Below, one piece after another: positions 1-64,000 of a stretch of DNA of 64,000 nucleotides (position 1 is its first letter; the number at the start of each line of letters is the position of its first letter). Source of the DNA: Spirochaetota bacterium (GTDB taxonomy: Bacteria; Spirochaetota; UBA4802; JAFGDQ01); the NCBI GenBank assembly GCA_034190085.1, contig JAXHTS010000019.1:62001-126000 (forward strand), given 5' to 3'. The notes beneath the pieces were generated by a model. That model was not told where the DNA came from and did not search any database. It saw only the letters and a list, made by a program, of their open reading frames with translations. A program made the position numbers and the translations under genes.

Positions 1-873
1 GTATTAATTAAAAAGAGAATAAAGACACTATATTTCCCTTTTTTAAGATATGAATTATTATTTTTATTATTACATAATATCTTATATAAATTGAATTTGT
101 ATGATATTAATACTGGTTATAGAGTTTCGGTTACTCAATATACTAAATCAAATATATTTGAAGAAATATTTAGCATAGCTACTTTTTGGAACAGAGAACA
201 GCTTTTGGGAGTTTTTTGGTTCTTTACAGTCCTATTTTTAGTTAATATTATTTTTTGTTTTACTAGATATGTTATACTGAATCTTTTTAGAGTAAAGAAT
301 GAATATATTATTTTTGTTATAATATTATGTTTTTTTATTGTTGGCAATCTCCTAACATTTCATTCCGTTTATTTACCTAGAGGTTTAAATAACGCATTTG
401 TAGCATTATTGATATATTATTTTGGTTTTCTCTATAAAAAAATTGAGCACTCAATACCATTTAATTTTTATCTTTCTATTAGTTGTATACTTATGTTATT
501 TCTGAATACTCTTTATGGTAAAGTGAGTTTGGGGCAAAATACTTATTTGAGTCCAGTTTTCTTTATTACAAATAGCATACTGGGAATTTATTTCAATCTT
601 CATCTAGCAAAGATATTGAGTTCAAAAGATATGAAATTGTTATATTATATTGGTGAAAATACAATTATCATAATGGCTCTTCATTTTCTTTGCTTTAAAT
701 TAATCAATTTATTGCAAATATATATATATAATCATCCTATTGAGATGATAGCTAAATTTCCTGTTTTGGATGGAAGTAATGGATGGTGGATTTTATATAC
801 TATTGTTGGGATATTTATTCCAGTATCTATGAAATATTTGAGTTATAGAATATTTAGCTCTTCTAAAAAATGA
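1..873 (+). CDS. Acyltransferase-3 family membrane protein (5'-truncated by window edge)
   Basis: The reading frame is open from base 1, so the gene begins upstream of the window; a TTG at 91 is not needed as a start. The first visible residues include the KKRIKTLYFPFLRYE stretch, which resembles the conserved K-R-x-x-R-L-x-x-P segment of acyltransferase-3 (OafA/NodX-like) proteins. About eight hydrophobic segments follow, and near the C-terminus GENTIIIMALH matches the G-x-x-S/T-x-x-I-x-x-x-H motif of that family. These integral inner-membrane enzymes put acetyl or other acyl groups on sugars. It lies at the head of polysaccharide genes on the same strand, so modification of a surface glycan is the likely role. 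The acceptor is unknown, and the catalytic N-terminal part is mostly outside the window. Confidence 0.72.
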   Translation, partial: VLIKKRIKTLYFPFLRYELLFLLLHNILYKLNLYDINTGYRVSVTQYTKSNIFEEIFSIATFWNREQLLGVFWFFTVLFLVNIIFCFTRYVILNLFRVKNEYIIFVIILCFFIVGNLLTFHSVYLPRGLNNAFVALLIYYFGFLYKKIEHSIPFNFYLSISCILMLFLNTLYGKVSLGQNTYLSPVFFITNSILGIYFNLHLAKILSSKDMKLLYYIGENTIIIMALHFLCFKLINLLQIYIYNHPIEMIAKFPVLDGSNGWWILYTIVGIFIPVSMKYLSYRIFSSSKK

Positions 874-1099
874 ATATATTTGTTGTTGCTCTCATAGAGA
901 TTCTATCTTTACTCCCAAGTGTAATGCATTTATGTTAGCATACCTTTGAGTGTAATATCCCATTTGCACAAATAAATACCAACCTTTAACAGATACTATA
1001 GATACTAAAGAGAAAAATTAAGTATTTATAATAATAAGTCTTTGATATTATTAGAGATTTATGGTTATAAATTATTCATATTAACTGTAAATTCAAGTA

Positions 1100-2422
1100 A
1101 TGTATATTGGAGATTATCAAATTATGTTAATAAAGAAAGTGGTTTTAACAGGAGCATCGTTATCAAACGAGAATAAGGGTATAAATGCATTAACCTTAGG
1201 TTCAATAATTGCCTTAATCGAGAATAATCCTGGAATAGAGATAGAATTGATAAATCAGAATTATATACATGATAAAATTATTAAACATAAGATAAATATT
1301 AAAGGAAATGAAATTGAAATTATTGAAAATTTTATATGGACATCTAAATTTATCTTATGCGCTTTTTTACATATGTTATTCCCTTTTCTTCCATTAAAAC
1401 TTAAACAGTTTTTGTTTATAGATAACCTGTTTATCTTTTATTATTTTTTTATGAAATTAAAGAGAAAAACTCTTATGATGAACAATCCAACAATTAAAAA
1501 ATTAATTACTGCTGATTATGTCATCAGCTTAGCTGAGGGTGATAGCTTTAGCGATATTTATGGAATATATGTATTTCTAAGGCAGTCATTGGATAAAGTA
1601 TTGGCATTAATTTATAAACGCCCTGTTATCATATTCCCACAAACTATTGGTCCTTTTAATTCTTTTATCTCAAATCGAATAACTAAAAAAATAGTCAAGG
1701 GAACAAAAAAGATTTATGTAAGAGAAAATCAATCGAAAAATCACTTAATTAATTTGTTTGGCGATCTTCCTAATATGGAGGAAGCAAATGATATGGCATT
1801 TTTAATGCAACCTGATGATGTGAAAAACGAAGAGTTTGAATCATTTATTCAAATAGGGATACCTGTTGGTATAAATGTGAGTGGTTTTTTATATAATAAT
1901 CCAATAGGCATGGATAAAATTAAAAGAGAGGATTTTGATTATGCCTATATTACTGAAAGAATAATTGATACATTATTAAATATTGATTCTAAAATAAAAA
2001 TTGTGTTTATTTCTCATGTCGGAATTGAAGATTTTTCCGTTTCTAAAATATTATTTGAAAGGTATACTGCTCGTGGATATAAAGATCGTTTGTTTCTATT
2101 GGATGATTGCTATAGTGCTTCACAGTTGAAATTTTTTTTAAGCCGTTTAGAATTTTTTACTGGAGCGAGAATGCATTCATGTATCGGCGCTTTTTCAACA
2201 TGTATTCCAACTGTGCCTCAGGCATATAGTTATAAATTTATTGGCATTACAGAGAAATTGAAATTAGGTGAATATGTAGTTAATCTTAAGAATGATTCTT
2301 TGGAGAATATTCTTGAGATAATAAAAAGGGGATTTAATAACAGACAAGATATAAGAAAACATTTAATTAAAATTATTCCTGAAATCAAAAAGGAGTCACT
2401 TAAGTGTGGGAAGATCGAATAA
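1100..2422 (+). CDS. Polysaccharide pyruvyl transferase family protein (WcaK/CsaB-like)
   Basis: This is a 440-residue soluble protein. It opens with a glycine/asparagine-rich nucleotide-binding-like segment (GASLSNENKG, about residues 18-27) and ends with the family signature GARMH (355-359) followed by a proline-rich turn. Members transfer pyruvate as a ketal onto sugar residues of cell-wall or capsular polymers, in the cytoplasm. An internal ATG at 1124 is a better start than 1100, because GGAG at 1109-1112 lies 11 bases before it and nothing resembling a ribosome site precedes 1100. The 3' end overlaps the next gene by 17 bases, so the two are probably translationally coupled. Assignment to the family is firm; the sugar substrate is not known. 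Confidence 0.85.
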   Translation: MYIGDYQIMLIKKVVLTGASLSNENKGINALTLGSIIALIENNPGIEIELINQNYIHDKIIKHKINIKGNEIEIIENFIWTSKFILCAFLHMLFPFLPLKLKQFLFIDNLFIFYYFFMKLKRKTLMMNNPTIKKLITADYVISLAEGDSFSDIYGIYVFLRQSLDKVLALIYKRPVIIFPQTIGPFNSFISNRITKKIVKGTKKIYVRENQSKNHLINLFGDLPNMEEANDMAFLMQPDDVKNEEFESFIQIGIPVGINVSGFLYNNPIGMDKIKREDFDYAYITERIIDTLLNIDSKIKIVFISHVGIEDFSVSKILFERYTARGYKDRLFLLDDCYSASQLKFFLSRLEFFTGARMHSCIGAFSTCIPTVPQAYSYKFIGITEKLKLGEYVVNLKNDSLENILEIIKRGFNNRQDIRKHLIKIIPEIKKESLKCGKIE

Positions 2423-3596
2423 AAAAAATATTACCTACGTAGTATCATCTGGACTTTGCCTTAAATGTGGATTATGCTATAGTATCTGCCCTGAGAATGC
2501 AATTGCTATCAAAGGAGGTATCGACAAAAATCCTATTGTAAATAATAATTGTGTAAATTGCTCGAGGTGTGTTAAGGTTTGTCCAGGACTTATACCCTTA
2601 AGTAAAAATGAGAAAGAAACTCAGTTAGGGATAGTGAGAAACTGTTATATAGGTTATTCGATGGATAATAGTATTCGAAAATCATCCACTTCTGGAGGTA
2701 TAGTAACTTCAATTAATATTAATTTACTTCAAGAAGCAAATTATAAAGGCGTAATTTGTATCAGACAAAAAAAAGATAATATTTTTGAAAATGAGGTCAT
2801 TTTAGCTACTTCAATAGAAGATATACTTTCTTCAAAAGGATCAAGGTATGCGCCTGCTTTTGTATGTGGAGGATTGAAGGACCTTAACATAAAAAAAGGT
2901 GAAAAATATGTCTTTGTGGGCAAACCATGTGATATTCAAGCATTGACAAGATATGAGACTATTCATAGGGGATATAATTTTTTAAAAATAGCGCTTTTCT
3001 GTTCTCGTACCCCGCCTATGACAGCTACAAAAGAGGTATTGGATTCTAACAACGTTGATATTCAGGAGGTGAGAAGATTACAATATAGAGGTAATGGATG
3101 GCCTGGATGGTTTATCGCTTATTCCTCGAAAAAAGATGAAATCAAACTACAGAAGGAGTACCTTGATGTATGGGATAACATACTGTGTAAGATTAAATAT
3201 TATAATAAAAGATGTATGTTATGTCATGATTGTACTGGTGAGTATGCTGATATATCAGTAGGAGATGCGTGGTTAGATGAATATATAGGCAACAGTATAG
3301 GCCATTCAGTTGTGATTACACGTTCTAGTATTGCAGATGATATTGTACGTGAAAATATTGATAGGAAAAATATTATGCTTGGGATGGTTAATGAAGAGAC
3401 GGTATTGAACTCCCAAAAGAGTCTATTAAACAAAAAGAATAATCTTTTTTTGAAAAGAGTTATAGGTAAACTTATATTTGAAAGACTACCAGAAGAGGAT
3501 ATTCCATTTAATCCATCAACAAACGACGTTAAGAGAATTCCTGGTTTGTTAAAATATTATATACTTCATAAATTAATTTATAGAAAACAAAAATAA
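2406..3596 (+). CDS. Coenzyme F420 hydrogenase/dehydrogenase beta-subunit-like Fe-S protein of polysaccharide loci
   Basis: The N-terminus carries two ferredoxin-type 4Fe-4S motifs, Cys18-21-24-28 and Cys49-52-55-59. An FrhB-like flavin/Fe-S domain follows, with GKPCDIQAL at 172-180 and a second cysteine group Cys270-273-276 ahead of ADISVGDAW (281-289). FrhB-family proteins move electrons through FAD and iron-sulfur clusters. This subfamily is often found next to pyruvyltransferase genes in capsule and O-antigen clusters, where its reaction is not established. It starts at GTG 2406 inside the end of the pyruvyltransferase gene and is followed after 5 bases by the flippase gene, so it is in the operon. 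A sugar redox step is only an inference. Confidence 0.83.
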   Translation: MGRSNKKNITYVVSSGLCLKCGLCYSICPENAIAIKGGIDKNPIVNNNCVNCSRCVKVCPGLIPLSKNEKETQLGIVRNCYIGYSMDNSIRKSSTSGGIVTSININLLQEANYKGVICIRQKKDNIFENEVILATSIEDILSSKGSRYAPAFVCGGLKDLNIKKGEKYVFVGKPCDIQALTRYETIHRGYNFLKIALFCSRTPPMTATKEVLDSNNVDIQEVRRLQYRGNGWPGWFIAYSSKKDEIKLQKEYLDVWDNILCKIKYYNKRCMLCHDCTGEYADISVGDAWLDEYIGNSIGHSVVITRSSIADDIVRENIDRKNIMLGMVNEETVLNSQKSLLNKKNNLFLKRVIGKLIFERLPEEDIPFNPSTNDVKRIPGLLKYYILHKLIYRKQK

Positions 3597-3601
3597 AAGT
3601 T

Positions 3602-4825
3602 ATGATTAAAAATGGAACAATAGGCTTATTAAAAAAGATACTAGGAAGTAAGTCAACCCAGAGTTTTGTGATTATGTCTTCTGTAGCAGTAATACAATTA
3701 TGTAATAATGTGTATTTGGGAAGAGAATTAACAAAAGAAGAGTTTGGTTTATACAGTTTTGTATTTCTCAACGTAGCGCATTTATTGGCGATTTTTCTCA
3801 TTTTTGGACAGGGCGCGTCAGTTGTCAGATATTTTTCTTCAAAGACTATTGAGGATTATCAATGGAAGAAATATTTATTTAAATTTCTTTTATTAATTAT
3901 CTTTCCACTTATAATTACGTCATTTACTGTTAAAATTATTTATCATTTAGATTGGTTTTGGTTCTATATGATTGCTGGAGGTTCATTTCTATTATGTAAT
4001 ACCAATTTGACAGGAGCATTTTTCCGTGCACGTGGATGGTTTAATCAAGCTATTATTATTGAACGAGCCAATCCGATTGTTTTTTTTATTTTGTTATTAT
4101 TCTTCTTCCTTTTTGGGAAGATGAATCTGGATATTGCATCATATTTAAAGCTTTTCTCTTTTTTATCAGTTATGCCCTTTATATTTTATATTTTAGCTAA
4201 TTGGAATGAGGGACAAATTCAAGTAGAAACAAAGATATATTCAGATGGAATCTCTCTTTGGGAATTAAGTTTAACCGTTATAGTACTTTATCATATTGAC
4301 GCTTTCTTTATAGCAAAATTATTGGGTTATAAGGAGCTGGCGTTATTTAGCGTCATGATTGCAATTATGCGAATATATGAATTTGCCAGTGTATCATTGT
4401 TTAGCGTATATTCTCAAAAATTTTCAAAAAACAGGGATATTAATATAAAGCTTTTTTTTAAATTTTTATTAATAATAGTATTATTCATAGGAATATTTTA
4501 TTTATTATTTACTAATATAATTCTTGAGATACTATTTAAAGGAAAATATTATGCATCATTCATTCTGATTGTATTGTTTACAATCTATGGTTCAATCAAT
4601 CTTTTATATGTGCTTCCATCCTGTTATCTTGTTGGGCATAGCGATAAGAAAGAGATGAGGCAGATGCTTTTGGGAAATATAATTAGCATAGTTATTAGAA
4701 TAATAATCATTTATGTTTTATATGATTATGGTTTGTTCGGATTTTTGTTAGCTGGTATTATTTCTATGGGAACACGAACCGGAGTGGGATATTATATCAT
4801 CTTTAATAATAGAAGTAATGCATAA
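3602..4825 (+). CDS. Polysaccharide flippase, Wzx/MOP superfamily
   Basis: This is a 407-residue protein made almost entirely of hydrophobic helices (about twelve can be drawn), the topology of oligosaccharide-lipid flippases. The N-terminal LGRELTKEEFGLYSF stretch is the conserved loop of polysaccharide biosynthesis proteins, where an L-x-x-x-E-F/Y-G-x-Y/F motif follows the first helix. Wzx-type proteins move undecaprenyl-linked repeat units across the inner membrane. It begins 5 bases after the FrhB-like gene and is followed 45 bases later by the polymerase-like gene, which supports a Wzx/Wzy pathway. The residues that set substrate specificity cannot be read from the sequence. Confidence 0.82.
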   Translation: MIKNGTIGLLKKILGSKSTQSFVIMSSVAVIQLCNNVYLGRELTKEEFGLYSFVFLNVAHLLAIFLIFGQGASVVRYFSSKTIEDYQWKKYLFKFLLLIIFPLIITSFTVKIIYHLDWFWFYMIAGGSFLLCNTNLTGAFFRARGWFNQAIIIERANPIVFFILLLFFFLFGKMNLDIASYLKLFSFLSVMPFIFYILANWNEGQIQVETKIYSDGISLWELSLTVIVLYHIDAFFIAKLLGYKELALFSVMIAIMRIYEFASVSLFSVYSQKFSKNRDINIKLFFKFLLIIVLFIGIFYLLFTNIILEILFKGKYYASFILIVLFTIYGSINLLYVLPSCYLVGHSDKKEMRQMLLGNIISIVIRIIIIYVLYDYGLFGFLLAGIISMGTRTGVGYYIIFNNRSNA

Positions 4826-4870
4826 ACATGAGAGTAATTATAATCAAAATTATAAAGTGATTTTTACATT

Positions 4871-6313
4871 ATGTTAGGAAAAAATAATTCAATATCAATA
4901 TTATCATTTTTGGAAATAATAACTGTCGTTATCATCTGTTTATTTTTTGTATATTTATGCCTTAACGATCCTAAGTCGGTTGTATCTTTGGGTTTTGTCA
5001 TTTTCTGTATTCCTTTAGCATTCTTTTCAATTAAAAAAACAGATAATTGGTTAGTATCAAGAGATGTTACCGATGAGAAAAAAATGTTAACATATTTTAT
5101 GTTTATCTATCCTCTATTACCATGTCTTTGGGGTATAAATATTGGTGGTGGAATACCCGTTTTCAGAGCTCAAAGAATAGCTGCATTGATATTGATATTT
5201 TATCTGTATAGAAGAGGTTTGTTCAGACAGGTATACACAGATTTTATTAAAGCAAATATATTCACTTATCCAATAGTTTTTATTATCATCTCATTTTTAA
5301 TAACATCTTTCTTTTCCACAAACATGAAGGGAACATTTTTCTATTTATTCTATTTTGTATTTGAGATTTTGATATTACCGGTAGTTGTATTTACAGTATT
5401 TAAAACTCGTAAGGATATTGAATTATTGATAAATATAATATGCCTATCTGCCTTTATCCTTAGTATAATTGGTATTTATGAAAGGATTACTGAATATAAT
5501 TTTTATTCTGTTTTTGGCGCTTATGATGTATCTCATGCTCACGCTCTAGAACATGCACGGAGGTTCGGATCTATTCGAATCAAAGGACCATTTATGCATT
5601 CAATTTCATTTAGCTCATATTTAGCTACTACTTTACCTTTATTTCTATATAAGTATTACAATAATTCTACAAAATTGATTATTTCGTCAGGATTAGTGAT
5701 GTTTGCATTAATATCTACCCAATCAAGAGGAGGTATAATTGGGGCTATACTTATTTTGGGCATATATTTTACCCTATACGACAGGAAAAATATATTCTAC
5801 ATTTTATTATTATCTATTCCATTAATTGTATTAAATTATGATTCTATTGCTGTTTTTTTTAATCAATTAAACCCTACAGGATCTTCAGACCAGGAATTAG
5901 CAAATTCTTCAAAAGCAAGAAGTATTCAATTTGAAATACTTTCAGAGTATATCAAACAGAATATAATTATTGGATATGGCAAAGTACCTACTCCAGCAAT
6001 AATGCGGATTCCAGGTAGGTATAGCAGATCTGTAGATAATTTCTATTTGCTTTTAACCTATAGTTTTGGTTTTTTCGGATTATTATCTTATGTATATTTA
6101 ATGATCAATATCATTATTAAGCCCATAAAAATATTAGGTAAGAAAATTTACAAAGATAAATTAATAACATTATTACTTACTGGAGTTTTTGCTTTTTATA
6201 TAATTAATACTGTTGTATCATTAGAAGAGTTTCATTTTATCTTTTGGATATATGTTGGCATATTAGCTAGGCTTTTGGTTAACAGATTAAAGGGCCAGAA
6301 TGCTTGGTGTTGA
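4871..6313 (+). CDS. O-antigen polymerase/ligase family membrane protein (Wzy/WaaL-like)
   Basis: This is a 480-residue polytopic membrane protein with about eleven hydrophobic helices and a large loop in the second half. The motif STQSRGGIIGAILILG (about residues 284-299) is the S-R-x-x-x-x-G segment typical of the Wzy_C/O-antigen-ligase family, and SVDNFYLLLTYSFGFFG resembles the later conserved D-N-x-Y/F-L helix. Such proteins polymerise lipid-linked repeat units or ligate glycan to lipid A in the periplasm; sequence alone does not separate the two. It is the last gene of the glycan cluster and is followed by a 308-base gap. Codon use is very AT-rich, as in the four genes before it. Confidence 0.8.
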   Translation: MLGKNNSISILSFLEIITVVIICLFFVYLCLNDPKSVVSLGFVIFCIPLAFFSIKKTDNWLVSRDVTDEKKMLTYFMFIYPLLPCLWGINIGGGIPVFRAQRIAALILIFYLYRRGLFRQVYTDFIKANIFTYPIVFIIISFLITSFFSTNMKGTFFYLFYFVFEILILPVVVFTVFKTRKDIELLINIICLSAFILSIIGIYERITEYNFYSVFGAYDVSHAHALEHARRFGSIRIKGPFMHSISFSSYLATTLPLFLYKYYNNSTKLIISSGLVMFALISTQSRGGIIGAILILGIYFTLYDRKNIFYILLLSIPLIVLNYDSIAVFFNQLNPTGSSDQELANSSKARSIQFEILSEYIKQNIIIGYGKVPTPAIMRIPGRYSRSVDNFYLLLTYSFGFFGLLSYVYLMINIIIKPIKILGKKIYKDKLITLLLTGVFAFYIINTVVSLEEFHFIFWIYVGILARLLVNRLKGQNAWC

Positions 6314-6477
6314 AATCGATAGGGAAGGGCGAGTATTGAGGAAGATCCCTTGCGAATTTAGATTTTCTATGTTTAAGAAATTATATTTGCTTCCCCCATA
6401 ATGGTCTATTTCAAGTAAGATAGAGATACATAAAAATGATTTGTTGTGTTATACTAGTTTCTGAGAAATTGATATGT

Positions 6478-6535
6478 AATCCCTATTCAAGAAATAAAAT
6501 TACGATATTAGGATCAGGGATAGGGAATAGGGATT
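6478..6535. repeat. 11-bp perfect inverted repeat in the gap 6314-6621
   Basis: The gap 6314-6621 between the polymerase gene and the symporter gene has no gene I can support. It does hold a perfect 11-bp inverted repeat, bases 6478-6488 against 6525-6535 (AATCCCTATTC and its complement), with a 36-base spacer. The right arm sits inside a short run of AGGGAT/AGGGAA units. It has no following T-tract, so it does not look like a plain intrinsic terminator. Confidence 0.45.
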
Positions 6536-6621
6536 TTAAATTCGTCAGACGATGAGTATAAACTTGATATTTTCGTTTTCCCAAATCAAAATCATACCAT
6601 CCTTCTGATCTATAAATTGAG

Positions 6622-8103
6622 GTGATTATTTCAATTCCGACATTCTTTACATTTTTAATCTATTTTTCCCTTCTCCTTGGAACAGGTATCTTTTTCTATA
6701 AAAGAACCCAAAATATTGGCGATTACATACTCGGTGGTCGAGGTCTTGGGAAATGGATTACTGCCTTTTCCGCCCAGGCAAGCGACATGAGTGGTTGGCT
6801 TTTGATGGGTCTGCCTGGGGCAATTTATTTCGATGGTATACCAGCAGTTTTAATAGCTATTGGACTCTTTGTCGGAACACTGTTTAATTGGAAACTCATA
6901 TCACAACGTTTGAGAATTTATTCAGCAAAAACAGATTCACTGACCCTATCATCCTTTTTTGAGGATAGATTTAGGGATCCTACAGGACTCTTGCGCATAA
7001 TCTCGGCAATAATAACACTAATTTTTTTTACAATTTATGCATCTTCAGGATTTGTGGCTGCCGGAAAGCTATTTGAGTCTATCTTTCATATCGATTATAG
7101 GGTCGCAGCATCAATCGGGGCATTTATTATTGTGCTATATACTTTTCTGGGGGGCTTTTTAGCTGTAAGCTGGACAGATTTTTTCCAAGGATTATTGATG
7201 GTTATAGCTATTATAATTGTTTCTGCTGTTGCCTACAACTCAGTTGATGGTTTTAATGGCATTAGGAGAGCAATGATATCCGAAGGTCAATCTGTTAATA
7301 TTATACCAGGTAGTAATTTTTCTCTTCTGACAACAATATCTACTTTAGCATGGGGATTGGGATACTTTGGACAACCGCATATCCTCGCGCGCTTCATGAG
7401 CATCAAATCCAGCAAAGAACTTCCTCAATCGATGAAAATTGCGATCATATGGGTGTTTATCTCACTTACAGGAGCCGTTTTTATTGGATTTTTATCGATT
7501 CCCATGTTTCAAGGGCTATCGGGTGGGGATCAGGAAAAGGTATTCATATATATGATTAATTGTATGTTTAATCCATGGATAGGTGGAATAATGTTGGCGG
7601 CTATACTCTCTGCAATTATGTCTACTATTGATTCACAACTTTTGGTCTGTTCATCAGCATTAACAGAGGATTTCTATGAGAAAATTATCAAAAAGGATGC
7701 AACTCAGCGAGAATTGGTATTTATTGGAAGGCTGTGTGTGGTTGTCATCTCTCTAATAGCCCTCTCTTTGGCCCTAAATCCCAATTACACCATCTTAAGA
7801 CTTGTAGCCTATGCCTGGGGTGGTTTTGGCGCTGCTTTTGGGCCGCTGATTCTATATGCTTTATTTTCGAAAAGAACAACTTGGCTATCCGCTCTATCAG
7901 GTATGATCATTGGAACGATAACCCTAATACTCTGGAAAGAGATAGGGCTTGGGGAAAAGCTCTATGAGATAGTGCCTGGTTTTTTTGCCAATGCTCTTAC
8001 AATATATCTAATTAACCACATATCGCCAGCTAAAGATCGAGAGATAATACAGGAATTCATAGATGTTGAGGCCAGCTTAAGGGGGAGGGCAGAGGATAGG
8101 TGA
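6622..8103 (+). CDS. putP: Sodium:solute symporter, PutP (proline) type
   Basis: This is a 493-residue protein with about thirteen transmembrane helices. It aligns from its first residues with Na+/proline symporter PutP: DYILGGRGLG (34-43), then SAQASDMSGWLLMGLPGA (50-67), which is the sodium-site region, then FLAVSWTDF near residue 190. It would import proline or a related solute with Na+ across the inner membrane. The frame is closed by TAA at 6613, so the start must be GTG 6622 or close to it; this matches the PutP N-terminus, although the ribosome site is poor. It stands alone, convergent with the minus-strand nitroreductase gene. Other members of the solute:sodium family carry different substrates, so proline is likely but not certain. 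Confidence 0.85.
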   Translation: MIISIPTFFTFLIYFSLLLGTGIFFYKRTQNIGDYILGGRGLGKWITAFSAQASDMSGWLLMGLPGAIYFDGIPAVLIAIGLFVGTLFNWKLISQRLRIYSAKTDSLTLSSFFEDRFRDPTGLLRIISAIITLIFFTIYASSGFVAAGKLFESIFHIDYRVAASIGAFIIVLYTFLGGFLAVSWTDFFQGLLMVIAIIIVSAVAYNSVDGFNGIRRAMISEGQSVNIIPGSNFSLLTTISTLAWGLGYFGQPHILARFMSIKSSKELPQSMKIAIIWVFISLTGAVFIGFLSIPMFQGLSGGDQEKVFIYMINCMFNPWIGGIMLAAILSAIMSTIDSQLLVCSSALTEDFYEKIIKKDATQRELVFIGRLCVVVISLIALSLALNPNYTILRLVAYAWGGFGAAFGPLILYALFSKRTTWLSALSGMIIGTITLILWKEIGLGEKLYEIVPGFFANALTIYLINHISPAKDREIIQEFIDVEASLRGRAEDR

Positions 8104-8132
8104 TTGTTTTGGGGTGTAATTATCCATTACCT

Positions 8133-9161
8133 TTATCCCTCAATCCAATCAACAGGAATCCTGCCACGAGCAACAGGGTGATCAATCTCTCCCTTTGGGT
8201 AGCCAACACATATAGTTGTTACCCATTCATATGGATGGATTATGCCTAACTTTTTCTTTAAACTAGGTAAAAATCTTATTGGAGCCTCAAAACCGATGTA
8301 GCATGTCCCTAGACCCAGGGAATGCGCAGCTATAACCAAATTCTGTGAGGCAATGCCTACATCTAAATCCGGATTACTTATACCACGTTTATCCTTTAAG
8401 ACATGAATAACAACAGGAGCGCCAAAGGTAAGGGTTTCAATCTGATTCATCTTTTCCACTGCAGGAATTGGTCTCTGATCCATGCCATTAACCATGATAT
8501 AACTTAGAAGGGACACTACCATTCTTCTCCATAGGCTCTTGCCGTTGAATAATCGCTGAAGGGGATTGGTAATCTTAATACATTGCTTATCAACCTCTTC
8601 AATCATTTTTTTGTCAGTTACCACTATTAACTTAAAGGGCTGACAGTTGCCAGCTGTAGGCGCAAATCTAGCTGCCTCTATGATTCTATGAATTAGCTCT
8701 TTTGGTACGGGCTTATCCTGAAAGAGCCGAATGCTGCGTCTTTTTAGAATTACACTCTCTGTTTCAGTCAGATCCTTTTCTATTTCTTTAAAATCTCTAT
8801 TCAGATCCCTATCTCCAAAGGGACAGGGGGGGATCATATCCCCAAGCTTATCTTCTGGGGTTTTATATCGTCCAAAGAGAACTCTATATTCCCCTTTTAC
8901 CCTGATGCAACCTGATTTGCAGACTGCTTCGCAATTATTACAACCGATGCAGGCTGTTTCAAGACCCCTATAGCCTGTCATATATGGGATTTTTTTCTCC
9001 TCATCCCAATGCAGCCCCTGAGTTGGACAGGTATCCACACATCTTTTACAATGAGAACATTTATCAGCATCAAACTCAACTTCAGGAAATTGGGTTGGTG
9101 GCATGTATGCTCCCCTATAATTTTCGAGAAATCTATTGGAGGTTCCTTCTGCTTTTGCCAT
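8133..9161 (-). CDS. Ferredoxin-domain nitroreductase family flavoprotein
   Basis: This is a 342-residue fusion. The N-terminal third is a two-cluster ferredoxin (Cys35-38-41-45 and Cys71-74-77-81), with irregular spacing around the second cluster and an extra Cys85. The C-terminal two thirds is a nitroreductase fold, with RRSIR (141-145) for FMN phosphate binding and an AARFAPTAGNCQPF segment around 163-176. Such proteins reduce a substrate with electrons delivered through the ferredoxin part. A strong AAGGAG site lies 8 bases before ATG 9161. It lies 157 bases downstream of the acyl-CoA ligase gene on the same strand and may be co-transcribed. The natural substrate is unknown. Confidence 0.83.
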   Translation of the reverse strand: MAKAEGTSNRFLENYRGAYMPPTQFPEVEFDADKCSHCKRCVDTCPTQGLHWDEEKKIPYMTGYRGLETACIGCNNCEAVCKSGCIRVKGEYRVLFGRYKTPEDKLGDMIPPCPFGDRDLNRDFKEIEKDLTETESVILKRRSIRLFQDKPVPKELIHRIIEAARFAPTAGNCQPFKLIVVTDKKMIEEVDKQCIKITNPLQRLFNGKSLWRRMVVSLLSYIMVNGMDQRPIPAVEKMNQIETLTFGAPVVIHVLKDKRGISNPDLDVGIASQNLVIAAHSLGLGTCYIGFEAPIRFLPSLKKKLGIIHPYEWVTTICVGYPKGEIDHPVARGRIPVDWIEG

Positions 9162-9318
9162 AGCATCTCTCCTTTAATGAAAATTAACAAGTCATTCAGT
9201 TATGATGTTCAACTTCCTTACCGAGGATAATCTCTCCTTAATATGAGATCCTAAGTTTCTGACTATAATAGGAACAGCATTCTGAATAGAGTAAATCGAT
9301 CTTAAAATGTATGCTAAA

Positions 9319-10917
9319 TTATCTATAATCTATATACTTATATACATTGGATGCATTCTTACTGAATTCATCTCTCAGCACCCTATCAAGATTCTTTTCT
9401 GAGGCGGTTTTCGGAATCTCATCTACAACTTGGATATAGGAAGGGATTGAATTGTTATCCAATGTCTTGGAGATTGATCTGAATAGTGCTGTAGGGTCAA
9501 TTTCTTTGTCCTTTACTAGCACTATTGCAGCAATAATGTCGCTCTCACCAGGGGCTCCTGTTTCTGCAGGAATGCCGTATACGCAAACATCTGATATCTC
9601 TGCTAGTTCGCTAAAGATTTTTTCAACAAATTCAGGTTGAATAAAATCGCCATGGCGTCTCAGACCGCCGCCCTTTCTGAAATCAAAATAGAACCAACCA
9701 TCAGCATCCCTGTGACACATGTCCCCTGATCTCTGCCATCCTCCCCTTGTTTTTGCCTTGGATGCCTTTTCGTTGCGGTAATACTCTACCTCTGGATCAC
9801 CCTGAACAGGTCTGAATATCAACTCGCCAACCTCTCCTGGTTCACATTCTGTATCATCCTCGCGAGCAATCTTCATCTCATATATAAATTCCGGGGGCTT
9901 CCCAAATGAACCAATTGGTCCTGTGCCCGGGGGATTGTAGCATAATCCACCCTCAACGGCTCCGTACCATTCAAATATCTTGACATTAAAGCGTTCTTCA
10001 AACTCCTTCCAGATAGTCTTTGGTGTGCCGGCGCTTACCACAAGCCTAACAGGATTGTCCGCATCATCCTCTTTTCTAGGCTCGCTATAGATACCCATCA
10101 TCATACCCCCTAATAATGAGAAAGTAGTGCATCCATATTTTCTACAGATGTCCCATATCTTGCTTTTAGTAAACTTTTCGCTAATTACCGCTTTTATACC
10201 CTGGGATAGAGAGGTAAAAGCTGTAACAGCTTGGGCATTTCCATGGGTAAGCGAGAGACCAGTATAGGGTATATCATCTTTTTGGTATCCAAAGATGTTG
10301 CCAAGCAATCCATAAAACATATACCTGTCTGACCTCATAACAACACCCTTAGGATCTCCGGTTGTGCCTGATGTATATATAATTTGACCAGGCCTTTTGG
10401 GATCAAAATCTACTGTTTCAGCAGGCAGTTCAGGATCTTCATTACCAAGCATTTGACTTATGTTAAAAAAATTTGAAGCGATTGGTGTTTTGTGGTGATC
10501 CTTATAGATCACACCCCGAAAGGATACGTTGTCAATCTCATTAGATATCTCTTTAATACTATCTAAAAATTCTCCTGTGCACAATATCCCTTTAGAGTTG
10601 GAGTTTATTATCTGATAGGAGAGTTTTGAACCCCTTGATCTTGGATCAATTGGAATAACAGTTGCGCCAATAGTAATCGCCGCAAGCATAGCATAAATAA
10701 ATTCCGGGTGATTTCGCATTATTAGTGAGAAGGAATCACCATCCCCAATACCATGAGAGAGTAGTATCCGAGCTAATCTGTTCGAGTTTGAATATAAATC
10801 CTGAAGTGTAATCCTCTCATCTGATCCATCTGAGTTAACAAAGATAAAGGCTTCTTGCTCAGGATTGAGATTTTTGAGACCTAGCAATTTAAACATTGGA
10901 AGGTTGTCAATATCCAT
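9319..10917 (-). CDS. AMP-dependent acyl-CoA synthetase/ligase (FadD/CaiC-like)
   Basis: This is a 532-residue ANL-superfamily enzyme. The P-loop-like motif YTSGTTGDPKG spans 181-191. Mid-protein WYGAVEGG is the A5-type adenylate motif, RSGDMCHRDADGW carries the conserved aspartate, and PKTASEKNLDRVL near the C-terminus carries the catalytic lysine. It activates a carboxylic acid to its CoA thioester through an acyl-AMP. TGGAGG precedes the ATG with good spacing. Its neighbours (SCP2 protein, acyl-CoA dehydrogenase, racemase-like CoA enzyme, all divergent) point to fatty-acid, branched-acid or steroid side-chain degradation rather than carnitine metabolism, but the acid cannot be named from sequence. 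Confidence 0.85.
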   Translation of the reverse strand: MDIDNLPMFKLLGLKNLNPEQEAFIFVNSDGSDERITLQDLYSNSNRLARILLSHGIGDGDSFSLIMRNHPEFIYAMLAAITIGATVIPIDPRSRGSKLSYQIINSNSKGILCTGEFLDSIKEISNEIDNVSFRGVIYKDHHKTPIASNFFNISQMLGNEDPELPAETVDFDPKRPGQIIYTSGTTGDPKGVVMRSDRYMFYGLLGNIFGYQKDDIPYTGLSLTHGNAQAVTAFTSLSQGIKAVISEKFTKSKIWDICRKYGCTTFSLLGGMMMGIYSEPRKEDDADNPVRLVVSAGTPKTIWKEFEERFNVKIFEWYGAVEGGLCYNPPGTGPIGSFGKPPEFIYEMKIAREDDTECEPGEVGELIFRPVQGDPEVEYYRNEKASKAKTRGGWQRSGDMCHRDADGWFYFDFRKGGGLRRHGDFIQPEFVEKIFSELAEISDVCVYGIPAETGAPGESDIIAAIVLVKDKEIDPTALFRSISKTLDNNSIPSYIQVVDEIPKTASEKNLDRVLRDEFSKNASNVYKYIDYR

Positions 10918-11417
10918 AGTTAGCCTCCATACTATTTAATTAAGAATGAATTTTCGTTTTCATTTTCTAATCATTTATCTCTTTTCACGCTATAATATAT
11001 CGCATTCCTGTATATGAAATTTCTACACAAATTATTTTAATGACAGAAAATTACATACCATTTTAGCTTAATTGTAGAAGTGATGAAATCCTTCTAAATC
11101 TTGTTTATATCATCCTGCCTTGTTCAGGGTTTAGGAGTATTCAATTATAACCGGATCAGATAAAATCTATTTTTATATTGATATTGATTTAGATAGATTA
11201 TTAATCGTAGTCTTATAATACTACTCTTTTTTACAAATATTATGATAATATTAATAATTTATTTATGCAGTATAATTTAACTTAAATATATTCTGCTTCT
11301 GTTTTTTCATATATTTGAATTGTTACTCCACATTTCTCATTGACAAGCCACTAATCTATAAATACTTTGCTTTGTTGTAGCTTACTATTTCGTCTTAAAC
11401 ATAACAAATTGTATTAG
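10918..11417. other. Gene-free divergent promoter region
   Basis: This 500-base, very AT-rich stretch separates the minus-strand acyl-CoA ligase gene from the plus-strand SCP2 gene. It must hold both divergent promoters. I see no open frame with a ribosome site and no clear -35/-10 pair that I could assign with confidence. The inverted repeat listed next borders it on the right. Confidence 0.6.
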
Positions 11418-11482
11418 TATTGAATATGTGTAAATATATGTAAATGTTTGTATATATTTGTAATATTTACACATATTCAATA
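11418..11482 (+). repeat. 20-bp perfect inverted repeat in the leader of the SCP2 gene
   Basis: Bases 11418-11437 are perfectly complementary to 11463-11482, with a 25-base AT-rich spacer made of TGTAAAT/TTGTA-like half-repeats. The right arm ends 22 bases before the ATG at 11505 and just before its AGGAGG. It could be a two-site operator for a dimeric regulator of the divergent acyl-CoA genes, or a 20-bp stem in the mRNA leader. No T-run follows, so it is not an ordinary terminator. Confidence 0.6.
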
Positions 11483-11504
11483 AATGAAGTATGAGGAGGT
11501 AGGG

Positions 11505-11897
11505 ATGTCGGTTTTTAAAGATACTAAGCATATTGAGATGATACTTGGTGAATTTTGGAATGAATTGCATGAGAAGATGGGACAGGATTTTCAGGATTCT
11601 GATCTATCGATTTTGTTTGTTATTAAAAATCCTGATACGCATCTATTTGTCGCCAAAGATGGAGTATCCATTGGTGATGAGGCGAAGGGAAAGAAGCCCA
11701 CAATAACCATGACAATGACTGGTGAGGCTGTTCATAAGTTTTGGCTTAAGAAATTAAATCTTGTAAAGGCTTTGGCCAAAAGAGAGATCAAGACAAAGGG
11801 GCCTGTTACTAAGGTGATGAAATTTATGCCAATGGCGGATCCAGGTTATGAACTCTATAAGGAATATTGTGAGAAATATAATCTTCCCTTAGAATAA
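11505..11897 (+). CDS. SCP2 sterol-binding domain protein
   Basis: This is about 130 residues, a stand-alone SCP2/UnbL-type lipid-binding fold. It has a hydrophobic beta-sheet core (LSILFVIKNPDTHLFVAKDG), the ITMTMTGEAVHKFWLKKLNLVKAL segment and the family's GPVTKVMKFMP-type helix near the C-terminus. These proteins bind hydrophobic acyl or sterol ligands in the cytoplasm and have no catalytic residues. ATG 11505 is chosen over ATG 11484 because AGGAGG at 11494-11499 is correctly spaced for it and lies inside the longer frame. The gene lies 50 bases ahead of the acyl-CoA dehydrogenase gene on the same strand, so it probably supplies or buffers that pathway's substrate. Confidence 0.8.
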   Translation: MSVFKDTKHIEMILGEFWNELHEKMGQDFQDSDLSILFVIKNPDTHLFVAKDGVSIGDEAKGKKPTITMTMTGEAVHKFWLKKLNLVKALAKREIKTKGPVTKVMKFMPMADPGYELYKEYCEKYNLPLE

Positions 11898-11947
11898 AAG
11901 AATTAATATATTTTGAGATCAATTGGAATAGATTTGGAGGTAGGGGT

Positions 11948-13195
11948 ATGAATTATTTTGATATTAATGTTGATTTAGATGATGATGATATTGCGTTAAG
12001 GGATGCCGCTCATACATTTGCAGCAGAGATCATGAGACCTATAGCAAGGGAGTTGGATACGATGAGCGCTGAGGATGTGATTGCGGATGGTTCACCATTG
12101 TGGGATTTTATCAGAAAGAGTTATGAACTTGGATACCATAAGGTATTGCTGCCCGATTTATATGGTGGATTGGGACTAACGCCTTTACAGAGCCATCTGG
12201 TATTGGAGGAATTATCGTGGGGCAGCGTAGGATTGTCAGTTGTAATAGGTGTGTGCAGCTTTCCAGCTTTTGTCGCGATTATGTCTGGTGATGATGAACT
12301 CATTGATGAGTTTGCCAAGCCATTCAGTGAGTGCACAGATGGAAGCATACGCGGATGCTGGGCTATTACAGAACCAGACCACGGTTCAGATACTCTGATC
12401 GGTCATGGGGAGTCCTTCTGGCACGATCCAAATGTAAGGGGTAATGTACAGGCGCGGCTTGTCGGGGATGAATGGGTCATTAATGGGCAGAAATCTGCTT
12501 GGGTTTCATGCGGGACCATCGCAACACATTCCGTGCTTTTCTGTCAGATCGATCCTTCTTTGGGTATGGCAGGTGGCGGAGTATGCATTTGTCCTCTGGA
12601 TATTAAAGGTGTTTCCAAGGGTAAGCCGCTTGAGAAGATGGGGCAAAGGGATCTAAATCAAGGAGAGATATACTTCGATGATGTCAAGATTCCTAAAAGG
12701 TATATGATTTGTGAACCAGATTTTTATCCGGAGATGCTTGAAATGATTTTAGGAACTGCTAATGCGGGGATGAGTATCATGGCAACTGGATGCGCTAGAG
12801 CCGCTTTTGAGGAGGCCCTTGTTTATTCTAAGGAGAGGGTTCAGGGCGGAAAGCCAATAATTGAACACCAATCCGTACGGAAACGTATTTTTGATATGTT
12901 TGCCAAGGTGGAGACATGCAGGGCTCTCTCGAGAGCAGTGATGAATTTTACTCTGAATACTTCACCTCCATTGGTTGAGTATTCCATAGCTGCAAAGACA
13001 ATGACTACACAATTATGCTTTGAGGTTACAAATGAGGCGGTTCAGATGCTTGGAGGAAATGGGCTTACAAGAGAATATCATACTGAAAAGTTATTCCGAG
13101 ATGCAAGAAGCGCATTGATCGAAGATGGTAATAATGAGGTTCTGGCAATGGGTGGAGGAAAGGTTATAGCGGAGACTTATCCAAGGATTGAATAG
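11948..13195 (+). CDS. Acyl-CoA dehydrogenase
   Basis: This is 415 residues with the full acyl-CoA dehydrogenase layout. A helical N-domain is followed by the beta-domain flavin motif CWAITEPDHGSDT (about 137-149), then the C-terminal helical domain with QMLGGNGLTREYHTEKLFRDAR. The active-site base expected in the C-terminal helix region is present as glutamate near residue 392 (IEDGNNE). It would introduce an alpha-beta double bond into an acyl-CoA using FAD, passing electrons to ETF, which is not in this window. GGAGGTAGGGGT precedes the ATG. Its neighbours (SCP2, racemase-like enzyme, divergent ligase) suggest a branched or ring-bearing acyl chain. Confidence 0.88.
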   Translation: MNYFDINVDLDDDDIALRDAAHTFAAEIMRPIARELDTMSAEDVIADGSPLWDFIRKSYELGYHKVLLPDLYGGLGLTPLQSHLVLEELSWGSVGLSVVIGVCSFPAFVAIMSGDDELIDEFAKPFSECTDGSIRGCWAITEPDHGSDTLIGHGESFWHDPNVRGNVQARLVGDEWVINGQKSAWVSCGTIATHSVLFCQIDPSLGMAGGGVCICPLDIKGVSKGKPLEKMGQRDLNQGEIYFDDVKIPKRYMICEPDFYPEMLEMILGTANAGMSIMATGCARAAFEEALVYSKERVQGGKPIIEHQSVRKRIFDMFAKVETCRALSRAVMNFTLNTSPPLVEYSIAAKTMTTQLCFEVTNEAVQMLGGNGLTREYHTEKLFRDARSALIEDGNNEVLAMGGGKVIAETYPRIE

Positions 13196-13319
13196 ATATT
13201 ATTAACGGACTTTTGATTGTTAATATTTTCAATCATAATAATACTAAAACGTGCTCATTCTATTATTGAGAGGAGAGAATTATTAAGAAAATATAGCAAG
13301 AAAGAGTGAGGAGTTACCT

Positions 13320-14495
13320 ATGGCTTCAGCATTAGAGGGTATAAAGATATTGGATTTATCTCGGTTGCTCCCTTTTAATTACTGCACATTGATGCTGGCT
13401 GATTTGGGAGTTGATGTTTTAAAGGTTGAAGAACCGACATTAGGGGATTATATGAGATGGTTTCCCCCAAAATTAAAGAATGAAAATGCTATTTTTTTAA
13501 TGGCTAATCGTAACAAGAGGAGTATGACCCTGAATCTAAAGGATGCCAAGGGTAGGGAGATACTCTGTCAATTAGTAAAGGAGTATGATGTCTTATTCGA
13601 GAGTTTTAGACCTGGCGTAATGAACAAATTAGGGGTTGGCTATGACACGCTAAAGCAGATTAATCCTAGACTAATTTTTTGTTCCTCAACAGGTTATGGA
13701 CAGGATGGCCCCTACAAGGATAGACCTGGACACGATATGAACTACATCAGTGTTGCCGGTATTCTTGATGCCACTGGACGTCATACAGGAGCGCCTGTGA
13801 TTCCAGGGATTCCAATTGCTGATATGAGCATTGGAATATTCTCAGCCTTTTCAATTTTAACAGGTGTTATTGCCAGAGACAGAAACGGCAAGGGCCAACA
13901 TATCGATGTGTCTATGACTGACTGCATGGTGTCATATAATATGATAAATATCGCTCAACATCTAATGAGTAAATTGGTGCAGAATTCAAACGAACTCAAT
14001 GTTATAGGGGAAGCTCCCTATTATAATGTGTTTAAAGCCAAGGATAGCAAATACATCTCATTGGGTAACATTGAGGAGAAGTTTTGGGTGAATTTTGTGA
14101 ATCTTATTGGACGAGAAGATCTCAAGGAACATCAATTTTCCATAGGAGAAAAGAGGAAAGAGGTCATGGAGGAGATACAAAATATCATATCTACAAAGAC
14201 TAGGAGAGAATGGTTGGATATATTCGAGGGAGAGGACATATGTTATGCCCCTGTCAATGATATAGAAGATATGATGAATGATCCTCATGTAAAGCATAGG
14301 GATATGTTACTGCATATGGAACATCCTGTAGAGGGAAGAATAACGTCAGTTGGCTTCCCTTTTAAATTTTCTGAAACGCCGGGAGAGATAAGATCGCCTT
14401 CACCAACCTTTGGTCAACACACAGATGAAGTTATGAAGCGTTTGGGATACAATGATGACGAATTGAAGGATTTGAGAGACAAGGGTGTAATATGA
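13320..14495 (+). CDS. CoA-transferase family III protein, alpha-methylacyl-CoA racemase type
   Basis: This is 391 residues with the CaiB/BaiF fold: an N-terminal LDLSRLLPFNYCTLMLADLGAD-like segment, NRNKRSMTLNL, and GYGQDGPYKDRPGHDMNY. The motif GHDMNY places His138 and Asp139. Asp168 in PIADMSIG and Glu252 in GNIEEKFW keep nearly the spacing of the catalytic His, Asp and Glu of alpha-methylacyl-CoA racemase (126, 156 and 241 in the mycobacterial enzyme). This fits a racemase that epimerises 2-methylacyl-CoA so that acyl-CoA dehydrogenase can act. A CoA transferase using Asp139 is the alternative. It lies 124 bases after the dehydrogenase gene on the same strand. Confidence 0.82.
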   Translation: MASALEGIKILDLSRLLPFNYCTLMLADLGVDVLKVEEPTLGDYMRWFPPKLKNENAIFLMANRNKRSMTLNLKDAKGREILCQLVKEYDVLFESFRPGVMNKLGVGYDTLKQINPRLIFCSSTGYGQDGPYKDRPGHDMNYISVAGILDATGRHTGAPVIPGIPIADMSIGIFSAFSILTGVIARDRNGKGQHIDVSMTDCMVSYNMINIAQHLMSKLVQNSNELNVIGEAPYYNVFKAKDSKYISLGNIEEKFWVNFVNLIGREDLKEHQFSIGEKRKEVMEEIQNIISTKTRREWLDIFEGEDICYAPVNDIEDMMNDPHVKHRDMLLHMEHPVEGRITSVGFPFKFSETPGEIRSPSPTFGQHTDEVMKRLGYNDDELKDLRDKGVI

Positions 14496-14602
14496 TTATC
14501 ATTCATCATTTTGATTGATAAGGTGAAGGGGTATCCCTAGAGTATTCAGCATAGAATTTTATCAATTGATATAAAAATATTTACTGGAATATAGGAGAAT
14601 CA

Positions 14603-14752
14603 GTGAATACACATTTTATAACTACAGGCATAACATTTGGGACAGCATTAGCAATTACTATAAGCTATACATCCAATGAATCCATTATCTGGGCAATAAT
14701 ACATGGTATCTTTAGTTGGTTGTATGTTATCTATTTTGCTTTATTTTATTAG
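14603..14752 (+). CDS. Small (49-residue) membrane protein
   Basis: GTG 14603 is preceded by AGGAG at 14593-14597, five bases away, and opens 49 codons ending at TAG 14750. The peptide has a threonine/glycine-rich hydrophobic first half and a second hydrophobic half rich in aromatic residues, with SIIWAIIHGIFSWLYVIYFA spanning about residues 27-46. From memory, short bacterial proteins with a similar W-A-I-I-H-G-x-x-x-W-x-Y-V-I-Y core occur in many genomes without an assigned function. The good ribosome site and coding-like composition support it. It lies 107 bases after the racemase-like gene and could be its last operon member. Confidence 0.6.
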   Translation: MNTHFITTGITFGTALAITISYTSNESIIWAIIHGIFSWLYVIYFALFY

Positions 14753-14763
14753 GTTGATATATT

Positions 14764-14793
14764 AATAAAAAAAACCCCCGCTTCTACGGGGGT
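14764..14793 (-). terminator. Intrinsic terminator of the minus-strand lipoprotein gene
   Basis: Arms ACCCCCG (14774-14780) and CGGGGGT (14787-14793) form a 7-bp GC-rich stem with a 6-base loop. Read on the minus strand it is followed directly by a run of eight or more T (complement of 14766-14773). It ends the gene at 14833-15933; on the plus strand no T-run follows. Confidence 0.85.
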
Positions 14794-14832
14794 ATGGGTG
14801 GGAGGAGGCATTTATATCAAAATTGGTAGATA

Positions 14833-15933
14833 TTATTCCCAAGCCAGATCTTCAGGGGAGGAAGGATATTCATCAGTCCAGTTTAGACAGTTCGTTGTAT
14901 CCCTCACATCGATATAATTTGCTTCAGTGTCGGATTCTGCATCCAAATTGGAGGTAGTGGCTTCCTTTGGCCAACCATCATCTGTGGTTCCGCTTTCACC
15001 CTGGGTATCCAGGGTGGAGGGATCGTATATCTCTTCTTTTGTAAGAATCACATAATAGCCTTCAGTTTCGTCCAGATTGCTGCCATCATTAGCTCCTGTG
15101 GAGCTATCAGCATTATCTGTTGCTCGAACCGCAATCTTGCTTAAGTCCTCAGCCACGCTACCTCCAGCTAACACACACCAGCCTGTAGCTGCATTGGTCT
15201 TTTGGGTGAGCCTGAATGTATTCTCAGTAGTGTTACCCTCAAATTTGTATCTAATCTTAAATACATCGGTTTTGTCTGCAATGCTCGCCAACTCAATCGA
15301 GATGTCGCCAGTGGCATCATTTCGTGTTGCGTGACAGATTGTGTATCCGGTTTGAGTTTCCTCATCAGAAACATATTGGTGTTGGCCATAACATACTATA
15401 TACTCATTATTATCATCAATGCCAAAGGCTATTCGAATGCTGATTGGCAAATCATTGTTAGTGCCTATAATGGTCAATTGTGTATCTACATTATTTTCAG
15501 TTCCTCCGAAATACGGAATAGTAACAGCTTCGGTTATCTCTTCAATGGTTGCAGACATATTCTCATATGTATATGTACCTGGACTGTCGAAATAATTTGA
15601 AAAGTTATTTATCCAATCAATATAATTATCAACAGTCTCCACTGGACCGTAAACGCTTTCGTTGCCGCTATCTGGATGAAACAGCTTTTTGAGCACCCCA
15701 TATGTGGCATTTGTGCTCCATCCATCCCCTCCGTCACTGGTTATCCACTGTTCCATCACCCTTGATGAACCCAAATCAGGGGTGCATGATTTAACATCAT
15801 CAAGGTATGGACTCAGCCCGTCGTCTGACGATCCTATTAGGGGTGTAGTTGAAGAATCATCATCACTGCAGGTAATGATTCCAGATAAACCCAAAATCAT
15901 AATAAACAAAAATAACTGTACATAGGTTTTCAT
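14833..15933 (-). CDS. Putative lipoprotein of unknown function
   Basis: This is 366 residues. The N-terminus has a basic start, a hydrophobic core and then SGIITC, so a lipoprotein signal with a loose lipobox (Thr before Cys22, as some spirochaetal lipoboxes allow) is likely. An acidic serine-rich linker follows (CSDDDSSTTP). The rest is rich in Asp, Thr, Gly and Asn with alternating beta-strand patterns, and I recognise no domain. Two features stand out: a central run resembling a beta-sandwich (residues about 120-240) and a WCVLAGGS stretch near 250. It is a single gene with its own terminator and faces the divergent gene at 16498. Function unknown; a surface or periplasmic role is an inference. 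Confidence 0.7.
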   Translation of the reverse strand: MKTYVQLFLFIMILGLSGIITCSDDDSSTTPLIGSSDDGLSPYLDDVKSCTPDLGSSRVMEQWITSDGGDGWSTNATYGVLKKLFHPDSGNESVYGPVETVDNYIDWINNFSNYFDSPGTYTYENMSATIEEITEAVTIPYFGGTENNVDTQLTIIGTNNDLPISIRIAFGIDDNNEYIVCYGQHQYVSDEETQTGYTICHATRNDATGDISIELASIADKTDVFKIRYKFEGNTTENTFRLTQKTNAATGWCVLAGGSVAEDLSKIAVRATDNADSSTGANDGSNLDETEGYYVILTKEEIYDPSTLDTQGESGTTDDGWPKEATTSNLDAESDTEANYIDVRDTTNCLNWTDEYPSSPEDLAWE

Positions 15934-16497
15934 TTTTTTAATCCTTTATTGATTTAGTTGTTTGCTTTATTAATATTTATTATAACATAGATTTTTTAAA
16001 ATTAAAGTTTTTTTTATGTTTTAATTTATAAGAAGAGATATGGATAATGAATAATTTGGTTGTAGGGCTTTTCGATAATAATAAACATGAGGATTAAGAT
16101 GTGATGCTTACTTCGACTGTCTGAAGCGTAGGTTTTAAATTCGCAGGATTTTTTATCCGGTTAACCTGTGATCTTATCTAATTCTTAATAAGCCTTGTCA
16201 AAAAATAAAGTCATTAGGGTTAAGGTAGTAAATATACATTATTTTTTATATAAATTCATACTGTAGGATAGTCATATTTGTCAATCAATCTGTAATTTTG
16301 GACAATAACTCATGGAATTTATTTCTTTTCTTGAGTACCTGAATGGGACAATTCCAGATTCAATTAAAAAAATACATTTCGAAGTGACACTTTATCCGAA
16401 TAATGTGTTTAAATAATAAAGACCTGATTTATATAAAAAAGGTAAAATTGAATCACATTAATTGTGAATCATCTTTAAATTCAATAAGGAGAAGGCA
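15934..16497. other. Gene-free divergent intergenic region
   Basis: These 564 AT-rich bases lie between two divergent exported-protein genes and should contain both promoters. A 34-codon frame from ATG 16312 has no ribosome site and is not supported. Just ahead of the plus-strand gene, TCACA (16453-16457) and TGTGA (16463-16467) form a small dyad with flanking GAATCA repeats (16450-16455 and 16466-16471), a possible regulator site but a weak one. Confidence 0.5.
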
Positions 16498-17415
16498 ATG
16501 AAGAGAATACTAATTATGATATTTCTATCACTTGGTTTGGTTGGAAATTTATTGTGTAATTCCGAAGATGAGAGAGAGGTTGAATCTTATGAACACGAGT
16601 CTGATATTGATAGATTTGTGGCAACTGAACTCGCTGAAGGCCTGGTAAACCAGGAGAATGGTTTAACCAAAGAGATTGAGGATGTCAGCAATGTTGAGGA
16701 AGAGACAAGTAAACAGACAATGGGTATAATAGATAGGAGACATACGACAACGGTTACCTTTACTACTGAAATTGACGCATTGACCCTCTTTGAATGGTAT
16801 GATGAAGAACAATATTATAAACGCTACCTTAAAGATGGAAGAACCATTGATGTATCGTCTATATATTATACTGGCGTGATTGATAGTTATGAAGTAATTC
16901 TACAGTTATTTTCAAGCCAGGATGGGACAGGTGATGGCATGCAGGCAGATCAGCTATTCACATTGGATGATATGGTACATTCTCTCAAATATGAGCGGGC
17001 GGTTCATGCTGAGATCAAGACTATTTGGAGAGACATTACCCGCGATGCCACTATCCAGACCAGTCTAACTGTAACAGGGCTTAATGATTATATAGAGACC
17101 TTCTCAGTATCAGGAACACGCACTTCACAGGTTTACGTAGACCGAGGAAGAGTGACTGGCGATTGGACACTAACCTATGAATTCGATGACGTTACTTGCA
17201 GCAGTGAGATTGTTGTAATAGATGATGTCCCAGTGATCACAACCTTCTATGAAGGAACAACATCAGCGACCTTTGTTGGAACCTATACTGGTCCCAATGG
17301 AACACTTGACATAAATAAAACAGCGACTATAACCTTTAACCGTGAAAGAACTGTAACTATTACTGTTAATGGTGAGACCATAACCGTTGATGTCGTTACC
17401 GGTGATGTTGAATGA
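16498..17415 (+). CDS. Putative exported/lipoprotein of unknown function
   Basis: This is 305 residues. AAGGAGAAGG sits correctly before ATG 16498. The N-terminus has KR, a hydrophobic core and GNLLC (Cys19), followed by a very acidic linker, so a lipoprotein is plausible. From about residue 75 the protein is almost all predicted beta-strand with many Thr, Val and Asp residues (for example ATFVGTYTGPNGTLDINKT), which suggests one or two beta-sandwich or beta-helix-like modules. I recognise no family. A strong intrinsic terminator follows, so it is separate from the caspase cluster next door, although both encode exported proteins. Confidence 0.72.
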   Translation: MKRILIMIFLSLGLVGNLLCNSEDEREVESYEHESDIDRFVATELAEGLVNQENGLTKEIEDVSNVEEETSKQTMGIIDRRHTTTVTFTTEIDALTLFEWYDEEQYYKRYLKDGRTIDVSSIYYTGVIDSYEVILQLFSSQDGTGDGMQADQLFTLDDMVHSLKYERAVHAEIKTIWRDITRDATIQTSLTVTGLNDYIETFSVSGTRTSQVYVDRGRVTGDWTLTYEFDDVTCSSEIVVIDDVPVITTFYEGTTSATFVGTYTGPNGTLDINKTATITFNRERTVTITVNGETITVDVVTGDVE

Positions 17416-17438
17416 AGTAATAATCTTGAGTGATATTT

Positions 17439-17482
17439 AAAATGACCCCCGCTTAATATTTAATTGGGGGTCATTTTTTTTT
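17439..17482 (+). terminator. Strong intrinsic terminator
   Basis: A 12-bp perfect stem pairs 17439-17450 (AAAATGACCCCC) with 17466-17477, across a 15-base loop, and is followed by a T-run to 17482. It lies 24 bases after the stop of the 305-residue exported protein and separates it from the sigma factor/caspase cluster. Confidence 0.9.
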
Positions 17483-17503
17483 ACTGATATTAGGAGGGAG
17501 TCA

Positions 17504-18151
17504 ATGAGTATATTGATAAAAAAAAGCGTGATTTTACTTGCAATTTTAATCTTTAATGTTTCTTTGTTTGCTGATAATGATCATAAGTCAAAAACAAAGA
17601 CCAGTTCTTTATTAGCTTTCAATAGCGGTTCACTCTCAGGTTATGTCGCCCCTGTAGTTAGTGCGATGCAAATAGGCGATACAGGCAGTCGATTTATTGG
17701 ATATCGGGGTGGTCTTATCATCGATTATAATACGGTAATTGGGCTTGCTGGGTATAGATTAAGCAATCCAACTAAGCGGGAGGAATTTGCCAATGTAGAT
17801 TATATTGGAGATGAACCCTATATTTTTCTTCGCTATGGCGGCCTTTTGCTGGAGTATCACTTTTTTGCCAGGAGCCTTTTACATTTTTCATTAGGAACTA
17901 CCATTGGTAAGGGAAGATTGGATTTCCTTAGCGAGGAAGAGTATAATGAGAATAATCGCAGGAGACTTGATGGCGATTCATTCTTTATCGTACAACCCGA
18001 AATAGCAACATACTGTAATGTTACCCGTTTCTGTCGTCTGGGGTTGGTATTTTCATACATGTATGTTAAGGGAATTGATAATAATGAATTTAAGGATGAA
18101 GACCTTAGGAAGATGAGTGGGGCCTTATTTATTGCTTTTGGATGGTTTTGA
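17504..18151 (+). CDS. Outer-membrane beta-barrel-like protein, paralogue of the caspase C-terminal domain
   Basis: This is 215 residues. A signal peptide (basic start, hydrophobic core, FADND near residue 24) is followed by short amphipathic beta-strands ending in FGWF, as in small outer-membrane barrels. From about residue 50 to the end it is clearly related to the last 170 residues of the caspase-like protein at 19536-21173. Shared landmarks are a YRGG/GIHAG-type strand, RYGGLLLEY versus RYGGILFEY, GKGRLDF versus GRGSIGF, and QPEIATYCNVTRF versus EPEIKCIWNVSKY. AGGAGGGAG precedes ATG 17504, and a terminator isolates it from the gene upstream. It probably works with the caspase system at the outer membrane. 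The domain is not one I can name. Confidence 0.75.
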   Translation: MSILIKKSVILLAILIFNVSLFADNDHKSKTKTSSLLAFNSGSLSGYVAPVVSAMQIGDTGSRFIGYRGGLIIDYNTVIGLAGYRLSNPTKREEFANVDYIGDEPYIFLRYGGLLLEYHFFARSLLHFSLGTTIGKGRLDFLSEEEYNENNRRRLDGDSFFIVQPEIATYCNVTRFCRLGLVFSYMYVKGIDNNEFKDEDLRKMSGALFIAFGWF

Positions 18152-18269
18152 TTTTTTAATTAAGAAAGGTTTGCCGGTTTATGTTAGAAAACTTATATTG
18201 TAATATACTGAATTTTCTCCTACCCTGGCTTATGCAGTGGAAAAAAGGTATTTAAAGGGATAGCTTTTA

Positions 18270-18767
18270 GTGGCAAAGAAGAGTGAGATTGATATTGAAG
18301 AGTTTTATCTTCGCTACAGCCCAATGGTCTTCAGAAGGTGTCGATATTTATTAAGGGATGAAGACAGCGCTCAAGATGCAATGCATGAGGTCTTTGTGCG
18401 GTTGCTGGAATATCAAAATAGATTAAAGGATGCTTACCCGTCAAGCCTGCTTTATACCATTGCGACCAATGTCTGTCTAAACATTATACGGGATCAAAAA
18501 CGGCACAAAAGAGTGGAAGGTAATGATATCCTCGAACAGATCGCTCAATCAGATCTTTTGCGGGAGCGGTTTGAGAACAGGGAATTTTTGAATTTTCTTT
18601 TTTCTAAGGAAAAACAAACAACTCGTGAGATTGCTGTGATGCATTATGTTGATAAAATGACTTTGAATGAAATATCCCGGCGCACAGGTTTATCCCATTC
18701 AGGTGTTAGAAAACGGTTAAGGAAACTGAAAGATAATGTTAAAGCTTTTAGAGAGGATGCGCTATGA
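18270..18767 (+). CDS. ECF-type RNA polymerase sigma factor
   Basis: This is 165 residues, the usual size for an extracytoplasmic-function sigma factor. Region 2 spans about 11-80 (EEFYLRYSPMVFRRC, then DAMHEVFVRL for core binding and YTIATNVCLNIIRDQKR for -10 recognition). Region 4 spans about 115-158, with the helix-turn-helix MTLNEISRRTGLSHSGVRKR. It starts at GTG 18270 and its stop overlaps the start of the next gene by four bases (ATGA), so the pair is translationally coupled. That next gene looks like its anti-sigma partner, so this sigma factor probably controls the cluster, and perhaps itself, in response to an envelope signal. Confidence 0.88.
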   Translation: MAKKSEIDIEEFYLRYSPMVFRRCRYLLRDEDSAQDAMHEVFVRLLEYQNRLKDAYPSSLLYTIATNVCLNIIRDQKRHKRVEGNDILEQIAQSDLLRERFENREFLNFLFSKEKQTTREIAVMHYVDKMTLNEISRRTGLSHSGVRKRLRKLKDNVKAFREDAL

Positions 18768-19534
18768 GTATTATATTTTCTGATCTTGATTTAGAGCAAT
18801 ATCTTCTTGGAGAATTAGCTGATGATATTTATAAACAAATTGAAAATGCGCTATTGCATGATAAGTCACTACAACAGAGAGTCGATTCCCTGAGGGAATC
18901 TGGAAAGCAAATATCAATGGACTATCCACTATATCCAAATGTAGCAATTATAAGAAATGCTTATGCAAAGCATTTAAAAGCAGGAAAATCGGTAAAAATC
19001 CTTTTTAAAAAAATTGCCCTATCTTTTGCCGGATCCATAGTTTTATTTTTACTAATTATGCCGGTAATTTATATATCAAATGATATTGGTGATTCTGAGC
19101 GATCAAAGGGAAATCCAGCACAGCTATTCATCTATAAAAAAACAGGTAATTCTGTACATAGATTAAAGGAAGGAGCAACGGCGCGAGAGAATGATATTTT
19201 ACAAATAGCGTTCATTTCTGAGAAGCAGCCATATGTGATGATAGTTTCAGTTGATGGGAATAATGCTGTAACATTGCACTTCCCCGATTCAGAAACCGGT
19301 TCATCTGGAGTAGTTCTACATAAAAAAATGGTTATACCAAATTCATATACCCTGGATCGTGCACCGTTATATGAAAAGTTTTTTATGATTACCTCATTAA
19401 ATAAATTTAATATTCCCGAGATGCTGAAATTTATAAAAAGAGAAATACAAAATAATCCTGAGAATCCGGTTTTGAACCTAAGAAATAACAAGAATTTTTC
19501 TATTAGTGTTTTTTTTCTTAATAAGGAAAAGTAA
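18764..19534 (+). CDS. Membrane-anchored anti-sigma-like protein with ActD/DUF4384-like sensor domain
   Basis: This is 256 residues in three parts. A cytoplasmic N-terminus (1-80, LEQYLLGELADD and LRESGKQISMDYP) looks like an anti-sigma factor lacking a zinc motif. One transmembrane helix spans about 86-106. A periplasmic domain covers about 118-225, with DILQIAF, VMIVSVDGNNAVTLHFP and TLDRAPLYEKFFMIT. From memory this layout matches myxobacterial ActD-like proteins, and the outer domain resembles DUF4384, which often accompanies caspase-like proteases. Its start overlaps the sigma gene by 4 bases, and the caspase gene begins 1 base after its stop, so all three should be made together. The function as anti-sigma and sensor is inferred. 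Confidence 0.72.
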   Translation: MSIIFSDLDLEQYLLGELADDIYKQIENALLHDKSLQQRVDSLRESGKQISMDYPLYPNVAIIRNAYAKHLKAGKSVKILFKKIALSFAGSIVLFLLIMPVIYISNDIGDSERSKGNPAQLFIYKKTGNSVHRLKEGATARENDILQIAFISEKQPYVMIVSVDGNNAVTLHFPDSETGSSGVVLHKKMVIPNSYTLDRAPLYEKFFMITSLNKFNIPEMLKFIKREIQNNPENPVLNLRNNKNFSISVFFLNKEK

Positions 19535-19535
19535 T

Positions 19536-21173
19536 ATGAAAATGCCTGTAGTGATTATATGTTTATGTATGATAATATCTGTCAGGGGGAGGGTACAAGC
19601 AGAGTATTTTACCAAAAAGAACGCTATTCGTCGCTTTACTATTGTAGTGGGTGCGAATAATGGCGGGCCCAATAGAGAGCTTTTGAAATATGCGGTTTCG
19701 GATGCCAGATCATTTCATTCTGTTATGCGAAAGATGGGCGGTGTTTTCTCTGCAGATAGTATACTGGTATTGAATCCTGATAAACGGAATTTTTATTCTG
19801 CGTTTCGCAGAATTTATCATGCCGTGAAACAGAAAAGGAAACAGTATCGAAAGACGGAACTTATATTTTATTATTCAGGCCATTCTGACGAAGAGGGTAT
19901 TCTTCTGGGCAGGGAAAAGGTTTATTATACAAATATTAAAGAGGCTCTTAAAAAAATTTCCGCTGATGTGCGAATCGCGATTCTTGATTCATGTTCATCA
20001 GGTGCCTTTACTAGAATAAAGGGAGGCAAAAAGGGCCTTCCATTCCTGATTGATTCAGCGTATGATATGCGCGGAGATGCTTTTATGACTTCCAGTTCTT
20101 CGGATGAGACCTCCCAGGAGTCAGATAGAATCAGGGGGTCATTTTTCACATATTATCTCATTATTGGGTTGCGGGGCGCGGCAGATGTAAGCCGGGATGA
20201 TCGTATAACGCTGAATGAGGCATATCAATATGCATATTCTGAGACTCTGAATAGAACCGAAAAGACAATGCGTGGGGCTCAGCATCCACATTACCATATT
20301 CAAATGACAGGAACCGGAGATGTGATACTGACAGATATCCGCAAAAGTACCACCCGGTTAGTCTTGGCAAAAGAGATAGACGGTAAATTTTTCATCCGGG
20401 ATGATAACAATAACCTTGTTGTTGAATTCAATAAACCGTATGGGGCCTCTACACAATTAGCCATGGCACAAGGGAATTACACAGTTATAAATGAAAATAG
20501 AGAATCAATTTCTCAGTCGCGGTTTAGATTGAATAATCGATCATCTTATATTCTCAAGCAATCTGATTTTTTACCAGTCAAAAGAGAGTATACAGAGGTG
20601 AGGGGGGCAAAGCCTAACCAGAACTTTCCTGAAAAGGTAGTGGATCCTTTTAAAATTGGGGGTTATGGCTCAATACTGATAAGATTTAACCGTATTGCTG
20701 AAACACGCTCCTCTCAGTATGGTATCCATGCGGGTGCAATATTGAACAATCGTTATATCGTTGGATTAGGTTGGTTTCGACTTAGTGCGCCAAGGGAACA
20801 AAAGGATATTGCTCATCAAGAATACAGTGCTGAGTATCCCTATGTTGATTTTCGCTATGGTGGTATCCTATTTGAATATGTTTATAAAAGAAAGGGTAGT
20901 TTTACAACTACAACCGCACTCTTAATCGGCAGAGGATCAATTGGTTTTACAGAAAATAAGGCATATGATAAATATGCAGAGGATGTGCATGGGATGAAGG
21001 GATTTACTGTAATTGAACCGGAAATAAAGTGTATTTGGAATGTTTCAAAATATATTGGGATTGGAACAAGCTTGTCTTATCGATATGTATCTCGATTAGA
21101 TAGTGAATATTTTAATCATACTGATTTACGAAGCCTGGCTGTTTCGATTTTTATAATAGGTGGGACTTTATAG
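19536..21173 (+). CDS. Exported caspase-like (peptidase C14) protease fused to a beta-barrel-like C-terminal domain
   Basis: This is 545 residues from ATG 19536, chosen because AAGGA lies 8 bases upstream and a signal peptide (MKMPVVIICLCMIIS) starts here; GTG 19506 lies inside the previous gene. The caspase fold runs from about 30 to 270. The catalytic dyad is intact, His116 in YYSGHSDE and Cys153 in LDSCSSGAF, with SQESDRIRGSFFTYYL and GAQHPHY further on. A linker domain (about 270-360) is followed by the barrel-like module (about 370-545) also found alone at 17504. The signal peptide predicts a periplasmic or outer-membrane location, unusual for a caspase. It follows the anti-sigma-like gene after one base. 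The natural target is unknown. Confidence 0.85.
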   Translation: MKMPVVIICLCMIISVRGRVQAEYFTKKNAIRRFTIVVGANNGGPNRELLKYAVSDARSFHSVMRKMGGVFSADSILVLNPDKRNFYSAFRRIYHAVKQKRKQYRKTELIFYYSGHSDEEGILLGREKVYYTNIKEALKKISADVRIAILDSCSSGAFTRIKGGKKGLPFLIDSAYDMRGDAFMTSSSSDETSQESDRIRGSFFTYYLIIGLRGAADVSRDDRITLNEAYQYAYSETLNRTEKTMRGAQHPHYHIQMTGTGDVILTDIRKSTTRLVLAKEIDGKFFIRDDNNNLVVEFNKPYGASTQLAMAQGNYTVINENRESISQSRFRLNNRSSYILKQSDFLPVKREYTEVRGAKPNQNFPEKVVDPFKIGGYGSILIRFNRIAETRSSQYGIHAGAILNNRYIVGLGWFRLSAPREQKDIAHQEYSAEYPYVDFRYGGILFEYVYKRKGSFTTTTALLIGRGSIGFTENKAYDKYAEDVHGMKGFTVIEPEIKCIWNVSKYIGIGTSLSYRYVSRLDSEYFNHTDLRSLAVSIFIIGGTL

Positions 21174-21294
21174 TATAGGTTGGTCCCACTATAAATGCTG
21201 GTTGCCCAGCACTCCCTGCACAGATCTAATCTTTTACTCATCAGTTCCTTTAGCAAATGGCGCGCCTTCAAGAATACTGAAAAATTTTGTATAC

Positions 21295-21391
21295 CACGCC
21301 AAACATGAGTGTTCCCATATCCCCCATCTTTTCCCCTGGCCAGAAAGCCGCCATTAGATGCAACTGTGGCAGTGCTTTCATTATCGCTTGA
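21295..21391 (-). pseudogene. Possible remnant of a beta-helix repeat gene
   Basis: Minus-strand frame from 21391 reads TATVASNGGFLARGKDGGYG followed by RGIQN. This echoes the repeat of the neighbouring broken beta-helix gene (ATLWGGTFTWKGGSS and RGLYN). It has no start and is in another frame, so it looks like a decayed copy or the shifted tail of that gene. The stretch 21174-21294 holds only small hairpins (for example TGCTGG 21196-21201 with CCAGCA 21206-21211) without T-runs. Confidence 0.3.
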
Positions 21392-21450
21392 TCATACCTC
21401 ATATAAGTCACCCTCCCACCACCAGAGCCGGCGGTTAGCTAAATTAATAA

Positions 21451-22707
21451 CTAGGGGCAACCGGTTGCTTGGAATGTATCATTTCGAGTAACGGCTACAC
21501 AGCTCACATTGCCTTGAGCCACACCGCCTACCAATAGACAATCAATAAGCGTTACAGGGCCACCTCCACCACTTGTTAAAACTGTATTGTTCGCGCCTTC
21601 TATGACGCTCTCTGTCACTATTGAATCAGCGCCAACACTGCTTTCCAGACCGCGGTTATTTGTGCTTTCATTCTCGGCTAAGATGCTGCACCTTTCGACC
21701 TCCAATCATGTAGAATCTTGATAAGTGTATATACCCATAGGGTTGGTTCCACCACGTCTGATAAAGGATCCACCGCGCAAAATCGCCGTTGCGCTACCAC
21801 TGTTGTAAAGACCATAATTACTGTTACCCTCTTCAGCTAAGGCTGTGACGTTTTCAACATCTAAAGTAGCACAATCGTAATTGTAGAGGCCCCTGGTGCT
21901 GCTTCCGCCTTTCCAGGTAAAAGTGCCGCCCCACAGCGTCGCCGCTGCGCTATCACGATTGCGCAGACAGCAGTTTAATTAACTACCGTTCTTACTCAGA
22001 GCATTAATATTTAAAAGCTCGATGTTAGTACCGCTGCCTGAAATACATATGGCATAGTTGTTTGAGCCGTTTCCATGTGCTTTTACCATCACATCGGCAA
22101 TCTGAGTGAAGTTGGCACTATCCTCGGTCAACAGGGCTGTGTTATAGGTGAAGTTGCCGCTGTTCATCATTGTTAAATCCCGCAGGCTTGTGTTTAATGT
22201 TAACACCAGCGTGACCTCGGAAAGTGGATAAACATCATCGCCTACCGTGCTTGTTATGATAGTCATTTCCTGGCCAGCTCCCTGGATATGGACATGGGGT
22301 TTCATCACCACAGTTTCACTATACACGCCAGGCGTAATCCATATAAGGTAAGGGTTGTCGGCATCCGCATCACCGATGCTATCTATCGCAGACTGGACGC
22401 TGGTATAGTTGCCGCCTTTTTTGGCAACTACAATCATGTTTTGATAATGAGGCCCTTCATTGCAGATATTTTCAGTATTGTCAACTTCCTCAGGATCTAG
22501 CACACCATTGACATTGTCATCAATACCCGTCTCAATCTGGATGCCGCCATGGGGGCATGTGCTCCCTGAAGGTATACTTGAAATGTTAAAAGTCGGATAT
22601 GGATTAGTGGGTGGATAATACATTATCTTATCGCTTGAATCTTCTTTACAGGTTGTGTAAGCGAGCACCCCAAAACAAACTAAAAATACTACAATAAATC
22701 ATTTCAT
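21451..22707 (-). pseudogene. Right-handed beta-helix lipoprotein, broken by three in-frame stop codons
   Basis: AAGGAGG then ATG at 22707 start a frame of about 418 codons that stays in phase to TAG 21451. It carries TGA as codon 3 (22699-22701), TAA at 21979-21981 and TGA at 21706-21708. Read through, it encodes a lipoprotein signal (FLVCFGVLAYTTC, Cys20) and a short calcium-binding-like stretch (GIDDNVNGVLDPEEV). A pectin-lyase-like beta-helix follows, beginning VQSAIDSIGDADADNPYLIW with G-V-Y-S-E-T-V-V, and short repeats (ATLWGGTFTWKGG, ILRGGSFIRRGG, RGLYN-type turns) lead to a cysteine-bearing end (TGCP). Such proteins are usually surface-exposed. The absence of frameshifts suggests recent loss. 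The longest fragment, 21979-22668, lacks a signal sequence. Confidence 0.78.
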
Positions 22708-23351
22708 TTCTAAACCTCCTTATAAATAATTATATTGTGTATCCTCTAAGTATTTCATCTTCAATTCAACAAATCATCCTCAGACGCCTTTACATGTTTC
22801 AATCAATTTAAGTATATCCTCCTAAAAAAAATCAATATTAATTTGATACCATTTCCAAAATATGGCTCTGTATCTGAATATTATGTACATATTTTTGTAT
22901 CAATCCCCCGCATTGAGTAGGTTAGTTCAAAATATTAAAGGGAAGACGTCTCGTAAGATGTTGATGGAATATCAGAGTCTGAGTAGTGAATTTTGGGGAC
23001 ACCATATTGAGCTCGTTGATATTTTATAGCAGGCTATGGGACTATAACATATGAAGTAATAATTGATTTTTAGAAATACAGAGCAAGGAGCTTATGGTCG
23101 ACGATTTTACGGCTAATGAATAGAGAGTAGGCTTGCAGCCTGCTAGTGGTTTTTCAAGTTACCACTTTCAGGCGGTAGTAGTTGACTTTTCTCAATATAT
23201 TTACGAGCTTGGATTCAATACTATCCATAGTAATTAATTTAATTCCGTTCTGTTTGAATGTAGGGTCGAGTTTGGAATCCGTTACTACAAAATATAATCA
23301 GAAAGATTCTCTTTTCGGAATTATATTTTGTCACTTGCTATATGATAATTC
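22708..23351. other. Gene-free region with two tandem hairpins
   Basis: No open frame here has a ribosome site or coding character. Two adjoining hairpins can be drawn: 23126-23133 with 23137-23144 (AGTAGGCT/AGCCTGCT, one G-T pair, 3-base loop) and 23145-23150 with 23161-23166 (AGTGGT/ACCACT, 10-base loop with a T-run). They may be a termination or processing region on either strand. The left end, 22709-22730, holds the ribosome site of the minus-strand beta-helix pseudogene. Confidence 0.4.
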
Positions 23352-24143
23352 TTATCGCAATGCTTCTTTACTAAATTTTTTGTTAAATAATTTTATATCA
23401 TATTTAATTGACTTTACATGAATTTCAGATTTTTCATCACTATCTGGAATAAACATGATAACCTTAAAGGGTGTCGGATATTTGCCTACCATCTTGATTT
23501 TATGATTTTCCATATATTTTATCAATTTTCCTTCCACATAAAAATTGGAACGAACCGGAAAATAATCAGATACTCGTAAAAACACTTCCATTCTATCATA
23601 TTCTATGTTAATTTCCTTTACTAGGTTAATTTCTTTTGGACGGGCCTCAATTTTATAACATTCATATCCTAGCATATTGACGATACCAAGATTTTTGGCT
23701 TTAAAATATTTGTTATATTCGGTCTTCCATGAAAGAATAATGTTCTCACTGGGTTTTAAACCTCCAATTGAGAAGTGCGAATGAATAAATGATTGTAATT
23801 TATGAATTCCAATGATCCGTTTGACTTTTCCACTTGATAGTTTCACCCATTGATTGGTATGACTGTTCTCTTTTACATGGATCAGAATTTTCAGTCTTGA
23901 TGGCCTGGTCACTGATACAAGCATTTTTCCGCTGGTGAAATCTTTCGATCGCTTTGTAATAAAGGAAATATTATTGATTGATACATGATCATCTTTAAAC
24001 ACCTTTAAAACAACAACCGATTTTCCGCTTATGGGAAATGGTTTTTTCCTTACTTCTTCAATGATTTCATCAGCCGTCAATCCAAAAGCAAACGGCGCAT
24101 TCCAAAGTGATAGTATCCATATGATAAAAAAATATCTTTTCAT
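23352..24143 (-). CDS. Outer-membrane lipoprotein-sorting-like protein (LolA-like, TP0789 family)
   Basis: This is 263 residues with a signal peptide (MKRYFFIIWILSLWNAPFAFG). The mature part is built of long beta-strands in the LolA-like half-barrel order: SFITKRSKD, GKMLVSVTRPSRLKILIHV, GKVKRIIG, GYECYKIEARPKE and YFPVRSNFYVEGK. This family (PF17131-like) occurs in spirochaetes and proteobacteria, commonly beside RND exporters, and is thought to carry lipids or lipoproteins through the periplasm. Its ATG overlaps the stop of the RND gene by four bases, so it was co-translated with that exporter. The exporter is now interrupted, and the function of this intact partner is uncertain. Confidence 0.8.
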   Translation of the reverse strand: MKRYFFIIWILSLWNAPFAFGLTADEIIEEVRKKPFPISGKSVVVLKVFKDDHVSINNISFITKRSKDFTSGKMLVSVTRPSRLKILIHVKENSHTNQWVKLSSGKVKRIIGIHKLQSFIHSHFSIGGLKPSENIILSWKTEYNKYFKAKNLGIVNMLGYECYKIEARPKEINLVKEINIEYDRMEVFLRVSDYFPVRSNFYVEGKLIKYMENHKIKMVGKYPTPFKVIMFIPDSDEKSEIHVKSIKYDIKLFNKKFSKEALR

Positions 24144-26548
24144 TTTTTCATCTGCATTGCCTTCAAGCCAAATCGTTTTCCTGAAGGCCGCTTGTAACTA
24201 ACCTCGGATTTCTGAGCATCATCTATTGGGATTATTTTGGGTTTAAAAATAATGATCAGTGCAGGAAGCAACAGCAAATCACAAATAAGGGCAAAAATTA
24301 TGGCAAAGGAACTAAGCGCGCCAAATGTTTTTGTCGGCAATATTGACCCAAATAGTAGAATGATAAATCCTGAAAAAAGGACAATGCTGGTTACAGTCAC
24401 TGGTTTCCCCACTTCTCTAAATACATGTAGAAGAGAAGCATTTATTTTATCGTGAGACACAAAATATCTTCTCAAACCCACGACAAAATGGATCGTGTCA
24501 TCTACGGCAATACCAAGGGTGATACTTGCAATCATGATGGTTGAAACATCCAAAGGAAGCTTGAGCCAGCCCATAATGCCGATGGTCACAAGTATGGGGA
24601 GCAGGTTGGGAATCATACATAAAAGGGTTAACGAAAAACTTCTGCAAACAAATAGCATCATAAAAAGGATGATGACAAATGCTACAGAAAAACTTCTGAT
24701 CAGGCTTTGCTTCAAGCGATGCTCCATCTTCACGTAGAGCGTTGTAAGCCCCGTAAAATTGATGGTATGATTCTCTCCCAAATTTTTTTCCAGATATTCG
24801 GAAATGTGAATAGCTTCACTCTTGGCCTCTTCATTTGATCCCCATTTCGCCTGAAATGTAATCGTTGCCTCCATTTTATCAGGGGATACCAGTCTCCCCA
24901 TAATCCTTCGATCACTAAGCAGGTAATAATCGAGAATCACCATATTGTCATCGGGTATCTTGTAAAATTCCACCTTGTTTTCATTGAAAGCACGGTGTAC
25001 CTCTTTCATGTAATCCATTATGGAAAAAGATGTTTCAAATTTATCAACTTCTCTTATAAGGTCTCCTTGTATCTTTTCTAATAATTTTAAGCTATCAGGA
25101 TGTGTAAAATCATACTCACTTGACTTCGCTTTAGCGACTGCCACAAATGGAACCGACCCGCCAAATTTGTTCTGAAGGGATTTTATGTCCTGTTTGATCG
25201 AATTGCTATCCGGTAGGTAGTTGATAAAATTTGTTTCATACTTCAAATTCGAAATACCAATGACCGTTCCAACTATAATAATTGAAAAGCCTATGAGAAC
25301 TTTCTTGTAATTACCGATGACAAAATAACACAGGCCTAACAAAATTTTTAATAAAGTGTCATTTTCACTCTTTTTTCCAGATGTCATGGGTATTTGCCCC
25401 CCATAAAAGTCTTCCATCCACTGAACGACTTTTTTCGAAAAGGCAAGGGCCGAAGGAAGAAATGTAATGGTCATGACAAATGCGATGAGGATACCAAACC
25501 CTGTATAAATGCCTAAAACTTTTCCAGGCCGCACAGTGCAGGTGACAAATGCGAAGAATCCAACCGCAGTGGTCAAACTGGTTAAAAGACAGGGGAGCTA
25601 AAGCCGCTTGGTAACGGATGAAACGACTTCCAAATGATCATCCTTTAAGGGATTATACCGATCCCGAAAGTGGGAAAGGACATGGAGTGAATCAGCAACA
25701 GCAATAACCAAAAGAATGGGCCCGATGGATGTTGTTACTATATTTAACGATTCTCCGCAAAGAGTAAACAGTCCAAGTGAGAGGATCAATGTTATGAATA
25801 GATCCATCTGGCATAGGATAGAGAGCACTCCGTTTCTAAGTAAAAACACGACCAGAATAAAAATAATAAAAAATACAATCGGTGTAAAAAGGAGAAAATC
25901 CCTTTGAGAAAGCCGGCTTATTTCACATTCAACATATGGAGGGCCTGTAAAAATAAGCTTTCTATTCTTACCTGCTATTTTCTGAGCTTTTTCTCTTATT
26001 TCTAATATGAGTTTCTGTTTTTTAATATTATCTTTAAACGGCATAAGTTCCATAACAATGATGGTATCTCTGCCATTTTTGGAAACCAGCCAGCCAGATA
26101 GAATTTCATCTCCAAGAATCGTATTTTTAATTTCAAGAAGCTTTTCCTGATTTAAGGCGCCATTTGGCACCAGCTTTTGAAATGCGATATCCTCCTCATC
26201 TGCCATGTAGGTTATATGCTCGGTCAAACTAAATACATTGGCAACGCCCAGGGTGGATTTTGCCATGCGTGAGATTTTTCGTATGATCTCGATGTTTTCA
26301 GTAGTAAATATATCCATGTCAGATATGACAATAGCAATGATCTCCTCGCTGCCAAATGTTTTAACAAACCTTTTATAAAGGACGAGATCCGGATCATCCT
26401 TTTCAAAAAAAATGTCGATATTGTTTACAAAAAGCTGTTTTGTAAACATCTTCTGGGCAAACACGCATCCAGCAGAAATTGCTAGTACTGTCGTAATTAT
26501 AATAATCCACCGATAGTTTTTAATGATAATGTCAATAAAACGGTTCAT
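24140..26548 (-). pseudogene. RND superfamily exporter (MMPL/HpnN-like) interrupted by one amber codon
   Basis: One continuous frame of about 803 codons from ATG 26548 to TGA 24140 is interrupted only by TAG at 25598-25600. Before it are the first transmembrane helix, the first periplasmic domain and three or four helices (residues 1-316). After it the frame continues directly with LPCLLTSLTTAVGFF, the conserved membrane motif, then the second helix TM7, periplasmic domain and six-helix block ending near FKPKIIPIDDA. Intact proteins of this type have 12 helices and 750-850 residues and export lipids or hydrophobic compounds with a LolA-like partner, which follows here with a 4-base overlap. 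Two fragments alone would not be functional; readthrough, suppression or a sequencing error are alternatives. Confidence 0.8.
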
Positions 26549-27436
26549 ATTCAAAAAAGAATATTTCCCCTCCTGGTTAACTGTTTTTTCCTAAAACCGT
26601 AATATTTGTAAATCCTTCTTGATCAAGATATCGGGTAGTTGTTAAACTGGAAGCATTGGCTTTCACAATGGATATTTTTTATCCTTGTTTATAAATCGAC
26701 TTGAAGAAAGAGACATAACTTATTGAACAAATATGGTTATTTATGTACAAAACATTTAAACCTGTCAAGCGTATTAAATTCTATCATTCTAAAACCCCAT
26801 TTGAAGGCCATTGTCTCTGGCAATTGTAAAAGGAATAATAAGATAGATAAATCCTATTATAATTCCAACACAATCCAGAATTTTAAGAGCGGTCTTACCA
26901 CCTTTCGAATAGCTTTAATTCCAACAATAAGAGGTATGTTGGCAATCCTGATATTGCTTCATAATACGTTTATACCCAACGTGCTACCTCTTTGCTTGAT
27001 TCCCTTTGATAGAAAAACAAGATTGGCTGGGTGAAATGAAGAACAGCAGATCTCAATAATACATACTGTTAATGTCGACTAGACATTAAAGCTAACAAAA
27101 CTCGAGGCTATAAATGCTGTTCTGCAATGATCGTTCATATTCCCATCCTCCATTTTGGCCAAAATGGTTACATAAAGAATCCCACAGAATAGCCAGAATT
27201 CCATAGCATAAACACAAGGGAAAGCTTATTCTGATCACACGAGCAGTAGTAAGTGAGTCTTCTCGTCTTATGGGTATGACAATGGATGTGAAGGCCAAGA
27301 GTTCCTTAGTTGTTGATAAGGTTTTACAATTTTATATTGACTTAATGTAGCGAATGTAAGAGAGTTATTTAAAAATTGTAATTTATTCCTACCTAACAAG
27401 TCAATTCAATAATTACTAATTAAGTGTAGCTCCGAT
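26549..27436. other. Gene-free region, possibly with decayed coding remnants
   Basis: No convincing gene lies in these 888 bases. On the minus strand, about 26790-26910 reads ALKILDCVGIIIGFIYLIIP in one frame, while a different frame just upstream also has protein-like sequence broken by stops. A lost membrane-protein or regulator gene is possible but cannot be identified. A perfect 18-bp palindrome at 27150-27167 is listed separately. The promoter of the gene at 27437 should lie near the right end. Confidence 0.4.
27150..27167. repeat. 18-bp perfect palindrome
   Basis: CCATTTTGG followed directly by CCAAAATGG gives an 18-bp perfect palindrome with no spacer. A spacer-free dyad of this size is typical of a dimeric repressor operator rather than of an RNA hairpin. 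It lies in the gene-poor stretch between the divergent RND and 480-residue protein genes. Confidence 0.5.
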
Positions 27437-28879
27437 ATGAAAACTGTAATCATAACTATCATTATTTCATCAATAGGTATAGTTGTTTATAACTTTAATG
27501 ATGCATCTCGCTGTCTTGCCCCAAACAAGATAGCGATGGAATCAGTAATGAATATTATCAATGCATATCCAAAGATGCAGAGAGATAAGAAAGCTAAAGA
27601 ATTTTTAGACTTTTTAGGTGACCGTTTGGATTCATTTGATTTTATGGATATTTATGAAAGCTCCTATTTACTACCAAGGGATAATGGCTATCGAACTCTA
27701 TCCTTTCAGGGATATAATAAACCAGAAGTATGTCTGATTAAATTAACGAATATAAGATTTGATCAAGCTCATCTACTGAATGCAGGGGATTTTATTTCAG
27801 AATTTGGGCTAAAAAAGAATAATCAGTCTATTGTAGGAGACCGTTCGTTCACAACTTATATGAAATCAAAGACATCATGGAGTCACTTTTCTCATATGAA
27901 TCTGTTTACATTTCTGGAGGGTATAGCGAAAACCATTGACCCTACTAATGTTAGAAATCTAAAGCCCACTGCAAGTCTATTGTATACAAATCTTACTGAT
28001 GAATCGCGTACGGTAATTGATGAATTCTATAAATCATTTCCAAACTTTTCAAATTTTATAAACCGCTATATCTCATTACTCTCGTTGATAAAAATTAAGA
28101 CTTATAACAAAATTCCCTATACCCATTTAAACTCTACAGGTATTTTTAAGAAAAAAATGATTAAAAAAGATTTCCCTGAATTAGCCGATTATTTGGATGA
28201 TCTTTATAATAAATTCAAATTGTATTTTGAATTAAAAAACAGCAATGAACATACAATTCTAAGTCTAATGAGTGATAGTATAGAATCAGCTACTGTATCT
28301 CTCTACACACGTTCAGGCAAGATAATCCCATTTGACAATAAAGGCGCTCCAATCTTTGATGAAGAATTTTCTTTACCAAATATAAAGCATGCTAAATACC
28401 AGGCTATAATGCACTTTTTTATGAAAAAATTAGGAATGAAGCTGAATATTGAATCCAGTGCAGAGGCAGAACTACTTAACACTCCTACAGGTGTGACAAT
28501 AAAAGGCAGGCTTATGAAAATAAATAACACAATATCTGGAAGGATTTTTGGGATTATAAGTCCTTCTTTAATTGACATTTTTATACCGAGTAATATAGAT
28601 CAGCTTACAAAAAAATTCTCCCGTGTTATGATAGAGGCTAATAATGGAGAAGGCTCCTTTTTAAAACATGATTGGGATACGAGTGATCCAAATAATGTTA
28701 TTACACACCTTTTATTAAAGAGTGAATTCCTTGACAAATTTTTTATAAGGATAGGAATGCGAATGATGTGGAGACTATTCAAACCAAGCATAGAAGCACG
28801 AGAGGATTTGGAACGATTTATTATTCAAGGCTTTAATGCCCTTTTATTGGATATGAAGAATAAAATGAATAAAAGATAG
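27437..28879 (+). CDS. Hypothetical protein with N-terminal membrane anchor or signal
   Basis: This is 480 residues beginning with one hydrophobic segment (VIITIIISSIGIVVYNF, residues 4-20), so it is exported or anchored in the inner membrane. The rest is soluble, lysine- and asparagine-rich and largely helical. Recognisable landmarks are two potential amphipathic helical regions at about 40-75 and 220-275, a beta-rich stretch around 335-375 (GVTIKGRLMKINNTISGRIFG) and a terminal basic helix. I recognise no family. It stands alone, 27 codons' length of AT-rich leader ahead of it and about 200 bases to the next gene. The length and even composition favour a real gene. No function can be proposed. 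Confidence 0.65.
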   Translation: MKTVIITIIISSIGIVVYNFNDASRCLAPNKIAMESVMNIINAYPKMQRDKKAKEFLDFLGDRLDSFDFMDIYESSYLLPRDNGYRTLSFQGYNKPEVCLIKLTNIRFDQAHLLNAGDFISEFGLKKNNQSIVGDRSFTTYMKSKTSWSHFSHMNLFTFLEGIAKTIDPTNVRNLKPTASLLYTNLTDESRTVIDEFYKSFPNFSNFINRYISLLSLIKIKTYNKIPYTHLNSTGIFKKKMIKKDFPELADYLDDLYNKFKLYFELKNSNEHTILSLMSDSIESATVSLYTRSGKIIPFDNKGAPIFDEEFSLPNIKHAKYQAIMHFFMKKLGMKLNIESSAEAELLNTPTGVTIKGRLMKINNTISGRIFGIISPSLIDIFIPSNIDQLTKKFSRVMIEANNGEGSFLKHDWDTSDPNNVITHLLLKSEFLDKFFIRIGMRMMWRLFKPSIEAREDLERFIIQGFNALLLDMKNKMNKR

Positions 28880-29090
28880 CACTGTCAAAGGCACATCCAA
28901 TAATTATCAGTTAAGTTATTCTTAGAATATTCTATCCTAAACATGCACAGAATTCAGAAATGAGAACTTAGGAGTCATCATGCCTTCTCGGGGCAGCCAA
29001 AACGATGAAGATTGAATCTTCTCAACCCCCTGCATTCGCAGTGGCAGGCCTTAGTGTGTTATAATAAATAAATCTCTATTGGAGAATAAC

Positions 29091-29426
29091 ATGTCTAAAA
29101 AGCTAGTATCTTTATTTACGATTTTTATATTACTGATCTTTTTAGTTGGATGCGCTCATTTTGGCACTGGAATTAGCCCTTCTTCTACACCTGTAAGGAG
29201 TGAATGTCGAATTCTGGGGCATGCTACAGGTGAGTCTTCATATTTTGTTCTGTTATTTGGTTTTCCTTTTGGGGAGCCTGATTATGCAGCGGCTATTCAG
29301 GATGCAATCAGCAAAGTAGGGGGTGGAGATGCTCTTATTAACGTTTCATCCTATCAAACATTTGTTTTTTTACTTGTTGGATATAAGGTATATATTAATG
29401 TTGAGGGTGATGTGGTTAAGAAATAA
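29091..29426 (+). CDS. TRL-like family lipoprotein
   Basis: This is 111 residues from ATG 29091, preceded by GGAG at 29081-29084; an upstream TTG at 29079 is not needed. The signal peptide ends in FLVGC (Cys20), a good lipobox. The mature protein has the layout GHATGESSYFVLLFGFPFGEPDYAAAI, then GGGDALINVSSYQTF and a final strand YKVYINVEGDVVK. The same plan appears in the two small lipoproteins at 62790 and 63151 of this window, and it fits TRL/TRL-like lipoproteins of unknown role. The glycine-rich G-x-x-x-L-I/V-x-V core is conserved in all three. It is a single gene, and no regulator is nearby. Confidence 0.72.
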   Translation: MSKKLVSLFTIFILLIFLVGCAHFGTGISPSSTPVRSECRILGHATGESSYFVLLFGFPFGEPDYAAAIQDAISKVGGGDALINVSSYQTFVFLLVGYKVYINVEGDVVKK

Positions 29427-29647
29427 TTGTCTATTTGAAAATTAGGATGCATATTCCTACTGTGTTAACTGAAAAAACAAAGGAATTCTTCCATGTACTA
29501 AATTTAATCATCTTAGCAGCTTCAGGATCGTAAGCATCCTTGTTGTCATACTTTCCAATAGGACTTTTTATGATCAGCTTTACAAAAGTTTGTAAGATTC
29601 AGTTTTAACACAGTCTATAAGAGAGTAGTGTTTAAAGAGTGGTTCTT

Positions 29648-31069
29648 TTATTCCATAAGTTGTTCGTTTGCGGCTTCCCTTCCAGCAATGCGACCAAAGG
29701 CCAGGCATTCACCCAGGTTGCCGGCGCCTTGATATAGCATACCGAAAATGGAACCCAATTCTCCAGCGCTATATAATCGAGGGATGGGATTACAATCTGT
29801 ATTTAGAATTTGTGCTTTATGATTTCTCCTCGGACCGCCCTGAGTGTTCAGGAGACATGGCATGAGTTCCATTGAATAGTATGGCCCTGGCCCAATAGGT
29901 TCAAGAGTATCATTAGGGCGTTGATAATCATCGTCATGCTTCTGCTTACAGTAATGGTTATACCTGTTAACCGTATTCTCAAGGGAAACCATATCCACGT
30001 TAATCTTCTTTGCCAGACCAGGGAGGGTTTCATCAGAAATAATCCAGCCACGGTTTATCTCTTTAATGTTATCATCAGACCATTTATATTTACCCTGGTT
30101 GTATCCTAAAGTCGTGATGCCAATTGCGCCTGTTTTACGTGCATGATCATCAAAGATCATGTAGCAGGGGATGCGAGGGTATTCATGGCTATGTGGATCA
30201 AAATAATCAACGATAAAATTATAGGCGTGTATTTCGGCTAATTCTGAGGCAAAGCGTTTGCCTTGTTTATCCAAATAGATGTAATGATTGGATGGAGGTC
30301 GAATCATGAAAGCGGCCTCAAATTCAGGGGCCTTGAAACCAAGAGGAGTGGAGACGCTGGATGTATGCCAAAGATCTGCTCCAATGCGCTGGGCCATGCG
30401 CAAACCATCCCCAGTATTTCCGGGCGATCCAAAGGAATGATATGGATAGCCTTTCAGGTAGTTCATCTTCATCCAGTCATTGTATTCGAAACCACCACAG
30501 GTGAGTATAACCGCTCTATTGATTTTTACAGAAATCTCTTCTTCACCTTTCAAAATTACAACTCCAATCACTCTGCCTTTTGTATCAGTTATAATATCCT
30601 TTGCTTGGGCATTATGATAGACTGGAATTTGGCGTTTTTCAACCTCTGTGCGAAAAAGATGCCAAAAGGTGTTTTCTCCTTCCTCTTTACTCCCCTTTAT
30701 TAGCAATTTTTCAATGGAATCAGATCCCGGCAGATGAGGGAAAGCGGCTCCTCCATATATGACTGTGCTAACCTCAAAGGCTTCAATCCATTCCCTGTTT
30801 TTCATACACTCATGAGTAAAGGTTCGAATCATCTCAGGCTCAACCATCTGTGAAACACTATTGCACAGATTATCCAGATATAAAAAACCTTGGTCAAAAT
30901 CCTTGATATTTAAAAATCCGCCAAGGGAGACATTGGTATTTCCGCCACCGGTTTCCATCTTCTCAACAATTAAGACATGGGCTCCCAGATCATGAGCAGT
31001 AATGGCTGCTGTTGCACCTGCTCCGCCAAAGCCGATTATAAGCACTTCAGTTTCTTCATTCCAGTTCAT
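29648..31069 (-). CDS. FAD-dependent flavoprotein dehydrogenase (fumarate reductase/ketosteroid dehydrogenase-like)
   Basis: This is 473 residues of the FAD_binding_2 family. The Rossmann dinucleotide motif GFGGAGA (13-19) and Glu36 for the ribose are at the N-terminus, followed by GGGNTNVSLGG near 41-51. The C-terminal motif YSAGELGSIFGMLYQGAGNLGECLAFGRIAGREAA closes the FAD site. Relatives reduce fumarate or related acrylates, or dehydrogenate 3-ketosteroids, and none of the residues that separate these can be assigned with certainty. AAGGAG lies 5 bases before ATG 31069. It is a single gene beside a secreted esterase. Because acyl-CoA genes occur elsewhere in the window, a steroid or enoate reaction is possible but unproven. 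Confidence 0.78.
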   Translation of the reverse strand: MNWNEETEVLIIGFGGAGATAAITAHDLGAHVLIVEKMETGGGNTNVSLGGFLNIKDFDQGFLYLDNLCNSVSQMVEPEMIRTFTHECMKNREWIEAFEVSTVIYGGAAFPHLPGSDSIEKLLIKGSKEEGENTFWHLFRTEVEKRQIPVYHNAQAKDIITDTKGRVIGVVILKGEEEISVKINRAVILTCGGFEYNDWMKMNYLKGYPYHSFGSPGNTGDGLRMAQRIGADLWHTSSVSTPLGFKAPEFEAAFMIRPPSNHYIYLDKQGKRFASELAEIHAYNFIVDYFDPHSHEYPRIPCYMIFDDHARKTGAIGITTLGYNQGKYKWSDDNIKEINRGWIISDETLPGLAKKINVDMVSLENTVNRYNHYCKQKHDDDYQRPNDTLEPIGPGPYYSMELMPCLLNTQGGPRRNHKAQILNTDCNPIPRLYSAGELGSIFGMLYQGAGNLGECLAFGRIAGREAANEQLME

Positions 31070-31174
31070 ATTATCTCCTTATGGATGTAATACTAATATA
31101 CATTTGTTTTTTCTCGCTTGAGGCGTAAGATACAATGAGTAAACTTTCCTCTCTATCTTCATTCAAACATATAA

Positions 31175-32386
31175 TTAGGGACAGGAAACAGGATCTGAAC
31201 AATCTTCACACTCCAGATTGTTCCAATTGATGGATCCTCTATTTAACATCGAATTGATCCAGTCTATAAAGGGAATACCGGTTGAGTCTTCAGTATAAAA
31301 TCGGGGAGACATCATTATGGTATGGTAACTGCCTGAAGCAATGTAATATCTGTAATTATCAGCCTCACCCGCCGTTGAATAAGCATATTCCAACATCTGA
31401 TCCCTCCAGGCAAACCATTCATCAGGCCAATCGTCTTCCCAGGATTGCGGGTCATTGATATTCTTCATGATATAGTAATAAAAGGTCTGATTCCAGTCCC
31501 AGGCAGTCGTAAACTGGGCTATGCAGGAGGAATTATAATAGTTAGCATAATCTTTATACATTACTTCAAAAGTCATGTCTGGTGTGTAACCATCCTCATA
31601 ACCTGGAATCCAAGCAGGCAACTGAATATTCCAGTTGTAGATGGAACTAACTTGAAATTCCTCTGTAGAGACGCCATTCCCCGCATCGCCAAGAGTGAAT
31701 ATCCTTGATTCTTGAAAGGCCTCCTTAATAAAAGGGAAATTGACAATTGCGCCATAGGCTCCTGCGCTGCTGCCAGTTATGAAAATCCTGTTAGGAAATT
31801 TAAATGTATTTTTTATCCATTTTAATACTACTTGAAAGTTGACATGTCCTCGATGCCTTATTGTCCATGATTCAAACGGAAGTGATACCAAATGATCCTG
31901 ATATTCATTATCCTTTGCACCCCAATGTATGTCACCTGTGCAGTATGGAATATAGACAAAGTGCCAGTCTTTAAAGGGATTATGTTCATTGTCAGTATCA
32001 AATATTCCCCTCCCTTCGGTATTGTCGAATATATCAATAGATGAGGCTTCTTGAGTACATGTGGGTACGTATAGACAATTCATTGAATCCCAGCATGCTC
32101 CTCCTCCCTCGAAATAGATGATCAGATTATTTGTTCTGCCTCCCTTAGCGAAGAAGGTAAACTTGGGGTCGCAATCAGGACAAGCCAAACATGATGGAGT
32201 TAGGCCTTCATATTCGAAATCAGGATAGAGTTCAGCAGGATCGTACTCAGTCCATTTTTCTGGTAAGTCTGGGCCAATAATAAATTCACAGTTTAAATAT
32301 AGTACAATCATAAGCATGAATATAGATGCAAGAATGGAGCTTAAGAAGCGTAAAACAATTGATGTTTCTCTTACTTTTTGTTTCAT
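31175..32386 (-). CDS. Pectinacetylesterase/Notum-family secreted hydrolase
   Basis: This is 403 residues with an N-terminal signal or anchor (residues 13-32, hydrophobic, then NCEF). Downstream are the PAE-family motifs: LIIYFEGGGACWDSMNC (the oxyanion GGG-A-C-W turn), VYIPYCTGDIHWG, and GSSAGAYGA with the nucleophile serine. Many cysteines suggest disulfides outside the cytoplasm. Family members deacetylate polysaccharides or, for Notum, remove acyl chains from proteins. GGAGG precedes the ATG. The neighbour is the flavoprotein gene on the same strand, 106 bases away, and no polysaccharide lyase is visible nearby, so the substrate is open. Bacterial members of this family are common enough that transfer from eukaryotes need not be invoked. 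Confidence 0.82.
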   Translation of the reverse strand: MKQKVRETSIVLRFLSSILASIFMLMIVLYLNCEFIIGPDLPEKWTEYDPAELYPDFEYEGLTPSCLACPDCDPKFTFFAKGGRTNNLIIYFEGGGACWDSMNCLYVPTCTQEASSIDIFDNTEGRGIFDTDNEHNPFKDWHFVYIPYCTGDIHWGAKDNEYQDHLVSLPFESWTIRHRGHVNFQVVLKWIKNTFKFPNRIFITGSSAGAYGAIVNFPFIKEAFQESRIFTLGDAGNGVSTEEFQVSSIYNWNIQLPAWIPGYEDGYTPDMTFEVMYKDYANYYNSSCIAQFTTAWDWNQTFYYYIMKNINDPQSWEDDWPDEWFAWRDQMLEYAYSTAGEADNYRYYIASGSYHTIMMSPRFYTEDSTGIPFIDWINSMLNRGSINWNNLECEDCSDPVSCP

Positions 32387-32719
32387 TTTTATCCTCCATT
32401 TTTTTTATCCCACATTAACACCAATAAATCATGAAAACCAAATGTCAATATAAAATATTGAATATTTTTTTATAGAGAATGATTTTTCTATAATTGCATA
32501 ATACCCTTTGTGCATACCAACATCGTATTATTTATTTTCTTGTAATTATCTATTATTTATGATTATAATTTATCAATACCACATGGTGTTTTGATGATTT
32601 GTTGAGATTATTATAATTAGAAATATTATACTTTTCAATCATCTCATTTTACTATGAGGTGGATTAACATAAGAATAACTCCTTCACATTGAAAGGCAAT
32701 AATTCTGATTGATCAGATA
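32387..32719. other. Gene-free divergent promoter region
   Basis: These 333 strongly AT-rich bases lie between the minus-strand esterase gene and the plus-strand cyclase gene. No open frame with a ribosome site and no repeat of note were seen; the two divergent promoters must be here. Confidence 0.6.
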
Positions 32720-34987
32720 TTGGGATCATTGATGAGTAACTTTGATATGTCGATGAGTGATAAAATAAAGGGCTTTAGAAAGTTAATTGTATTTACGATA
32801 CTATTTATCATCATAGCCAGTATCGGGACATTCACATACATTTATATTGGCGATTATATCAATTGGAAATCCTATGATTTTTTTGTAAAATATATAGATA
32901 GTAAAAACAAAAATCCACATAAGGATATAGTATTATTACTCATTGATGAGAATTCCCTACAATATGGTCATAAGATCGGCCTTGGTAGATGGCCTTGGAG
33001 CAGAAACATATATCCTGAAATCTTGAATTATCTTAACCTTACTGATCCTCCAATCGGGATTTTTTTTGATATCTTCTTTTTTGAATCTGATCTTGGCAAA
33101 GGAAATGATAGCTATTTTTCTCAAGGGGTGGCAGCCAGTGGAAATGTATTTCAAAATATGCTTCTTTTCCACAATCCAGAGAGAGAACACTCTCTACCTC
33201 TACCTCCAGATGTTATTAAAAATTACACACTCAATATAGAATCTGTTGAGAATATACATTTTACTAAAAATAAGGAAAATGAATATTCTGTGCCTCTTCC
33301 ATGTCTTAGATCAGATTTTCCATGTGATCTTCCGGAGGATGAATTAAAAAGTGTTTCTCCCACAGTAATGGGATTAAATGTTGCTTCATTTAATCCAGAT
33401 AATGACGGCGTGTATCGGAGGGGTCGAATCCTCTTTAATTACAGGGATTATTATTTTTCATCAATGGCGCTTTCTGCGATTATGGCCTATACCTCGGAGA
33501 AGAGGGTAAAGATCTTGCCTGGTAATGTGATTCAGGTTGGAGAATATAGAATACCTGTTGATTCAGAGGGGAATTATCTTGTAAATTATTATAAGAAGCA
33601 GCATCGAATACCTGCTTATAGCATGAGCGCCTTGATGCTATCCGCCTATTATCTGGAACAGGGTGAAGTGGATAAGATAATTATCAGGCCTGATGAATTT
33701 AAGGATAAAATTGTAATCATTGGTGTATCAGCATCGGCTGGTCAGGATTTAAAGAATACCCCAATAGATGAGACTATGCCAGGACCTGAGATCCAGGCAA
33801 GTATTATCAGCAATATACTGCAGCAGAATGAAATAATACAGGAAACGAGGTTCATAACCTATATAATTCTATGTGCAGTTATACTTATCTGTATCGCTTC
33901 AGTCTTGTTTATCAATTCCAATATTATTAAGGTATTGGTGCTAATTGGCATTATGCTAGGTTATGCTTGTGTGAATATTTGGCTGTTTACGATTTATAAT
34001 TATCAAAGTCCAATAATCCTGATTCTTGGAGCAGGTCTTTTCTCATCAGCAATCTCTTTTATTTACTTGAGTATGACTGAGGGGGCGGAGAAGAGAAAGT
34101 ATAGTAAAATACTGGGTAATATGATTGATCCTCACATAGTAAGCGAGGCCCTGAAGGATTTGGAATCACTGAAAAGGGGCGGCGAGAAGAATATAACAGC
34201 CTTCTTCTCCGATATCGCATCATTCTCTACAATTAGTGAGAAATTGAGCAGCGTAGACCTTGCAGCCTTGCTGAATGAATATCTATCAGCTATGACCATT
34301 ATCCTAAAGGACAATTGCGGAACCTTGGATAAGTATATAGGTGATGCTGTTGTTGGAATATTCGGTGCTCCTATGGAAAATCCTGATAATGCTGTTCAGG
34401 CTGCAAAGGCATCCCTTAGGATGATAGAAAAGCTGTCGCTATTGAGGGAGAAATGGACAATGGATAATGCCTATTGTTATGAGGCGCAGGGGATGCATGT
34501 TCGAATTGGACTGAATACAGGCATGGCAAAGGTCGGTTTTATGGGTACGGAAAACCTTGCCTCCTATACTATGATGGGTGACACGGTTAATCTTGCTGCT
34601 AGGCTTGAGGCTGCTGCAAAAGATTATGGCGTCGCCATATTAGTGAGCGAGATGACTAGAGAATCTATATATAGACATATGATTCTGCGGAAGCTGGATG
34701 CTGTTCGTGTTAAGGGGAAAAGTGAGCCCGTTTTTATCTATGAACTCATTGGAGAGAACGGGGAGGTGCCACAGAATATCGTAGAATCAACAGGGCTATA
34801 TGAAGAGGCATTAACACTGTATACACAGAGGAAGTGGGGAGAGGCTATTAACATGTTTGAGCAATCAATGAATGTGCGATGCATGCCTGATAAAGCAGTT
34901 GAAATGTTAATAGATAGATGCAGACTCTACCAAGGTGAACCACCACCGCCTGATTGGGATGGTGTTTTCACTAGAGTGCATAAATAA
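32720..34987 (+). CDS. CHASE2-domain adenylate/guanylate cyclase (class III)
   Basis: This is 755 residues. One transmembrane helix near 25-47 is followed by a large extracytoplasmic CHASE2 sensor (about 50-375, with DENSLQYGHKIGLGRWPWSR and GVYRRGRIL). Three more helices (about 380-445) lead to a class III cyclase domain (about 485-670). Both metal-binding aspartates are present, Asp498 in FSDIASF and Asp542 in YIGDAVV, and MMGDTVNLAARLE is the purine/transition-state segment. A 60-residue helical tail follows. It should make cAMP (or cGMP) in response to a periplasmic cue. ATG 32732 is a likely start, four codons inside the longest frame. It is a single gene; no CRP-type receptor is in the window. 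Confidence 0.87.
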   Translation: MGSLMSNFDMSMSDKIKGFRKLIVFTILFIIIASIGTFTYIYIGDYINWKSYDFFVKYIDSKNKNPHKDIVLLLIDENSLQYGHKIGLGRWPWSRNIYPEILNYLNLTDPPIGIFFDIFFFESDLGKGNDSYFSQGVAASGNVFQNMLLFHNPEREHSLPLPPDVIKNYTLNIESVENIHFTKNKENEYSVPLPCLRSDFPCDLPEDELKSVSPTVMGLNVASFNPDNDGVYRRGRILFNYRDYYFSSMALSAIMAYTSEKRVKILPGNVIQVGEYRIPVDSEGNYLVNYYKKQHRIPAYSMSALMLSAYYLEQGEVDKIIIRPDEFKDKIVIIGVSASAGQDLKNTPIDETMPGPEIQASIISNILQQNEIIQETRFITYIILCAVILICIASVLFINSNIIKVLVLIGIMLGYACVNIWLFTIYNYQSPIILILGAGLFSSAISFIYLSMTEGAEKRKYSKILGNMIDPHIVSEALKDLESLKRGGEKNITAFFSDIASFSTISEKLSSVDLAALLNEYLSAMTIILKDNCGTLDKYIGDAVVGIFGAPMENPDNAVQAAKASLRMIEKLSLLREKWTMDNAYCYEAQGMHVRIGLNTGMAKVGFMGTENLASYTMMGDTVNLAARLEAAAKDYGVAILVSEMTRESIYRHMILRKLDAVRVKGKSEPVFIYELIGENGEVPQNIVESTGLYEEALTLYTQRKWGEAINMFEQSMNVRCMPDKAVEMLIDRCRLYQGEPPPPDWDGVFTRVHK

Positions 34988-35103
34988 TTAACGAGTTATA
35001 CGATATCCATTGATGAATATTTTAAATGAGTCATTTCTATTTGTCGAGAAAGGTATAGCATTACAAATAACAAAATTAACAAGATAGTTTTATTCAATCA
35101 TCG

Positions 35104-35121
35104 GACGCGTTTAAACGCGTC
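35104..35121. repeat. 18-bp perfect GC-rich palindrome
   Basis: GACGCGTTT followed by AAACGCGTC is a perfect palindrome, notably GC-rich against its AT-rich surroundings. It lies 117 bases after the cyclase gene and about 80 bases before the SH3 protein gene. It can act as a hairpin (7-bp stem, TTAA loop) or as a protein-binding dyad; no T-run follows on either strand. Confidence 0.5.
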
Positions 35122-35202
35122 AAGATGCGCATAATATTGGCAGTTCTTTCATGTGAATAGCAGGGATAGGGTTGCTTATAAAAGATAGGAGGTATGATGA
35201 AC

Positions 35203-35721
35203 ATGAAAAGATGTGCTGTAACAATTTTTGCATTTTTATTATTTTCTTCCATTCTGTCAGCAGAGGCATTATATGTATCATCCATGAAAACGAGTCTATA
35301 CAGTAAGGCCAATAGAAAATCTGCCAAAATTATGACACTCAAAAGGGGGGCAAGATTAAACCTTCTATCAACTAAGGGCCTTTGGTTGCAGGTTAGCTTT
35401 GCTAATAAGAAGGGATGGGTGTCGAAAATGGTCACTAGCAAGAATAAACCAGGCCCACGATTATCTATCCTTGGAAGCGCTGGGCATAACGCAAGGATAC
35501 ATGCTAGAAAGAGGGCCTCCTCTGATGTAACCGCCGCTTCTGCAAGGGGACTGGTTGATGATGATGCCAGCACTTCTTCAAAGAAGCGATCGCGGTCGTC
35601 AAATAGAAAATCAGATGGTTTTGATCCTGCGGTATTGTCGAAGATGGAAGGATTATATATACCGGAAAAGAAGCTATTGCTCTTTCTGTCTGAAGCTGGC
35701 ATACAGAGTATAGAGCATTAA
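35203..35721 (+). CDS. Exported SH3-domain (bacterial SH3b-like) protein
   Basis: This is 172 residues from ATG 35203, chosen because AGGAGGT at 35187-35193 is best spaced for it (ATGs at 35194 and 35197 are too close) and because a signal peptide begins there (MKRCAVTIFAFLLFSSILSA). Residues about 22-70 form an SH3b-like domain: LYVSSMKTSLYSKANRKSAKIMTLKRG and then GLWLQVSFANKKGWVSK. The second half is low-complexity and rich in Ser, Asp, Lys and Arg, followed by a final helix. SH3b modules often bind cell wall. It precedes the M48 protease and PorV-like gene on the same strand with short gaps, which suggests an envelope operon. The precise role is unknown. Confidence 0.75.
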   Translation: MKRCAVTIFAFLLFSSILSAEALYVSSMKTSLYSKANRKSAKIMTLKRGARLNLLSTKGLWLQVSFANKKGWVSKMVTSKNKPGPRLSILGSAGHNARIHARKRASSDVTAASARGLVDDDASTSSKKRSRSSNRKSDGFDPAVLSKMEGLYIPEKKLLLFLSEAGIQSIEH

Positions 35722-35758
35722 GGTTTATTTTGATTAAATATAAAAAGGGGGATCTATT

Positions 35759-36625
35759 GTGGTAAAGATAAGCACTAAAATTATTCCATTAATATTACTA
35801 TTTGTTCTACCCAATCTTGTCTCAATAAGCTGTCTCTCCGGTTCAAGCAAGAGAAGAGAGGAGCATGAGGCTCGTGAGAGGATTATTAGAGAGATTGAGT
35901 ATGGTCGTCTGCTTGCTTATCAGATTGTCAAAAAGTATCCTTTGCTTGAGGATGATAAAGCAAATTTTTATGTTAATAAGGTTGGCAAGAGCGTAGCTCT
36001 CTTTGCCGGAAGGACAGACATCGAGTATTATTTTGCAATACTGGATACTGATAGCATAAACGCCTTCGCTACTCCAGGCGGTTACATCTTTATTACTAAA
36101 GGAGCTATTATGCTTATGAAGAATGAGTCAGAACTGGCTGGAGTATTGGCGCATGAGATAGGGCATGTTAATTGTAAGCACATTATGAAGGAGTTGCCTC
36201 CACCAAGGGAAACCGGCAGTTTCGTTGACAGAGCCGCTTCATTGCTCGTTGCACGAGGCGCTGTTGTATCTTCTGCTTTTTCAGAGGTTGTAAATAAGGC
36301 CGCGCTGCTTCTCTTTAGTAAAGGATATAAGAGAAAGGATGAATTTGAGGCTGATAAATATGCCCTATATTATACTGCTGAAACTGGTTATTATCCTAAG
36401 GGATTAGTTGATTTTATTAAACGAGTTATGAAATACAAATCAAAGAATTCAACCGCTGTTGTCTACAATACTCATCCTTCGTCTAAAGATAGAATTGATG
36501 CGTTACAGAAAACAATTATCGCTGAAAACTTTGATCTCAAAAGGCCTAAGGTCAAGGATAGATACTGGAATGAGTTAGGTCATCTAAATAAAAAGGAGAT
36601 TAGGTTATCTCAGCAACATGAATAA
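35759..36625 (+). CDS. M48-family zinc metalloprotease lipoprotein (BepA/Oma1-like)
   Basis: This is 288 residues. The N-terminus is a signal with ISC (Cys25), likely a lipoprotein. The zinc site is intact: HEIGH at 132-136 (LAHEIGHVNCKHI) and the third ligand Glu197 in EFEADKYAL. Typical M48 helices and a NTHPSSKDRIDAL tail follow. No TPR repeats are present, unlike full-length BepA; relatives such as LoiP/YcaL have this short form. They degrade misfolded outer-membrane proteins in the periplasm. The start is GTG 35759 behind a G-rich region. It lies 38 bases after the SH3 protein and 52 before the PorV-like gene, consistent with an envelope-maintenance operon. Confidence 0.87.
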   Translation: MVKISTKIIPLILLFVLPNLVSISCLSGSSKRREEHEARERIIREIEYGRLLAYQIVKKYPLLEDDKANFYVNKVGKSVALFAGRTDIEYYFAILDTDSINAFATPGGYIFITKGAIMLMKNESELAGVLAHEIGHVNCKHIMKELPPPRETGSFVDRAASLLVARGAVVSSAFSEVVNKAALLLFSKGYKRKDEFEADKYALYYTAETGYYPKGLVDFIKRVMKYKSKNSTAVVYNTHPSSKDRIDALQKTIIAENFDLKRPKVKDRYWNELGHLNKKEIRLSQQHE

Positions 36626-36676
36626 ATCTATGATTATTTGCTAGCGCGAGTTTTTTTAATTCAGAGGAGTTATTAA

Positions 36677-38002
36677 ATGAACAGAGCAGATATAAGTGAT
36701 GTAAAGTTTTTTACATGGATAATTGTATGTATCATTATGACTTTTGGATTTATGAATAACAGAATTTTATATGCTGATGGATTGGCTACAATTGATTATA
36801 ATTACATTAATGATCTAATTGGAGATAGAGCGACAGGTATGGGAGGTGCTTATACTGCTATCTCCGATGATCCCTCAGGGGCATATTATAATCCAGCAGG
36901 TCTAGTGTTTGCCTTTGATAATCAGATATCCCTTTCCGTCAATAGTTATAAAGAAAGAAATATTAAATTTGAGAAAGCTGTTGCTGATAAACCATATACT
37001 CAGGATATCTCTTCCTTCTACCCCAGCTTCTTTGGAATTGTGCAGTCGCTTGGATCTTTTAAACTTGCTGTTACTATAATAAATATGAATAATGAAATTC
37101 TTGATCAGGATGATTATTTTCCTGGTATATCCATTCAAGGATTTCCGGCAATGTCTAATATTAATTATAACCTTAATGACAATACCCTGCTTGGAGGTAT
37201 CAGCTTGGCTCATTTTATCAATGATAGCATATCAGTTGGCGTGACAGCTTATGGTTTAAGAAGACGTACTGAACAAATTTTAAATCAGTTAACAACTGTT
37301 GATGCTACAGATTCTAGCGGTAATCCAATAACATATTATCAGATTCTTAATAATTATATAACTGAAGTTATTTATGGCTCTGTTTTTGAATTTGGTATGC
37401 AATATATGCCAATGGACCGCCTCTGCTTTGGAAGTAGCGTTACTATGGGAGTCATTTTCAGCCATGACTATGAACAGCAATATTTTAAAAAAGATATTAA
37501 TGCTGATAGTTATTATGGGTATCCATATATATATATGACATGGTATGATGATAAAATTGATGTTGATCTGAATGATGATAAATTACCTATGGTAATTAGG
37601 GTCGGCACTGCATATTTCCCTACTAAAAGGATTACAATTTCAGCAGATATTATTGCCCATATTGGGAACAAATATTATCATAATAGCGTTAATGATACCT
37701 ATAATGGAGCAGTGGGTGTAGAATATTTTGTTACAAATTATCTACCTGTGCGATTAGGTTTTTTTACAAATTTTGCAAATACCCCTAAAATTAAGAATAA
37801 TATCACTGGTCAACCGATGCATGTAGATATGTATGGCTATTCTATGAGTTTGGGTTGGCAGACAAAGAGTTCATCAATTTCTCTTTCTGGATTCCTACAA
37901 ACTGGAACAGGCAAGGCACAAATTATTTCTGAAAGTTATGAGGTTCAAGATGCGAAGATATGGGCATACTCTATCTCCTTAACCGGATCAGCAAGATATT
38001 AG
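36677..38002 (+). CDS. PorV/UPF0164-type outer-membrane beta-barrel protein
   Basis: This is 441 residues with GAGGAG well placed before ATG 36677 and a hydrophobic export segment (residues 11-33, ending near ADGL). The hallmark RATGMGGAYTAISDDPSGAYYNPAGL (about 52-77) is the N-terminal signature of the FadL/PorV/UPF0164 outer-membrane family. The rest is a series of amphipathic strands rich in Tyr, Asn and Asp ending in an aromatic-rich tail (SARY). Members form transport or translocon-associated barrels. It is the last gene of the SH3-M48-PorV-like group. What it carries is not visible in the sequence. Confidence 0.8.
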   Translation: MNRADISDVKFFTWIIVCIIMTFGFMNNRILYADGLATIDYNYINDLIGDRATGMGGAYTAISDDPSGAYYNPAGLVFAFDNQISLSVNSYKERNIKFEKAVADKPYTQDISSFYPSFFGIVQSLGSFKLAVTIINMNNEILDQDDYFPGISIQGFPAMSNINYNLNDNTLLGGISLAHFINDSISVGVTAYGLRRRTEQILNQLTTVDATDSSGNPITYYQILNNYITEVIYGSVFEFGMQYMPMDRLCFGSSVTMGVIFSHDYEQQYFKKDINADSYYGYPYIYMTWYDDKIDVDLNDDKLPMVIRVGTAYFPTKRITISADIIAHIGNKYYHNSVNDTYNGAVGVEYFVTNYLPVRLGFFTNFANTPKIKNNITGQPMHVDMYGYSMSLGWQTKSSSISLSGFLQTGTGKAQIISESYEVQDAKIWAYSISLTGSARY

Positions 38003-38359
38003 AGAAAAGAATATCTTAATAAATTTACTGATAATTATGAGCAACATATATTTGTATTCTATACTGCATATAAAAGATCAAATAATCATCTCTTTCAATA
38101 GCAGGAGAACTTCTTCTGTGGCTCTTTGGTAATGCTGTATCAAAATATAATTGACTTTTCCCCCGAGTAAAATCAATCTTATCTACAATGAAGTGATTCT
38201 AAATGCTAAGAATAGCCTATGAGGAAATACCCACAAATTATTTATAGATCGATACCTATGCATTTTAGCTTTATTATGTGAAAAAGTCACTTTATCCTAG
38301 GTATTATGTATGTTGAAGAGATATACTTAGAAGGGTTATCTCATATTTTGGAGGAGTTC
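38003..38359. other. Gene-free region upstream of the selenoprotein gene
   Basis: These 357 AT-rich bases contain no supported gene. A longer frame from ATG 38306 leads into the selenoprotein gene, but the better start is ATG 38360. The promoter of that gene should lie here; none was clear enough to mark. Confidence 0.5.
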
Positions 38360-38881
38360 ATGACTACAATACAAAAGAGAACATTTTTATCTTTTACGGA
38401 TTTTATTCAGAGGTTTGGTCAAATTTTTAAAGGCCCGACATTTCTAATGACATTTATCAAGGTTGATAATCGGTTAAGAGAGAAGATATTATTAACCGTT
38501 TCAATCGCAAATAATTGTTACACCTGAATGAGCGCACATTCTACACTTGGAAAGTGGTATGGAATATCAGAAGAGGATATTGATAATCTCATATATTTAG
38601 ATCCTGATAAATTCAATTATCGAGAATGGCTTGTACTTAAATACGCACAGGATTGGACATTTCTTCAGGGAGAGGAACCTGTGGGTAATTACATGCAGGA
38701 TCTTAAAAAGCATTACAGCAGAAAGGAGTTATCATATACACTCAAACTCATGAAGGCTATGCTCTTTTCAAACTACCTGTTCAACCTTTTAAGAAAAAAG
38801 CTATGGAGATCTGATATCGAAGGGATTTGTGTGGGTGATTATTGTAGTATTAATCATAGCAATACTAGGAAGTTGAGCTGA
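38360..38881 (+). CDS. AhpD-like selenoprotein with CxxU redox motif (in-frame TGA = selenocysteine)
   Basis: One frame of 173 codons runs from ATG 38360 (GGAGG 5 bases before) through an in-frame TGA at 38525-38527 to the stop at 38881. The context around TGA is SIANNCYT, then TGA, then MSAHSTLG, so residue 56 is three after Cys53 and four before His60, exactly the second cysteine of the AhpD/carboxymuconolactone-decarboxylase CxxC...H motif. A hairpin fitting a bacterial SECIS follows (listed separately). Downstream the family continues normally (GISEEDIDNL and a helical bundle). AhpD-type proteins are thiol peroxidases or reductant proteins, and Sec at this position is known from computational surveys of AhpD-like families. 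A readthrough-free pair of short genes is the unlikely alternative. Confidence 0.85.
38525..38565 (+). promoter_or_regulatory. Bacterial SECIS-like hairpin directing selenocysteine at TGA 38525
   Basis: Directly behind the TGA (38525-38527), CACTT (38544-38548) pairs with AAGTG (38552-38556) across the three-base loop GGA. An outer helix ATTC (38538-38541)/GAAT (38562-38565) extends it through a few bulged bases. The loop starts 21 bases after the TGA and begins with G, which fits the usual bacterial pattern of a small G-containing apical loop roughly 16-37 bases from the codon. It would be bound by SelB, which is not in the window. Confidence 0.7.
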
Positions 38882-38888
38882 TTTAAAG

Positions 38889-41411
38889 TTATTTTATTAC
38901 TATTCTATATGGGAAGTAGTAGAGATAGGATTCATCATCAAATTGCAACCCCTCTATATTTTTCAAAACCGTACTTAAATGCTTTGGAAGTATCCTATCT
39001 TTCACTTTAAGACCAAGTAATTCCATCATTGCTACCTTTTTTCCTGGCAGATGCTTCACCCTATAGTTGCCTCGGATATTTACCAAGCTCTTTGCGTACT
39101 CTATAGAGGTAATAATGCCACCAAGACTATCGATTAGATCATTTGCGACTCCCTGATTTCCGCTAAAAACCCTTCCCTCAGCAACGTTTGGGATTAAATC
39201 ACTTCCAATTTTCCGCGATTGCATAACCTTTTGTGTGAATTGCTCATAAAAATAATCAACCCCTCTCTGTAAGACCTCGCGCTCTTTCTCGTTTAGACCC
39301 TTAGACTCTGAAAAGATATCAGCGAATTCGCTCATCTTAATTACTTCTTTGTTGATTCCGAGCTTTTTATACAAATCCTTTAATGATAACTTGCCTGAAA
39401 TCACACCAATAGAACCTGTAATAGTGCCCTTGCTCCCATATATTTTATCTCCGGTACAGGCTACATAATATCCACCTGATGCAGCGGTATTCCCAAAGGA
39501 AAATACAACCGGTTTTTTGTATCGTTTCTTCATGTTGATGAGATAATTCCACATAAGATCTGAGGCAACGGCAGAACCTCCACCTGAATTAATCCTAATA
39601 ATAACCGCCTTTATAGAATGATCCCCAAAGGCCTGTTCCAAGGCTTGTCTATAGGTTTCATCACCAATTACATTCACTGGAATACCTGAGGTTCTGGCTT
39701 TTCCTCTTATTATTGAACCTGAAACATGGATTATTGCTATTCCAGGTATCCTTCCCCATTGGTAATTTCTCTTCTCCTCAAGCAAATATTTTTCCAAACT
39801 GACTATTGAGGCAATTAATGAATATCTTTTAAGTATACTCATCTCTGCATCACTCGGATAGGCTATAACATCAATAAATCCTGCTCTTTTTGCCTCTTCG
39901 GGAGACATTATCCCCTTATCAAAGAGTGCCTCAATTCTTTCTCTGGATATTCCTCTATCTTTTACTATATCTATAAGATAGGTTTCGTTTAAATCCTTTA
40001 GAAGTGAAACAATATTTTCTCTATATTCCTCGGACATTTTATTTCTTGTAAATGGTTCATTGAAGGATTTATACTTTCCTCGTTTAACTGATTCAAATTT
40101 AATTCCTACTTTTTCAAGCAGATCCTTGAAGAAATAGACTTCAGCATTTAAGCCTGTTAGAGAGAAGGAGTTGCTTGGAGTAAAATATATCTTTTGAGAT
40201 GCTGATGCTAAGTAATATTCCTTATTCCCTGATGTTGTGAGAACCGCAAAGACCCTTTTCCCGCTGACAGAAAAATTTTTCAACTCATCTCTAAGTTCCT
40301 GTATCTGGGCAAATCCTAAAGCGGCTTTGTCTATTTTCAGGATTATACCGATAATGCCATCATCCTCTCTTGCATTTTTTATGGAATTTATAATGTCATA
40401 GAAGGTTGGTTTATTTTTTCTAAAGAAGCTTTCAGCCTCTATCTCATTGATATCGTCCCTTAAGGATATGCCCAAAAGTCTTTTCGTCTCAAGAATTGGC
40501 GTACTATGCTTTTCTCCGGATATAGAGACACCAAAGGTTGAATAATTTTTTGCATCCTCCTTGTGATGTGAACCATACAGGTCAAGGATTATAGAAGAGC
40601 CTCGCATACCAAGAGGCATGGTTAATCCGAAGTTAATATTTTTATCTTTATCAGAACTTGCAAATATTGCGATATCATGCAGGAGTCGTAAGTCTGCAGA
40701 AACTGTAATATCAGATTTTTTGAATTTTTCTCCGGCTAATCTATGCGCGTCAAGTGAAATAGCAACATTTTCATATAAGGGTTTAATGGATATTGAATAG
40801 ACTTCACTTCGATTTATGGTATCCTCCGTTATCCTGGGTTTGTTCAGGTCTCTGGTCACATATCCAAGTGATAGGTATCTGAAGGGTCTGAATAAAAGTC
40901 CCAAGGATAGGGATTTATAGTCATCATATTCGTTATTTATGCTTTTTGTGAAGGAATAGTCCAAACCAAAACCAATAAAATTGTTATAGAAGAAGCCCTT
41001 TGATATTTTGAAGAATTTTGTTTTGATGGATTCTATACTTTTAAACCTTTCATCATATAGGTCGTTTAACCATATATACGAAAAGGAAAATCCCGCAATA
41101 TTTAGTATAAATAGGTGATTGCTTACCCTCTTGTCATTATAATTAAATAATCTGTATGCTAAAGATGTGGCTGAGGAGATATCTGAGAATGTGGGATTTA
41201 TAAGCGGAGCAAAGGAGTCATGTGTATGGCTTATGGAACGATCGGGTAGGGGTAATTTAATGGGATTTTCAATCTCAGCAAAAACAGTGAAAATAAAAAT
41301 ATCTAAGATTATGAGAAAAATAATAGAGCAAACAATTAATAATTTGGATAGAAGCAGACATTTAGAGAATCTCAACACCGATAAGTGTAATGTCGTCTTG
41401 AATTGACTCAT
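38889..41411 (-). CDS. sppA: Signal peptide peptidase SppA (67K type) with barrel-like N-terminal extension
   Basis: This is 840 residues. A hydrophobic anchor (about 21-45) is followed by some 260 residues of amphipathic strands like a beta-barrel or exported scaffold (YLSLGYVTRD, FGLDYSF). Then come two S49 domains (about 305-560 and 575-800). The lysine of the catalytic dyad lies in GKYKSFNEPF (445-454) and the serine is Ser645 in NTAASGGYY, as in tetrameric Gram-negative SppA. SppA cuts signal peptides left in the membrane. Its N-terminus overlaps the end of the SpoIIE gene by 50 bases, so the true start may be a little downstream. The barrel-like extension is unusual for E. coli-type SppA. 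Confidence 0.83.
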   Translation of the reverse strand: MSQFKTTLHLSVLRFSKCLLLSKLLIVCSIIFLIILDIFIFTVFAEIENPIKLPLPDRSISHTHDSFAPLINPTFSDISSATSLAYRLFNYNDKRVSNHLFILNIAGFSFSYIWLNDLYDERFKSIESIKTKFFKISKGFFYNNFIGFGLDYSFTKSINNEYDDYKSLSLGLLFRPFRYLSLGYVTRDLNKPRITEDTINRSEVYSISIKPLYENVAISLDAHRLAGEKFKKSDITVSADLRLLHDIAIFASSDKDKNINFGLTMPLGMRGSSIILDLYGSHHKEDAKNYSTFGVSISGEKHSTPILETKRLLGISLRDDINEIEAESFFRKNKPTFYDIINSIKNAREDDGIIGIILKIDKAALGFAQIQELRDELKNFSVSGKRVFAVLTTSGNKEYYLASASQKIYFTPSNSFSLTGLNAEVYFFKDLLEKVGIKFESVKRGKYKSFNEPFTRNKMSEEYRENIVSLLKDLNETYLIDIVKDRGISRERIEALFDKGIMSPEEAKRAGFIDVIAYPSDAEMSILKRYSLIASIVSLEKYLLEEKRNYQWGRIPGIAIIHVSGSIIRGKARTSGIPVNVIGDETYRQALEQAFGDHSIKAVIIRINSGGGSAVASDLMWNYLINMKKRYKKPVVFSFGNTAASGGYYVACTGDKIYGSKGTITGSIGVISGKLSLKDLYKKLGINKEVIKMSEFADIFSESKGLNEKEREVLQRGVDYFYEQFTQKVMQSRKIGSDLIPNVAEGRVFSGNQGVANDLIDSLGGIITSIEYAKSLVNIRGNYRVKHLPGKKVAMMELLGLKVKDRILPKHLSTVLKNIEGLQFDDESYLYYFPYRIVIK

Positions 41412-43761
41412 GTAGTTTGTTTTTGTTTATGTGTTCGATGATTGAATTCAATTTTCCTTCGACATCAACCTCAATGTTTTGAGAGATTGTGTCAAGAAGG
41501 TTTTCCTCTATAAATGCCTTATTTGTTTCATCATTATGGATTTCTACTATGCCGTCAGTATATAAAATTAGCTGGTCATTTTTCTTTAGGGTATATCTGT
41601 ATGAAGGATATTCTGTATCTGGATCAGCGCCAAGTATCTTTGCTCTACCTGGAAGGAATAACAGGTTCTTATTATCATTTCTAATAATAATTGGAGCCAG
41701 ATGACCAGCATTGATGTAGGATAGAATTCTCGTCTTCTTATTAAATATTCCAATAAATAGAGTGATCAATTCAATGCCTTTATACCTTGATATTAGATAG
41801 TGATTCATCTCCTTAACAGTATTCTCAATAGATTTTTTATCCTTTAACATGACATGAGCGATGATGCTTATTACTGAGAGGGTCATTGCCGCCTTAAGTC
41901 CATGTCCTGAAACATCTCCTATAATAATAGCAGTCCTATCGTTATCTATATTAATAAAATCAAAGTAATCACCCATAACCTTAAAATAGGGTCTGTTGTA
42001 GAAGCTGATATTCAATCCTCTTCTTTCCGGAGCCTTTTTGGGAAATAATCTAAGTTGAATGTATGAAGCAACATCCAGTTCTTCTTCATATCTTTTTTTA
42101 TCAATATAGTCCTGTAGCAGAATGTCATTCTCTATTAATTGATATAGCTGGCTAGCTGCTGTCTGTAAGTAATTCATCTCATCGTTTGAATAAAGATCCT
42201 CGTTTCCCTTCTGTCCAATTAGCAATGCTGCCTTTACATCCTCTTCCCTGAAGATTGGCATTGCTAAATAGATGTTTCTCTCTTCAAGGAATTTACAAAT
42301 ACTATCTTCAAGCATGTAATTATTCATCAATGAATTTTGTATAATTGTAGCCCTATTCCTTTTAAAAAATTTTAACAAGTTCGAATCCTTTGATAAATTC
42401 TCAACATATCCATTCAGATTTTCGTATGAATTGTACATTGAATCATCAAATAATACTAATATCATAAATGATGTATTGATTAGACCGATTATCTCAGAAA
42501 AAATTTCTTCCATAACAATAGCGATATAATTCTGATTTGAGAGATGCTCAGGCGAGGTCACCCTTTCCGCAATTTTCTGCAATGAATAAACAAATTCTCC
42601 CCTTTTTCTAAATCCTATGTTATTTACACTTATTCCTATAAGTCGCTTTGCATCAAGAAGAAAGAGTAGAAATAATACTAAAATAGTATAGTAGATAATC
42701 ATGTGAAAGGTCGAAGTATCTAATTGAGAAATATAATAAAGATTTGTTGAACCAATTATTGCTAGTAAGCAGTTCACTATGAATGTCAAGACGTTAGTTT
42801 TGTGAAAGGAATTGAAATTATGGTATGTGTATTGAAGCAATCCATTCCCAACTAATAGTGGAATTGCAAGAGTAAAGCTTGCAAAAAGAATTATAGAAAT
42901 ATATAAATCAAAATATATTAATAAGAAAAAGCAAATAATGGGTATAATGGTTCCAACTAGTATGCCTATTGCAACTGTTACAGTAACCTTGATCATATAT
43001 TTATTTCTTTCTTTTATTGTAGCGTAACAGATGTTCCCAATCAAGAATAATGAGCAGAGAAATAAAAACATTAGTAGATGAGGATAGGGTAATAATCGAT
43101 CAGGATCCTGTAGTCTATAGATTGAAGATATTACTATAAATATTGCATATCCTATTAATGATAATGTCGCATAACGGATGGCTTCCTTGTTCAAAATGCG
43201 ATATCCAGTATGAATGCTGCTATAACCAAGCATTATAATTATTGCTAGCCATATCATTTGTGCATTATTAGAAAAAATATGCTCAAAAAGTAAAAAGTAG
43301 AAAAGACCAATCAATAATGTTAAGTTAAAATAGATTTTTGCTTGAAACAAATCAGGATTAATTATTTTAATAATATAACCCCATACATAGTGAATGTTTG
43401 CGAAAAGAATCATGAATAGCATAAGCCATAATAAATCATAGTTGATGCCTCTATTGGGTATCTTCTTCTGGATCAGTGCCCCATTCTGTTTAATTACTAT
43501 CTCCAATTCTTTTAAATCTTTGTATCTGGTCAGCAGTTTAATAAGGTTCGATTTGGTTACAGGCTCTCCCTCAATTTTTACAATCCTACTCTTATATTTG
43601 ATAATGTCCTCCACTGAGGAGGTATTGTAAAAGAATGTATTTCCTACAATTATTCTTTTAAAAGGATAAATTTTTGATAGTTGCACTGCTCTATTTATAA
43701 AAAAGATATTTAATGCTATTAGAAATAAAAGCAGGCTCAGATTTATAATTTTTTTAATCAA
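41362..43761 (-). CDS. SpoIIE/RsbU-type PP2C phosphatase with membrane and GAF-like domains
   Basis: This is about 799 residues from TTG 43761, which has GAGGAG 5 bases upstream and overlaps the stop of the upstream gene by only 8 bases; a longer start at 43815 would overlap it by 62. An N-terminal helix and a short PDZ-like segment (VVKIEGEPVTKSNL) are followed by seven or more membrane helices and a GAF-like region (about 410-550). The C-terminal PP2C domain (about 560-795) has its metal sites VMGDYFDF and IIGDVSGHGLKAAM and a C-terminal LYTDGIVE. Such proteins dephosphorylate anti-sigma-factor antagonists. It is likely in an operon with the paralogue upstream. Confidence 0.83.
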   Translation of the reverse strand: MIKKIINLSLLLFLIALNIFFINRAVQLSKIYPFKRIIVGNTFFYNTSSVEDIIKYKSRIVKIEGEPVTKSNLIKLLTRYKDLKELEIVIKQNGALIQKKIPNRGINYDLLWLMLFMILFANIHYVWGYIIKIINPDLFQAKIYFNLTLLIGLFYFLLFEHIFSNNAQMIWLAIIIMLGYSSIHTGYRILNKEAIRYATLSLIGYAIFIVISSIYRLQDPDRLLPYPHLLMFLFLCSLFLIGNICYATIKERNKYMIKVTVTVAIGILVGTIIPIICFFLLIYFDLYISIILFASFTLAIPLLVGNGLLQYTYHNFNSFHKTNVLTFIVNCLLAIIGSTNLYYISQLDTSTFHMIIYYTILVLFLLFLLDAKRLIGISVNNIGFRKRGEFVYSLQKIAERVTSPEHLSNQNYIAIVMEEIFSEIIGLINTSFMILVLFDDSMYNSYENLNGYVENLSKDSNLLKFFKRNRATIIQNSLMNNYMLEDSICKFLEERNIYLAMPIFREEDVKAALLIGQKGNEDLYSNDEMNYLQTAASQLYQLIENDILLQDYIDKKRYEEELDVASYIQLRLFPKKAPERRGLNISFYNRPYFKVMGDYFDFINIDNDRTAIIIGDVSGHGLKAAMTLSVISIIAHVMLKDKKSIENTVKEMNHYLISRYKGIELITLFIGIFNKKTRILSYINAGHLAPIIIRNDNKNLLFLPGRAKILGADPDTEYPSYRYTLKKNDQLILYTDGIVEIHNDETNKAFIEENLLDTISQNIEVDVEGKLNSIIEHINKNKLHESIQDDITLIGVEIL

Positions 43762-45232
43762 GACACTCCTCAAACCTAATGAGTATAAGAAGTTTATCCA
43801 TCTCTTCGTTATCATCTTTATTTGTTTTTAGGATGCTCTTTATTAAGATCGATTTAATCTCATTTAAAGAAGCCTGATAATTATTGTATAAAATGCTTGA
43901 GTACTTAGAAATATCATCATTTATAATTTTATAAAAGATCTCGCAGGTTATGATTACGATTTCACCTGATCGAATTGTAATGGTATTGTCTTTACTCTTC
44001 CCATTCTTCTTTAATGATTGGATGTCCTTTGAGTTTTTATTAAATAACATGGGCGTGGTATATCTGTTATTAAAATAAACGAATTTTCCATTTTGATTCA
44101 AGGATGAGTGAAATATCATTAGGTCGTTATCTAAGAGATTTTTATCCTTGATCATTTTTTTTAATTGTAACACCGCCTTCGATGGCTTAAAGCCTAATCT
44201 GGCATAACTCTGATTAGCTGCCTGTATACCGGGCATGAGAACTGAGGTGCCCTTAATATTCTCGCGAATCCTGAATGTCGATATCCTTACTTCATCCTTT
44301 ATCTTGTCATTAGTGAATACGTCATAATATTCCTTTGTAGTTAGGGAGGTGGTTTTATGATAGACTATGATTGAAATTCTACCAACCTGAATGTTCGGAT
44401 TAGGGAATATTTTTTTCTGGATTTTTGAAGCTAATTCATATTCCTTCTCCAATTCCTTCTTTTCAAGGAAATGTAGGAAAAAGAAGCTGTTTACTGATAG
44501 AATTGCAATCTTGGAAGCAAATATTTTAAGAAGCCTCTCCTCTCCCTTTTCACTTATACCAGTTACTGAGGGAATCGGAAACCAATTGATAATTCTCATG
44601 AATATAATCTCAATTTTCGAATACTTCCTTTTCCTGTCACCAATTACAATAATACCAAGAAATGTCTCTTGATAATAGATAGGCACAATGAGTTCGCCAT
44701 TAAATTTTTCAATTTCATTGATAACAGCTTTTAGGAAGGGGACTGATGGATCCAGCTTACTCTTAATAATTATATCATCAGGTCCATTAATGAGTTTATA
44801 TAATATATTATTTAATTCAATTTTTGCCCCTCTGATAATTCTTCTCTTTTTGTTTTTATGATAAAAGATGTCAAATTTATCGCTCTTCTGGTTGTAAAAT
44901 ACTATTAAACCCATCCTGGCATTGATCAGTTCAAGAATTTGATTAAATGTTGATCTTAACATTTCATCAAAGAATTCAACATTTAAAATTGAATCAACCG
45001 TTTGGACATATAGATCCTCAAATTTGATAGGGATTATAACTGATCCTATCGTTTCATGTATAAAACTCAATAATGGGAGAGAGCCAATAATAATAATAAA
45101 AAAATATGCAACAAAATATATGCCACCCAGCCCTATATTTGACAGAGATATTGCTATGAATACTAATATTAATATAAATAATAGGTCGAAGCTATAAGCT
45201 AAAAGAAGATATACAATTCTATTCTTTAACAT
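43754..45232 (-). CDS. GAF-domain protein with degenerate (likely inactive) SpoIIE phosphatase domain
   Basis: This is 492 residues. Two membrane helices (about 8-60) are followed by a GAF-like domain (about 85-250) and the helix ELASKIQKKIFP that normally introduces a PP2C domain. The next domain retains the size and fold pattern but has lost the metal-binding motifs: where a VGGDYYD site is expected it has TTKEYYDVF, and where GDVSGKG is expected it has RIRENIKGTSVLM. A late IRSGEIVIITCEI strand corresponds to the conserved LYTDGV region without the aspartate. It is therefore probably a pseudophosphatase that senses or titrates a partner. It directly precedes, with an 8-base overlap, the active paralogue. 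Confidence 0.68.
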   Translation of the reverse strand: MLKNRIVYLLLAYSFDLLFILILVFIAISLSNIGLGGIYFVAYFFIIIIGSLPLLSFIHETIGSVIIPIKFEDLYVQTVDSILNVEFFDEMLRSTFNQILELINARMGLIVFYNQKSDKFDIFYHKNKKRRIIRGAKIELNNILYKLINGPDDIIIKSKLDPSVPFLKAVINEIEKFNGELIVPIYYQETFLGIIVIGDRKRKYSKIEIIFMRIINWFPIPSVTGISEKGEERLLKIFASKIAILSVNSFFFLHFLEKKELEKEYELASKIQKKIFPNPNIQVGRISIIVYHKTTSLTTKEYYDVFTNDKIKDEVRISTFRIRENIKGTSVLMPGIQAANQSYARLGFKPSKAVLQLKKMIKDKNLLDNDLMIFHSSLNQNGKFVYFNNRYTTPMLFNKNSKDIQSLKKNGKSKDNTITIRSGEIVIITCEIFYKIINDDISKYSSILYNNYQASLNEIKSILIKSILKTNKDDNEEMDKLLILIRFEECLD

Positions 45233-45419
45233 TATCGAGTATCGCTGTAATAATAACGAAGTTGTTTGAAGTTATACTTTCGAGGATGATATAGGTCTAA
45301 AATTACTCCTATTATTAGATGAGATGACTATATCCCCTATTATTTCAGCAGTTGGATTATAATTGTATTACTTCCACACATTACACCTGAACAAGTGGAG
45401 AGTAAGATCTATTGTTCTC

Positions 45420-46061
45420 TTACCCCAAAATGAGGAGCTTTATACTTTTATTAATATCATTAATTATACATTGAAATGATTCTTCAACTGTTTTTCTTCC
45501 ATCTATTATAAAAAAAGAATCATCTGTAAAAGAGAGATATAGCTTCCGCACTTTTTCTAAAAAGGGTTTTCTTTCAAATATATCATGGGAATTGTATATA
45601 TTCCTTTTGACTATTCTCTTTAAGGACTCTTCAGGATCAATATCAATAAGATATACCCGGTTGGGTTTTGGGAATCCCATCTCTATATTTTGAGTTAATA
45701 TTGATTCAGGAGATATGTCAGAAACGCCTTGATAAGCGATATTCGAATAATAATATCTATCCATGATTATCAACTTACAATTTGTTAACGCAGGGAGGAT
45801 ATTCCTTCTAACGTCCTCCTCCCTGTCCAGCAAAAAGAGTTTCAACTGTTCATGAGCATCAGGCATTGTTGATCCGCTCAATAATTTCCTTATTTTATTG
45901 CCCCAAATTCCATTTGTGGGCTCAGCAAGTTTTACTACAGGCACACTCATGGCGTTGTAGTATTCATATGTCATATTACAGAGAGTGCTTTTGCCTGATC
46001 CATCAATTCCTTCAAATACTACGAAAAGGGGAAGATTATAGCTGCAATTGTCCCCTCTCAT
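45420..46061 (-). CDS. tmk: Thymidylate kinase
   Basis: This is 213 residues. The P-loop FEGIDGSGKSTL (13-24 region), the LID-helix partner DRYYYSNIAYQG around 99-110 and RE..R/LAEPTNG motifs identify dTMP kinase, which makes dTDP from dTMP and ATP. The size is the usual one. Its start ATG overlaps the stop of the pgi gene by four bases (ATGA), so the two are translationally coupled. Downstream lies a 187-base gap before the SpoIIE pair. A strict essential housekeeping role is expected. The N-terminus has about nine extra residues compared with the E. coli enzyme. Confidence 0.9.
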   Translation of the reverse strand: MRGDNCSYNLPLFVVFEGIDGSGKSTLCNMTYEYYNAMSVPVVKLAEPTNGIWGNKIRKLLSGSTMPDAHEQLKLFLLDREEDVRRNILPALTNCKLIIMDRYYYSNIAYQGVSDISPESILTQNIEMGFPKPNRVYLIDIDPEESLKRIVKRNIYNSHDIFERKPFLEKVRKLYLSFTDDSFFIIDGRKTVEESFQCIINDINKSIKLLILG

Positions 46062-47455
46062 AGAATATATTTGTCCGATTTAATAAATCTTTTCTTGAAC
46101 TGATCTTCAATATCCTCATAACCAGGTCTCTTCAGGAGTCCCCAGGTGATCCTTTTCCCTTGTTCGACAGCTGGTTGATTAAATGGGTTGATATTGTATA
46201 GATAACCAGCATAAGAAGTCTGCATCTCCAATATCATTATTAATTCTCCTATCTCCTCTGCTTGAAGTTTGGGAAGGATTAATGAGGCATTAGGCCTTGA
46301 TGTTTCTTTTAACACAAGTTCGGTAGCTGATTCTTCAAATCTATTCAACTCTCTTAAACTTTTATGTGATAGATAATCAACCTCAGGCATTCCCTTATAG
46401 AATTCTGGTATTGTAACATCAATTTCGAAATCTTCAATTTTAAGGAATGTAAATACCTTATCATTCGGTCCCTCAAGATAGAGCTGTAATTGGGAATGCT
46501 GATCAATTGTACCCAGGGCCGGTATTGGTGTTAAACCCACTTCAACTATATTGTCGTTTATATCCCGATTTTTCCCGAGAGACTCGGCCCAAAGTTGTCT
46601 ATACCAATCAGCAAAGAGATAGAGCTTCCTTGTGTAGGGTATAAGTACATTTATCCTCTTGCTTTTCCGTTGATCAAAGAGATAGTGAAAGGTTGCGTTT
46701 AGAAGCGGAATATTATCTTGAAGTTGCTTGCCGTAAAATTGTGAAATGGCATTTCTTGCACCCTGCATGAGCCTTTTTATATCAATCCCAATAAACTCTG
46801 CCATAACAAGGCCAACTGAAGATAGAATTGAAAATCTTCCACCTACATTAGAAGGGATTGGAAAGGTCATAAATCCCTCTTCGATGGATATCTTTCTTAA
46901 AATACCTTTTTCTGGATCAGTTATCGCAACAATATGATCCTGATATTTGCTGCCAACATCCTCTTTTAAGAACTCCTTTAAAATTGCAAAATTAGCATTA
47001 GTCTCAGTAGTCCCCCCTGACTTGGATATTACAATAAATAGAGTCTTCTTAAAATTTAGAATATCTTTCATATAGATAATTTCATAGGGATCAACATTGT
47101 CAAAGAAGTAGACCTTATACCTTCCATCTCTATCTTCTTCGCTAAGTTCATTCAAATACAGATGAGACAGAGAGTTTTTTAGGGCCTGAGGACCTAATGC
47201 TGAGCCTCCAATACCGATTATGGCTATTGTACGAAACCTATCACCAATGCTCGATCTGTATTCTTTCACTCTTTTAATAATGTCTTCATCAAAGGGGATT
47301 TCAAGAAATCCCAATGCCCCTTCACCTTTTTCTCTATCCATCCTTTTCAGTGCATCATCAGATTTGGCCTTTATTGAATCTATCTCTTCCTGTGAGATGC
47401 CATGTTCACTTCCAATATTCTCTTTCATAAAGTAGTTATAGTCGAATCTAATCAT
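46058..47455 (-). CDS. pgi: Glucose-6-phosphate isomerase
   Basis: This is 465 residues, the short bacterial form. The substrate-binding motifs are in place: IGIGGSALGPQAL (about 80-92), VISKSGGTTETNANF (about 142-156), SVGGRFSILSSVG and the C-terminal NPFNQPAVEQGK carrying the catalytic lysine. It interconverts glucose-6-phosphate and fructose-6-phosphate in the cytoplasm. It is followed by tmk with a 4-base overlap. The ATG at 47455 is accepted because it gives the usual PGI N-terminus, and AAAAGGC lies upstream. No unusual residues were noticed in the motifs. Confidence 0.92.
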   Translation of the reverse strand: MIRFDYNYFMKENIGSEHGISQEEIDSIKAKSDDALKRMDREKGEGALGFLEIPFDEDIIKRVKEYRSSIGDRFRTIAIIGIGGSALGPQALKNSLSHLYLNELSEEDRDGRYKVYFFDNVDPYEIIYMKDILNFKKTLFIVISKSGGTTETNANFAILKEFLKEDVGSKYQDHIVAITDPEKGILRKISIEEGFMTFPIPSNVGGRFSILSSVGLVMAEFIGIDIKRLMQGARNAISQFYGKQLQDNIPLLNATFHYLFDQRKSKRINVLIPYTRKLYLFADWYRQLWAESLGKNRDINDNIVEVGLTPIPALGTIDQHSQLQLYLEGPNDKVFTFLKIEDFEIDVTIPEFYKGMPEVDYLSHKSLRELNRFEESATELVLKETSRPNASLILPKLQAEEIGELIMILEMQTSYAGYLYNINPFNQPAVEQGKRITWGLLKRPGYEDIEDQFKKRFIKSDKYIL

Positions 47456-47598
47456 AGCCTTTTCTCCATAATATTTGAATAAGATACAGTTTTTAAGTTT
47501 TTTGGTATTTATTCAACAGTAATAGATTATATACTGATCAACATAAGCGGTATAAGCAAACCAGCTTGAGATTGAATCTTTAGCCTATGTTTTGATGA

Positions 47599-48447
47599 TT
47601 AGTATGTATGACCAGTTATTAAGAATTCTTCTCCACGATTTTCTCGTATCTCTCTTTGTAATCTTGGTTGAATGTTTTCAATAAAAAGCATAGTTGCGCC
47701 AATTGTTCCAAGATTTAGTCCTAGGAATCCTAATATGGGGATTAAAGAAACGATCGAAAAACCAAGACCTAAACCCATTGTCATAAACTTATACTCCCAA
47801 GCTATCTTTAGTTTATCTCTGAATAGAAATTCTCTTTTATCGAGTGGAATTTCTATAAAGGAAAAGCCCCAAAAGAATAAGACACTCATGAAACTCAAAA
47901 TTGAGTAGATTATGCTTCCTGCAACAGGAACAAAATTAAGCAAGAATATAATGATATTTACAAGTGTTAATAATATAAGAAGTTTTAGTATATTTTTTAC
48001 GGTTCGAACGATGTCAGAGAAGAGTTTAGAGAGAGTATTTTTTTCTTTAAAAGTGGTCATGGTCATCAATGCCTCAACTTTTGAGGATAATGGATCGTTA
48101 AATGGCGCAGTGATGATACTTCCGGTAATGGAATAAATAAAAACAATAATAAAGGCAAGTATAAGGAAGATGATAGGTGATATTAACCATCGAATTATCT
48201 CCAGATACCATATGTCGCCTTGTGGTAAAATATTTAGAATTTCCGGGTAGATGAATATATATGAAAAATAAATAATAGTGGAGAGCAATGCTAAATTCAA
48301 AATAAAGGGGATAATGAAGTATTTCTTTAAGCCCTTTTGATCCCTTGTCATTTGTAATGCACGAAAGAATGAGGCTATACCCTTCACAAGGGTTTCTGCT
48401 GGTTTATTATAACCCTTCTCTTTAATTAAAATATCCTTAAGTTTCAT
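47599..48447 (-). CDS. EI24/CysZ-like membrane protein
   Basis: This is 282 residues with four or five long hydrophobic helices. The layout and conserved pieces fit the EI24 domain family, to which CysZ belongs: KGIASFFRALQMTRDQKGLKKYFIIPFILN at the start, IITAPFNDPLSSKVEALM in the middle, and LLNFVPVAGSIIYSIL and GLGFSIVSLIPILGFLGLN near the end. CysZ takes up sulfate; other relatives are uncharacterised. It is a single gene and no cysteine genes lie around it, so sulfate transport is only a possibility. The family assignment is fairly secure, while the function is not. Confidence 0.78.
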   Translation of the reverse strand: MKLKDILIKEKGYNKPAETLVKGIASFFRALQMTRDQKGLKKYFIIPFILNLALLSTIIYFSYIFIYPEILNILPQGDIWYLEIIRWLISPIIFLILAFIIVFIYSITGSIITAPFNDPLSSKVEALMTMTTFKEKNTLSKLFSDIVRTVKNILKLLILLTLVNIIIFLLNFVPVAGSIIYSILSFMSVLFFWGFSFIEIPLDKREFLFRDKLKIAWEYKFMTMGLGLGFSIVSLIPILGFLGLNLGTIGATMLFIENIQPRLQREIRENRGEEFLITGHTY

Positions 48448-49189
48448 CTCATGTCCTTATCGCATATATTTCAAATGGGTACCCAGGGCAAATGAGAATG
48501 TACTCTGTTATTAAAGGTTTTTTGATTTAGTGATTCTTAGTTATCGAGTGTTGTGAATAATATAACACTAAAATTGTGGAAATATATTGTTGCTAATATC
48601 CTCTACAAATCGCCATAAATAAGAAAAGAGATACAACGTAACACTCATTTATGTTAGGAAGTATTAGTGTAAAATTCAAGCCATTTTTTGTGAAAATCGA
48701 GAAGGGCAGGTCCATATATTCACATTCACAATCTCCATAGAATTCAGAAGAGGACTTTTGGCCGAGAAGATAGTATTCAGATGGGGGTTAATTCATATTC
48801 TGTAAAATACATAAAGTTGGTGTATTACACGCTGAAACACCTACATTTTGTAATCCCTGTATGAAGACCTAAATAATATTAAAAGCCAGGACACCCACAA
48901 ACCGAATTGTGAATTAGATGGCTTTGCTATACGAGGTTCACTGGATGATTACTCAATGGATAATAATCTAAGAATTGATTCAACTATCAATTAATCTCAG
49001 TTTTTTTGATTGCCTTTCTAGTAATATTTTATCTAAACTGGTGTCTGATAATATTGATTTTATTATTTCATGTAGTATTTTTTAATGAGTCAACTTTTTG
49101 CGAGCAATGTAATACCAGGGACCTGCCCTGGCTCTGTTGATTTTGTGGAAAGGGATCCTCAATAGTAGTATTATCAAGGAGTATTTTTT
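48448..49189. other. 742-base gene-free region
   Basis: I found no supported gene, no RNA gene and no strong hairpin-plus-T-run here. The stretch is strongly AT-rich with scattered short frames and weak hairpins (for example GGTGT/ACACC near 48819-48841). The region just before 49190 must carry the promoter of the beta-propeller lipoprotein. Confidence 0.5.
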
Positions 49190-50257
49190 ATGAAAAGCCG
49201 CATAGCTATTATCGTTGTTATTCTACTTTTTTCATGTGGTAGATGGAAGGTAACAAAGTTGAGATCTCATAATGTATGCACTATCAACAATGGGACGGAT
49301 AGTGGGAATGTAATGCTAAAATACGATGAGGATGGATTATTAGAAATCTCTTTTTATATACATTTTTATAATAATAATATTTATGCCATAGATAACATAT
49401 TGAAGAGAATTCAGAAATTTAAGATGGATGGCACACCCAGACTTGTGATCGGTGATAAAAAGGATAAACCCTCCAAGACTGGTGGAGTAAGATATTCTTA
49501 TTTTAATTTCAGCATAATTGGATCAATAGCGATAGATTCCAATGAAAATATATATGTTCAGAATAGATTTGCAGCATCAAAAAGACATCGTAGATCGAGA
49601 GTAAAGAAAGATATGGACTACTCTCCATCTTACATCTTGGTATTTAATAAGAAAGGGAATTTACTATATACATTGGGACAGAGGGGAAGGTCTGATATTC
49701 CCTTTTATTATATTGATAATATTGAAGTGGATAGATTGAACAGGCTCTTTGTTGTATCAAGATCATTTGATACTTGGAGTGTTTTTAGATTTACAGATAG
49801 GAAAAGGGATTTTCGAATAAACGTGGGGGAGATCGATTTCAAGGAGGCTAAGGGGGATGATTTTTATATCGGAAGGATAGAGAATATCGATGTATTTCAC
49901 AATGGAGAGAGTTTGCTCGTGTCTGTTGCATACTATCATGAATTAGAATTTAAATACAGAAAGATATATGAGTATTCCATAAAAGGGGAAGGCATCAAAC
50001 AGGCTATTATTGACATCCCTGAACCGAAAAATGTGCTATTTACTTCTATTGAAGATAAACTTTTGTATCTCTGGGATGTGGATGGTAAAAAAGTGAAATT
50101 TATAATTTGTAATTATAGCGGCGATATTATAAATAATGTATTGATAAAGTTTCCCAAAAGGAATAGACATTATGAGAGTATTCAAGCTGATAAACTTGGA
50201 AATATTTATTCTTATCATGTTGAAAAGGATGAGATAAAGATATTCGAATGGAGATAA
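49190..50257 (+). CDS. Lipoprotein with predicted six-bladed beta-propeller (NHL-like)
   Basis: This is 355 residues. The signal ends in LLFSC (Cys16), a fair lipobox. The mature part contains repeated units of the form x-I-D-x-x-N-x-I/L-Y-V (IDSNENIYVQ, VDRLNRLFVVS, ADKLGNIYSYH) separated by beta-strands, typical of NHL/six-bladed propellers used as protein- or ligand-binding scaffolds. AAGGAG lies 11 bases before the ATG. It is 51 bases upstream of the NAD(P)HX repair gene on the same strand, with no apparent functional link. The partner is not identifiable; the propeller is inferred from the repeats. Confidence 0.68.
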   Translation: MKSRIAIIVVILLFSCGRWKVTKLRSHNVCTINNGTDSGNVMLKYDEDGLLEISFYIHFYNNNIYAIDNILKRIQKFKMDGTPRLVIGDKKDKPSKTGGVRYSYFNFSIIGSIAIDSNENIYVQNRFAASKRHRRSRVKKDMDYSPSYILVFNKKGNLLYTLGQRGRSDIPFYYIDNIEVDRLNRLFVVSRSFDTWSVFRFTDRKRDFRINVGEIDFKEAKGDDFYIGRIENIDVFHNGESLLVSVAYYHELEFKYRKIYEYSIKGEGIKQAIIDIPEPKNVLFTSIEDKLLYLWDVDGKKVKFIICNYSGDIINNVLIKFPKRNRHYESIQADKLGNIYSYHVEKDEIKIFEWR

Positions 50258-50323
50258 GAAATGTAAATAGGGTTATTACTTATTGAATTCGCTGAAGTTA
50301 TAAAATAAATGGAGTATGATTGG

Positions 50324-51928
50324 ATGAAGGTTGTAAAGGCTGAGGAGATGCAGAGGATTGATAAGATATCTATTGAGCAAATAGGTATTCCTGGCGAGGT
50401 ATTAATGGGATATGCTGGGAAATCAATTGCAGATTTTATCGAGGATAATCTTGCTTGTAAAAAGAGTGTAGCGGTTTTTTCCGGCACTGGAAACAATGGC
50501 GGAGATGGATTTGTTATTGGATATCTATTGTCTAACAAGGGTTTTAATGTTGACATATATATTGCAGGCAGCATGGGGAGGGTTTCAGAGACCTCTAGGA
50601 TATATCTTAATGTGTGTATGAATTATGGAGTTGAGATTATTGAAGTGGGGGATAATGCAGTTCTTAGGGAGGTGGATTTAGAGAGATATGATCTCATCAT
50701 AGATGCTCTATTGGGAACAGGCTTCAGGGGAAGTGTAAGGGGAATAATCAAGGATATCATAGAAATGATCAATAACTGTGGTATAATGATACTATCAGTA
50801 GATATTCCCAGCGGATTACCATCAAATGGGGAAGCTCCGGATGGGGTGGTAATTAAGGCTGATTATACAGTAACGATTGGACTTCCAAAGGTGTCTTTAG
50901 TAATATATCCTGGCAGAAGGTATACAGGAGAGTTGCATGTCTCTGATATTGGATTCCCTTCTACAATTACTAATTCCAGTGAATTGAGAATTGAGCTTAT
51001 AGACAACAGCTTTGTGAAGAAAAGGTTAGATTTCGCCAGAGATTGCGATGCTCATAAGGGGATGATCGGGCATCTCCTCCTCATAGGCGGATTTGATGAA
51101 ATGGAGGGCGCCATAATTATGGCTGCTATGTCTGCTTTTGAGACCGGCATCGGCCTTTCTACTCTGCTGACAACTAAAAAGGCAAGATCAGTAATTGCTG
51201 GCAAAATCCCTGAACTAATTACTAGGTCCTTGGATACTCTAGGCCTACCTGATTTACAGGAGTGCGTCAAAGATAATGATGAGAATTACAATGAAGAGGA
51301 TAGGGATCTCTGCCGAAGTATAGAAAGCGATTTGGAGTCCTTTTTTAATGAAGATAGACGATATGATGTTCTCTTGATCGGCCCTGGTATGGGAAGGAGT
51401 AGATTGTCTTCAATAGTCTTTAATACAGTAATTGATAAATTATCCTCTTATAACATAAAAAGTGTAATAATAGATGGTGATGGTCTATATCATCTCTCAA
51501 AATACCTGAAGGTAACAAAACTACCTGAGGACATCACCTTTGCTATCACCCCACATTTTTATGAGGCTTCAAGATTGATGGGAAGATCTGTAGATGAGAT
51601 AAAAAAAAATAGATTGGATGCTGCCATTGAATTATCAAGGTTGACATCAGCGGTGGTTCTTCTAAAAGGACCATCAACTATTGTGACAGATGGCACAGAA
51701 ACATTGATTAATACTAGTGGAAATCCTTCCCTTGCGACTGCTGGTTCTGGAGATGTCCTTTCTGGCATTATTGGTGCATTGCTCTTAAAGGATATATCAT
51801 CTTTAGATGCCGCAGGGATAGGGGCATATGTACATGGAAGGGCTGCGGATATATGTGTTATGGAGAATGGGATTGACCTTCTGAAGGCAACGGATGTAAT
51901 TGATCATATTAGAAGTGTGTTCGTGTAA
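50324..51928 (+). CDS. nnr: Bifunctional NAD(P)HX epimerase / ADP-dependent NAD(P)HX dehydratase
   Basis: This is 534 residues from ATG 50324, chosen over ATG 50309 because GGAG at 50311-50314 fits it and because KVVKAEEMQRID is the usual family start. The N-terminal YjeF_N epimerase domain (about 1-215) has GTGNNGGDGFV; the C-terminal ribokinase-like dehydratase domain (about 230-530) has GSGDVLSGIIGALL, the ATP/ADP motif. The pair repairs hydrated NADH and NADPH: the epimerase equilibrates the R and S forms and the dehydratase restores the S form with ADP. The fused form is normal in bacteria. No metal or catalytic residue was seen to be missing. Confidence 0.88.
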   Translation: MKVVKAEEMQRIDKISIEQIGIPGEVLMGYAGKSIADFIEDNLACKKSVAVFSGTGNNGGDGFVIGYLLSNKGFNVDIYIAGSMGRVSETSRIYLNVCMNYGVEIIEVGDNAVLREVDLERYDLIIDALLGTGFRGSVRGIIKDIIEMINNCGIMILSVDIPSGLPSNGEAPDGVVIKADYTVTIGLPKVSLVIYPGRRYTGELHVSDIGFPSTITNSSELRIELIDNSFVKKRLDFARDCDAHKGMIGHLLLIGGFDEMEGAIIMAAMSAFETGIGLSTLLTTKKARSVIAGKIPELITRSLDTLGLPDLQECVKDNDENYNEEDRDLCRSIESDLESFFNEDRRYDVLLIGPGMGRSRLSSIVFNTVIDKLSSYNIKSVIIDGDGLYHLSKYLKVTKLPEDITFAITPHFYEASRLMGRSVDEIKKNRLDAAIELSRLTSAVVLLKGPSTIVTDGTETLINTSGNPSLATAGSGDVLSGIIGALLLKDISSLDAAGIGAYVHGRAADICVMENGIDLLKATDVIDHIRSVFV

Positions 51929-51955
51929 CTTCTTTAAAGAGTCGTAATCTCCCTT

Positions 51956-51971
51956 GGCAATTTGGATTGCC
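51956..51971 (+). terminator. Weak hairpin after the NAD(P)HX repair gene
   Basis: GGCAAT (51956-51961) and ATTGCC (51966-51971) form a 6-bp stem with a TTGG loop 28 bases after the stop codon. The T-rich tract that follows (GTTTTATTATTG) starts 10 bases later and is broken, so termination here is only possible. Confidence 0.3.
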
Positions 51972-52029
51972 GCCTTTCCCCGTTTTATTATTGTTCGTTT
52001 TTCATAATTATAGGATTAGTTAAGAAGAG

Positions 52030-52803
52030 ATGAAGATCGCGAGTTTTAATGCCAACTCAATCAGGGCCAGGATTCATGTAATAATTAGATGGATTGAGAA
52101 GGAGAGGCCAGATGTATTATGCCTTCAGGAAACAAAGGCTAAGGATAGCGATTTCCCCCTTAAAGCGATCGAATCCACTGGTTATGATGTGGTATACAAG
52201 GGTGAAAAATCCTATAATGGTGTGGCTACATTGAGTAGATTGCCCTTTGAAGGGGTATCCTATGGTTTTGATGGCGATGGAAATGATGAGGGCACGCGAC
52301 TAATCGTGACTCAGGTTAAGGGGATACCTGTTGTAAATACCTATATTCCGCAGGGCACAGATCCTTCTTCGGATAGGTTTCAATATAAGCTGAAATGGTT
52401 TGATCGGTTGCTCCAATTTTTTGATAAAAATTATACTAAAAATAATCCTTTATTATGGCTGGGCGATATCAATGTGGCTCCAATGGAGATAGATGTGCAT
52501 GACCCTGTAAGACTCCTTGGTCGAGTGGGATTTCATCCGGATGAGCACAGAGCGCTGCAGAGGGTCAAGGATTGGGGTTTTGTCGATGTTTTCAGGAAAC
52601 ACAAGGAGGGTGCAGGGGAGTATACCTTCTGGGACTACAGAGTGCGGGATGCTGTAAAGAGGGGAATTGGTTGGAGGGTGGATCATATCTTGGCTACAAA
52701 ACCTCTTGCCGATAGATCAGTTGATGCATGGATAGATGTTGAGCCTAGGCTATGGGAGAAACCCTCAGATCATACCTTTCTAGTTGCTGAATTTAGGGAA
52801 TAA
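52030..52803 (+). CDS. xth: Exodeoxyribonuclease III
   Basis: This is 257 residues with the endonuclease/exonuclease/phosphatase fold in the usual order: IASFNANSIRAR at the start, CLQETKAKDSDFP with the metal-binding Glu (about 31-43), then YIPQGTD, GDINVAP with the active-site Asp and Asn (about 145-151), RRVDHI-like GWRVDHILAT and the terminal PSDHTFLVAEF with the catalytic His. This enzyme (the XthA family) incises at abasic sites and removes 3' blocking groups in base-excision repair. AAGAAGAG precedes ATG 52030. It is a single gene and no oddity was noticed. Confidence 0.9.
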   Translation: MKIASFNANSIRARIHVIIRWIEKERPDVLCLQETKAKDSDFPLKAIESTGYDVVYKGEKSYNGVATLSRLPFEGVSYGFDGDGNDEGTRLIVTQVKGIPVVNTYIPQGTDPSSDRFQYKLKWFDRLLQFFDKNYTKNNPLLWLGDINVAPMEIDVHDPVRLLGRVGFHPDEHRALQRVKDWGFVDVFRKHKEGAGEYTFWDYRVRDAVKRGIGWRVDHILATKPLADRSVDAWIDVEPRLWEKPSDHTFLVAEFRE

Positions 52804-52939
52804 CAGAATTAGACCATTTTGATTGGTGAAATATTTCACGTTTATCATAATAATAAATAGAAATACTAGACTCTAACGAGTATGTTTATATTTCCAATGA
52901 TTCATTTGAATATAATTATAGGGTGTGAATTAATCTATA

Positions 52940-53743
52940 ATGAAAAATAGTGATTTTTTATCAGGCACAAATAGGAATATTTTCATCAACATGCCTATCA
53001 GGAAAATCGATGATAGATATATGGAATTGATAGAGTCACATCGTTTTAACCTTGAAATAGGGATAGATTATTATTCTCTAGATCATTACTCGAGTAAAGA
53101 CTTTGGATATCTCGCGGATAGGCTATTGAATCTCGGTATAACAATGACAGTTCATGCCCCTTTTAATGAATTATTTCTTGGCAGTCCTGACAGGTTGATC
53201 AGGGAGGCTTCATTGAGTAGAATAGATTCTGCCTTTGATGCTATGTTCTACTTCTCTCCAATCTCTGTTGTCCTCCATCTTAATTATGAAGAGAAGCGCT
53301 TTGGATATATGTATGATGAATGGTTTTCGTATATTATTCCAAATCTTATAAGGTATGCTGAAAAATGCGATAAGATGGGAGCAATTTTAGTGATTGAAAA
53401 CGTATATGAGGAGACTCCTGATGTTATCTCCAGTGTTATTGAGAGGATGCATGGTTATCCTGTTTATCACTGTATTGATGTGGGGCATATCAACGCTTTT
53501 TCAAGACTCGATGTGAAGGAGTGGATTGATATGATTGGGAAGCATATCAGGCACTTTCATCTACATGATAATGATGGAAGTAAAGATGCTCATGATCCCA
53601 TTGGCAAAGGTAATATCGATTTTACAATGATCGTTGATTTCATTGATCAGATGAAGCAACCCCCAATTATAACTCTAGAACCCCATACGGAGGAGGATCT
53701 TTGGAGCACTTTAGAGGGAGCGACGAGGATTGCTTTATTATAA
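52940..53743 (+). CDS. Sugar phosphate isomerase/epimerase-like TIM-barrel protein
   Basis: This is 267 residues in the AP-endonuclease-2 TIM-barrel superfamily. Metal-site pieces are in place: TMTVHAPF (about 72-79), VVLHLNYEE, LVIENVYEE (about 151-159), HCIDVGHINAF with a metal-binding Asp/His and HFHLHDNDGSKDAHDPIGKGNIDF, ending in ITLEPHTEEDLW. Such proteins isomerise sugars or act on abasic DNA. Because exonuclease III lies immediately upstream (137 bases), endonuclease IV activity is worth asking, but sequence features of Nfo (nine metal ligands) are not all visible, and sugar isomerase is the safer call. Start ATG 52940 was taken because it gives the full barrel. Confidence 0.75.
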   Translation: MKNSDFLSGTNRNIFINMPIRKIDDRYMELIESHRFNLEIGIDYYSLDHYSSKDFGYLADRLLNLGITMTVHAPFNELFLGSPDRLIREASLSRIDSAFDAMFYFSPISVVLHLNYEEKRFGYMYDEWFSYIIPNLIRYAEKCDKMGAILVIENVYEETPDVISSVIERMHGYPVYHCIDVGHINAFSRLDVKEWIDMIGKHIRHFHLHDNDGSKDAHDPIGKGNIDFTMIVDFIDQMKQPPIITLEPHTEEDLWSTLEGATRIALL

Positions 53744-53918
53744 CAGGGGTAAATATGATGGGCGAAGAAATGATTTCTCATCATTATGTGTTCATGAATT
53801 CAGTAATTCACTCAAATTTACACACCGAAAATATAATTATGATCAAGATTGGCTGGATTATATCTAACTGAATAAATAATGGGAAGCAGTTTTAAAACCT
53901 GAATTGTTATCAATACAT

Positions 53919-54731
53919 ATGGAGATTAGAAAGAATATTGAAGGGCTAAAAAATCTACTTGAAGAGCATCAACCAATAATTGTCGCTCTTTCAGGAGGTA
54001 TGGATTCTTGTTTTTTATCCTATATGGCAAATATGGTCTGCGGAAATAATATGATGGCAATAACCATTGATTCGTCGTTTTCTATAGAAAAGGAGATAGA
54101 ATATGCTAAGGAGTTCTCCACAAAATATAATATTAAGCATGATATCATTAAGGCAGAGCCATTAAAACTGGATGAAGTGGTGAAGAATGATCGTTTTCGA
54201 TGCTATTATTGTAAAAGGTTAATTTTTACAACGATCATTGAACATGCCAATGTCATCGATTATAAATATGTTGCTGATGGCACAAATCTGAGCGATGATG
54301 ATGACTATAGACCTGGGTTAAGAGCTCTTAATGAGTTGGGTGTTATCTCGCCTCTTGCTATGGCAGGGTTAACAAAGGATATGATAAGAAAGGCATGTAG
54401 TTTATATCATATTACCATTCCCTTTCATAACAATTCGTGTCTTGCCTCCAGAATCCCCTACGGAACATCAATAAGAGAAGAAATACTAAATATGATACGG
54501 AATGGAGAGAAATTTCTTGAAGTGATGGGATTTTATCCTGTAAGATTGAGATATCATGATACAATAGCGAGGATTGAGTTGTCAAAGACAGATTTGAAGA
54601 GGATTGTTGATGATGAGTGTTTGAGTAATAGGATTATTCTACGCTTAAAGGAGATAGGTTTTTCCTATATCACTTTAGATATTGAAGGATTTAGGTCTGG
54701 CAGTATGAATATCCCACTCAGGAATGTGTGA
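53919..54731 (+). CDS. larE: LarE-like ATP-dependent sacrificial sulfur transferase
   Basis: This is about 270 residues from ATG 53919; neither this ATG nor TTG 53904 has a clear ribosome site. The PP-loop VALSGGMDS lies near 22-30 and the AMP/ATP site continues with TIDSSF. The cysteine that donates sulfur in LarE corresponds to Cys174 in NNSCLASRIPYG, and a further pair of cysteines (RCYYC, 95 and 98) is in the family's expected region. LarE builds the nickel-pincer cofactor of lactate racemase by giving up its own cysteine sulfur. No larA, larB or larC gene is within the window, so the target enzyme may differ. Confidence 0.85.
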   Translation: MEIRKNIEGLKNLLEEHQPIIVALSGGMDSCFLSYMANMVCGNNMMAITIDSSFSIEKEIEYAKEFSTKYNIKHDIIKAEPLKLDEVVKNDRFRCYYCKRLIFTTIIEHANVIDYKYVADGTNLSDDDDYRPGLRALNELGVISPLAMAGLTKDMIRKACSLYHITIPFHNNSCLASRIPYGTSIREEILNMIRNGEKFLEVMGFYPVRLRYHDTIARIELSKTDLKRIVDDECLSNRIILRLKEIGFSYITLDIEGFRSGSMNIPLRNV

Positions 54732-54989
54732 TACTTGACCTATTCTTCATCATATCCGGGTGTAGTGCCAAGGGCGGCGATCAAGTATGGATTATAATTT
54801 GTTATAATGATGAGGCAGCGCTTATTTCCATGTTGCTAATGATGTGGATTGATTAATTCTCAATATGATGAGGGTTAATGTGATCCATTTTCATAAATGT
54901 CTTGACATGTCTGGTATAAATCTTTTGCAATTTTATAAAAAATATAGCATCCTAGCTATATCAATTATATAAGGTGAATTTTATTTTTA

Positions 54990-56045
54990 ATGTTATTTAG
55001 ATTTCTAACCCTGCTTTTGATATCTACCCTTGTCTTAGGATGTTCATCGAAAAATACAAAGAATCCTGTTAATGAAGATGTCAATATCCTCTTCTGTGGG
55101 GATGTCATGCTGGATTGGGGCATTAAGGATATAATACAGACTGAGGGATATGAATATCCCTTAAAGGAACTGAGGCATCTCCTATATAAATATGATTATC
55201 GGTTTTGCAATCTTGAATGTCCTATTTCAGAGATAGGCGAACCTCATCCAACAAAGAAATATATCTTTTTAGCAGAGCCTTCTGCGTTAAAATTGTTAAA
55301 ATATGGGAGGATTGATGGTGTAAGCCTTGCCAACAATCATGTAAACGACTTTGGGGAAGTCGCACTTATAAATACGATGACTAATCTTTATAATAATGGT
55401 ATTAGTTTTACCGGAGCAGGAATGGATATCGGTTCTGCTCATCTTCCTATTTCGGTTGAGATAAGGGATATTAGATTGGCAATCTTTGCATATTCCACGA
55501 TAGCTTATCCAGAGTCTTTTTCAGCAGATTCCAGTCCTGGTGTAGCGAGGGCAGATATTGATTTTATTAGAGAGGATATAAAGAATTATGCGAGGTATAA
55601 TGATTTTATTATTGTTTCTATACATTGGGGAAGAGAATATTCCGATTTCCCAACCAGACATCAGATAGAGTTGGCTCATGCAATAATTGATAGCGGGGTT
55701 GATGTAATCATTGGTCATCATCCTCATGTGTATCAGGGAATAGAAATATACAATGGAAAACCGATTGTATATTCCCTGGGAAATTTTATATTCGGTTCCA
55801 TAAATGAGGATATTCAGGATAACATCCTTGTGGGAATAAAATTATTGAAAAGTGGCCTATATTCATTGAGTGTTCATCCAATTAATGGAAACAAAAGCAC
55901 TGACAAGCGATTTCACCATGAACCTCTTCTTGGTGAGGATGCTGAGCATACACTCAAGCATATTTTATGGATTTCTGAGCTATTAGGTATGGAGTTTGTA
56001 GAAAAGGCTTACATTAAAGACTCAATCCTCACATATCTATTTTGA
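54990..56045 (+). CDS. CapA-family (PGA_cap) metallophosphatase-like lipoprotein
   Basis: This is 351 residues. The signal ends in LVLGCSSKN (Cys18), a good lipobox, so it is a lipoprotein. The PGA_cap domain (residues about 30-310) carries LFCGDVMLDWG, GVSLANNHVNDFGE and HWGREYSDFPTRHQ, followed by GHHPHVYQGIEIYNGKPIVYSLGNFIFGS, the conserved metallophosphatase-like residues of CapA/PgsA. In some bacteria these proteins take part in poly-gamma-glutamate capsule synthesis, but most relatives have no known substrate. The start ATG 54990 has only AAGGTG 13 bases away. It is a single gene with no other capsule genes around it. Confidence 0.82.
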   Translation: MLFRFLTLLLISTLVLGCSSKNTKNPVNEDVNILFCGDVMLDWGIKDIIQTEGYEYPLKELRHLLYKYDYRFCNLECPISEIGEPHPTKKYIFLAEPSALKLLKYGRIDGVSLANNHVNDFGEVALINTMTNLYNNGISFTGAGMDIGSAHLPISVEIRDIRLAIFAYSTIAYPESFSADSSPGVARADIDFIREDIKNYARYNDFIIVSIHWGREYSDFPTRHQIELAHAIIDSGVDVIIGHHPHVYQGIEIYNGKPIVYSLGNFIFGSINEDIQDNILVGIKLLKSGLYSLSVHPINGNKSTDKRFHHEPLLGEDAEHTLKHILWISELLGMEFVEKAYIKDSILTYLF

Positions 56046-56187
56046 TTGAAATGTTATCGATCTCTATTGAAATAATACTTCATTACATTAAATCTATAAG
56101 AGGGAGAGTTGTAAATTGATGTGTGCTAGTTTTACTTCACTACTAAGGATGTAAAGCCTTAATGTGAATATTAAACTGTCACTTCTT

Positions 56188-57135
56188 TTAATCATCCTCA
56201 ACAAAGGCCTTCATCATAAGATACACACTATCCTCCAGGGCATCAAGATTATACCCCCCCTCAAGGAAAGAGATAACTCTCTTATTTGAATATTTGTTTG
56301 CTATCTCTTTGAGCATTTTTGTAAACTGATAATACATATCTGTGGACAGATATATTGATGAGAGTGGATCGGATATATGCGCGTCAAAACCGGCAGAGAT
56401 GAGTATTATCTCAGGTTTAAAATTCTCAAGTTCAGGTAATATCTGTTTGTTAAATGCTTCTAAATATTCCTTATCACCGCTACCCGCCCTCATGGGTATA
56501 TTGAGTGTATAACCCTCTCCATCTCCAAAACCCCTTTCATTGCTGGTTCCTGTTCCTGGATAATGAGGATACTGATGAAGGCTGATATAATATATTGAAT
56601 TATCGCTTTCAAAGGAATGCTGAGTACCATTGCCGTGATGAACATCCCAGTCAAGTATTGCTATTTTTTTAATGTTATGAGCAGATTGAAGATATTTCGC
56701 TGCAATGGCAATGTTATTGAAGATGCAAAAACCGGCTGCATAATCATTCTCTGCATGATGACCTGGTGGGCGCACTGCACAGAATCCATTCTCCGCTTCT
56801 CCCCTCATTATATAATCACACATATTCAGGCATCCTCCCACTGCATATAGGGAAACCTCATAAGATCTGTCAGAAACAACGGTATCCATTGAATCAAGAT
56901 AGAGTATTCCGCTTTCGATCTCCTTCTTTACTCTTTCAATATATTTTCTTTCATGAATCAATTCAATATGTTTAACATCCGCTGGTATAATATCCACCTG
57001 TATCAAGTCTTTATAAAAGGGACTCGATTTTAATTTCTCATCAATTGCCAACAACCTCTCACTCCTCTCCGGATGTCCCTGTTTTGTGTCGTGTTCTGTA
57101 TAAATTTTATTATAGAGATATGCTGTTTTTCCCAT
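56188..57135 (-). CDS. Histone-deacetylase-like amidohydrolase (AcuC/class II HDAC family)
   Basis: This is 315 residues in the arginase/HDAC fold. The active-site histidines His126-His127 are in RPPGHHAENDYAAGFC. The zinc ligands Asp164 and His166 are in LDWDVHHGNG and Asp251 is in SAGFDAH. The terminal EGGYNL carries the active-site tyrosine. It probably removes acetyl groups from polyamines or protein lysines in the cytoplasm, and natural substrates of bacterial members are often unknown. An HPERSERL motif at 21-28 is also typical. It is a single gene and follows the usual length. No acetyl-CoA synthetase (acs) gene, the common partner of AcuC, is in the window. Confidence 0.88.
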   Translation of the reverse strand: MGKTAYLYNKIYTEHDTKQGHPERSERLLAIDEKLKSSPFYKDLIQVDIIPADVKHIELIHERKYIERVKKEIESGILYLDSMDTVVSDRSYEVSLYAVGGCLNMCDYIMRGEAENGFCAVRPPGHHAENDYAAGFCIFNNIAIAAKYLQSAHNIKKIAILDWDVHHGNGTQHSFESDNSIYYISLHQYPHYPGTGTSNERGFGDGEGYTLNIPMRAGSGDKEYLEAFNKQILPELENFKPEIILISAGFDAHISDPLSSIYLSTDMYYQFTKMLKEIANKYSNKRVISFLEGGYNLDALEDSVYLMMKAFVEDD

Positions 57136-57234
57136 AAATTTGCTCCAATTTGAAGTTACTTTTCTATGTATAGTAATGAATCCTATGAAATCTATATTAC
57201 AACATCCAGAATGACTAATTTTTATTCAAGTAAT

Positions 57235-57583
57235 TAATTTACTCAACTTGACTGACTTTTTTAGGCAGCAACAAGCAGTCGAGATAGTTCTTTTAAAACT
57301 GAATTTTGATTTGGCAACTCCTTTAGATATTTTGCTGTATCATCCCAGGATATTGCAATGAGAAGCACTAACATACGAAAATATTTGAAATGGTCAAAAC
57401 TAAATTCAGTTTTCAAAGAGCTAAAAAATATCCAGACTGGAGGGAAAACGGAAGATTTTGAACATAAAGGCAAATACTCCTATGAAAGTTTGGTTAGTTA
57501 CCTCATTCATCTGTAGTTTTGCCTTTTTTATTTGTTTTTTCCATCCATATGATTATAAAAAGTCAGTCAAGTTGAGTAAATTA
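57235..57583. mobile_element. Candidate foldback/MITE-like element with 27-bp terminal inverted repeats
   Basis: Bases 57235-57261 and 57557-57583 are perfectly complementary over 27 bp. Inside, 57285-57304 and 57405-57424 form a second inverted pair (18 of 20 identical, weaker similarity beyond), flanking a central 100-base segment. The whole unit is 349 bp and has no intact gene, although small frames (57458-57661 plus; 57261-57473 minus) lie within it. If AATT (57236-57239 and 57579-57582) is the target duplication the element is 57240-57578. It could be a miniature transposable element or an IS remnant. The rest of 57136-57788 is empty and AT-rich. Confidence 0.5.
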
Positions 57584-57788
57584 CTGTTGACTCTTGATTC
57601 TATTGCTGATTTCTTTAACCTCATAATAAATGGCCTTTATCCTTTGTATGGTTTTGTTTGATTACTCTCCATATTTCAGGATAATGGCTATTCTTCAACT
57701 ATAATCTATATTCAAATAATATTATTTTGCACAATTGAGGTAGTATTATCCACGATTAATATTTTATTTGTATATGTGGAGGTTTATT

Positions 57789-58586
57789 ATGCGCATAAGA
57801 ATCACAAAACTGATAATTATCAACATTTTAATATTCTTCATCTCATTCTTTTTTATTTGCATGTTACCCGTCTATTCTCAAACAAAAAAAATAGCACCAT
57901 CACAGGAAATCAGAGAAATTAAAGGTGAGTCCCAAATCCTTGATGAAGAGTCTCTTCAAGAAGATTTTCAGTCTACTCAAAAGGCTGAAGAAGATTTGAT
58001 GACCGAGGATAAAGGCGAGAATCTCTTTTCTACCGTCACACAGGGCGGACCTCTAATGATATTTGTTGTCCTTCTTGGAATTATTTCCATCACTCTTATT
58101 ATAGAAAGAATAATATTTTTTACCAGAAACAAAATGTGGAATCCCAGACAAATGGAAGCGTATCTGACTGAAATGGCTGAAAAATCAGAAACCCTATATC
58201 ATGAAGATATGGAGGATGAACTACGAAGTACCTTTCAAATATATGCGAATAGTATGGAGAGAGGGATGGCCCTTCTATCAGGTATTGGGAATCTATCTCC
58301 AATAGTAGGATTTCTCGGGACGGTTATTGGTATGATCAGCGCTTTTGCAGCTATCGCTGCTGCCACATCAGTTAATGCTAAGGTCGTAGCAGTTGGAATT
58401 CAGATTGCACTTGTAACAACTGCGGGCGGACTCATGATTGCAGCGCCTGCGCTAACCTTTTACTATCTTTTTACCCATATTATTCAGAATCGTTATACGC
58501 GTGCTGAAGAAATTATAAACAGATTCTGTGAAAAGCTTCCAAGGCTTTCAGAAAAGCTAACAAAAGAAGAAGTAGCGGATGGATAG
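57789..58586 (+). CDS. exbB: MotA/TolQ/ExbB proton-channel family protein with N-terminal periplasmic extension
   Basis: This is 265 residues from ATG 57789, which has GGAGG 6 bases upstream. A signal-like segment (about 5-26, ending MLPVYS) is followed by an acidic Gln/Glu-rich periplasmic tail (about 27-75). Then come the ExbB helices: GGPLMIFVVLLGIISITLIIERII (about 83-106), and GNLSPIVGFLGTVIGMISAFAAIA with the conserved Gly-Thr proton-path region. ExbB forms the pentameric channel that powers TonB. The extension is seen in several non-proteobacterial ExbB proteins. The gene overlaps the first exbD gene by 8 bases and opens the TonB operon. Confidence 0.85.
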   Translation: MRIRITKLIIINILIFFISFFFICMLPVYSQTKKIAPSQEIREIKGESQILDEESLQEDFQSTQKAEEDLMTEDKGENLFSTVTQGGPLMIFVVLLGIISITLIIERIIFFTRNKMWNPRQMEAYLTEMAEKSETLYHEDMEDELRSTFQIYANSMERGMALLSGIGNLSPIVGFLGTVIGMISAFAAIAAATSVNAKVVAVGIQIALVTTAGGLMIAAPALTFYYLFTHIIQNRYTRAEEIINRFCEKLPRLSEKLTKEEVADG

Positions 58587-59022
58587 AAATAACATTATTC
58601 TACAATTAATTCGCAGGCACAAAAAGCAGAAGCTCCTAAACGAACATAAGGCATTTGAGTCTACCTCGATTGGTGATCTGGCATTTCTGCTTCTCATCTT
58701 TTTTATTGTAACCGGATCCTTTGTCATTCGACAGGGAATATTCTTTTCTCTGCCGTCACGTAGCGCGGGATCTATAAAGCTTGAGGAAAAATTTATAATC
58801 GAAGTGTATCCACTCAATAATGGTTTTCAATATAACGGAGACATCCTTGATCGCGAAGCATTCAAAAAAATACTAATTGATCACAAAAAAGAGGCTATAA
58901 ACATAGTTATTATCATACTAATGCAGCCTGATGTAAAGTATGACCATCTTGTTGATACATTGAGCTTAGCTAAAGAAACTGGCATAAAGCGGGTTTCACT
59001 AAAAAATATTGGCACAGAATAA
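58579..59022 (+). CDS. exbD: ExbD/TolR family protein (first of two)
   Basis: This is 147 residues. A cytoplasmic N-terminus (RRHKKQKLLNEHKAFESTSIGDLAFLLLIFFIVTG, helix about 32-52) carries the proton-accepting aspartate Asp34 before the transmembrane helix, as in ExbD. The periplasmic C-domain has IEVYPLNNGFQYNGDILDREAFKKIL. It works with ExbB to transmit the proton-motive force to TonB. It overlaps exbB by 8 bases and is followed 3 bases later by a second exbD. Having two different ExbD proteins is common in non-enterobacterial TonB systems, where both may be in the complex. Confidence 0.83.
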   Translation: MDRNNIILQLIRRHKKQKLLNEHKAFESTSIGDLAFLLLIFFIVTGSFVIRQGIFFSLPSRSAGSIKLEEKFIIEVYPLNNGFQYNGDILDREAFKKILIDHKKEAINIVIIILMQPDVKYDHLVDTLSLAKETGIKRVSLKNIGTE

Positions 59023-59025
59023 TTA

Positions 59026-59460
59026 ATGAATAATAATTCTTTCTTGAAAAAGCTGGGACACATATCCATAGGCTCGGCTATGGCGGATTTGGCGCTGCTT
59101 TTACTCGTCTTTTTTATGGCTTCAACAACTACCGAGCCCCCAAAGGGTGTTGAGGTGGAGCTACCTCATGCGCGAACAGAGGGAGCAGAGCAGGACAGCC
59201 TGTACATCAGTATATCAAAAGAAGGATATTTTTATTTTGATGGCAAGGCTGTAACACTTGAGGAATTGAGTGATAATCTCGCAATGCGACAGGGCGAAAA
59301 AGACCATGTCATAGCGATTACTGCAGATAAGAACCTTGACTACGAGGTAGTGTCACAGGTATTGCTGGTTCTTCAAGAACAGGATTTTCTAAATGTTGTT
59401 TTCATGTCTGAGCCGAGAACAGGCGTTGTCGCTATATCAAGAGCAGCGCTTTCTCGATAG
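59026..59460 (+). CDS. exbD: ExbD/TolR family protein (second of two)
   Basis: This is 144 residues. IGSAMADLALLLLVFFMASTT forms the single transmembrane helix, about 14-34, with the conserved Asp20. The periplasmic domain follows the ExbD pattern (YISISKEGYFYFDGKAVTLEELSDNL and VIAITADKNLDYEVVSQVL). It is 3 bases after the first exbD gene, and the two are only distantly similar, so this is a true second subunit and not a recent duplicate. The next gene, tonB, starts 38 bases later. The pair probably forms an ExbB-ExbD1-ExbD2-TonB motor. Confidence 0.83.
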   Translation: MNNNSFLKKLGHISIGSAMADLALLLLVFFMASTTTEPPKGVEVELPHARTEGAEQDSLYISISKEGYFYFDGKAVTLEELSDNLAMRQGEKDHVIAITADKNLDYEVVSQVLLVLQEQDFLNVVFMSEPRTGVVAISRAALSR

Positions 59461-59498
59461 AGTACATCATAGCCGAGAATAGAAAATAGGCCAAACAA

Positions 59499-60146
59499 GT
59501 GATTGAAGAAACCATTCAAGATAACACAGGCTTCCTTAGCAGAGTAAAAAGGTTGGAGGAGGGACATCCCTATTCCTTTTCGTTCATTTTGGCTCTACTG
59601 TTTGTCTCCTATCTACTCTTTTACACCCCTTCACTTGAAATTAGTGAAGAGGACTATACTCCCACTGAACATATACAATTTATTGATATTACCCAGATTG
59701 AAGCCAGAGCCCCGAAACGCATCGTTAAAAAACAGTTTTCAATTAAAGAAGGGGATGTGTCTGAGAGCGCCGCAAATATCGAACGCGCTGTAGGCACTTC
59801 AGATGACCCGAATGCAGTTGACATCGCATTTTTCCCGAATATCGCTCCACCAAAACCTATTGGAAAACTGAAAAAGCTGTATCCAAAGATTGCCAAGGAG
59901 ATGAATATTGAAGCAATTATCAATGTTGAACTACTGATAGCTACGAACGGAAAAGTAAGGAACGTCGATATATTGGGAATAAGATTGACCAAGGCTCTCC
60001 CCACTAAAATGCACATAAAAATATCATCAGTATTTGCGCGAGATGCTCGGAAAATACTCCTTGGAGCTCAATTTACGCCTCCCATAGTAAACGGGAAAAG
60101 GGTGCCAATAAAGATGGAATTGCCACTGCGATTCAGGCTTGAATAA
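59499..60146 (+). CDS. tonB: TonB-like energy-transducing protein
   Basis: This is 215 residues. One transmembrane helix (SFSFILALLFVSYLLFYTP, about 26-44) is followed by a mid-region. It lacks the long proline-rich tract of E. coli TonB and has only short Pro-containing stretches (APPKPIGKLKKLYPKIA). The C-terminal domain (about 130-215) has the TonB pattern, INVELLIATNGKVRNVDIL and FARDARKILLGAQFTPPIVNGKRVPIKMELPLRF, which ends in a beta-strand binding the receptor box. Start GTG 59499 is chosen for its position behind TAGG and gives the membrane helix in place. The receptor gene follows after 11 bases, so this TonB is dedicated to it. Confidence 0.82.
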   Translation: MIEETIQDNTGFLSRVKRLEEGHPYSFSFILALLFVSYLLFYTPSLEISEEDYTPTEHIQFIDITQIEARAPKRIVKKQFSIKEGDVSESAANIERAVGTSDDPNAVDIAFFPNIAPPKPIGKLKKLYPKIAKEMNIEAIINVELLIATNGKVRNVDILGIRLTKALPTKMHIKISSVFARDARKILLGAQFTPPIVNGKRVPIKMELPLRFRLE

Positions 60147-60157
60147 AGGAATTACAA

Positions 60158-62680
60158 ATGATAAATTATTGGGGGAAAATATTCACTGCTTTATGTATTG
60201 TAATCATTTTTAGTCATATATTCATAATACTCACCTCTTCAGCATATGCACAAAATGAAGAAGACCTCACTCTTCGAGGTAAAGTATACAACAGTGTGAC
60301 AAAAAAACCGCCTGATTTTGCAACCGTTATCATTATTGAAGCAAAGGTTAAAGTCCAAACTGACTATGATGGCTCTTACGAGATTACAGTTCCAGAACCT
60401 GGAGAATATACTGTCATTGTACGCTCCAGCGGATTGAAAAAACTCGAAATAAAAATAACCATAAATAGGAATATGACTCGAGATTTTCGTCTAAGACCCA
60501 TTAGCATAAAAGGAGTAGCGCTAACTATTACTGAAGAAAGAGATATTCAGAAACTCTCCCGTCAAACCCTATCAGCCCGCCAATTAAAGGAGATGCCAGC
60601 ATCTTTCGGTGACGCCATTAACGCCCTCGCTTCTCTCCCTGGAATTATTCGTTCAGGAGGATTTGAAGGGCCCCTTGTTATTAGAGGCGCAGATGTCAAG
60701 ACAAACAATTATTTCATAGACGATATACCGATCTATCATCCTCTCCATTATGGCGGCATGCATTCGGTTATTAACAATAATATCATGAGCGAAATAGACC
60801 TCTATGCCTCATCGTTTTCGGCTGAATTCGGTTCTGCTATAGGTGCTGTCATTAATATTAACACAGTTGATGACGTTAAAGAATTCAGCGGATATGCCGA
60901 CATAGCGCTTCTCAGTGCAAATTTTTTGATCCAGACACCGATACTGCGTGATAAAGAAGACGATATATTTGTTGCCTCACCAACATATGAAAAAGAGGGC
61001 AGCAGTGATGAGAAGGTGGGTTATTTCATTGCCTCTGGAAGATACGGCTACTTCGGGCTTCTTATGCCAATAATGATGCAGAATGATGATCAAGAAGTAG
61101 CGCCAGAATATTGGGATTACCAGGCAAAGTGCAAATACTATATAAACAGCTCAAATTCCGTGACACTACTTTTTATGGGAAACAAGGATTTTCTTAGATT
61201 CAAGCAGAAAAAAGATCCTGATCCAGGATCGGACCCTCTATTACAAAAGTTAGAGTTTAAAATGGATCAGATGTCGCACAGCCAGGGGATCTATTATACC
61301 TTTCAACCTTCAAAAAAAATCAAAAACAAACTGCTGGCTTACAGTTCGCTAAAACAGAGTTATTTCTATTTCAATTCAGAGAATGAAGGAGTGGCAGACT
61401 ATTTTAAGGATTACAATATGACATCCAATCCTTATATTTTCGGATTGAAGGATAAGACGGAGTTCGAATGGTGGGAAAATCATGCCACACTGCGGACAGC
61501 CGTGGAATACACCATATATTATTTCAAGGCACACGGCAAATCGCTCATGCCTCGCGGTTATCAGGATGTTGTTGATCCGGCAGACCCTGAGTTGTTTTAC
61601 TCCAGAGGAGTGATAGACGAAAGGATAGTAAACCACGTTATTGGAGGATATGCTGAAAACAAGTTCACTTTTGCCAGATTGACAGTGCAACCAGGCATTC
61701 GATCCGATTATCTCAAACGGTCAGATAAAGCTACACTTGACCCCAGGATCATGGCAAGTTACGAGTTCCCAACAGATACTACAATCTCTGCAGCAGGAGG
61801 GAGATACAGCTACTTCTTCCAGACAAATCCGTTTATATTCGATCAGATGCCAGAGCTTGCCGAGATCGGTGAAGAGTTGAAGCCTGAAAAGGCGATACAC
61901 CGAGCAGTGGGGATTGAGCAGAAAATCGGTCTTTTCACTGTCAGTGTCGAAGGCTTTAACAATAAATTTTATGACAAACCAGAAGCTTATCCCCATACAG
62001 ATTCTGATGGTTCCTATCTCCAAGGCCTCTGCACCGGCAAGGTCAAAACATATGGCACAGAAATCATGCTTCGTAAAGATAGAATGGAAAATCAAGATGG
62101 TCTATTCGGATGGCTAAGCTATACATATACTCACTCCAGATACAAATCAGGACTGCCGACTCAAGCTGGGCTCTATGGCATAGTTGATGAGAATGGCGAC
62201 TACGTAAATCCAGTAGGAGATCCATATGGCGACCAGTGGTTCAACTATTATTATGAACAGCGGCATTCACTCAAACTGATAGCTGGCTATGTATTCGGTA
62301 GTCATACAGTCAGCGGGCGTTTTCAATTCTATTCTTCCTTCCCCTATACGCCCATCATCGGGTCAGAACAGGATACAGACTACTACAATAGGACTGGATT
62401 GTACAGGTATGTACCGATTACTGGAAAGAGAAATTCTGCTCATTTCCGGTCACATCACACGCTTGATATACGGTACAGCTACAAAATACATCATTCATGG
62501 GGTTATGTGAACTGGTATGTAGAGGTTATAAATGTTTATAACAATGTAGCAATTAATGAACATAAATGGGATTACAGAATCCCATATAGTGAAGATAATC
62601 CACATAATGCTGGAGCTGATCCTGATGATGAGATGATGGTCGGTATTTATCCGAACTTCGGTGTTGAGGTAAAATTCTAA
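60158..62680 (+). CDS. TonB-dependent outer-membrane receptor
   Basis: This is 840 residues. A signal peptide (ending SSAYAQN) is followed by a carboxypeptidase-regulatory-like domain (about 35-115, LRGKVYNSVTKKPPDFATV and DYDGSYEITVPEPGEYTVIV) and the plug (about 120-245, RQTLSARQLKEMPASFGD and IIRSGGFEGPLVIRGADVKTNNYFID). A 22-strand-type barrel ends in VGIYPNFGVEVKF with the terminal Phe. The ligand cannot be read off, and there is no heme or corrinoid gene next to it. As the last large gene of the ExbB-ExbD-ExbD-TonB operon it is the outer-membrane gate that this motor serves. Confidence 0.87.
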   Translation: MINYWGKIFTALCIVIIFSHIFIILTSSAYAQNEEDLTLRGKVYNSVTKKPPDFATVIIIEAKVKVQTDYDGSYEITVPEPGEYTVIVRSSGLKKLEIKITINRNMTRDFRLRPISIKGVALTITEERDIQKLSRQTLSARQLKEMPASFGDAINALASLPGIIRSGGFEGPLVIRGADVKTNNYFIDDIPIYHPLHYGGMHSVINNNIMSEIDLYASSFSAEFGSAIGAVININTVDDVKEFSGYADIALLSANFLIQTPILRDKEDDIFVASPTYEKEGSSDEKVGYFIASGRYGYFGLLMPIMMQNDDQEVAPEYWDYQAKCKYYINSSNSVTLLFMGNKDFLRFKQKKDPDPGSDPLLQKLEFKMDQMSHSQGIYYTFQPSKKIKNKLLAYSSLKQSYFYFNSENEGVADYFKDYNMTSNPYIFGLKDKTEFEWWENHATLRTAVEYTIYYFKAHGKSLMPRGYQDVVDPADPELFYSRGVIDERIVNHVIGGYAENKFTFARLTVQPGIRSDYLKRSDKATLDPRIMASYEFPTDTTISAAGGRYSYFFQTNPFIFDQMPELAEIGEELKPEKAIHRAVGIEQKIGLFTVSVEGFNNKFYDKPEAYPHTDSDGSYLQGLCTGKVKTYGTEIMLRKDRMENQDGLFGWLSYTYTHSRYKSGLPTQAGLYGIVDENGDYVNPVGDPYGDQWFNYYYEQRHSLKLIAGYVFGSHTVSGRFQFYSSFPYTPIIGSEQDTDYYNRTGLYRYVPITGKRNSAHFRSHHTLDIRYSYKIHHSWGYVNWYVEVINVYNNVAINEHKWDYRIPYSEDNPHNAGADPDDEMMVGIYPNFGVEVKF

Positions 62681-62692
62681 TATTTGTGACTG

Positions 62693-62713
62693 CCCAGAAA
62701 GTATGGGTTTTTT
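62693..62713 (+). terminator. Weak intrinsic terminator after the receptor gene
   Basis: CCCA (62693-62696) and TGGG (62704-62707) form a short stem with a 7-base loop and are followed by six T (62708-62713). The stem is only 4 bp, so this is a weak candidate 12 bases after the stop codon. Confidence 0.35.
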
Positions 62714-62789
62714 ACTCCAAAGGAGGGGTTGATTGTATAATTACTCATTATTTAACTACTTGCTAATATTTTAACAAAAGGAGTGTAAT

Positions 62790-63161
62790 ATGTTTTGTAT
62801 AAATAAAATATTTCATTTTATTCTAATAGCAATCTTCATAACCAGCTTAACTTCATGCATAACTTCTCCGGTATGCATAACTTCTTCAACAACCCCGCTT
62901 AACAATACAGCAAAAATAGAGAACTTAGGTAAAACTGAAGGCAGTGACAGCGCCTGGTCGCTATTTGGTTTATGGATGTTTGGTAAACCAAATATTGATA
63001 CGGCTATTAAAGAAGCGGTACAGAAAAGAGACGGTAATGCGCTGATTTATGTGAGATGTTATGAGACAATTTCATACTATATTCTCTTTTCTATCACTAC
63101 CGTAACGGTTGAAGGTGAAGCCATAAAACTTAGCGTTGCTGGAGCAGAAAATGTCAGATAA
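62790..63161 (+). CDS. TRL-like family lipoprotein
   Basis: This is 123 residues with AAGGAG before ATG 62790. The signal peptide ends in LTSC (Cys22, IFITSLTSC). The mature part has the same order as the lipoproteins at 29091 and 63151: a short N-terminal strand with GKTEGSDSAWSLFGLWMFGKPN, AIKEAVQKRDGNALIYVRCYE and a terminal hydrophobic strand VTVEGEAIK. These fit TRL/TRL-like proteins of unknown function, probably anchored to a membrane by lipid. It overlaps the next paralogue by 11 bases, so the two are co-expressed, and it may be the tail of the TonB operon or independent. Confidence 0.75.
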   Translation: MFCINKIFHFILIAIFITSLTSCITSPVCITSSTTPLNNTAKIENLGKTEGSDSAWSLFGLWMFGKPNIDTAIKEAVQKRDGNALIYVRCYETISYYILFSITTVTVEGEAIKLSVAGAENVR

Positions 63162-63543
63162 GAAGGGAGAAATTATTCTTAAATATTCAAGTATTTCAGC
63201 TACTATTTTTTTTGCGATTTTACTATTTGCGGCGCTGTCCTTGCAGGGATGCTTGAGAGTTCATACCCATGTAAAAGGGCTTGAACCGCAGGCCCACGAA
63301 ATTGGCTCTAAAAACTTTGAGGTGTTGGGCCCTGTTGAAGGACAGAGCAGCAGTTTCAATCTTCTCTGGATTTTCCCCGTTACCCCTATAGCCAATTTTA
63401 ACGAAGCCATTGATGATGCGATCACTGAAAAGGGAGGGAATAATCTCATTGATGTTCATTGTTGGCACGAAAGACAGATATGGATTGTTGGCAGCATCGA
63501 TATCCTTCATGTGAAGGGTAAGGTTATTAGATATAAAGAATGA
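63151..63543 (+). CDS. TRL-like family lipoprotein (paralogue)
   Basis: This is 130 residues from ATG 63151, preceded by GGAG at 63141-63144; an earlier TTG at 63136 is inside the longer frame and not needed. The signal ends in LSLQGC (Cys35, FAALSLQGC), a good lipobox. The mature part keeps the family pattern: EVLGPVEGQSSSFNLLWIFP, AIDDAITEKGGNNLIDVHCWHE and a final VKGKVIRY strand. The start overlaps the paralogue ahead by 11 bases. It is the third member of the family in this window, next to a TonB operon, while the first lies alone near 29091. Confidence 0.75.
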   Translation: MSDKKGEIILKYSSISATIFFAILLFAALSLQGCLRVHTHVKGLEPQAHEIGSKNFEVLGPVEGQSSSFNLLWIFPVTPIANFNEAIDDAITEKGGNNLIDVHCWHERQIWIVGSIDILHVKGKVIRYKE

Positions 63544-63963
63544 ACCAGAAGGTCAGATTTCAAGCTCACATACAAACTAGCAAGTTCGATAGTGGTTGTA
63601 AGCATTGTAAATTTTCATCATTGTCAACTTTGCATTTGTAAAATGACTTCTTATACTCTTCAACTCTAGTATAAGCAATTATTGTAGGTGCTGATTTATC
63701 AATCCCGATTAGAAGACTAAATCAACACAATCATATATTAATATAATGACAGCTTCTACTCTGACGTAAGCGTGGGCTCGGTATGGAGCACTCGTCATTA
63801 TCAACTGAAATTATCCAATCCTCAGGTGTAATAGTTAAGATAATATCTGGTAAGAGTGGGATAGAATTAGTAGTGGAACGTGAGTTAATAGTAAAAAAAA
63901 ATAGACTTTCTCCTAGAGATTGCTTTTTTATAATTATAAAAATTTTAATTTAGAGAAATTGCT
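63544..63963. other. 420-base gene-free tail region
   Basis: This AT-rich stretch after the last paralogue contains no supported gene, tRNA or terminator with a convincing T-run. Promoter and leader of the partial gene at 63964, if that is real, would lie here. Confidence 0.5.
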
Positions 63964-64000
63964 ATGAAAAAAAACTATTTCTACAATTTACTCTATTTTC
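63964..64000 (+). CDS. Possible start of an exported protein, cut by window end
   Basis: ATG 63964 opens a lysine-rich start followed by aromatic and leucine residues (MKKNYFYNLLYF) that runs to the last base. It resembles the start of a signal peptide and is preceded by TTAGAGAAATTGCT, with GAGA as a poor ribosome site. The rest lies outside the window. Confidence 0.3.
   Translation, partial: MKKNYFYNLLYF

Follow-up and report, generated by a model that had tools for sequence, protein, structure and literature searches.

An AhpD-like gene with an in-frame UGA predicted to encode selenocysteine represents a subfamily in one order of the Spirochaetota

The gene at positions 38360-38881 on the plus strand of the window (the whole 64,000-nt stretch of Spirochaetota DNA analysed here) is, with a probability that we put at about 95%, a genuine single-domain gene of the AhpD/CMD family whose UGA at 38525 would be decoded as selenocysteine (Sec) by way of SelB, tRNA-Sec, and a downstream hairpin. 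Its single frame starts at ATG 38360, is preceded on the same strand by a Shine-Dalgarno-like GGAGGAG (38350-38356, recognised by reading the sequence), holds TGA 38525-38527 as its sole internal stop, and terminates at TGA 38879-38881. ATG 38528 follows the internal TGA directly and the frame has no gap; both the sequence and the read-through translation bore out the original prediction that two abutting frames join in phase at this codon. Translation with TGA read as U yields a protein of 173 aa including Sec56, in which the stretch ...ANNCYT-U-MSAHSTLG... carries the motif C53-x-x-U56-x3-H60, with Cys53 and His60 placed around codon 56 as had been proposed.

The joined read-through protein matched the Pfam CMD family (PF02627) at a modest 27.3 bits (cut-off, 23), and neither half of the frame matched any Pfam family on its own. 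In a six-frame search of the genome, the CMD score of the same stretch was 22.1 bits, slightly below that cut-off. The ahpD_dom profile was matched by all 16 members of the family described below, with E values of up to 0.01, and a single-sequence AlphaFold model of the window protein had an unusably low pLDDT of 36. Since neither half has a Pfam match, standard annotation does not see the gene and would ordinarily split it into two meaningless pieces; the subfamily has likely been missed in public annotations.

A search covering 198 relatives revealed 15 orthologues, which together with the window gene form a family set of 16. Each orthologue contains a single in-frame TGA, and all of them come from other families of the same order, with 28-52% identity to the window protein. 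The TGA occupies one alignment column in all 16 genes and is followed by 103-118 codons. The columns that are invariant in the 16-row alignment include G25, R40, E41, K42, N51, C53, U56, and H60, and further downstream E89, W90, K129, F136, and N138, among others. In close pairs, the dN/dS ratios downstream of the TGA were about 0.15-0.33, near the upstream values, indicating purifying selection on both sides.

When the 16-row profile was run against 393 genomes of the phylum, the same 16 genes were recovered at 219-262 bits, after which the scores fell to 68 bits. Among the matches listed at or below 68 bits, none has an internal stop, and those inspected are CxxC proteins. A Cys version of the subfamily was not found in these 393 sampled genomes, only remote CxxC homologues, in which a Cys is aligned with the Sec56 position; the alignment proposed as a check on this position thus returned Cys in the remote homologues and the Sec TGA in all 16 genes of the set. 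In a tree of 27 proteins, a single branch separates the Sec genes from the Cys genes (93/100). Members of the subfamily occur in four or more families, all within one order; neither of the two sampled relatives in the host's own family has the gene, and 30 of 46 genomes in the order lack it.

Within the gene tree, one gene from family f4 (L035) groups with sequences from family f7, other f4 and f7 genes being placed elsewhere (genes concerned: L035 with L034, L036, and L037; L023 and L025). This position suggests that the gene was transferred, that it stems from an old duplication, or that binning went wrong. An unrelated ATPase-like gene (L021), encountered in the scan of genome contigs, was rejected as a chance match through FTDFIQRF. 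A scan of viral contigs with the family alignment gave no match, and a scan of plasmids gave remote CMD proteins only.

These comparisons bear on the possibility that a premature stop has left an AhpD pseudogene in decay, or that two distinct small genes lie side by side. The lack of a Pfam match for either half, the ATG immediately after the TGA, and the patchy distribution of the gene in the order would all fit such an origin. However, the TGA column is kept in 16 of 16 genes down to 28% identity, with neither TAA nor TAG there in any of them, and selection is purifying on both sides of it. The codon after the TGA is ATG in only 10 of the 16 genes and GTA, ATC, or ATT in the rest, which speaks against a separate start. 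Together with the Cys of the remote homologues at this position, the invariant TGA upholds the original view that the gene has not decayed, and the conservation of the TGA across species excludes decay, sequencing error, and a pair of separate genes, to which we would assign a practically negligible probability. A somewhat less remote but still very improbable alternative is that UGA is read in another way, being reassigned to Trp or Gly or passed by leaky read-through, since the frames would be open under any reading of TGA. Against this, TGA serves as the ordinary stop of the AhpD-like gene itself and of other large frames in the window, the internal codon is aligned with the catalytic Cys of the homologues and not with Trp or Gly, and the genome carries SelA, SelB, and a true tRNA-Sec with a UCA anticodon.

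Selenocysteine decoding by this organism, which had been predicted from the window alone, is supported by the gene content of the host genome (G000; 4.27 Mb, 96% complete), in which selA, selB, selD, and tRNA-Sec(UCA) are all present. The genes for tRNA-Sec (C50:24823, 70 bits; anticodon TCA according to ARAGORN), selA (C50:24946, 495 bits), and selB (C50:26325, 313 bits) are clustered on a single strand of one contig. selD (C49:117329-118249, corresponding to L018:1501-2460; 380 bits) is itself a Sec gene, with an in-frame TGA in GAGUAAK, the motif of the known Sec form; this TGA is followed by a strong 9-bp hairpin with the loop GGA, identical to the loop of the window gene. Across the order, tRNA-Sec was found in 15 of 16 carriers of the AhpD-like gene vs. 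24 of 30 non-carriers (p = 0.22), a comparison that is uninformative because tRNA-Sec is present in nearly the whole order; the sole carrier without it is represented by a genome that is 69% complete.

The original prediction had also described a SECIS-like hairpin downstream of the TGA, here placed at 38540-38563 (plus strand). The stem CACTT/AAGTG (5 bp; 38544-38548 and 38552-38556), the apical loop GGA (38549-38551), which begins after 21 nt from the TGA, and a possible outer helix UCUA/UGGA (38540-38543 and 38560-38563; pairing judged by inspection) are all present. On its own, however, the structure is weaker evidence than was implied: an equally good bSECIS-like hairpin follows 7.8% of the 2786 TGA triplets in the window, and shuffling of synonymous codons in the window gene gave p = 0.26. 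Its local energy is -3.0 kcal/mol (z = -1.2), which falls short of the -7.5 kcal/mol that the published bSECIS model requires, and the MFE of the 57-nt segment at the TGA (-8.7) is formed by pairs other than the SECIS-like stem.

Across the family, the hairpin was more stable than the mean of the gene's own synonymous shuffles in 16 of 16 genes (Stouffer, -4.5). This excess was limited to segments starting no more than two codons from the TGA (-3.5 to -4.6); elsewhere along the genes, one weaker value of -2.6 was obtained at 42 codons upstream and the rest did not go beyond -1.5. The published loop rule was applied with its minimum spacing relaxed from 16 to 14 nt and without the energy limit. 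The window hairpin conforms to it (loop GGA, 5 bp, 21 nt), and a hairpin of at least 4 bp with a G[G/U] loop lies in range in 15 of the 16 genes, the combined p of about 1.5e-8 coming from related sequences and being indicative only. The RNAalifold consensus over the 16 hairpins was poor (three pairs) because the hairpin occupies several registers, and a fixed helix of six pairs (69.8% paired; covariation 3/500) received moderate support. In L026, a gene of family f5, the loop is GGUC within GCAGGUCUGC, the core sequence of the SECIS in E. coli fdhF. The predicted hairpin of the window gene is by itself no better than chance; the family-wide excess at the TGA is convincing.

Glu41 (GAG, 38480-38482), Cys53 (TGT, 38516-38518), which opens the CxxU motif, Sec56 (TGA, 38525-38527), and His60 (CAT, 38537-38539), all read on the plus strand, are invariant in the 16 proteins and spaced at -12, 0, +3, and +7 relative to the Cys. 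This is the relay spacing of AhpD, Glu-12-Cys-x-x-Cys-x3-His, as in PA0269 and AhpD of M. tuberculosis (PMC3141380), and a Glu at equal spacing was present in the 11 Cys homologues checked. The fifth relay residue, at the second x of the CxxC motif, is His or Tyr in AhpD and Thr in the window protein (Thr, Gly, or Ala in the family); it is not absolutely conserved in AhpD (PMC3141380). One possible reading is that a selenol, with its lower pKa, might need less activation, given the missing relay His/Tyr. At the other end of the protein, a short polar C-terminal tail carries Cys157 and Cys162 (38828-38845, plus strand), and at least one tail Cys is found in all 16 Sec proteins; the tails of the Cys homologues are mostly longer and hydrophobic, without Cys. 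The tail Cys is a plausible third redox residue.

Descriptions of AhpD-like selenoproteins with CxxU go back to 2005 (PMC1088965, PMC2398784, PMC1794560; relisted in PMC13188914). AhpD-like 1 (COG2128), AhpD-like 2 (Pfam CMD), and "hypothetical protein 1" of marine metagenomes (PMC1088965, PMC2398784) belong to the AhpD/CMD family, as does the window protein, and in the marine CMD-domain selenoproteins, as in the window gene, Sec takes the second position of the CxxC motif and the SECIS lies directly downstream. The marine AhpD-like families, compared here by their descriptions, have abundant Cys homologues within their own data set (902 and 207, GOS table), whereas the window subfamily has no close ones in the sampled phylum. 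A conserved tail Cys is a further feature of the window subfamily. Among NCBIfam models, the best match was the AhpD-like NF053654 (GroundWater_YciW, YciW-related (seleno)protein), at 26.6 bits against a cut-off of 310, so that the window protein is not a member. NF041047 (GSU3128 (seleno)protein, a "distant AhpD homolog" with CxxU from Geobacter) shares the AhpD core with CxxU and scored 17.9 bits (cut-off, 110; the profile is only 84 long), and TIGR01926 scored 15.7 bits, below its cut-off of 81.8. Since no cut-off of an NCBIfam (seleno)protein model was reached, the window protein appears to belong to a separate subfamily, although of a known kind.

In the PDB profile comparison, the window protein matched best to the AhpD-like PA0269 of Pseudomonas aeruginosa (2O4D/2IJC), whose relay residues Glu36, Cys48, Cys51, and His55 have the same spacing as Glu41, Cys53, Sec56, and His60. 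PA0269 and AhpD of M. tuberculosis differ in having Cys in place of Sec, Tyr50 or His132 where the window family has Thr, Gly, or Ala, and other tails. CxxU selenoproteins of the AhpD type being already known, what is new here, as judged from sequence comparison, is the subfamily, and its unusual points would be the tail Cys and the fact that the sampled phylum yielded no close Cys forms. The subfamily looks Sec-only, which is unusual since bacterial selenoproteins mostly have commoner Cys forms.

No CMD-family match other than the AhpD-like gene was found in the genome. A search of the same genome for AhpC/TSA proteins gave four matches, two of which are Sec proteins: a peroxiredoxin with TFVU, in which Sec stands at the peroxidatic Cys (L097; C5:28034-28624), and a peroxiredoxin-like protein with NWUPFC (L098; C37:6066-6530). 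In both genes, the TGA is followed by a hairpin with an AGUU loop. Sec orthologues of the TFVU peroxiredoxin (74-82% identical, TGA inside) occur in 23 other genomes of the order; the NWUPFC protein has a single distant relative with TGA. The TFVU peroxiredoxin was found in 12 of 16 carriers of the AhpD-like gene vs. 12 of 29 non-carriers (p = 0.03); since this value is weak and uncorrected for kinship, it can at most hint at a functional link between the AhpD-like protein and the Sec peroxiredoxin.

The neighbourhood of the AhpD-like gene was unconserved across the orthologues, apart from a SppA gene and a phosphatase gene in family f5, and therefore provides no operon evidence for a partner. 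In the window, the minus strand at 38889-43815 encodes a signal peptide peptidase of the SppA type, with a SpoIIE/RsbU-like phosphatase of 817 aa upstream of it; this order beside the AhpD-like gene is repeated in L054, and both genes are nearby in L057 and L058. On the plus strand, the window also encodes a protein with weak similarity to the PorV/PorQ family (36677-38002; 44 of 90 bits) and one with a weak match to the caspase-like EACC1-associated domain (19506-21173; 59.5 of 140 bits).

Because the AhpD relay residues are conserved and the genome encodes Sec peroxiredoxins, we infer that the protein may have a role in peroxide or thiol redox work. Sec56, paired with Cys53 and activated by Glu41 and His60, would alternate between the reduced CxxU state and a selenenylsulfide, and the protein would pass electrons to peroxiredoxins or reduce peroxide as they do; the tail Cys may undergo exchange with the active site or carry electrons to it. 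A selenoprotein that is no peroxidase adaptor and whose substrate is a different thiol, disulfide, or electrophile, turned over by disulfide exchange, dehalogenation-like, or CMD-like chemistry, is a serious competitor, to which we would give somewhat less than an even chance. The functions of the CMD superfamily are diverse, with the debrominase Bmp8 among the weaker solved relatives of the window protein; there is no conserved operon with ahpC, the relay His/Tyr is missing, and the short polar tail with Cys replaces the hydrophobic tail of most Cys homologues. The E-C-U-H spacing, however, equals that of AhpD, the closest relatives of known structure are of the AhpD type, and the same genome encodes Sec peroxiredoxins, in keeping with a peroxidase adaptor. 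A bolder and rather unlikely proposal is that the subfamily is a Sec-obligate form of AhpD with no surviving Cys members, that the conserved tail Cys is a third redox residue completing a Cys-Sec-Cys relay, and that the protein serves specifically to reduce the Sec peroxiredoxins of the order; if this is true, the peroxide pathway would be selenium-based on both sides. The AhpD-like protein and the Sec peroxiredoxins together suggest that the peroxide handling of this organism leans on selenium.
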